From a virus: a stretch of DNA of 26,398 nt. The DNA is taken from IMG/VR virus record IMGVR_UViG_3300020020_000146, positions 1 through 26,398 of that record; one strand, 5' to 3'. Below are positions 1 through 26,398 of this stretch, piece after piece. Position 1 is the first letter of the stretch. Every line of letters begins with the position of its first letter. The position numbers and the translations under genes were made by a program. The notes beneath the pieces were generated by a model. That model searched no databases and was not told the DNA's origin. It worked only from the letters and a program-made list of their open reading frames with translations.

Positions 1-29
1 GTCTTGTAGTGCGCGCCTTGTTCAGCCAT
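1..29 (-). CDS. Partial gene running out of the window (possible DUF3310-like)
   Basis: Reading leftward from an ATG at 29, nine full codons and part of a tenth are present and give M-A-E-Q-G-A-H-Y-K-T. The start overlaps the end of the HD-domain gene by 8 nt, so it is probably the next gene of that operon. Short phage DUF3310 proteins often begin with a similar 'HYK' stretch, but ten residues are too few to assign a family. Confidence 0.5.
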
Positions 30-495
30 TGTAGCTCCTAAACAGTTTATCAGCCTCTTTGGTCGGGGGGCCCATAACAACCAGGGCCTCCCTCGCGGTT
101 TCGACCACGTACCGCATCAGATTGTTACCCATATCGACTTCTCTCATCGAGTACAGGTAACACTCGAACATATCCGCCCAAGCCAGGCACTTCTGCTCGA
201 CAGGAGTGAGCTGGAGGGGGGTCCCGTTAACCATAGCAAACTCCCGCTCGGCCTCTAGGCTGGTTTGCTTTAGCTTGGGGTATTTCTTCTTGCCGGTATA
301 GGGGATGTCCCCCGTTACGGACTCGGCCAGGTCGTGAGTCAGCGCGGCCTCTACCAGGTGGAGGTTCCCCGGCATGATCTCGCGGATGATTAGGGCTACC
401 CCCCACGAATGGGCGGCTAGGTCCTGATCCTTGAGTAGGTTCTGCGTATGGTACCGGCGCACGGCCCCGGCGTTGTAGAGCGTTTTGAAGTTCAT
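22..495 (-). CDS. HD-domain (deoxy)nucleotide phosphohydrolase
   Basis: This 157-aa protein carries the metal-binding set of the HD superfamily: H29 in 'AAHSW', the H54-D55 pair in 'LTHDLAES', and D108 in 'LAWADMFE'. The 'GDIP' after the HD pair and the overall length resemble YfbR-type 5'-deoxynucleotidases and the phage dATPase DatZ. The expected role is hydrolysis of a dNMP or dNTP in the cytoplasm. Next to a TS-family gene, a reasonable inference is that it removes a competing normal nucleotide so that a modified one dominates the pool. The substrate cannot be read from sequence. The gene has no Shine-Dalgarno sequence, and a TATACT box ends 7 nt before the ATG, so the mRNA is probably leaderless. 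It is separated from the TS homologue by 132 nt and has its own promoter. Confidence 0.82.
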   Translation of the reverse strand: MNFKTLYNAGAVRRYHTQNLLKDQDLAAHSWGVALIIREIMPGNLHLVEAALTHDLAESVTGDIPYTGKKKYPKLKQTSLEAEREFAMVNGTPLQLTPVEQKCLAWADMFECYLYSMREVDMGNNLMRYVVETAREALVVMGPPTKEADKLFRSYNG

Positions 496-502
496 AATTC
501 AG

Positions 503-508
503 AGTATA
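503..508 (-). promoter_or_regulatory. -10 box TATACT of the HD gene (leaderless start)
   Basis: On the minus strand, TATACT (overlapping TATATA) is followed by 7 nt and then the ATG at 495. This distance puts the expected transcription start on or next to the start codon. No convincing -35 box is visible in the G-rich DNA upstream. Confidence 0.5.
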
Positions 509-595
509 TACGATTTTACGGGGGGAGGGGGCCGACTATAGACCCCCGGGAACAACGTGAAATAGAGGCGGGCGGGCCGATTAGAGGGGCCCCCG

Positions 596-613
596 TAGGG
601 TACCCCACAAAAT
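596..613 (-). repeat. 18-bp repeat after the TS stop codon, copy 1
   Basis: Read on the minus strand this is ATTTTGTGGGGTACCCTA, starting 14 nt after the TAG of the TS homologue. An identical copy lies on the plus strand at 13703-13720, 11 nt after the stop of the primase-helicase. Both contain the palindrome GGGTACCC. The shared position after stop codons suggests a 3'-end signal rather than chance. Confidence 0.7.
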
Positions 614-627
614 TCGGATCGCGCCTC

Positions 628-1611
628 CTAGACGGCTTCCTTGGGTTTATACCGGCGCTCTAACCATTCCTTCGCCGCACGCCGCCAGTCGGTAGCGATA
701 CAGTTCTGGACATACTGTTGAGCCCACATCTGATCCCCCTTCTTATGGGCTTCCCAGGCCTGCGAGAGGGGGGCTACCACACCGGCGAAGAATGCCGTGC
801 GGAGGTCGTACTTGGGGTCCGTCCAGTAGCGGCAGTCCGCATCGAAGTCCTGGCGCTCGGTGGGATCGTTGAACAAGGGGACCGGGAGGACCTTGTGCTG
901 GGAGTACGGGTCCGAGTCAGGATCGGAGATCACCCCCAGGTCGAATAGCGGCCAGTGCTTCTCGTACACATGGAGATTGTTCGTGAACTGGTAGTAGGTC
1001 CCCTGTAGAAACCCGGTGGCCCGAGCGATGTACTCGTGGAGGATAGAGAGGTGGACGGCGTTCGCCCCGCAGGCCCCCCATACCAGGTCGTTGCTTCGGT
1101 TACACACCGTCATATTGAGGAACGGGGCGTTGATGTCGAAGTATATGTGGGTATTACAGGGCAGGTCCTTGCCCTCCCGGTTCAGGTCACTATGGGGGTC
1201 CCACATAGCGATCATTGCGCGGCGGGAGGAGGGGTCCCGCCTGAGCATCGAGATCACCGCCTCGATCTGGTCCACCCCGAAGTGGAGGCGCCAGCGGTGG
1301 CCGTAGGCCGCGTGAAGGGTCACCCCGTCGTCGCTGTACTCGCGTATCTGCGCCGCGTACTTAGCCGGCAGGTGTACCTCGTTGCTCCCCGAGAGCATCC
1401 AGATCGACTCGAACAGGTGGAAGAACGGGTTGGCATCCCGGTCCTCCGAGAACAAGACCCGCTCGGCAGGGTTGGTGTATTCCAACAGGGCAGGGAAGGG
1501 GAGTCTCATCACTCTCCCATTCCTGGAGGGCGACTCGGCCCCCTCCATTTGTAGCCGCCACATCGCCTCGGGGAACATCTGGTTAATGTTCCGGTTAACT
1601 AAATGCATCAT
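628..1611 (-). CDS. Thymidylate synthase homologue (TS or dUMP hydroxymethylase)
   Basis: This 327-aa protein has the TS signature: 'SRR' phosphate-binding arginines at 129-131, catalytic C152 in 'DLPCN', 'NRSND' at 171-175, an Asn (N184) in 'WGACGAN', and 'HVY' at 214-216. The Asn favours a uracil over a cytosine substrate, because dCMP hydroxymethylases carry Asp there. The position three before the catalytic Cys, Leu143 in E. coli ThyA, is Asp149 here, and the usual Cys-His pair is Cys-Asn. Hydrophobic shielding of the methylene intermediate is thought to separate methylases from hydroxymethylases, so this change is compatible with making 5-hydroxymethyl-dUMP. A plain TS is still possible. 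The gene overlaps the aGPT-Pplase-family gene by ATGA, which supports a joint role in base modification. Confidence 0.85.
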   Translation of the reverse strand: MMHLVNRNINQMFPEAMWRLQMEGAESPSRNGRVMRLPFPALLEYTNPAERVLFSEDRDANPFFHLFESIWMLSGSNEVHLPAKYAAQIREYSDDGVTLHAAYGHRWRLHFGVDQIEAVISMLRRDPSSRRAMIAMWDPHSDLNREGKDLPCNTHIYFDINAPFLNMTVCNRSNDLVWGACGANAVHLSILHEYIARATGFLQGTYYQFTNNLHVYEKHWPLFDLGVISDPDSDPYSQHKVLPVPLFNDPTERQDFDADCRYWTDPKYDLRTAFFAGVVAPLSQAWEAHKKGDQMWAQQYVQNCIATDWRRAAKEWLERRYKPKEAV

Positions 1612-2438
1612 GATGGTTCCTTAAATTGGGCCTTAGCCCTGCCTTTGAAATACTTGATCCGAACGTACTTGCTGAACTCGCACAGGCAGTTTTGGGTGTC
1701 GTGGGCGGTCAGGTCGTAGCCGGTGTTATACGCTATCTTGGGTCGTAGTTCGTTCACCTCCTTGGAGAATTGGGTAGCGTTGATCGAAGCGGTGGGGAGC
1801 CGCTCGTGTAGGTAGTTGAGCCCCCGTGACGAGCCGGGGCCGGGGGCGCAGAATGTCCACCAGTCGTTGGCGTATTCGAGCAGGGGCGTGTACTTGAGGT
1901 CGGCTATGACCTGGGCCGCTAGGAATGTCCCCAGCCCCCGGGCCGTCCGAATGATCTCGTAGGCCTGCCCTAGGGGCATGCTCTTCTTGATCGTTCTACA
2001 CATAGGCTGGGCCTCGTCCAGGACCCGGGCGATGATCGTCTGCTTGGTCTCCCCGCCCTTGGAGAATCCCCCGGTAACCATGTAGGCCCCCGTCCAGGCC
2101 TTGGTTCCGGCTAGGTTTAGGGAGTCCATCACGTATATGAATCGGTCCCGGTCCCATACCCCGGGGAAGCCCAGTTTCTCCAGGGTATCCGGCCAGTTAA
2201 CGGTACGGGCGACGCACATAGAGAAGGCCAGGTTCTCGTGGTGGCGGTAGGGGTCCCGCCAGTTCTCCTTGATCCACCGGGTGACCTTGTCGTCCTCCCG
2301 GCGGATGTTACAGAAGCGGGTAGTTCGGATGATCTGGTCCGTAGTCCACGGCGGGGGGCGGCGCTCCTCCTCCCGCCTAATCCGCACCCGCTCCCGCTCC
2401 TGTATCCAGTGATACAGTACATCTTCGTAGGGCATCAT
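1608..2438 (-). CDS. DNA thymine-hypermodification protein, aGPT-Pplase / HMUDK-helical family
   Basis: This 276-aa, mostly helical protein shows the pattern of the phage family called alpha-glutamyl/putrescinyl-thymine pyrophosphorylase (its helical domain is also named for 5-hmdU DNA kinases). Visible landmarks are 'PPWTTD' at 29-34, 'RFCNIRREDD' at 41-50, a helix-hairpin-helix-like 'GLGTFLAAQVIADL' at 168-181, and 'APGPGSSRGL' at 198-207. Members act on DNA carrying 5-hydroxymethyl-dU, in activation or replacement of the activated group by an amine. The start used here, at 2438, overlaps the upstream stop by ATGA and has GGAG 8 nt before it. The frame stays open upstream to 2495, but that extension would overlie the small membrane-protein gene. 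The next gene is the TS homologue, coupled by ATGA. Family recognition is from motif memory, and the exact reaction is unknown. Confidence 0.75.
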   Translation of the reverse strand: MMPYEDVLYHWIQERERVRIRREEERRPPPWTTDQIIRTTRFCNIRREDDKVTRWIKENWRDPYRHHENLAFSMCVARTVNWPDTLEKLGFPGVWDRDRFIYVMDSLNLAGTKAWTGAYMVTGGFSKGGETKQTIIARVLDEAQPMCRTIKKSMPLGQAYEIIRTARGLGTFLAAQVIADLKYTPLLEYANDWWTFCAPGPGSSRGLNYLHERLPTASINATQFSKEVNELRPKIAYNTGYDLTAHDTQNCLCEFSKYVRIKYFKGRAKAQFKEPS

Positions 2439-2536
2439 TTGTTTCTCCATAGCCACCAGAAGATGATTAGCATGAGGATGAACGGGATCAGCCATACCGT
2501 AAACAGTATGCCCGTGAACTCCTCTATGCTAGTCAT
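2435..2536 (-). CDS. Tiny single-span membrane protein (33 aa)
   Basis: An ATG at 2536 opens a 33-aa frame with a short polar N-terminus (MTSIEEF), one continuous hydrophobic segment of about 22 residues including two adjacent Trp, and a basic end (WRNK). It would be an inner-membrane protein. It overlaps the 40-aa membrane protein upstream and the aGPT-family gene downstream by ATGA on both sides, so it is locked into the modification operon by translational coupling. No family is recognised. Holin-like, accessory or membrane-tethering roles are all possible. The exact coupling on both sides argues that it is real despite its size. Confidence 0.6.
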   Translation of the reverse strand: MTSIEEFTGILFTVWLIPFILMLIIFWWLWRNK

Positions 2537-2655
2537 GGCTTGCTATCCAGGTCTTTCTTCATCCCCTTGACGAACAAGTAGGCGACGGTGACGATCGTGG
2601 CGCAGGGGATACCTACCACGATGAGGAGGGCGACCATCAGTTCAGCGTTGCTCAT
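2533..2655 (-). CDS. Tiny single-span membrane protein (40 aa)
   Basis: This 40-aa frame starts at 2655, inside the ATGA that ends the 74-aa gene. It has a short acidic head (MSNAEL), one hydrophobic span from about residue 7 to 29, and a charged tail (KGMKKDLDSK). Its stop overlaps the start of the 33-aa membrane protein, again by ATGA. The charge pattern suggests the N-terminus outside and the basic C-terminus in the cytoplasm. No known family is recognised. Together with its neighbour it forms a pair of tiny membrane proteins inside an otherwise enzymatic operon. Confidence 0.6.
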   Translation of the reverse strand: MSNAELMVALLIVVGIPCATIVTVAYLFVKGMKKDLDSKP

Positions 2656-2876
2656 AGTTCATATTCCCATTTGAGTGCGTCTTCCAGGGAAGTCGCGGTT
2701 ACAATTCCTTCCTTGGGGAAGGGCTTGATCCAGAAGGTGAGATTGTTCTTCTTGCGCCAGCCTTTCGACCAGCCAGACTTAACCAACTCCTCCTCCATCA
2801 CTTTCTCCAGCTCCAGCTGGGCGGCCCGGATACGGTTGTATCCTGCGCCGGACATAGGGGTGGAGCCGATAGTCAT
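2652..2876 (-). CDS. Hypothetical protein (74 aa)
   Basis: I do not recognise this 74-aa protein. The chosen ATG at 2876 forms an ATGA overlap with the stop of the P-loop kinase. The longer frame to 2993 would overlie the kinase by 121 nt and is unlikely. It has a helical, charged middle ('AAQLELEKVMEEELV'), a Trp- and Lys-rich stretch ('WSKGWRKK') and an acidic C-terminus. The Trp/Lys patch could contact nucleic acid or a partner, but that is inference. It sits between the kinase and the two tiny membrane proteins. Confidence 0.65.
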   Translation of the reverse strand: MTIGSTPMSGAGYNRIRAAQLELEKVMEEELVKSGWSKGWRKKNNLTFWIKPFPKEGIVTATSLEDALKWEYEL

Positions 2877-3445
2877 CGGGATTCCAAAAGCTGTAGGAGC
2901 TGGGCTAAGGGCAGCTTCTCGTAGTTGAGGACGGCTACCTTGTGCTGGCCCTCCTTGGATAGCTTGTCCTGTAGTCGCTTGATCGTATTCCACTTGTTCC
3001 TCGTTAGCTCAGGATTGAACTTGTTCTTGCTCTCGTTGGTCGCCCTCCGGGTCACTACCCGGTCCAGGCAGACGTTGATCGGGGTATCCAGGAAGGCATA
3101 CACGTAGCCGTCCCCATACTTCTTGGAGTGCTCCCCCATCGCCCCGTAGTAGGTGCTCTGGAGTAGGCCCTCGTGTACTATGTGGCCGTCCTTCGCATAG
3201 CGGTCAATCATCTCCATGACCTCCTGGGCGGTGCCGACCGTATCGACTCCCCCACAGTTGCTCTCGTAGCTCCCCAGCAGGAACACGGGCACGTCTAGCT
3301 CTAGCAAGTCGAGGCGGTAGCCCACGATCTTGCGTCGGTTGTTGATCTCGTGTAGATGATCAATGGTGGCGGCGGCTTCGATCAGGGATCGGGCGAAGGT
3401 GGTTTTACCCGCCCCCGAGCAGCCGTGTATCTTAAGAATAGTCAT
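2873..3445 (-). CDS. P-loop kinase, probable 5-hydroxymethyl-dU DNA kinase
   Basis: This 190-aa P-loop protein has a Walker A motif 'GCSGAGKT' at residues 8-15. It then has a distinctive 'GSYESNCGGVDTV' at 58-70, 'EGLL' at 92-95, and a lid-like 'DTPINVCLDRVVTRR' at 120-134. The 'G-x-Y-E-x-x-C-G-G-x-D-T' block is one I associate with phage kinases found with aGPT-Pplase genes, which phosphorylate 5-hydroxymethyl-dU in DNA. The same operon holds the TS homologue and an aGPT-family protein, which fits. The gene starts directly after the helicase stop (TAAATG) with an AGGAGGG site, and ends in an ATGA overlap. A nucleoside or nucleotide kinase acting on the pool is the main alternative. Confidence 0.7.
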   Translation of the reverse strand: MTILKIHGCSGAGKTTFARSLIEAAATIDHLHEINNRRKIVGYRLDLLELDVPVFLLGSYESNCGGVDTVGTAQEVMEMIDRYAKDGHIVHEGLLQSTYYGAMGEHSKKYGDGYVYAFLDTPINVCLDRVVTRRATNESKNKFNPELTRNKWNTIKRLQDKLSKEGQHKVAVLNYEKLPLAQLLQLLESR

Positions 3446-4807
3446 TTAAGCCCTCCTGGCTTTAAGTGCGTCGTTAAATCGGGTTTGTGTCCGGTCTTTG
3501 GCCTCTAGGGCCTTCATTACATCCTCGTCCTTGGTGTCCTTAGTACCAATGTGGTGGACCATTACAATGGGCGCGATCTGACCTTGACGCCAGACGCGGG
3601 CGATAAGTTGCTGGTAGTGCTCTAGGTTCCACGTGATGCCGAACCAGCAGACGGTAGAGCAAGCCTCCTGGAGGTTCAAGCCATGCCCCGCGCTAGCCGG
3701 GTGGGCCAGGAGGACGGGGATATGGCCCGCGTTGAACTTGTCGATCACCGCTTGGGGGCTCTTGGTCTTACCCAGGTCGATGGCCGAGGGGAGCCGCTTG
3801 AGTATCCGGTCGGCGTCGGCTTGGAACTCGTAGGCGACCAGGAGGGGTCGGCCCTGCATTTCCTCGATCAACTCCTCCAGGGCGTCAATCTTCTCGTCGT
3901 GGAGGTCGATGGTCCGGCGGTCTGTCTCGATGTCGGTGTAGATAAAGCCGTTAGCCATCTGGCGGAGCTTCACCCCTACCGCCGCCGCGTTGAAGGTAGC
4001 GATGGACTCGTCGTTCATCTTGGTGACGAAGTTGTCCTCCAACTCCTTGTACGACTTCCGTAGGTGAGCCGGTAGCTCGACCCCGATGAAGTTGTTGACT
4101 AGCTCGGGCATATCGAGGTGATCGCGGGCGTCCATACGCAGGAGCTTGTCGTGGACCCGCTTATAGATGATCTCCTCTGCCCCCCGGTTCAAGTGGTACT
4201 CGTACAGGTTCCCCGGGGCCTGATGCATGAACTCGTTACGGAAGTGGGTAATGTACTTACCCAGGGACTCCCCGAAGTCAACGACGAACATCTGACCGAA
4301 CAGGTCAGCGACCCCGTTGGGGACAGGGGTCCCCGTAAGGATCATACGGCGCTTAAAGCTGAACAGGACCTTCTTGAGCGCCTTAAAGCGCTGAGTCGTA
4401 GTGTCCTTGAACTTCGTACTCTCGTCCAATACCAGCAGGTCAAAGTCCCTGGTGAGGAGCGGGAGGACCTTAACCAGGCTTTCCGGGTTGATAAGGTAGA
4501 CATCGTTGGGGGCGGCGATCAGCCGCTTGCGCTCGGCCTCGGGCTGGTTACAGAGATTGGCGACCTTTAGGTGGTTGAAGTCGGACCACTTCTTAGCCTC
4601 GTTGGGCCAGACGGTGTGGCAGACCCGGAGGGGGGCGACCACAAGTGTCTTCTTGATCTCTTTCTCCGCAATGAGGATCGAGATACAGGCGAGAGTGATT
4701 GAGGTCTTTCCCAGGCCGGGGTCGAGCATAAGCCCGCAACCCGCCCGCGCTAGGGCGAACCCAATAGCCTTTTCCTGGTAGTCCTTCGGCATCCAATCAC
4801 GCGACAT
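3446..4807 (-). CDS. SNF2-like SF2 DNA helicase/translocase
   Basis: This 453-aa protein has the two RecA-like halves of an SF2 enzyme of the SNF2 type: Walker A 'DPGLGKTS' at 29-36, motif II 'LVLDEST' at 125-131, motif III 'ILTGTPVPNG' at 156-165, and motif VI 'QLIARVWRQGQ' at 400-410. It should use ATP to move along or remodel duplex DNA. Phage copies are typically near replication genes and are small, with no extra chromatin-type domains, as here. It overlaps the preceding transferase-like gene by 11 nt and has GGGGAG upstream of the ATG. In this operon it could give modification enzymes access to DNA or serve recombination and replication; the sequence does not say which. Confidence 0.9.
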   Translation of the reverse strand: MSRDWMPKDYQEKAIGFALARAGCGLMLDPGLGKTSITLACISILIAEKEIKKTLVVAPLRVCHTVWPNEAKKWSDFNHLKVANLCNQPEAERKRLIAAPNDVYLINPESLVKVLPLLTRDFDLLVLDESTKFKDTTTQRFKALKKVLFSFKRRMILTGTPVPNGVADLFGQMFVVDFGESLGKYITHFRNEFMHQAPGNLYEYHLNRGAEEIIYKRVHDKLLRMDARDHLDMPELVNNFIGVELPAHLRKSYKELEDNFVTKMNDESIATFNAAAVGVKLRQMANGFIYTDIETDRRTIDLHDEKIDALEELIEEMQGRPLLVAYEFQADADRILKRLPSAIDLGKTKSPQAVIDKFNAGHIPVLLAHPASAGHGLNLQEACSTVCWFGITWNLEHYQQLIARVWRQGQIAPIVMVHHIGTKDTKDEDVMKALEAKDRTQTRFNDALKARRA

Positions 4808-5618
4808 GGCGATACTCCCCGCGAATGTAGAGGCCCTGAGGTATACGGGCCGGAATGTGTTCAGTGATGTTCTGGGGCAGGTCCCCCAGGAGATTCCAAG
4901 CGTCGGCTATGTCCTCCCCGATCCAGTGGGCCTTGGTCTTGAGGTAGCCCTTGAGGGTACAGATGACCGTCTCGACCTCGCCCAGGCCGCACTTCTCCCC
5001 GACCTTGACCGGGTGATCGAATTGAGACACGTGGTCGAGGACCGTCTTGACCGTGGTCTTTAGGTCGTGGTGGGGAAAGAACTCGGCGGCTGCTTCCTTC
5101 GGCACGTCAGGCATGTACTTGACCGCGTCCTCTACGGACATCGTTACCGGCCAATCGAGGCAGATGTCGTACCAATCCATCAGCTTCCAAGTATAGTAGG
5201 GGCCCAGGGAACATCCCTGGTACTTGTTCTGGATATGCTTGAACATCGTGGGGTAGTGCTCCTTGTGCATATCGGCTACGATCTGCGCTGGGGTCAGGCC
5301 CTTACCCGCCATATGCTCGATAGCCTTGGAGGCCACTAGCCCCCGGAAGTGCCGGCGGGCCCCCCGGCGCTTAACCAGGTCTGCGGCCCCGTCGATGCGG
5401 CACTTATCCCAGAATGTCCTCTCGGTGGTACTACCCGCGACGTTGTAGGCATCGCGGAGGTTATAGAACCACATATAGTGGAGGATGAATCGACCGTTCC
5501 ACTCGGAGTCGTGGAGGTCGAACAGGGCGCGAAGGACAGGATAGGTCGGGTCCAGGTCCTTGGTCTCTATCATGACTTGGGAGAAGTCTCTCCAGTTATC
5601 AACTACTATCGGGTTCAT
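4797..5618 (-). CDS. Putative amino-acid:DNA transferase-like protein (ADDT / aGPT-Pplase clade 2 candidate)
   Basis: This 273-aa protein is largely helical and has no signal peptide or membrane span. A central motif 'GCSLGPYYTWKLMDWYD' at 135-151 resembles the 'G-x-G-P-Y/F-x-A-x-K/Q-x-x-D' core of the DNA-base transferases related to aGPT-Pplases. The same kind of motif occurs in the aGPT-family protein of this operon at its residues 168-181. Family members attach an amine or amino acid to activated 5-hydroxymethyl-dU in DNA. The gene lies between the VRR-NUC gene (20-nt overlap) and the SNF2 helicase (11-nt overlap). The assignment is from one motif plus context. A structural protein of unknown function cannot be excluded. 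Confidence 0.5.
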   Translation of the reverse strand: MNPIVVDNWRDFSQVMIETKDLDPTYPVLRALFDLHDSEWNGRFILHYMWFYNLRDAYNVAGSTTERTFWDKCRIDGAADLVKRRGARRHFRGLVASKAIEHMAGKGLTPAQIVADMHKEHYPTMFKHIQNKYQGCSLGPYYTWKLMDWYDICLDWPVTMSVEDAVKYMPDVPKEAAAEFFPHHDLKTTVKTVLDHVSQFDHPVKVGEKCGLGEVETVICTLKGYLKTKAHWIGEDIADAWNLLGDLPQNITEHIPARIPQGLYIRGEYRHVA

Positions 5619-5880
5619 CTACGAATTTCCTAATGGCCTTTCGACCGTCAATTATGTTGTCGACCAGGATCACCTCGAATCCTTGCTTCCTGATCAGCTC
5701 GATAACGTAAACCTGTAGGGGCTTAGGTCTCTCACCGGGACGCTTGAACTCGATGAAGAGAATCCGGCCCTTCCACAAGAACATGTAGTCGGGCCAACCC
5801 TCTCCGAAACTCAGTTTGCGGGCTATTATCCCCCTGCGTCGGGCGAACTCTATCACCCTCGCCTGAATCTGGCTTTCCAA
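5599..5880 (-). CDS. VRR-NUC domain nuclease
   Basis: This 93-aa protein is a minimal VRR-NUC fold: N-terminal E2, 'GWPDYMFL' with D31, 'FIEFKRPG' with E44 and K46, and Q56 after it. That is the catalytic series of this PD-(D/E)XK group, and the length is normal for phage stand-alone members. Such proteins cut structured DNA, for instance junctions or flaps. The frame opens with TTG; the in-frame TAA just upstream lies within the -10 box, so no earlier start is possible. No Shine-Dalgarno sequence is present and the TATAAT box ends 5 nt before the TTG, so the transcript is probably leaderless. It is the first gene of the modification operon. Confidence 0.85.
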   Translation of the reverse strand: MESQIQARVIEFARRRGIIARKLSFGEGWPDYMFLWKGRILFIEFKRPGERPKPLQVYVIELIRKQGFEVILVDNIIDGRKAIRKFVDEPDSS

Positions 5881-5885
5881 AGTAG

Positions 5886-5891
5886 ATTATA
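5886..5891 (-). promoter_or_regulatory. -10 box TATAAT of the base-modification operon
   Basis: On the minus strand a perfect TATAAT lies 5 nt before the TTG start of the VRR-NUC gene. Upstream is 'TAACCAAAAAG', a variant of the 'AGCCAAAA' sequence found upstream of other leftward -10 boxes at 9504, 11003 and 15506. No TTGACA-like -35 box is visible at 17 nt. Confidence 0.6.
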
Positions 5892-5903
5892 CCTCTTTTT
5901 GGT

Positions 5904-5919
5904 TAGGCCGGGGGGCTAT
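5904..5919. repeat. 16-bp intergenic repeat TAGGCCGGGGGGCTAT, copy 1
   Basis: This 16-mer is identical to 11407-11422. Here it covers the stop of the RecB-like gene and lies just upstream of the modification-operon promoter. In the other copy its end forms part of a rightward TATACT box. Both sites are gene borders, which suggests a regulatory or structural role. Confidence 0.55.
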
Positions 5920-6584
5920 TTGGAAGCAGCGGCTTCGCAAGGTCCCCCGTTGTACTTTGAGTAAGTACAGCGTTTGCAGTGGTCTCCAGGAGTTGGATCA
6001 AGTCTTGTATCGCGTTCCATTCGGATAATGTCCCCGTCCCACCGCTTACGACTGTGCTCCAGCATTTCGCGTAGCATGGAATCGGTCGCGCCGGTAATAC
6101 CGCTATCAATGTAGATAGCGCCTGTCTCAACCCTTCTTGCGTCTGGGTATTGGATAAGTCCGAGGACACCGTACAGATTAAGTTGATCGTAATGAGAGGG
6201 ATATTGTCGTCCAGATTTGTAGTCATAGCAATATAGGACATTGTCCCGGTAGTAGTGAACGTCAACGATAGCCTTGACCCGGGCCTTAGCCTGGTCTTTA
6301 GTCGGCTCCCAATTCTCGTCCACCAACCACACTACCTCGGGGGTCGCCCCCAGGGTACGGAAGTGGTGGAGCTTCAACCCTATCTTCTTCACATCGTAGG
6401 GGACCGGGCTGATCCCGGAGGGGTCGGCCATATAGTCCTCGCAGAGCTTGTGAAGGCGGGTCCCCCGCATCATGGGGGCACTCGGGGGCGACGGCAGCTT
6501 GAGAACGTAGCTGTAGTAATACTCCCGGGGGCACTCCTTGTAGGTCGATATGGATGAATAGGAATGTCTAGTGGGTCGATTCAA
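5916..6584 (-). CDS. Cas4/RecB-like PD-(D/E)XK exonuclease with Fe-S cysteines
   Basis: This 222-aa nuclease shows the RecB/Cas4 motif order: 'RGTRLHKLCEDY' with H45, 'IVDVHY' with D108, 'CYDYKSGR' with D121 and K123, and 'QLNLYG' with Q134. Four cysteines, C18 in 'KECPREY' and C203/C206/C216 near the C-terminus, match the iron-sulfur cluster layout of Cas4 and AddB nucleases. It probably resects DNA ends in phage recombination or replication; without cas1 or cas2 nearby there is no reason to link it to CRISPR. The start is TTG with GGAG 7 nt upstream, because no ATG precedes the conserved N-terminal motif. It overlaps the polymerase gene by 17 nt. Confidence 0.88.
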   Translation of the reverse strand: MNRPTRHSYSSISTYKECPREYYYSYVLKLPSPPSAPMMRGTRLHKLCEDYMADPSGISPVPYDVKKIGLKLHHFRTLGATPEVVWLVDENWEPTKDQAKARVKAIVDVHYYRDNVLYCYDYKSGRQYPSHYDQLNLYGVLGLIQYPDARRVETGAIYIDSGITGATDSMLREMLEHSRKRWDGDIIRMERDTRLDPTPGDHCKRCTYSKYNGGPCEAAASK

Positions 6585-8370
6585 GATACTTCTCCAGGTT
6601 GTGCCAATCTTCTCCGTACTTCACCTCTGACCGGAACGGTACATCCCAACCCGGCTGATCTTCCATCGCGGCGCGGAGGATCGTGACCTCCGTCTTGAGG
6701 TGCTCGCGGGGAACTGTTATCACCAACTCGTCGTGGACGGTCATTAGGATGTTCCCGTGGTGCTTGTATTGGTCGTACCGCACGATGGCCTCCTTGGTTT
6801 GATCCGCCGCGCTACCTTGAATGAGATAGTTACATAGCTTGTAGTTAAACGTCCACCAGGACCCCTTGAACAGCTTCGGCTCTTCCACCGGGAGCACACG
6901 ACCGCCCCAGGTCTTGACCTGAGTGCGGGTATCGAACTGATCAACGAAGGCTTGGAGGCCGGGGATTGCCTTGAAGTAGGCTTTCTTGATTTGAGCTGCC
7001 GTGTTATAATCGACTCCCAGTTGTTGAGCTAGCTTAGTGACCCCGGATCCATAGAGTAGGCTGAAGCCCACAATCTTACACATCTTCCGGGGGACCGATA
7101 GACCCGTGTACTGAAGGATGAGAGCTGAAGCGACGGCGTGAAAGTCTGCGGTGGGGTCGGTCTGGTAAATCTCCATGGCCCGCCCCTCGGCATAGTGAGC
7201 CATGATACGCATTTCCTGCCCGTTGTAGTCAGCAGGCACAATGATCTCCCCTTCATCGGGGAGGATGTACTGCCGCATAAACGGTATGTCGAGCCCCTCA
7301 AGTACGCTATCGTCAAATTCCGTCGGCACGTTCTGGAAATTGGGTTCACTACAGCTAAACCTGCCGGTGCGCGCGCCGCCCTTATCCGAGCGTACTTGGT
7401 TCCACGAGGGGTGAACATTACCGTCCCTTCCGCTAAAGTTGATCCAGTTCTTGTAGAAGTTTGAAGTCAGGGTATGGAGGGTCCCCCGGTACCTCAGGGC
7501 CTTAAGCAGCCCCGGCTCGGTCACCGCCTCCTCAAGGGAGTCCTTGGCTGTGGATAGCAGCCCCGTAGGGGTTTTCCTGAGGGGTTTGGCGTAGGGGCTA
7601 GCCTCCAGGGCGGCGGCGATTTGTCGAGGCTTAGAGACATCTATGTCCCCCAGGTAGCCCCGTATCACATCCTCCTGGGCCGTCTGTATCTTCTGGTACT
7701 TGTCGAAGTCCTCCTCCAGGGCCCCCCGGTTCACCCGTACCCCCACGAACTCCATGTGGTAGGCTATCTTGGCTATCTTGAGCTCCCGCTCGTAGGCGGG
7801 CATCTGCCCCGATACCTCCAACTGGGGCCGCAGGAGCTCAGAGAGTCCGTGGGTACGGAATGTGTCCCCCTCCGCGTAGGGGGCAACTATCTCGTAGGGG
7901 GCGTAACCAATGTAGGCCCCGAAGTTGGACTCAGTCACCTCCTTGTCCCCATTGACGAACGGTCCTTTGAAGTGGGATTTGAGCCACTTATAGACCGCCT
8001 GCTGTTCGTCTGGGGGGAGGCCCAGCAGCCGTTCCGCTGAGGGCTTAAGAGACAACTTATCCGCTAGGGGATGCATCAGGTAGAGCATGAACATCGTGTC
8101 GTCGTAGCGATCCGGCCAGGGTAGGTCCATATGCTCTACCGAGACACCGATGTCGAACTTGCAGTTATGGAATAACGGCTTGTGATCCCAGACGGCAGAC
8201 AGGGCCTTGCGGCCCTGTTCATAAGTGTGGGGGTTATAGCCGGGGTGGCCCCAGCTATAGTAGGTGTTCCCCTGCCCCGGTAGGTATATTGATACACCTA
8301 CCGGGGCGGGGGCGAGACCAGAGCCGAAAATGATCGGCTTGGTCTCAAAGTCAACGACCGGCTGCGCCAT
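6568..8370 (-). CDS. Family A DNA polymerase with 3'-5' exonuclease
   Basis: This 600-aa replicative polymerase lacks a 5'-3' nuclease domain, as usual in phages. The proofreading domain has D7/E9 in 'DFETK', 'HNCKFD' with D73, and 'YAEGD' with D169. The polymerase domain has 'TGRFSCSEPNFQNVP' at 335-349, motif A 'DYNGQEMR' from D381, motif B with R428, K432, F436 and Y440, and motif C 'VHDE' at 545-548. Phe at 436, the position of E. coli Pol I F762, predicts discrimination against dideoxynucleotides. Motif A differs from the common 'DYSQIELR'. If the genome carries modified thymines, this enzyme must accept 5-hydroxymethyl-dUTP. It overlaps both neighbours (20 and 17 nt). Confidence 0.96.
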   Translation of the reverse strand: MAQPVVDFETKPIIFGSGLAPAPVGVSIYLPGQGNTYYSWGHPGYNPHTYEQGRKALSAVWDHKPLFHNCKFDIGVSVEHMDLPWPDRYDDTMFMLYLMHPLADKLSLKPSAERLLGLPPDEQQAVYKWLKSHFKGPFVNGDKEVTESNFGAYIGYAPYEIVAPYAEGDTFRTHGLSELLRPQLEVSGQMPAYERELKIAKIAYHMEFVGVRVNRGALEEDFDKYQKIQTAQEDVIRGYLGDIDVSKPRQIAAALEASPYAKPLRKTPTGLLSTAKDSLEEAVTEPGLLKALRYRGTLHTLTSNFYKNWINFSGRDGNVHPSWNQVRSDKGGARTGRFSCSEPNFQNVPTEFDDSVLEGLDIPFMRQYILPDEGEIIVPADYNGQEMRIMAHYAEGRAMEIYQTDPTADFHAVASALILQYTGLSVPRKMCKIVGFSLLYGSGVTKLAQQLGVDYNTAAQIKKAYFKAIPGLQAFVDQFDTRTQVKTWGGRVLPVEEPKLFKGSWWTFNYKLCNYLIQGSAADQTKEAIVRYDQYKHHGNILMTVHDELVITVPREHLKTEVTILRAAMEDQPGWDVPFRSEVKYGEDWHNLEKYLESTH

Positions 8371-8737
8371 TCGCCTTCTCGGCGGGTTGGGCGAACTCGC
8401 GCTGCTTCGCCATCACATCGATCATCTTCTTGGTGACCGCCGCTTGCTTCGCTCGGTTCTCCAAGAACACCAGACCGTCCTCCTTGATGTGGTCCTCGTT
8501 GATCAGGTCGATCAGGTCGGCCGTCAGATTGAGGATTCGCTTGAGGAACTCGCACTTCTCGTTCAGCTCGTCGCCTTGCTTGAAGAGGATAGCGCGCATT
8601 TCCTCCTGCGTCTTGTCGCGGAGGGGGACGGTCCGCATATTCTCGTCCGTACCGCCCAGAAGGAGGTTGAGTGCCTCGTCGATGGCCTTGCCGATGTCGC
8701 TCGTTTTGCTCAGATCAATTACGTGAATACCGTTCAT
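8351..8737 (-). CDS. Hypothetical protein upstream of DNA polymerase (128 aa)
   Basis: I do not recognise a family in this 128-aa protein. It is soluble, highly charged and predicted helical throughout, with a long amphipathic stretch at about 60-115 that could form a coiled coil. It starts 1 nt after the stop of the 114-aa gene and overlaps the polymerase start by 20 nt. It is therefore translated together with the polymerase, which makes an accessory replication role plausible but unproven. Confidence 0.75.
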   Translation of the reverse strand: MNGIHVIDLSKTSDIGKAIDEALNLLLGGTDENMRTVPLRDKTQEEMRAILFKQGDELNEKCEFLKRILNLTADLIDLINEDHIKEDGLVFLENRAKQAAVTKKMIDVMAKQREFAQPAEKANGAAGR

Positions 8738-8738
8738 A

Positions 8739-9083
8739 TCATTCCTCGTTGTTACCTTGTGCCCAGTCGAACACGTTGTCGTTAATTTCGCGGTCCCAAA
8801 TGATGACCGCGTCTGCTAGCGCCGTTGCGATATAGTCCCAAAACCTGTCCTTTACGAGGCTGGGAAGTACCGTTGAATTCTTACCCTTGGGTAAGTCGAA
8901 GTCGGCTGCGAACTTCTGCGCAGCGACGATAGCCACCGAACGGGGATTCGACATTGCGTATCCCTCCCCGTAGGCGACCTTTACAGGTGACTCGACCAGT
9001 GACTTAGGGACATCAGGACGAGCCCTCTGTAAGTCACGGAGAATGGTTCCCCATTCAACGATGAAGACATCGGGCTCGTTCAT
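8739..9083 (-). CDS. Hypothetical protein (114 aa)
   Basis: No family is recognised. The ATG at 9083 shares its A with the preceding stop (TGATG) and is preferred over the longer frame to 9131, which would overlap the upstream gene by 49 nt. The protein has the acidic stretch 'NEPDVFIVEW' near its start and a C-terminal 'IIWDREINDNVFDWAQ' rich in Asp and Trp. It has no membrane span or signal peptide. It belongs to the operon that leads into DNA polymerase. Confidence 0.7.
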   Translation of the reverse strand: MNEPDVFIVEWGTILRDLQRARPDVPKSLVESPVKVAYGEGYAMSNPRSVAIVAAQKFAADFDLPKGKNSTVLPSLVKDRFWDYIATALADAVIIWDREINDNVFDWAQGNNEE

Positions 9084-9454
9084 CAGATGGCCTTCCTGGG
9101 GCCCTTGGCCGGGAATGTCGTGTTGATCCATCCCTCCAGGACGTTGATCCGGTGCTCCAACTCCGCGATCCGCTGCTCGTGGGCGAGAAGCATAGCTGAG
9201 TCGGCCCCGTATTGGGGGGAGGTGGACTTGGGCTTATTGGCTGCGATCTTGAATTGATCGCGGCGAGCCTTGATTGTGTGGTCCTTGATGACGGTCCCCG
9301 GTCGCAGGGTGATCTTCGTCATTGCGTAGTCCGCGAACTCGGTGTCGGCCAGGCCGCTGGAGGTGTACTCAGCGAGCATCAGGTTTACCAGGTTGTGGTT
9401 CTCGATCATCGTCAGAAACTGACGGCTGACCTTGCTCTCGGCATTCTCGATCAT
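9083..9454 (-). CDS. Hypothetical protein, first gene of the polymerase operon (123 aa)
   Basis: No known family. The ATG at 9454 is chosen because an AGGA site lies 6 nt before it; the ATG at 9460 directly abuts that site. The N-terminal half is mixed, the middle is basic ('KARRDQFKIAANKPK'), and the C-terminal third ('AHEQRIAELEHRINVLEGW') reads as a short coiled coil, so oligomerisation is likely. It follows a promoter with a TATAAT box at 9504-9499 and a leader of about 40 nt. Confidence 0.72.
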   Translation of the reverse strand: MIENAESKVSRQFLTMIENHNLVNLMLAEYTSSGLADTEFADYAMTKITLRPGTVIKDHTIKARRDQFKIAANKPKSTSPQYGADSAMLLAHEQRIAELEHRINVLEGWINTTFPAKGPRKAI

Positions 9455-9498
9455 ATACATTCCTAAGGTTGGGTTTACGGGGACGGCCCCCGTACTAG

Positions 9499-9533
9499 AT
9501 TATAACTCTGGAACTAGGGCTTTTTGGCTAGTT
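9499..9533 (-). promoter_or_regulatory. Leftward promoter of the polymerase operon with operator-like inverted repeat
   Basis: The minus strand carries TATAAT at 9504-9499. Upstream, the inverted repeat AACTAG (9512-9517) / CTAGTT (9528-9533) encloses a T5 tract, read on the minus strand as 'TAGCCAAAAAG'. The same 'AGCCAAAA' sequence recurs at other leftward promoters. The repeat overlaps the -35 region, a typical operator position. Confidence 0.55.
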
Positions 9534-9610
9534 TGGATTAAGGGGGTAGGCAGTTAGTCGCATGCCTAGGCCAAGCCACTTGAGATGAATAACTCGGGCG
9601 TGTGGCAAAC

Positions 9611-10522
9611 TTAGAACTTCTTGCTGGGGGTCGCTGCTCCCCTGGCCGCCTTCTCGGCATCCTCGGCGTCAGGCTTCGGCATGTTGACCGGCTTCGCGCT
9701 GATCGACTCGTGGCGGGTCAGGAGGGCCATCATCAGCCCCTCGTCCTTGATTTGCTCGATGATCTTGAAGTGGACCATGAACAGGAAGCGGTCGTGGGGC
9801 GCAACGCTGATCTCGACCACGGCCCCGAAGATGGGAGTGTCGAGGACGTTGACGATCTGGTTGGCGACCTTTTGGAAGTTGTCGATGCTCGTCGCGGGCG
9901 GGATCATCGTCATGTACGAGGCTCGGGCCACGTCGGCGGGGTTGGTGCAGTCGTCGGCGGCGAAGACATGGAGGCGTCGGGAGGTCTTACAGGCCTTGCC
10001 CTTACCACCTTTGAGGTCGCTGCCCCACTGGAACATCGGGCAATCCTCGCACATCACGCCGGGAGCCACTTGGGGGTCGGTGGCCTCGGTCGTCCAGTCG
10101 CCGGTCAGGGCGTCCCGAGACCAGGGCGTCAGGTCCTCGTGGGGGCGAACGATCGCATAGCAGGACGGGATCGCGGGGACGTTGGGGTTATACGGCTTGT
10201 CGTAGAACTCATAGTCCTTGCGGTAGTCGATGATGATACACCGGAGCTTGTCGCCCGGGATGATCTCGTCTGCGAGGGTCATTCGGCCCCCCTTGAAGCT
10301 GATGAAGCCACCGGCTGGCTTCTCGGCTAGCTTGGTCTGCTTCGTTAGGACAGCCATCCGGTCCTTCCAGTTGGCTATCTCGGTGCCTGGCTTCTTCTCG
10401 GCGGGCGGGGGTGTCTCCCCTTTCGGGGCGACATCTTCGATGGGGGGCTTCGGCATAGTGACTCCTTTGGTGGGGGGCAGGGGCGTGACCTTATCCAGGC
10501 CGGGGTTGACGGGTTTGTTCAT
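9611..10522 (-). CDS. Hypothetical zinc-ligand protein, possible ssDNA-binding protein (303 aa)
   Basis: The N-terminal 45 residues are Pro- and Lys-rich and look disordered. A central domain contains 'CEDCPMF' followed about 20 residues later by 'GKACKTSRRLHVF', that is a Cys-x2-Cys...Cys cluster that could bind zinc. The C-terminal 30 residues are rich in charged residues and Ala. Phage proteins with this layout next to replication genes are often suspected ssDNA-binding or recombination mediators, but I have no decisive motif. The ATG at 10522 (TGATG overlap, AAGGA upstream) is preferred over GTG at 10525. It shares an operon with the 117-aa protein. Confidence 0.8.
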   Translation of the reverse strand: MNKPVNPGLDKVTPLPPTKGVTMPKPPIEDVAPKGETPPPAEKKPGTEIANWKDRMAVLTKQTKLAEKPAGGFISFKGGRMTLADEIIPGDKLRCIIIDYRKDYEFYDKPYNPNVPAIPSCYAIVRPHEDLTPWSRDALTGDWTTEATDPQVAPGVMCEDCPMFQWGSDLKGGKGKACKTSRRLHVFAADDCTNPADVARASYMTMIPPATSIDNFQKVANQIVNVLDTPIFGAVVEISVAPHDRFLFMVHFKIIEQIKDEGLMMALLTRHESISAKPVNMPKPDAEDAEKAARGAATPSKKF

Positions 10523-10875
10523 CACACTTCCTTCACAGTGTAAGCGGTCTTGGTGTCGGTGGAGATACCGGGGATGATCTCTCCGGCGTCGATACGCTCC
10601 ATGATGGCCGACTCGGTCAGGCGCTTGTGGAGCAGCTCAGGAGCGTTCTGGGCGATGACGTAGCGGTGGAAGGCGGACCAATCGTCGCACTTCGGCACGT
10701 CTTTGGACTTGGCGAACAGGGCATACTTGCCGTACACGCCTGCCTTGACGTTGGCGGCGGCTAGTTCTGCGGTGAGGTTCTTTTCCTCTTGTTCGAGGAT
10801 GGCGGCCCTAGCGGTGAGCTTGAGGCGCTCGGTACGCTTGTCGAAGAGGGCCTTGAGAATTGCTTTCGTGTCCAT
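10522..10875 (-). CDS. Hypothetical protein (117 aa)
   Basis: No family is recognised. The N-terminal 45 residues ('KALFDKRTERLKL...EQEEKNLTAELAAA') are strongly helical and likely coiled coil; the rest is mixed, with 'CDDWSAFHRYV' and a C-terminal 'TDTKTAYTVKEV'. An AGGA site precedes the ATG by about 4 nt. It is the first gene of a two-gene unit with the 303-aa zinc-ligand protein, and its leader contains a strong hairpin. Confidence 0.75.
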   Translation of the reverse strand: MDTKAILKALFDKRTERLKLTARAAILEQEEKNLTAELAAANVKAGVYGKYALFAKSKDVPKCDDWSAFHRYVIAQNAPELLHKRLTESAIMERIDAGEIIPGISTDTKTAYTVKEV

Positions 10876-10915
10876 AGTGTCCTAGTAATGAAGTGAGGAA
10901 GGGGTTTAACGTGGG

Positions 10916-10946
10916 CCCCCCGCTACGGGGAGGACGCAGCGGGGGG
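10916..10946. other. Hairpin in the leader of the 117-aa gene
   Basis: CCCCCCGCT (10916-10924) and AGCGGGGGG (10938-10946) form a perfect 9-bp stem with a 13-nt loop. It lies between the promoter at 11003 and the ATG at 10875. No T-run follows it leftward, so it is more likely a leader structure than a terminator. Confidence 0.55.
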
Positions 10947-10997
10947 TTCCACGGACGGTGTGACCGCCGGTACAGGCTCCCGAGGGGGCCTAGCTCG

Positions 10998-11020
10998 ATT
11001 ATAGCCTACTTTTTGGCTAT
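10998..11020 (-). promoter_or_regulatory. Leftward promoter with TATAAT and inverted repeat
   Basis: The minus strand reads 'TAGCCAAAAAGTAGGCTATAAT', with the -10 box at 11003-10998. ATAGCC (11001-11006) and GGCTAT (11015-11020) form an inverted repeat around the A5 tract. It starts right after the stop of the 99-aa gene and drives the 117-aa and 303-aa genes. Confidence 0.55.
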
Positions 11021-11021
11021 A

Positions 11022-11321
11022 TTAGGCGGGCTGAACCTCTTTTGGTTTCGGCTTGTAGTAGCTCTTGCGATGAGCGGGCTTCTCGGCCGCACCAAAGCCA
11101 TCGGGCAGGTCCTGGATGCGGCATTCGGCCCCCTCGGGCAGGTGCTCCCGTACATACATGGCTACGTTCTTGTAGAGCCAGTACGTGTTTCGGAACTCTT
11201 GCCACTTCGTAGTCTTGGCCTCGCAGGTCTCACCGTTGACTTGAATAGTCAGTGGCTTCCCTACCCGCGGCATAGCGTAGAAGTGGATGGGGATCACTCT
11301 CCCCTCGTATTGTAGGTCCAT
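11022..11321 (-). CDS. Hypothetical protein (99 aa)
   Basis: No family is recognised. The protein is basic and rich in aromatic residues; it starts 'MDLQYEGRVIPI' and has a Lys/Pro-rich tail ('SYYKPKPKEVQ'). The ATG at 11321 has AAGGAG 7 nt upstream and is preferred over the open frame to 11387, whose first 22 codons would cover the promoter. It is transcribed alone from a TATACT promoter and ends where the next promoter begins. Confidence 0.72.
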   Translation of the reverse strand: MDLQYEGRVIPIHFYAMPRVGKPLTIQVNGETCEAKTTKWQEFRNTYWLYKNVAMYVREHLPEGAECRIQDLPDGFGAAEKPAHRKSYYKPKPKEVQPA

Positions 11322-11342
11322 AGTCAACTCCTTGAAACGTAG

Positions 11343-11372
11343 AGTATAACCTGGAAACAAACGGGAGGTAAA
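11343..11372 (-). promoter_or_regulatory. Leftward sigma70-like promoter of the 99-aa gene
   Basis: On the minus strand TTTACC (11372-11367) is followed by an 18-nt spacer and TATACT (11348-11343). Its TTTAC-type -35 box resembles that of the terminase promoter at 18365. The leader to the ATG would be about 15 nt and contains AAGGAG. Confidence 0.55.
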
Positions 11373-11406
11373 GGGGCCATGACACAACCAGAATAGTAGC
11401 GGATTC

Positions 11407-11425
11407 TAGGCCGGGGGGCTATACT
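11407..11425 (+). promoter_or_regulatory. 16-bp repeat copy 2 merging into a rightward TATACT box
   Basis: TAGGCCGGGGGGCTAT (11407-11422) is identical to 5904-5919. Its last nucleotides start a plus-strand TATACT at 11420-11425, a possible -10 box for the primase-helicase gene. There is no clear -35 box. A transcript from here would begin with the hairpin at 11448-11469. Confidence 0.4.
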
Positions 11426-11447
11426 AGGAGTCCCCGCCCCCAAAAAG

Positions 11448-11469
11448 AACCACCCCCGAAGGGGTGGTT
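11448..11469 (-). terminator. Leftward intrinsic terminator with UUCG loop
   Basis: AACCACCCC (11448-11456) and GGGGTGGTT (11461-11469) form a perfect 9-bp stem. Read leftward, the loop is UUCG closed by C-G and the stem is followed by CTTTTTG, the classical intrinsic-terminator layout. Read rightward there is no U-tract. It would stop leftward transcripts crossing the primase gene from the right. Confidence 0.75.
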
Positions 11470-11533
11470 ATTAAGATCAACTTTTCAGAGGCAACTGCTA
11501 AGTTGAGAGGACGGGATTGAGGAATCCATTACT

Positions 11534-11553
11534 CCGGGGTAATTATACCCCGG
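11534..11553. other. Palindromic hairpin upstream of the primase-helicase ATG
   Basis: CCGGGGTA (11534-11541) and TACCCCGG (11546-11553) form a perfect 8-bp inverted repeat around ATTA. It lies between a possible TTG start (11517) and the ATG at 11577. It could be an operator or leader structure, and it favours the later start. Confidence 0.6.
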
Positions 11554-11576
11554 CCTTAGACAAAGCGAGGAAGTTT

Positions 11577-13691
11577 ATGGTCACCCCAACGTCACCCTTC
11601 TCCCGAGGGTTGATATCGCAAACCGAAGATGTACAACTACTTGACGACTACCTTAACAAACGCACCTTAGAACCCACCGACTTCCCCCTGGGCCTTATCC
11701 CTATGCGGGACCCGGCGGTGTTACGAGAACGGGGCTACGCTCACAATGTCGCCGCAGGTCGGCCCTTCGTATTCCTCAGGTATCTCAAGCCTGACGGCAC
11801 CCCCTACTACCATAACAAGGACCCCTATGAATTAGTGCGGTTCCTGGGCCCCGTTAAGATGTGGAAGGGGAAGGATGCTCCGCCCAAGGCGATTAGCCCC
11901 AGTGGCCGCCCCCCGGTCCTACACTTTGAACCTATCGGGGGCGGTCAGAATTGGTCCTCACTCCCTGACGGTACCGTGGTACTTCACCTAGAGTCGATGA
12001 TTAAGGCGAAAGTAGTACATAAGTGGCTCCCCGATAATCCCTGCGTCGGCCTCAACGGCGTGTGGGGCTGGACGAGTAGCAAGATGGGAGTGGAGTTGAC
12101 TTACGCGGATACGGGCGTGGACTTTACCCGGTTCAAGAACGTCATCCTGTTCGACTCTAATACCCACAACCCTAAAGTTAACCAGGCCAGGCACTCCCTG
12201 GCCTTTAAGCTGCGCAACGTGCTAGGGTGCAAAGAGGTGTATCTTGCTGAGCTCCCCCGGCCCTCCAAGCTAGAATACGATGACCCCGACTGGGGCCCCG
12301 ATGACTTCCTGCGCGTCAAGGCCGATCCGAACCTGCTTGTAGACGTTATCAACGCGGCTACCCCGTTCGTGGGGAGCCTAGATGACCCCTTAATCGACGC
12401 GATCAAGGACAAGATAGTGTACTGTACGTCCACTAGCGCCGTGATCGACCGGGAGTTCAAGGATGTGATGGATACTACTCATGCCAAAGAGCGGTACGCG
12501 ACGATTAATCGCAAGGAGCTACGAGGCAAAGCATCTGTGACCACATTTGCTTTTAAGCTCTGGCAAGAGGACGCTGAGGCCCGCAGGTCGGTCAGGGCCC
12601 CCTGCTACCGTTACTTGGGCGAGGAGTTTGTAGAGAAGGCTGACGGGGAGTATTACAACCTCTACGTTAAGAGCGGGGCCGAACCCAATGGGGAGCGTAA
12701 CGGGTTGGCCGACCCTATGATCGCTCAAATACACAATATGCTAGGGGACGATGGGGCCTACAGGTTCCGCACTTACTTCAGGTTCCTCAAGTTCAATCCT
12801 AACAAGCCGTGTACGTTCTTGGTCCTGTACGGTAAGCGGGGCCATGGTAAGGGTTGGTCCACTAAGATAGCTGACCGGCTAATCGGGGCCGCTAATACAT
12901 CCGTCTCCCGAGACAAGGAGTTGAGTAGCAACTTTAACTCACTCTTGGGGGCCAAGAGGCTGCTGATCTTCAACGAGCTTAATGTAGTGGGGTCTCTCCA
13001 GCGACAGGCGGCTCTCAATGCGATCAAGGGATTGGCTGGAGACGAGTATGTTGTGATAGAAAAGAAAGGCCAGGACGCCTACCGGATTGAGAACAACGCG
13101 GGGGCTATATTCACCACCAACTTCTTGGATACGATCCCCACCGATGGGTTGGAGGATAGGCGGCTCATCTATGTGGAGCTAAACAATAGGGTGGAGGTTA
13201 CGCCGGAGCAATGGGAGAAGCTTCATCCTATGGTGGACGATCCTGAGATTATGGCCGACTTCGCCCAATGGTTGTGGGAAGGCGATGAGGTCAATTACTC
13301 TACCTGGAAGCCCGATCCTCTTGACCGGGCTAGGCAGGAGGCCATATTGGCTAGCTCTAGCGGTACCATAGAGGGTACGGCCCGAATGCTAAAGCAGCGG
13401 CTGAGCGATGATCCAGCAGGCTACGTATGCGCTTGGGCGCGTACCTTAAAGACGTTGTTCGAGGAGGAGGGACACGATATGTCCAATTTCTCTAACACGC
13501 GATTCGCTAGAATGCTAGAGCACGGAGATTGGCACGGCACCGGTAGTGAACGATTTGGGAGGAACAAGGAGCAAGCGTCCGTATACATCATTGATCCGGT
13601 CAAGTTTGAAGCCATTCGTTCTGACAAGATAGCCGTGAGGGACGAGGCCGATAGGCTGGCTACGGACCTTATCATACCGCCCAAATTCTAG
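11577..13691 (+). CDS. Primase-helicase: DUF3854-type TOPRIM region plus SF3 (D5-like) helicase
   Basis: The C-terminal half is a superfamily 3 helicase: Walker A 'GKRGHGKG' at 419-426, Walker B-like 'LLIFNELN' with E467, and sensor 'FTTN' with N515, followed by 'LEDRRLIYVEL'. The N-terminal half has 'VVLHLES', 'VGLNGVWGW', 'VILFDSN' and 'DWGPDDFL', the pattern of the TOPRIM-like DUF3854 domain found before SF3 helicases in P4-type replication proteins. It would prime and unwind phage DNA for the family A polymerase. The ATG at 11577 (AGGA 5 nt upstream, 704 aa) is used. A TTG at 11517 with AGAGGA gives 20 more residues, but these would span a palindrome. It is the only rightward gene of the left half and ends in a bidirectional terminator. 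Confidence 0.88.
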   Translation: MVTPTSPFSRGLISQTEDVQLLDDYLNKRTLEPTDFPLGLIPMRDPAVLRERGYAHNVAAGRPFVFLRYLKPDGTPYYHNKDPYELVRFLGPVKMWKGKDAPPKAISPSGRPPVLHFEPIGGGQNWSSLPDGTVVLHLESMIKAKVVHKWLPDNPCVGLNGVWGWTSSKMGVELTYADTGVDFTRFKNVILFDSNTHNPKVNQARHSLAFKLRNVLGCKEVYLAELPRPSKLEYDDPDWGPDDFLRVKADPNLLVDVINAATPFVGSLDDPLIDAIKDKIVYCTSTSAVIDREFKDVMDTTHAKERYATINRKELRGKASVTTFAFKLWQEDAEARRSVRAPCYRYLGEEFVEKADGEYYNLYVKSGAEPNGERNGLADPMIAQIHNMLGDDGAYRFRTYFRFLKFNPNKPCTFLVLYGKRGHGKGWSTKIADRLIGAANTSVSRDKELSSNFNSLLGAKRLLIFNELNVVGSLQRQAALNAIKGLAGDEYVVIEKKGQDAYRIENNAGAIFTTNFLDTIPTDGLEDRRLIYVELNNRVEVTPEQWEKLHPMVDDPEIMADFAQWLWEGDEVNYSTWKPDPLDRARQEAILASSSGTIEGTARMLKQRLSDDPAGYVCAWARTLKTLFEEEGHDMSNFSNTRFARMLEHGDWHGTGSERFGRNKEQASVYIIDPVKFEAIRSDKIAVRDEADRLATDLIIPPKF

Positions 13692-13702
13692 GCGTCGAAA
13701 CG

Positions 13703-13720
13703 ATTTTGTGGGGTACCCTA
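13703..13720 (+). repeat. 18-bp repeat after the primase-helicase stop codon, copy 2
   Basis: ATTTTGTGGGGTACCCTA starts 11 nt after the TAG and is identical to the minus-strand copy at 596-613. It directly precedes the terminator hairpin. Confidence 0.7.
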
Positions 13721-13723
13721 TGG

Positions 13724-13755
13724 AAAAGGCCCCCGGAGCGATCCGGGGGCCTTTT
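13724..13755. terminator. Bidirectional intrinsic terminator between convergent genes
   Basis: AAAAGGCCCCCGG (13724-13736) and CCGGGGGCCTTTT (13743-13755) form a perfect 13-bp stem with a 6-nt loop. T-rich sequence ends the stem in both directions. It serves the primase-helicase from the left and the methyltransferase operon from the right. Confidence 0.88.
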
Positions 13756-13776
13756 CTGTCTTGTTCCTGGCGACGT

Positions 13777-13962
13777 TTAGGGGGCCGGGGGCCTGGCGAT
13801 AGGGACTGGAGCCTGGGGGAGAATCAGGAGGCTGACTTTCCCATCGTGGGCGTGACCCCGGATTACGCAATAGGGGGTCCCCATGTCGATGGTGATCTCA
13901 TCTTGGAGGAGGGCCAGATGGGCCTTGGCGGCTTCGCGTTGGTTGAGGAAGGTGATTTTCAT
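13777..13962 (-). CDS. Hypothetical protein (61 aa)
   Basis: No family is recognised. The ATG at 13962 overlaps the methyltransferase stop by ATGA, which makes it the better start than 14049. The first half ('KITFLNQREAAKAHLALLQ') is helical; the end is hydrophobic and Pro-rich ('LLILPQAPVPIARPPAP'). It is the last gene of the methyltransferase operon, right before the bidirectional terminator. Confidence 0.6.
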   Translation of the reverse strand: MKITFLNQREAAKAHLALLQDEITIDMGTPYCVIRGHAHDGKVSLLILPQAPVPIARPPAP

Positions 13963-14612
13963 TCGCTGATCCAGAGGTAAGGGATTGAGTTGCGTTGAAC
14001 TATCTCGGCTATGCCGGGCTCCAATTTGATGAAAGGGTGTACCGACCAAGGGGGGGTCTTGACCCTATGGAATCCTCGACCGGCCAGTTGGGCGGTGCTA
14101 GGGGCGTTGTAGTTCATTATTTCGCAGAATTGACCGTCAGTGTCGAACACATCTAGTACCACGACCGGACCAGAGGTGTACTCTAAGGCCCTGTCTAGCA
14201 CTTTCGGCAGGTCCATATGACCGAGCGCGTAGGATATGAGTGTAACGTCCGGGGCCGACATGGGCTCATAGTCCTCGGCCTTAGAGTGGATCAGAAACCC
14301 CTCACAGACGCACAAGTCCAGCTGGGCCTTCGATTGGTTGAGAAGGTCGAATTGGAAGTCTGGCCGGGCTTTCTTCCAATGGGCCTCCATACCGCCCACG
14401 CCGCAGCCGAGCGACAGGATTTGGGCGGGATGAGAGGTGGGTAGTTGTAGGGCTTCCAGGACCTTGAGGGAGTGGGCCCCCTCGTCAGGATCCAACATCC
14501 AAAGTTGGAAAACCTCGTGGTTCTCCGATAGGAGCCATTCGGTGGTCTCCTTGACCTTGGCCTCGTTACGGTAGAGGGGGTGTGACTCGGGGGTGTTTAT
14601 TGCTGATCGCAT
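13959..14612 (-). CDS. Class I SAM-dependent methyltransferase
   Basis: This 217-aa protein has a Rossmann-type motif I 'ILSLGCGVGGME' near residues 65-76, an acidic turn after the second strand, and a motif IV/V region 'PDVTLISYALGHMDL' that resembles small-molecule or protein methyltransferases. The NPPY or DPPY motif of DNA adenine/cytosine-N4 methylases and the PCQ motif of cytosine-C5 methylases are not seen. The target is unknown. One inference is that it methylates a side group of the hypermodified base or a host factor. It is coupled to a tiny membrane protein upstream (16-nt overlap) and to a 61-aa gene downstream (ATGA). Confidence 0.75.
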   Translation of the reverse strand: MRSAINTPESHPLYRNEAKVKETTEWLLSENHEVFQLWMLDPDEGAHSLKVLEALQLPTSHPAQILSLGCGVGGMEAHWKKARPDFQFDLLNQSKAQLDLCVCEGFLIHSKAEDYEPMSAPDVTLISYALGHMDLPKVLDRALEYTSGPVVVLDVFDTDGQFCEIMNYNAPSTAQLAGRGFHRVKTPPWSVHPFIKLEPGIAEIVQRNSIPYLWISE

Positions 14613-14698
14613 ATTGCCTTCGGTAGGGGGAGGAAAATGACTAGCCCGATCATAACGACCAAGCTAGTCAGGGAGATTGCGGTGAGTGTTTCGAGCAC
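14597..14698 (-). CDS. Tiny single-span membrane protein (33 aa, GTG start)
   Basis: A GTG at 14698 shares its G with the stop of the 48-aa gene (TAGTG) and opens 33 codons: a short polar head, one hydrophobic span over about residues 8-25 ('LTSLVVMIGLVIFLPL'), and a polar tail ending DQQ. It overlaps the methyltransferase start by 16 nt. No family is recognised. With the 48-aa protein it forms the second pair of tiny membrane proteins placed directly upstream of an enzyme gene in this window. Confidence 0.5.
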   Translation of the reverse strand: MLETLTAISLTSLVVMIGLVIFLPLPKAICDQQ

Positions 14699-14844
14699 TA
14701 GTAAGGGCCATTGGCCAGGTAGACTATGCCGAGAATGACGCTTCCCATGGCCAAGACGAAGGCCGTCACGGCCCCACGAAACCCGCCTAGCAGGTAGCCC
14801 ACGCCCAGGATTAGCAGGACGCAGAGGAGGATGAAGCCGTCCAT
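14698..14844 (-). CDS. Small two-span membrane protein (48 aa)
   Basis: The ATG at 14844 shares its A with the stop of the DUF6011-like gene (TAATG). The 48 residues hold two hydrophobic segments (about 3-19 and 26-43) joined by a short 'GGFRGA' loop with one Arg. The positive loop predicts both ends outside and the loop inside. The layout resembles a class II holin in miniature, but it is much shorter than usual and there is no lysis gene nearby. Function unknown. Confidence 0.6.
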   Translation of the reverse strand: MDGFILLCVLLILGVGYLLGGFRGAVTAFVLAMGSVILGIVYLANGPY

Positions 14845-15467
14845 TATAGCAGCCCGTAGTTGGCGGCGCAGATCGGGCCGATGGTACGCTCGATGGACTC
14901 GGCTGCGGTGAGGAGACGGCCGCAGATCGCGCAATTGCCTGTACGCTCGCCATACGCGATAGCCGCCAGGGTGGGGTCCTTGAGAAGCTCGGCCAGGGGT
15001 TGGGAGTGGATGAAGCCGGGGATCGTGGGGATCCACTTGCCGTCCTTGATCTTCCCCAGGTAGGTGTCCTGGAGCGTCACGTAGATGGCCCCTGCGTTGG
15101 CCGAGAAGGCGCTGGCCGTCTTGAGGTGGTAGCTACCAAGCCTCATCTGGGGCTGCTTGATCCCCCTTGACTTGGCGTAGCCAAAAATCTCCTCGATGCG
15201 GGCCGTGGGGACGACCAGGGGGGCAGGCGCGTGAGCTTTGACCTCGTCCTCGTCCATCCCGCGCGTGATACACGCCACTTGCTTGGGGGACAGGTAGCCC
15301 TTGGAGACCCATTGTTGGTCCAGGGACCGCAGGAAGTCGCTGCCCCCCGGGTGGGCCTTGGAGCGAAGCCAGGTGGCCTGCTCTAGGGAGAGGACCACGC
15401 GGGAGGGGTCGGTGACGGGTGCCGCGGGTGCGGGGCGAACGTAGGAGGCCAGGTGGGAGATAGACAT
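14844..15467 (-). CDS. DUF6011-like zinc-finger protein (207 aa)
   Basis: The C-terminus holds 'CAICGRLLTAAES...IGPICAANYG' at about 179-204. This Cys-x2-Cys ... Gly-Pro-x-Cys pattern is typical of the DUF6011 domain, usually in phage and plasmid proteins and likely a zinc-binding nucleic-acid module. The N-terminal part is Ala/Pro-rich and then helical; no enzyme motif is seen. The ATG at 15467 has TAAGG about 7 nt upstream. Frames extending to 15857 would cross the promoter and are rejected. It is the first gene of the operon with the two small membrane proteins and the methyltransferase. Confidence 0.75.
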   Translation of the reverse strand: MSISHLASYVRPAPAAPVTDPSRVVLSLEQATWLRSKAHPGGSDFLRSLDQQWVSKGYLSPKQVACITRGMDEDEVKAHAPAPLVVPTARIEEIFGYAKSRGIKQPQMRLGSYHLKTASAFSANAGAIYVTLQDTYLGKIKDGKWIPTIPGFIHSQPLAELLKDPTLAAIAYGERTGNCAICGRLLTAAESIERTIGPICAANYGLL

Positions 15468-15500
15468 GGTAAGCCTTAGGTTTTGGTTAGGGGAGAGTCG

Positions 15501-15532
15501 ATTATAGCCCCCCGTTTTGGCTCGGGGGGCTA
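15501..15532 (-). promoter_or_regulatory. Leftward promoter of the methyltransferase operon with 10-bp inverted repeat
   Basis: The minus strand reads TATAAT at 15506-15501. TAGCCCCCCG (15505-15514) and CGGGGGGCTA (15523-15532) form a perfect 10-bp inverted repeat that encloses 'AGCCAAAA' and overlaps the -10 box. This is a likely operator. Confidence 0.6.
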
Positions 15533-15553
15533 GTCTGGGGGGAGCTTTGGAAC

Positions 15554-16129
15554 CTAGAGGTCCAGGGCCAGGACGGGGGCAGGGAGCTTGTCGTTGACCT
15601 CCCCGGCGGGCACCACGCAATCGTAGCGATACACCGGCTGCTCGACCGTCTTGGTGCCGATCTGGACCCGGCGACACTCGGATGTCTCCTTGTCTTCGTA
15701 GGCGTTGAGGTTGACCTCGATGGAGAGACCCCCACGGAATTTCCAAGTGAACTTGTAGTCGCGTGAGAAGTAGTCCTTGTTCTCGGACATGTCCATCGCG
15801 TCGGGCCGGATGGCGGTCAGGGAGTTGATGAAGTCGATCATCTTGGGGTCCTCCCACCGCTTGAGCCCGGACATGTAGACGTGGAAGGCGACACGGCTGT
15901 ACTCGGCGTCCAGGGAGGGGTGTTGGGCCGTGCTACGGTCCACGGCGAAGATGGCGTTGGCGATCGCGTTGTACTCGTTGGTGACGATGACCGTCTTGAG
16001 CTTCTCCAGGGCCGCGATGCGGTTGTCGACAAGCTCCAGGGCCTGGTCGCTGGGGCGCGCTTCGCGTTGAGAGACACGCTTAGCCACCGCGATGGCCGTG
16101 GGATGGGGGGTGTATTGGGTCTTAGCCAC
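15554..16129 (-). CDS. Hypothetical protein (191 aa)
   Basis: No family is recognised. It starts with GTG, preceded by AAGGA 5 nt upstream. The first 60 residues are basic and helical; the second half is rich in beta-prone stretches ('DYKFTWKFRGGLSIEVNLNAY'). There is no membrane span or catalytic motif that I can name. It lies downstream of the 315-aa gene, with a G-rich hairpin in the 89-nt gap, so its expression may be partly separate. Confidence 0.78.
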   Translation of the reverse strand: MAKTQYTPHPTAIAVAKRVSQREARPSDQALELVDNRIAALEKLKTVIVTNEYNAIANAIFAVDRSTAQHPSLDAEYSRVAFHVYMSGLKRWEDPKMIDFINSLTAIRPDAMDMSENKDYFSRDYKFTWKFRGGLSIEVNLNAYEDKETSECRRVQIGTKTVEQPVYRYDCVVPAGEVNDKLPAPVLALDL

Positions 16130-16180
16130 GATTGTCCTTAGGGTTGGGTTAGGGGTGGGGGCCGGAGGCCTCCTTGTAGC

Positions 16181-16204
16181 CCCCTCCCCCCGTAGGGGGT
16201 GGGG
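16181..16204. other. G/C-rich hairpin between two leftward genes
   Basis: CCCC-T-CCCCC (16181-16190) and GGGGG-T-GGGG (16195-16204) pair with one T-T mismatch around a 4-nt loop. There is no T-run, so it is at best a weak attenuator or processing site. Confidence 0.35.
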
Positions 16205-16218
16205 ACTAGGGGGAGGGC

Positions 16219-17166
16219 TTAAGCCTGGGCGTGCTCGCGCTCTGCGGGTGTCGGCGTGTCTTCCGTGGGGGTCGGCTTGTCCGCCTTGGCCTTGGCCTTA
16301 GGGGCAGGTGCCTCCTCCATCGCCGGGTCCAGCTCGACACACGCGCCTTCCAGGTTGTCGAAGTCGTCATAGTTGTCGAGGAGCATGTGGAAGGTCACCA
16401 CCGGCTTGGCCGTGGAGCCGACCATGGACGGGGGGAAGTCGATGGCGTCCGACTCGATCCACAGGAAAGCTGTCTTCTTGCCGCCCCAGGTGCCGCGTGT
16501 ACGGGCCGCGTTGACCGGCTTGCCGTTGAGGGTCACGCCCTCGACCATCGACTTGTCCGAAAAGCTCGAAATGGCGCGGTGGTGGAGGACGGCGGGCAGT
16601 TGGCTGGGCTCGTCCTGGCCTTCGAGCGTGACGAGGAGCGAACGCTTGGTCTTGAAGCTCGGGTGGGTCTCCTCCGGCTTGTAGTCACCGGCCTTGACCT
16701 TTTCGAGCACCACGGCCATGGCGGCGCGCAGCTTTTCCGACTTGGCCTGACGCTTGTCGAATTCGGCCTGCTCTTCTGGGGTCAGCTGGACCTCCTCCTT
16801 GGTGACCTCGACCTCCGTGGGGGCCGGGTTGGGGGCTTGGGCCGTGTCGCCGACGATGTCGGTGACGTCGAGCGTAGCGTGGATGACGGGCAGGTCGGTG
16901 GTTTCGGTCATTTCGATGGTCTCCGGTTGGGTTTCGGTGGGGGCGATGGCGGCGGTGTCGCCGATGGTGGTGAACTCGGGCAGGTAGTTCTGAACGAACT
17001 GCTCGGCACCGGCCTTCTTGGACTTGGTGGCGAGAATGTTGCCCTCTTGGTCGAGGACACGGAAAGAGCGACCGTCCTTGGCGACCGTCAGGGTGGCGCG
17101 AAGCGCGTCCAGGTCGGCTTGGGAAATGACGGCGGGATTCTGAGCATTGGCGATAGAGGTATTCAT
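16219..17166 (-). CDS. Hypothetical protein, first leftward gene beside the repeat-rich region (315 aa)
   Basis: I recognise no family. The protein is acidic, with a Thr/Glu/Pro-rich linker at about 75-130, a helical charged stretch ('TPEEQAEFDKRQAKSEKLRAAMAVVLEKV') and a globular part with 'RTRGTWGGKKTAFLWIESDAIDFPPSM'. The C-terminus is Ala/Lys/Pro-rich and likely disordered. It is the first leftward gene from the noncoding region, behind a leader with several hairpins. That position is typical of an abundant early protein. A DNA-binding or host-takeover role is inference only. Confidence 0.8.
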   Translation of the reverse strand: MNTSIANAQNPAVISQADLDALRATLTVAKDGRSFRVLDQEGNILATKSKKAGAEQFVQNYLPEFTTIGDTAAIAPTETQPETIEMTETTDLPVIHATLDVTDIVGDTAQAPNPAPTEVEVTKEEVQLTPEEQAEFDKRQAKSEKLRAAMAVVLEKVKAGDYKPEETHPSFKTKRSLLVTLEGQDEPSQLPAVLHHRAISSFSDKSMVEGVTLNGKPVNAARTRGTWGGKKTAFLWIESDAIDFPPSMVGSTAKPVVTFHMLLDNYDDFDNLEGACVELDPAMEEAPAPKAKAKADKPTPTEDTPTPAEREHAQA

Positions 17167-17199
17167 TTGGTAGTTCCTAGGAAAGTTGATAAGGGAAGC

Positions 17200-17266
17200 G
17201 AAGTCTAACCGACTTCACATAACCCCCCAAAACTGAGGGGTTATGGATAGTCAGGGCTAGCTAGCC
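17200..17266 (-). promoter_or_regulatory. Structured leader of the 315-aa gene: two hairpins and a palindrome
   Basis: Three inverted repeats lie in a row upstream of the ATG at 17166: GAAGTC/GACTTC (17200-17205, 17211-17216), CATAACCCC/GGGGTTATG (17218-17226, 17237-17245), and the 12-bp palindrome GGCTAGCTAGCC (17255-17266). They could control translation or RNA stability, or be protein-binding sites. Confidence 0.5.
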
Positions 17267-17644
17267 TTGGGGGCTAGTGGCGGCGTGTAGAGCGCCGAGT
17301 GTGGTAGAGTTAGATTGTTAAAGAACGATCCAGAGGTCCGATCACCGCCTGGAGAGCTGGGGGGTTTTTTAGGCCTTCTGGCCTCCCCCTCGCTCCTGAT
17401 ACGAATTCTATACCAAATATTGGTGCCGGGGGAGGTTTTTGTCCTTCAAATAGTAAGCATTAGTAACGTCCATAGGGGGCTGGCGCCCTTACTATAGTAG
17501 GTTTGGGGAGGTTCCCATAGATCGCCAGGAGCTGGGGTCTGATGGACGCAGAGCTAGGGGCGGCAGGGGAGCCAAGGCTTACCCCACGTTTTTGGTAGGG
17601 GGCCAGGGAGGCCTGGAGAATTGGCTAGAATCGGTGTCCTTTGA

Positions 17645-17718
17645 TAGTGGACCGATCGCAAGCCAGTCTGGGGCTAGACTTGGACGGGGGCCAGAATTGG
17701 CGTAGTGGACCGTATAAT
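17645..17718. repeat. Direct repeat TAGTGGACCG with embedded TATAAT
   Basis: TAGTGGACCG occurs at 17645-17654 and 17703-17712. The second copy runs directly into a plus-strand TATAAT (17713-17718) flanked by GGAC/GTCC. It may be a promoter-operator for a transcript within the gene-free region; no gene follows closely. Confidence 0.35.
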
Positions 17719-17839
17719 TGTCCGCTAGGGAATTAGTAGCTGGGGCCCTTATACGTTGTTGCTATATTAGGGTTAGCACCTATAGACATAGCGCCAAAGG
17801 TCGAGTAGTTTGATGTTGGAGCTAGGTCTGGCGCTAGTG

Positions 17840-18071
17840 GATAGCCAGTGGCGATAGTTCCAATAGCTCCAATAGCTTTAATTTAATAGACTTTATGCGA
17901 ATACGTACGCGCGCCCGTACGTGGATAAAACGTATAGTCCCCGACTTTTTTGCTGGAGCTAGGAGCTATTGACGCTACGTTGCTGATAGGCCCTTGCTAT
18001 CACCTATCGCCCCCTGTCCCCCGATAGCCTGGCCCCCTATCAAGCTATCGCCCCGATAGCCTATGACTATC
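17840..18071. other. Candidate replication origin: iteron-like repeats, AT-rich stretch and palindrome
   Basis: Within the gene-free 17.2-18.4 kb region, 9-nt CCAATAGCT is repeated head to tail (17860-17877) next to an AT-rich stretch (17878-17896). A perfect inverted repeat ACGTACG/CGTACGT follows (17903-17909, 17916-17922). Eight copies of GATAG or CTATC then crowd into 17985-18071, including CCCCGATAGCCT twice (18019-18030, 18051-18062) and CTATCGCCCC twice (18004-18013, 18045-18054). Two further GATAG copies lie at 17840 and 17853. Iterons beside an AT-rich unwinding stretch are the usual build of an origin, but no origin function is shown. Confidence 0.45.
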
Positions 18072-18077
18072 AGCCCA

Positions 18078-18245
18078 CCCCTATGGCCCCTGGCGCCGGG
18101 CCCACACCCTCCCCCAATGGGCCCATAGGGGGGCACCTAGGGGCTATATGGCTGTATCGCCAGCATGGTGGCTATATGGCTCGCAGTGTGGCCATGCTGT
18201 ATTGCTTGGGCCCCTAATATGGGAAACATTTTGCGCCACACTGCG
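18078..18245. repeat. Nested inverted and direct repeats upstream of the terminase genes
   Basis: Visible elements are CCCCTATGG (18078-18086) with CCATAGGGG (18123-18131), GGCTATATGGCT repeated at 18142-18153 and 18170-18181, CAGCATGG (18161-18168) with CCATGCTG (18192-18199), and CGCAGTGTGGC (18182-18192) with GCCACACTGCG (18235-18245). All are exact. Their position just before the small terminase gene makes a packaging (pac/cos) site an attractive guess. Confidence 0.5.
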
Positions 18246-18364
18246 ATTGTGCCTCTGCGCAATGATTCACAAAGAGGCGGGTGGGGGGTGGGGGAGTGGA
18301 TGCTGATCCCTAAAGTAACCGGCACATAAAAATCTGGGTTCAGAGTAGCCTGTCGGTCTGGGGC

Positions 18365-18393
18365 TTTACTTCCAAATTGATCCAGGCTATAAT
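18365..18393 (+). promoter_or_regulatory. Sigma70-type promoter of the structural operon
   Basis: TTTACT (18365-18370), a 17-nt spacer and TATAAT (18388-18393) make the clearest promoter in the window. The ATG of the small terminase follows 9 nt after the -10 box with no Shine-Dalgarno sequence, so the mRNA would have at most a few untranslated nucleotides. Confidence 0.75.
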
Positions 18394-18402
18394 CCGCGTA
18401 TC

Positions 18403-18804
18403 ATGCCAACCGTATCCCAACAGCAACAGAACCTGATGGAGCTTGTGACGGCCCTGGAGTCGGACCCACAAATCAGTCCTGAGATGAAGGACCTAGTCAC
18501 GCGGGGGCTACATCATGTGTTCCTCCCCGAGGCACTTCAGACCAAATCAGCCGAGGCGTTTCAGTTGGCGTTCGAGGCAATCGGTGGTATGCCCCGGCTC
18601 GCACTCTGGGCTGACAAGAACCCCTCAAAGTTCTTCAATCTCTACGCCCGCATGATCGGCCCCACCATCGCCCCCGTGCTCCCCTCACCGCAACACACCA
18701 ATACCGTCTGGCCCGAGTGGTTATCCGCACGGAGACTAGCCTACCAAGAGTCCGCCCAGTACGCCGAGGACATCCGTGTAAAGGAAAAGAGTGGCGAGGA
18801 CTGA
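18403..18804 (+). CDS. Terminase small subunit (putative)
   Basis: This 133-aa protein lies directly before the large terminase and overlaps it by 14 nt. Its C-terminal half, 'GGMPRLALWADKNPSKFFNLYARMI', matches the pattern common to many phage small terminases ('GG...WA..NP..FY.L.A..IP'). The N-terminal half is helical and could hold the DNA-binding and oligomerisation region. It should recognise the packaging site and load the large subunit. The gene has no ribosome-binding site and starts about 9 nt after a -10 box, so it is probably translated from a leaderless transcript. Confidence 0.75.
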   Translation: MPTVSQQQQNLMELVTALESDPQISPEMKDLVTRGLHHVFLPEALQTKSAEAFQLAFEAIGGMPRLALWADKNPSKFFNLYARMIGPTIAPVLPSPQHTNTVWPEWLSARRLAYQESAQYAEDIRVKEKSGED

Positions 18805-20167
18805 ATACGCCCCACGCCCGGCCTTCCTGCCGTTCCACAACAGGGAGCAACGATGGGCCACGCTCGTCACTCATCGGCGTGCCGGCAAGACGGTGGCGCT
18901 AGTGAACGACATCATAATCGCCGCCCGGACACCGCTTCCACTCCCTAACCCTCAATATGCCTATGTCGGCCCCACGTTCACACAATCAAAGCGGATCGCG
19001 TGGAACTACCTCAAGCAATACTCCGAGCCGTATTGGAGTGCTCCCCCCTCAGAGTCAGAACTCAAGATTAAGCTTCACCCTGCTTCCACGATCTACTGCT
19101 TGGGAGCGGACAACGCTGATTCATTGCGGGGCATGTACCTTGACGGGTTTGTTGGTGACGAGTATGCGCTTTGGAAGCCCTCCGTCTTCAGCCAAGTTAT
19201 CCGTCCCGCACTATCTGACCGGGTCGGCTGGGGGGTCTTTGCGTCCACCCCTAGGGGCAAGAACCTTTTCCACGACAAGGTCAAAGAGGCCGTCAAGTCC
19301 CCCCTAGACAACTTCCTCCTGACCCTACGTGCCGACTCATCGGGCCTGATCCCCCTCCAAGAGCTTGACGACCTCCGTAAGCACATGGACCCGGAGGAGT
19401 TTGCCCAGGAGTACCTGTGTTCATTCGACGCCGCGCTGAAAGGGGCCATATATGCAGAAGAAGTCAACGCCCTTTTCCTTGAAGGGCGATACCATGATTC
19501 CCCACTATACGATCCAAACCTCCCAACTCATGTGGTATTTGACTTGGGCTTCACGGACGCGACCGTGGCGGTCTACTGGCAAGAGCACTCCGACGGCACC
19601 GTCAGAGTCGTCAACGTCGAGGCCACCAACGGAAAAGACATCTTCCACCACATTGATGCAATCGTACAGTTTCAAGGGCAAGCAGAACTAGGGTCCGTGT
19701 GGCTCCCCCATGACGCCCGAGCCAAAAACCTACAAACGGGCAGGTCCGTGGTGGAGCAGTTCCTCCACAACGACATACGCCCCAGCGTAGTACCCAATCA
19801 CAAGGTCAGGGACCGGATCGCGGCCACGAGAAGCATCTTCCCCCGGGTCCACATCGACGGTACGACTGGGGGCGAGGACCTGCTAGAGGCCCTCAAGGGC
19901 TACCGGCGCGAGTGGGACGATGATCACCTTATGTTTAAGGACCAGCCGCTACACGATTGGTGCTCTGACTACGCTGACGCGTTCGGCTACATGGGAGTGG
20001 TGTGTGCCCCGAAGTTCGGCACGTTGCTAACTGCTGATGCCTCCCCTGAAATGATCCAGCGCAAGCTCAAACGCGCCCAGGTCGCCATCCCCAACACTTA
20101 CAACCTCGCCTCTTTGTTCAAGGACCGCGAGGACCGCGCACGTGGCGGCCATAGGAGAATCGTATGA
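18791..20167 (+). CDS. terL: Terminase large subunit
   Basis: This 458-aa protein has the packaging ATPase and nuclease. Walker A is 'HRRAGKTV' at 28-35, Walker B is 'MYLDGFVGDEY' with D123-E124, and the coupling motif 'FASTPRG' is at 150-156. The nuclease part shows 'VVFDLGFTDAT' with D251 and D256, 'LPHDARAK' with D308, and 'CSDYADAFGYM' with D393 and D396. It cuts concatemeric DNA and pumps it into the prohead. The start is GTG with AAGGA upstream, and the end overlaps the portal gene (ATGA). Length and motif order are normal. Confidence 0.95.
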   Translation: MARTEYAPRPAFLPFHNREQRWATLVTHRRAGKTVALVNDIIIAARTPLPLPNPQYAYVGPTFTQSKRIAWNYLKQYSEPYWSAPPSESELKIKLHPASTIYCLGADNADSLRGMYLDGFVGDEYALWKPSVFSQVIRPALSDRVGWGVFASTPRGKNLFHDKVKEAVKSPLDNFLLTLRADSSGLIPLQELDDLRKHMDPEEFAQEYLCSFDAALKGAIYAEEVNALFLEGRYHDSPLYDPNLPTHVVFDLGFTDATVAVYWQEHSDGTVRVVNVEATNGKDIFHHIDAIVQFQGQAELGSVWLPHDARAKNLQTGRSVVEQFLHNDIRPSVVPNHKVRDRIAATRSIFPRVHIDGTTGGEDLLEALKGYRREWDDDHLMFKDQPLHDWCSDYADAFGYMGVVCAPKFGTLLTADASPEMIQRKLKRAQVAIPNTYNLASLFKDREDRARGGHRRIV

Positions 20168-22380
20168 GTGAGAATAGCGGCGCCATCGAGTCCCTCAAGA
20201 GCGACAAGCTCACCCCCTACCAACGGTGGGAGGAGGAGATCAAGCAGGCCGAGTTAGAGCTCAAGGACTTCCATAACCGGGGCCGCAAGGTCAACCGCCG
20301 GTTCTTGGACGAGCGGGACATGTTGGAGTCGAACAACAAGTGGTTCAATATCTACTATGCGAACACCAACATCATGGAGTCGGCGCTGTACGCTCAGCTC
20401 CCCAAGCCGTCCGTCTCTCGGCGCTTCAAGGACTACGACGACGATGTGGCCCGCGTAGCCGGCACGATAATCCAGCGCAGCATCACGCAGGACCTGGACG
20501 ACCCCCGGGACACGTTCGACTCCACTATGCGCTCGGCGGTACAGGACAGGCTGATCCCCGGCCTCGCGGCGGCCTGGTTGCGTCTCGAGACCACCACGGA
20601 GGACCAGCCCTATGACGGGGAGGGGGAGCCGCCCAAGGACTTCGAGCCGCTCAAGAAGATCACGGACCAGCGCGTTTGTATTGACTATGTGTATTGGCAG
20701 GACTTCATCTGGTCCCCCTGCCGCACCTGGGAGGAACGCCGCTGGGTCGGTCGCAAGGCCTATATGTCGAGGGACGCCCTCATCAAAAGGTTCGGTGAGA
20801 AGGTGGGTAAGCAGGTTTCCCTGGACTTCAACCCCTCTATGCCCCCCAATCATGGCTCGACCCCCGGGACGACCCCCAAGCACATGGCTATCAAGCAGGC
20901 CTGTGTGTACGAGATATGGGACCGGGAGAAGAAAGAGGTCATTTGGTTCTCCAAGGGCTACAAGGAGATACTAGACACCAAGCCCGACCCACTGAAGCTG
21001 GTCGGATTTGAGCCCTGCCCGCGCCCGATGTTGGCTAACATCACAACCTCCAACACCGTCCCCCGCCCCGACTACTACATGATCCAGGATCAGTACTCGG
21101 AGTTGGACGTTATCAACAACCGGGTGTCTATGCTCCTCCAGGCCTGTAAGGTCGTGGGCGTCTACGACCAGTCGGCCTCCGGGGTGTCCCGTATGCTGAC
21201 GGAGGGCTTCGATAACCAACTGATCCCGGTGGATAACTGGGCGATGTTCGCGGAGAAGGGGGGCCTGAAGGGGCAGGTGGATTGGCTCCCCCTAGACGTT
21301 GTGGTCGACGCTCTGACCCAACTTATCACCAACCGGGACCTCATAAAGGCGCAAATCTATGAGCTCACAGGGATCAGCGACATTGTACGAGGCGCTTCCA
21401 AGGCCTCAGAAACGCTCGGGGCGCAGGAGATCAAATCCAAATTCGCCTCAATCGCCATCAAGAAGCGACAAGATGAAGTCGCCCGATTCGCCGCTGACCT
21501 TCTACGGCTTAAGGCTGAGATCCAAGTAAAGCACTTCGATACGGAGTTCTTGCTCAAGAATAGCAACATCGTCGCTACCGGGGCCGACAACGTCAAGTTG
21601 ATCGAGCCCGCCCTAGCCCTCCTACAAGCCGACGAGGGGTTTGAGTGGCGTATCCAGGTAACGGCTGACTCCATAGCGCAGGCCGACTACGCTATGGAGA
21701 AGGCTGACCGGATCGAGTTCCTCACCGCTGTCTCGGGCTACTTGGAGAAGGCGTCCGCTATGTTCCAAGCGGTCCCCGGCTCGGCCAGCTTCCTGGTAGG
21801 GATGCTTAAGTGGGCCGTCGCAGGCTTCCGTAATGCCTCTGAGATCGAGGGTATGCTCGACAAAGAGCTTGACGCGATCAGCAAGACGCCCCCGCCCGAG
21901 CCGCCCCCAGACCCTGAGCAGCAGAAGATGGAGCTGGAGAAGCAGAAGCAGGAAGGCAAGATGGCGGCCGACCAGAAGAAGGCTGAGCTAGACCAGCAAT
22001 CCAAGCAGCAAGACATGGCGATGCAAGAACGCATGAACCAGATGGAGATGCGGATGAAGGAAATGGAGCTTCAGTACAAGCAGAAGGAACTGGAGATGAA
22101 GGAGCGCGAGGCTAACATGAACCTCGACTTCAAGGCAGCGGAGGCCGCTCAGAAGCAACAGACTCAACTCCAAGAGTCCGCCCTCAACATAGAGACCAAG
22201 ACCCGCGAGTCCCAGATGGCCCTCGAACAGCAGCACGAGGCTCACGAAATGCAGTCCGAGCAGGCCCAAGAGGATCACAAGCTCTCTATGGAGCAATCGA
22301 AAGAGCAAGGGGCTGCTAAGATAGCTCAGACCAAGGCTGAGGCTAAGGCCAAGCCGAAACCCACCGGAGGTAAGAAATGA
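20164..22380 (+). CDS. Portal protein with long C-terminal coiled coil
   Basis: This 738-aa protein follows the large terminase, the usual portal place. Its first 570 residues are a mixed fold with 'IYYANTNIMESALYAQLPKP' early on, a typical feature of the large portals of podovirus-like phages. A Pro-rich linker (about 576-588) leads to roughly 150 residues almost entirely of Glu, Gln, Lys and Met, a long coiled coil. The dodecameric portal forms the DNA gate at one capsid vertex; the helical tail may form the barrel or an internal core contact. ATGA overlaps couple it to both neighbours. Confidence 0.88.
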   Translation: MSENSGAIESLKSDKLTPYQRWEEEIKQAELELKDFHNRGRKVNRRFLDERDMLESNNKWFNIYYANTNIMESALYAQLPKPSVSRRFKDYDDDVARVAGTIIQRSITQDLDDPRDTFDSTMRSAVQDRLIPGLAAAWLRLETTTEDQPYDGEGEPPKDFEPLKKITDQRVCIDYVYWQDFIWSPCRTWEERRWVGRKAYMSRDALIKRFGEKVGKQVSLDFNPSMPPNHGSTPGTTPKHMAIKQACVYEIWDREKKEVIWFSKGYKEILDTKPDPLKLVGFEPCPRPMLANITTSNTVPRPDYYMIQDQYSELDVINNRVSMLLQACKVVGVYDQSASGVSRMLTEGFDNQLIPVDNWAMFAEKGGLKGQVDWLPLDVVVDALTQLITNRDLIKAQIYELTGISDIVRGASKASETLGAQEIKSKFASIAIKKRQDEVARFAADLLRLKAEIQVKHFDTEFLLKNSNIVATGADNVKLIEPALALLQADEGFEWRIQVTADSIAQADYAMEKADRIEFLTAVSGYLEKASAMFQAVPGSASFLVGMLKWAVAGFRNASEIEGMLDKELDAISKTPPPEPPPDPEQQKMELEKQKQEGKMAADQKKAELDQQSKQQDMAMQERMNQMEMRMKEMELQYKQKELEMKEREANMNLDFKAAEAAQKQQTQLQESALNIETKTRESQMALEQQHEAHEMQSEQAQEDHKLSMEQSKEQGAAKIAQTKAEAKAKPKPTGGKK

Positions 22381-22703
22381 GAGAGTGCTGGGTATACCCC
22401 GATGATGGACCCCCGTACCGTAAAGGTGAGCGGCCTGAGCGAGACAGAAATGGAGTTGTTATACTCCCAGACCTACCGGATTTTCAATCCCCCATTGACG
22501 GTAAAATGTACTCGGGACGAGCAGGGCTACGTGAGCATTGCGCTCGACACAACGTTGTCCCTACCGCAGACCTTAAAGGACTGCCCCCTTTGCCTGGCAC
22601 CGGGGATACTCGATCGCCTGAGCAGAAGCGAGCCGACGCCGATCACCGCAAGCGTCTTGTTATCAACGAAGTAGACAAACAGTACAGGAAATACAATGGC
22701 TGA
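22377..22703 (+). CDS. Conserved phage protein of unknown function downstream of portal (108 aa)
   Basis: The protein carries 'VILPDLPDFQSPIDGKMYSGR' and then 'LREHCARHNVVPTADLKG'. Short phage proteins with this 'PD...F.SPIDG..I.GR...REH.R..' pattern often sit next to portal genes, with no assigned role. Its start overlaps the portal stop by ATGA and has a strong GGAGGT site. The end overlaps the scaffold-like gene by 8 nt. A role in head assembly is inferred from position only. Confidence 0.72.
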   Translation: MRECWVYPDDGPPYRKGERPERDRNGVVILPDLPDFQSPIDGKMYSGRAGLREHCARHNVVPTADLKGLPPLPGTGDTRSPEQKRADADHRKRLVINEVDKQYRKYNG

Positions 22704-23769
22704 TGAAGTAGTTGACCGCCGCACTCAGATTGAAGCCGCATTCGCGGAACAAGAGCAGGCACCCCCGGAAGCTGGCGAGGCCCCCCGGGTAGATGCTCCT
22801 GCTCCAGCTGAGACCACCCCTCCCGCCCCGCCGAAGGAGCCTGAGCAGAAAGAACTGCCCTTTCAAGCGGCTCCTGCGGCTAAGGCTAAACCTGAGATCA
22901 CCCCCGCGCCCTCTCCAGAAGGTGCTACGTTCCCGGTAGACAAGGCCCCGCAGTCTTGGCGGGCACCCTCTCGAGAAAAGTGGTCAAAGATCGACCCCGA
23001 CATTCAGCAAGAGATCATGAAGCGGGAGCGGGAGACCACCCGCGTCCTCGGGGAGACAGCCAACGCCCGTCAGCTGGCGAACCAATTCAACGAGGTCGTC
23101 GGCCCCTACAAGGCCCGTATCCAAGCCATGGGGGTGGACCCCCTCGGGGCGGTACACGAGTTGTTGAAGGCCGACTACCTGTTGTCTACCTCTCCGAAGG
23201 CGCAGCGGGCCCAGTACATGGCGAAGTTGATCAACGACTACGGGATAGACATCCTGGAGCTTGACTCGGCCCTCGCCGGCAAGGGCGCGGCTGACCCGGT
23301 GGATTCCCGGGTGGAGGCCCTACTCCAACAACGGTTGGCCCCCTTCCAGCAGTACATTCAGGCCCAGCAGCAGCGGGAGCAACAATACGAGCAACGGTCT
23401 CAGACCGAGGTCAACGAGTCCATCGAGAACATGGCGACGGACCCGAAGTATCCCCACTTCGAGACGGTTCGGCTGGACATGGCCGACATTGTAGACCTGG
23501 CTGCGAAGAGGGGGCTTTACCTATCGCTGGAGGACGCCTATAATCGCGCTATTGCAATGAACCCAGAGGTAAGTGCACAGGTAGCCGCCCAACGGCAGGC
23601 CGACGCAAAGAGAGCAGCAGCCCAGGCGGCTAACGCCAAGGCTCAGCGGGCTCTAGGTGCTTCGGTATCGGTGGGAGGCGCTCCTGGTGGAGTTCCTAGT
23701 GGGGCCTCGGAAGCAACCGACCGTCGTTCAACAATCGCAGCTGCGTTTGATTCGCTATCGGGAAGATGA
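22696..23769 (+). CDS. Scaffold-like head assembly protein (357 aa)
   Basis: The gene lies between portal and major capsid protein, the normal place of the scaffold. The first 85 residues are Pro/Ala/Glu-rich and disordered. The middle is helical and charged, with a Gln-rich stretch ('QQYIQAQQQREQQYEQRSQ') at about 215-235, and the end is again low complexity. Scaffolds guide capsid assembly and leave or are degraded before packaging. No protease motif is seen. The sequence type is common in phage scaffolds but not diagnostic. Confidence 0.78.
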   Translation: MADEVVDRRTQIEAAFAEQEQAPPEAGEAPRVDAPAPAETTPPAPPKEPEQKELPFQAAPAAKAKPEITPAPSPEGATFPVDKAPQSWRAPSREKWSKIDPDIQQEIMKRERETTRVLGETANARQLANQFNEVVGPYKARIQAMGVDPLGAVHELLKADYLLSTSPKAQRAQYMAKLINDYGIDILELDSALAGKGAADPVDSRVEALLQQRLAPFQQYIQAQQQREQQYEQRSQTEVNESIENMATDPKYPHFETVRLDMADIVDLAAKRGLYLSLEDAYNRAIAMNPEVSAQVAAQRQADAKRAAAQAANAKAQRALGASVSVGGAPGGVPSGASEATDRRSTIAAAFDSLSGR

Positions 23770-23770
23770 G

Positions 23771-23965
23771 ATGTTAAGTTTCTTCACTCGTCGCATCCTC
23801 GGAGCGGTTCATTTCCCGCAGCGTCCGGTTCCATTGAATGAGATCGAGCCTCAGGTCTATCAACCACCGGGGCCGTCAAGGGTAGTGGCTCCCCCCGAGC
23901 CGCCGCCTGAACCGGCTTCACTTCTTTCTAGGAGCTTGCAATGGCTTTCCCGAACAGTGCGATAA
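23771..23965 (+). CDS. Small proline-rich protein overlapping the capsid start (64 aa)
   Basis: An ATG one nucleotide after the scaffold stop opens 64 codons and overlaps the capsid gene by 25 nt. The product is basic at the N-terminus ('FFTRRILGAV') and Pro-rich in the middle ('PPEPPPEP'). The ribosome-binding site is weak. It may be a true small head protein or an open stretch of leader before the capsid gene. Confidence 0.42.
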   Translation: MLSFFTRRILGAVHFPQRPVPLNEIEPQVYQPPGPSRVVAPPEPPPEPASLLSRSLQWLSRTVR

Positions 23966-24960
23966 GCGACGTTATCGCAACGACCATCCAGAGCCGCACT
24001 GGCCAAATCGCGGACAACGTGACGTCCAACAACGCTCTGCTGACCAAACTCAAGCAGCGCGGCAACATCAAGACGTTCTCAGGCGGCAATACGATCATGC
24101 AGGAGCTCAGCTTCGCATCGAACGGCAACGCCGGTTGGTATTCCGGCTACGAAACCCTGCCCATCGCTGCGCAGGACGTGCTGAGTGCCGCCGAGTACAC
24201 GATCAAGCAGGCGGCGTGCCCCGTGACGATCAGCGGCCTGGAGCAACTCCAGAACGCCGGCAAGGAACAGATCATCGACATGCTCGACGCCCGGATGGAC
24301 GTGGCCGAGTCCTCGATGGCCAACCTGATCGCCTCTGGTCTGTACTCGGACGGCTCCGCAGCGGGCGGCAAGCAGATCGACGGTCTGCTCAAGCAGGTCT
24401 CCACGACCCCGACCAACACGGTCGGCGGGATTGACCGGAACACCTGGCTGTTCTGGCGCAATCAGTACTTCCGTATGCTGACGACCGGTGGCGCCGCCGC
24501 CTCGGCCGCCAACGTCCAGACGTACTTCAACCGTATGTGGTCCAGCCTGGTCCGCGGCAACGACCGTCCCGACCTGATCCTGGTCGACAACAACATGTGG
24601 TCCTTCTACATGGCGTCCCTCCAGGCCATACAGCGCTTCTCGGGCACCGAGACGGCCAAGCTGGGCTTCGTGTCCGTCAAGTACATGGACGCCGATGTGG
24701 TCCTCGACGGTGGTATGCAAATCAACTGGACCTCCACCGGCCCTGCCGGCCCGGCCCCGACCTCGGTGCCGGCCACTTCCGCGTACTTCCTCAATACGAA
24801 GTACATCCACTATCGCCCGCACGCGAATCGGAACATGGTGCCGCTGAGCCCCGGCCAGCGCTACTCCGTGAACCAGGACGCCGCTGTGCAGATTCTGGCT
24901 TGGGCGGGCAACCTGACGGCCTCGGGACTTCAGTTCCAAGGTCGGATGGACAACACCTAA
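23941..24960 (+). CDS. Major capsid protein
   Basis: This 339-aa protein follows the scaffold and matches a widespread phage capsid type: 'AISDVIATTIQSRTGQIADN' at the start, 'NTIMQELSF', 'VTISGLEQLQNAGKEQ', and 'DLILVDNNMWSFYMASLQAIQRF' in the second half. It should adopt the HK97 fold and build the head. It has no obvious cleaved N-terminal delta domain, in keeping with a separate scaffold gene. A strong AGGAGC site precedes the ATG. Its codon choice looks more C-ending than in the left-arm genes, as expected for an abundant protein. Confidence 0.9.
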   Translation: MAFPNSAISDVIATTIQSRTGQIADNVTSNNALLTKLKQRGNIKTFSGGNTIMQELSFASNGNAGWYSGYETLPIAAQDVLSAAEYTIKQAACPVTISGLEQLQNAGKEQIIDMLDARMDVAESSMANLIASGLYSDGSAAGGKQIDGLLKQVSTTPTNTVGGIDRNTWLFWRNQYFRMLTTGGAAASAANVQTYFNRMWSSLVRGNDRPDLILVDNNMWSFYMASLQAIQRFSGTETAKLGFVSVKYMDADVVLDGGMQINWTSTGPAGPAPTSVPATSAYFLNTKYIHYRPHANRNMVPLSPGQRYSVNQDAAVQILAWAGNLTASGLQFQGRMDNT

Positions 24961-24970
24961 GGAGCACGAC

Positions 24971-25207
24971 ATGGTCTCCAAAGACTACTCACGCACGACC
25001 ACCGTAACGAGGCGAGTGGAGGCAACTCCCGAGCCGATGCCGGCGCCAACCCAGCTGCCGGCAACGCCTGAGTCCCTCTGGGACCTTCGCCAGAAGTACC
25101 GCAGCGGGCTCATCGTCTTGGGTGACTTCTTCTCCGTCCTGGATCGCTTCCTGGACGGGCTGAAGCAACCCGAGGTGACGCCCGCGAAGGAGCCATCAAA
25201 TGGCTGA
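24971..25207 (+). CDS. Hypothetical protein after the capsid gene (78 aa)
   Basis: No family is recognised. It has a Thr/Arg-rich start, a Pro-rich stretch ('EPMPAPTQLPATPES') and a helical end with 'LGDFFSVLDRFLDGL'. An AAGGAG site precedes the ATG by 6 nt. It overlaps the next gene by 8 nt and shares the C-terminal AKEP with it. Possibly a small head or completion protein by position. Confidence 0.7.
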   Translation: MVSKDYSRTTTVTRRVEATPEPMPAPTQLPATPESLWDLRQKYRSGLIVLGDFFSVLDRFLDGLKQPEVTPAKEPSNG

Positions 25208-25424
25208 AGTCGAGGCCACCGTCTTGGATCCCGCAGTGGTATCCAAACTCGTGTGGGACGCGAAGTACCTGTTTGACCATGGGGCCTTCGGGCCCCTGCA
25301 GCAAGCGGAGTTCTTCAAGGCCCTGATCGAGCAAGTGGAGGCTCCCCCGCCTCCCGAGCTTGATTTGACCGAAATCTCCGCCACCCTTGAGGTGACGGAG
25401 GACTCTGACGCGAAGGAGCCATGA
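25200..25424 (+). CDS. Hypothetical protein (74 aa)
   Basis: No family is recognised. The protein is acidic and helical ('VWDAKYLFDHGAFGPLQQAEFFKALIEQV') with a Pro-rich hinge and an acidic tail ending AKEP, like the preceding protein. A good AAGGAG site lies in the 3' end of the upstream gene. It overlaps the following gene at ATGATG. Its place suggests a small structural or chaperone role. Confidence 0.7.
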   Translation: MAEVEATVLDPAVVSKLVWDAKYLFDHGAFGPLQQAEFFKALIEQVEAPPPPELDLTEISATLEVTEDSDAKEP

Positions 25425-25888
25425 TGAGTCAAGGTAACGCAGCCGCTCAGATCGGCACTATCCCGCCCGAGACACCGGCTACGGATAAGATTCCGTCCAT
25501 AGGGGTCTTTGTCCGCGACACCACCCCTCCGGGGCCAGGTGCTGACGGGCCGTATGTCGGCATCCAGGGGGCAACCTACTGGGACCGCAACTGGCTAGGC
25601 GAAGATGCTGGATTCCTCGCACCCAGTAACAACGGCATCATCGGTACCACCAACGCTGGCTGGGTCGGGTCAACGCCCCCTGACGTAGGCAATCCCCTGG
25701 GCAAGAAGGCCATTTGGTCTAATGCCGCAGCACCCCTTACCGTTCCTGCGGACGGTAGGGTGGCCGTAACGGCGGGAGGAGTGGCCACTGCTGCCTCCGG
25801 TACCGGTGCTTACCAGGTCATGATCCCCGCAACTACGGTCATGCCGATTGGTTCGTGGTTCTGGGCTTTCGAGTACCAGGCTCCGTAA
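25424..25888 (+). CDS. Hypothetical virion-associated protein (154 aa)
   Basis: The sequence is Gly-, Pro-, Thr- and Ala-rich with little charge ('PSIGVFVRDTTPPGPGADGPYVGIQGATYWDRN'-type stretches broken by turns), which suggests a beta-rich surface protein such as a head decoration or fibre component. The ATG at 25424 is preferred because AAGGAG lies 5 nt upstream; the ATG at 25421 is too close to it. It follows two small genes after the capsid gene. No family is recognised. Confidence 0.7.
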   Translation: MSQGNAAAQIGTIPPETPATDKIPSIGVFVRDTTPPGPGADGPYVGIQGATYWDRNWLGEDAGFLAPSNNGIIGTTNAGWVGSTPPDVGNPLGKKAIWSNAAAPLTVPADGRVAVTAGGVATAASGTGAYQVMIPATTVMPIGSWFWAFEYQAP

Positions 25889-26277
25889 TGCTGAATCACC
25901 AGCTCATTCTAACGGACTCGGTGGGGCGTCTGCGTTGTACGCTGACGGCCCCCGATCCGTTGGAGTTCAACGGTGGTACGCCCGTCCACGACGGGTTGCT
26001 TTGTATTGAGTACGTTGACGGAGAGGTTTACGTCAACGGCCTAAGTTACACCTTTCAGGGGGTCATTACCGCCGAGCAGGAGGGTAGCCCTTCTCAGAGC
26101 GGCAATCCCTTTGTGAGTGCTAGGGGTCGGCTGAGGTCATCCGTAGGGGGCATACCAAGCGTGTGGCTCTACGGATTGCCTTTCGATGAGTTTGGGAATA
26201 TATGTATCGTCTTGGACGACCCCCCGCCTGTAGATACCCGGGCCTTCAGTTCCGCATTCTCCACCGCTTTCGATTGA
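25888..26277 (+). CDS. Hypothetical protein (129 aa)
   Basis: The ATG shares its A with the upstream stop (TAATG), which is a better start than the frame opening at 25855. The protein is predicted beta-rich, with 'GLLCIEYVDGEVYVNGLSYTF' and a C-terminal 'FSSAFSTAFD' repeat-like end. Its place in the operon suggests a head or tail structural part. No family is recognised. Confidence 0.7.
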   Translation: MLNHQLILTDSVGRLRCTLTAPDPLEFNGGTPVHDGLLCIEYVDGEVYVNGLSYTFQGVITAEQEGSPSQSGNPFVSARGRLRSSVGGIPSVWLYGLPFDEFGNICIVLDDPPPVDTRAFSSAFSTAFD

Positions 26278-26284
26278 GGATACT

Positions 26285-26398
26285 ATGCCTTACCGTACCA
26301 TCATAGACCTCAGAGCCGAAGTCGGCACGTTCTTCCCCGACAACACGACTGGCCTCATCACCGCCGCTTCTGTCCGGGACATGTTCAAGGATATCATA
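26285..26398 (+). CDS. Partial phage structural protein, N-terminus only
   Basis: Thirty-eight codons are present before the window ends. They read 'MPYRTIIDLRAEVG', then 'FFPDNTTGLITAASVRDMFKDII'. The 'DN.TG.ITA..VRD...DII' pattern is common in phage tail or structural proteins, often in regions attached to fibres. The product is otherwise undetermined. Confidence 0.6.
   Translation, partial: MPYRTIIDLRAEVGTFFPDNTTGLITAASVRDMFKDII

Follow-up and report, generated by a model that had tools for sequence, protein, structure and literature searches.

The window, by which is meant the whole stretch of DNA analysed, is a virus record of 26,398 bases; it is a 26.4-kb fragment, and the remaining genome is judged here from its relatives. 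The modification genes are all intact ORFs of the minus strand, transcribed in the order VRR-NUC nuclease, ADDT relative, SNF2 helicase, P-loop kinase, small ORFs, HMUDK_hel (aGPT-Pplase1), thymidylate synthase (TS) homologue and HD nucleotidase (Table 1). The original prediction had described a leftward operon of TS, HMUDK-helical, P-loop kinase and ADDT-like genes at 1608-5880. All of these are present as intact minus-strand ORFs, and the span is accurate from HMUDK_hel to VRR-NUC, but not for the TS gene. Since the TS gene (628-1611) and the functionally linked HD/YfbR gene (22-495) lie to the left of 1608, the cassette extends over about 22-5880.

Table 1. Genes of the modification cassette and the evidence for each
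Feature	Position	Strand	Evidence
HD-domain YfbR-like nucleotidase, 157 aa	22..495	-	PF12917 1.1e-11
TS homologue, probable dUMP 5-hydroxymethylase, 327 aa	628..1611	-	PF00303 2.4e-23; phrog_5131 4.5e-106
HMUDK_hel / aGPT-Pplase clade 1, 276 aa from likely start	1608..2438	-	PF18723 4.4e-41
33-codon ORF, one likely membrane helix (by eye), ATGA overlap with HMUDK_hel	2435..2536	-	sequence reading
40-codon ORF, one likely membrane helix (by eye)	2533..2655	-	similar frame in G001, G003, G004, G006
Conserved 74-aa protein, ATGA overlap with kinase	2652..2876	-	six other contigs, 2e-29 or better
P-loop 5-hmdU DNA kinase homologue, 190 aa, block GSYESNCGGVDT	2873..3445	-	PF18748 7.2e-7
SNF2-family helicase, 453 aa, replication-module gene inside operon	3446..4807	-	PF00176 1.8e-23; phrog_62 1.7e-134
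Divergent ADDT / aGPT-Pplase clade 2, 273 aa	4797..5618	-	phmmer, tblastn, AF2 model
VRR-NUC nuclease, 93 aa, replication-module gene	5599..5880	-	phrog_93 4.4e-19; PF08774 9.5e-4, below gathering score

ATGA overlaps join the kinase to the 74-aa ORF and HMUDK_hel to TS, and connect the two very small ORFs (2435-2655) up to HMUDK_hel; ADDT and SNF2 overlap by 11 nt, and VRR-NUC and ADDT by 20 nt. Overlapping neighbours of this kind are probably coupled, as in an operon. Scans for promoters and terminators gave nothing above chance level. The gene order is identical in more than 10 IMG/VR contigs. The 74-aa protein has no match in PHROG and belongs to no known family. HMUDK_hel probably starts at 2438 rather than at 2495, because distinct relatives align from residue 8 at the earliest of the longer ORF, most of them from 17 onward, and because a GGAG sits 7 nt upstream of the ATG at 2438.

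Among named phages, a search with the first 10 kb of the window found no relative at the DNA level. The right half encodes terminase, portal and major capsid proteins, which are closest to those of Stenotrophomonas phage BUCT555 and Myxococcus phages Mx8 and Mx9. In the left half, a leftward operon of replication genes (family-A DNA polymerase, PD-(D/E)XK nuclease, VRR-NUC) leads into the modification genes. The neighbourhood of the SNF2 helicase is the same in relatives. VRR-NUC and SNF2 had been predicted to fall outside the core modification set, a view that can now be refined: both are replication-module genes, and the module travels together with the cassette. This joint replication and modification module is found beside different structural genes, a P22-type coat and portal in ctfPj964 and Mx8-like genes in the window, which suggests module exchange. 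Positions 13959-14612 may encode a class I methyltransferase-like protein (LSLGCGVGG), whose match to Pfam MTS is weak (0.018).

Each core gene is homologous to its counterpart in M6, PaMx11, ViI and phiW-14, all of which are hypermodified-thymine phages. Against HMMs built without the window proteins, the scores were 6e-35 for ADDT, 6e-38 for the kinase, 5e-51 for HMUDK_hel, 2e-112 for TS and 5e-28 for HD, while the best of 2000 shuffled copies used as a control reached 0.06 or worse overall (0.37 for ADDT). The real scores lie so far beyond the shuffled copies that chance is excluded. Of the Pfam families named in the original prediction, HMUDK_hel (PF18723) and TS (PF00303) are recovered, as is the kinase family PF18748, but ADDT (PF18724) gives no direct match. 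By profile searches, by a structural match and by synteny, every core gene is assigned to the thymine-hypermodification set, in line with the operon that had been proposed, and the kinase and helical proteins fall into families of this pathway rather than into unrelated ones. It is very likely that the operon serves this function. Many phages have TS homologues, and the locus could in principle comprise a normal thymidylate synthase, a nucleotide kinase, an HD nucleotidase and unrelated helical proteins engaged in ordinary nucleotide metabolism. However, the HMUDK_hel and ADDT families are defined by the hypermodification pathway and the window kinase aligns with 5-hmdU DNA kinases, making this reading extremely improbable.

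The TS homologue is 44.9% identical over its full length to M6 gp58, and its best PDB match is CMP hydroxymethylase (3e-21). It is probably a dUMP 5-hydroxymethylase, an assignment made in the knowledge that sequence alone cannot distinguish a TS homologue from a hydroxymethylase (PMC5977210). An HD gene directly follows TS also in M6 (gp59), PaMx11 (gp52), Pam3 (as a 5'-deoxynucleotidase) and P26218. By analogy with phiW-14, which has a dTTPase (PMC5977210), the HD nucleotidase probably lowers the dTMP/dTTP pool.

The P-loop kinase scores 29.3 bits against PF18748, for which the gathering cut-off is 27. Its alignment with the M6, PaMx11 and ViI kinases contains the invariant residues G8, G11, G13, K14, G58, Y60, G66, D68, E92, G93, T121, C126 and R133. 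A sequence search with the M6 kinase found no relative of solved structure. The kinase homologues of M6, PaMx11, phiW-14, ViI and P26218 carry the annotation 'terminase small subunit' (L031 5686-6249, L032 6218-6787, L068 848-1633, L062 704-1366 and L029 10603-11181), as does PHROG 800; on 5-hmdU DNA kinase homologues, this label is probably an annotation error that has spread. In a third type of cassette (L085, L086, L090, L091, L092), two tandem P-loop kinase genes precede HMUDK_hel.

HMUDK_hel scores 141.5 bits against PF18723 (cut-off 25) and shares 28-32% identity with M6 gp55, PaMx11 gp50 and phiW-14 gp72. Sequence searches found no relative of solved structure. Its AlphaFold2 model (pLDDT 90) matches best the ADDT structure 8z2n (Z 10.6) and then glycosylases (8-10), values near the level that helical folds reach by arrangement alone, and in Foldseek E is above 0.1. 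The model tentatively suggests an HhH-GPD (glycosylase)-like fold. Homology between HMUDK_hel and ADDT at the level of sequence was considered and rejected, as hhalign found no alignment between the two family profiles.

In those contigs of the window clade that are long enough to show the place, HMUDK_hel comes after the kinase. PF18723 is missing from 19 of the 20 records searched for the P26218-type cassette, namely both named genomes and 17 of the 18 IMG/VR records, several of which are fragments only; the remaining IMG/VR record has HMUDK_hel elsewhere in the cassette. As the P26218-type phages retain the kinase, ADDT, TS and HD, HMUDK_hel would not be required in every such pathway, and the sister cassette thus calls into question the obligatory role assumed for it. 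The idea that HMUDK_hel and the P-loop kinase are mutual substitutes was rejected, since a broader profile finds the kinase in phiW-14 and both Acinetobacter phages. The existence of sister cassettes with and without HMUDK_hel makes its role directly testable.

The second helical protein has no direct PF18724 match in Pfam, and most of its clade is missed too. A homologue in Rhodoferax phage P26218 (gp14) matches PF18724 at 6e-48. By tblastn the window protein finds phiW-14 gp109 (2e-13) and a Pam3 gene annotated aGPT-Pplase2, and by phmmer it finds PDB 8z2m (2e-6), the PaMx11 5-phosphomethyl-dU glycinyltransferase, from whose title the pathway step of ADDT is taken. An AlphaFold2 model (pLDDT 94) superposes on 8z2n, a crystal structure of the PaMx11 glycinyltransferase, with a TM of 0.78 (E 6e-10) and a Z of 27.6 over 249 residues; the next best match outside the entries of that protein is 7.9. 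Residues D23, P24, Y26, Y52, R84, R88, R92, G139, K145, D148, E214, E216 and C220, which are invariant or nearly so among 24 ADDT proteins, are kept. We therefore take the protein to be a divergent ADDT relative outside the curated PF18724 model. Bacterial genomes searched for ADDT gave only three distant matches. That Pfam misses this clade means that hypermodification systems are undercounted.

In a tree of the 24 ADDT proteins, the window protein and its podovirus relatives form their own clade. Separate groups are formed by the glycine clade, by phiW-14 with two Acinetobacter phages, by P26218 with ctfPj964, and by ViI. The substrates of the characterised enzymes we take to be glycine (M6, PaMx11) and serine (ViI). 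Besides lying outside the M6/PaMx11 clade, the window protein lacks its clade-specific residues, having Y141, W144, L222 and G224 in place of W, F, W and S. Y141 and W144, which sit between the invariant G139 and K145, are common to the window clade, phiW-14 and P26218. The separate clade, together with Y and W residues unlike those of the glycine clade, makes glycine less likely as the side chain. Assignment of a side chain from the tree was rejected as impossible, the clades being separate and their branches long. That most of the window clade escapes the Pfam ADDT model and stands apart from every characterised clade might also indicate that modification ends at 5-hmdU or phosphorylated hmdU, with the divergent ADDT or HMUDK_hel inactive or otherwise employed. 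Yet the family-invariant residues and the fold are preserved and the ADDT gene stays in place among relatives, so that such an endpoint is quite improbable.

The apparent lack of tailoring genes, noted in the original prediction for the window itself, is strengthened by relatives. Three of these (G001, G003, G004; 44-45 kb, ADDT 88-96% identical) cover the part of the genome that the window lacks. Near-complete relatives (39-45 kb) were searched with HMMs of the M6 and PaMx11 tailoring enzymes, together with PF04055 and PF00291; none yielded a radical-SAM, PALP-type PLP, flavin-lyase, GNAT or Nmad5 homologue, while the positive controls M6 and Pam3 scored. The extra region of G001 encodes tail, adaptor and lysis proteins, along with several genes without a family match; a PAPS-reductase-like gene (PHROG 424) lies amid its tail genes (L037 10321-10989). 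The genes without a family match in relatives, like the conserved and unexplained 74-aa protein, leave some room for a base tailored like those of M6 or PaMx11, made by enzymes of unrecognised families. Given that none of the tailoring homologues searched for turned up in near-complete relatives, this is unlikely. A tailoring step is likely to be absent, and the base is therefore probably a thymine substituted directly with an amine or amino acid.

A small number of characterised phages decorate thymine and thereby escape host enzymes. The virus studied here very probably replaces part of its thymine with such a chemically decorated form. The bases of M6, ViI and phiW-14 derive from hmdU by way of phosphorylated hmdU in DNA (PMC6449724; PMC5977210), and putrescinylthymine in phiW-14 is made via hmdUTP and a pyrophosphorylated intermediate (PMC5977210). 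Homology establishes which genes are present and in what order, as well as the ADDT fold and the conserved residues; from it we infer each reaction in this phage. First, the TS homologue would convert dUMP to 5-hydroxymethyl-dUMP, while the HD nucleotidase would lower dTMP/dTTP, allowing hmdU to enter new DNA. The P-loop kinase, with or without HMUDK_hel, would then phosphorylate the 5-hydroxymethyl group in duplex DNA. Finally the ADDT relative, whose fold is glycosylase-like, would swap the phosphate for an amine supplied by an amino acid or polyamine, yielding an alpha-N-substituted thymine, and no tailoring would follow. With high confidence, then, the best account is a compact thymine-hypermodification operon in an Mx8-like podovirus, giving an amine-substituted product without tailoring. 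More tentatively, it is possible that the window ADDT clade adds an amine or amino acid new to DNA, producing a novel, tailoring-free thymine derivative, and that HMUDK_hel tunes rather than enables the process. As the genes form one short operon, the whole pathway could be tested in vitro.

The nearest parallels in organisation are M6 and PaMx11 (Mesyanzhinovviridae). The M6 order is ADDT, PLP enzyme, radical SAM, kinase, HMUDK_hel, Nmad5, TS and HD, its genes being named after their homologues in the annotated SN1 cassette; in PaMx11 it is ADDT, FAD enzyme, acetyltransferase, kinase, HMUDK_hel, TS and HD. The window, with ADDT, SNF2, kinase, small ORFs, HMUDK_hel, TS and HD, has the shared core in the same relative order, likewise adjoining polA. 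Unlike these phages, it is without PLP, radical-SAM, FAD-lyase, GNAT and Nmad5 genes, and its ADDT falls outside the glycine clade. Rhodoferax phage P26218 and ctfPj964 similarly carry polA, VRR-NUC, SNF2, ADDT, kinase, TS and HD in one run, but these genomes lack HMUDK_hel, and ADDT comes after SNF2 rather than before it as in the window.

Delftia phage phiW-14, which contains alpha-putrescinylthymine, shares a TS homologue, a kinase (gp37), HMUDK_hel (gp72) and ADDT (gp109), the last being the closest by BLAST score to that of the window among phages with a measured base. Its genes, however, are scattered over 157 kb instead of forming a single operon, and the two ADDTs belong to separate tree clades. 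Salmonella phage ViI (5-NeOmdU) likewise has homologues of the kinase (orf67), HMUDK_hel (orf160) and ADDT (orf247), but they are dispersed, and no homologue of its second P-loop kinase, orf243, turned up in G001, the relative searched. Systems of this kind are already known; what is new here is the divergent ADDT clade missed by Pfam, the contrast between cassettes with and without HMUDK_hel, and an apparently tailoring-free operon that would extend thymine hypermodification to Mx8-like podoviruses.
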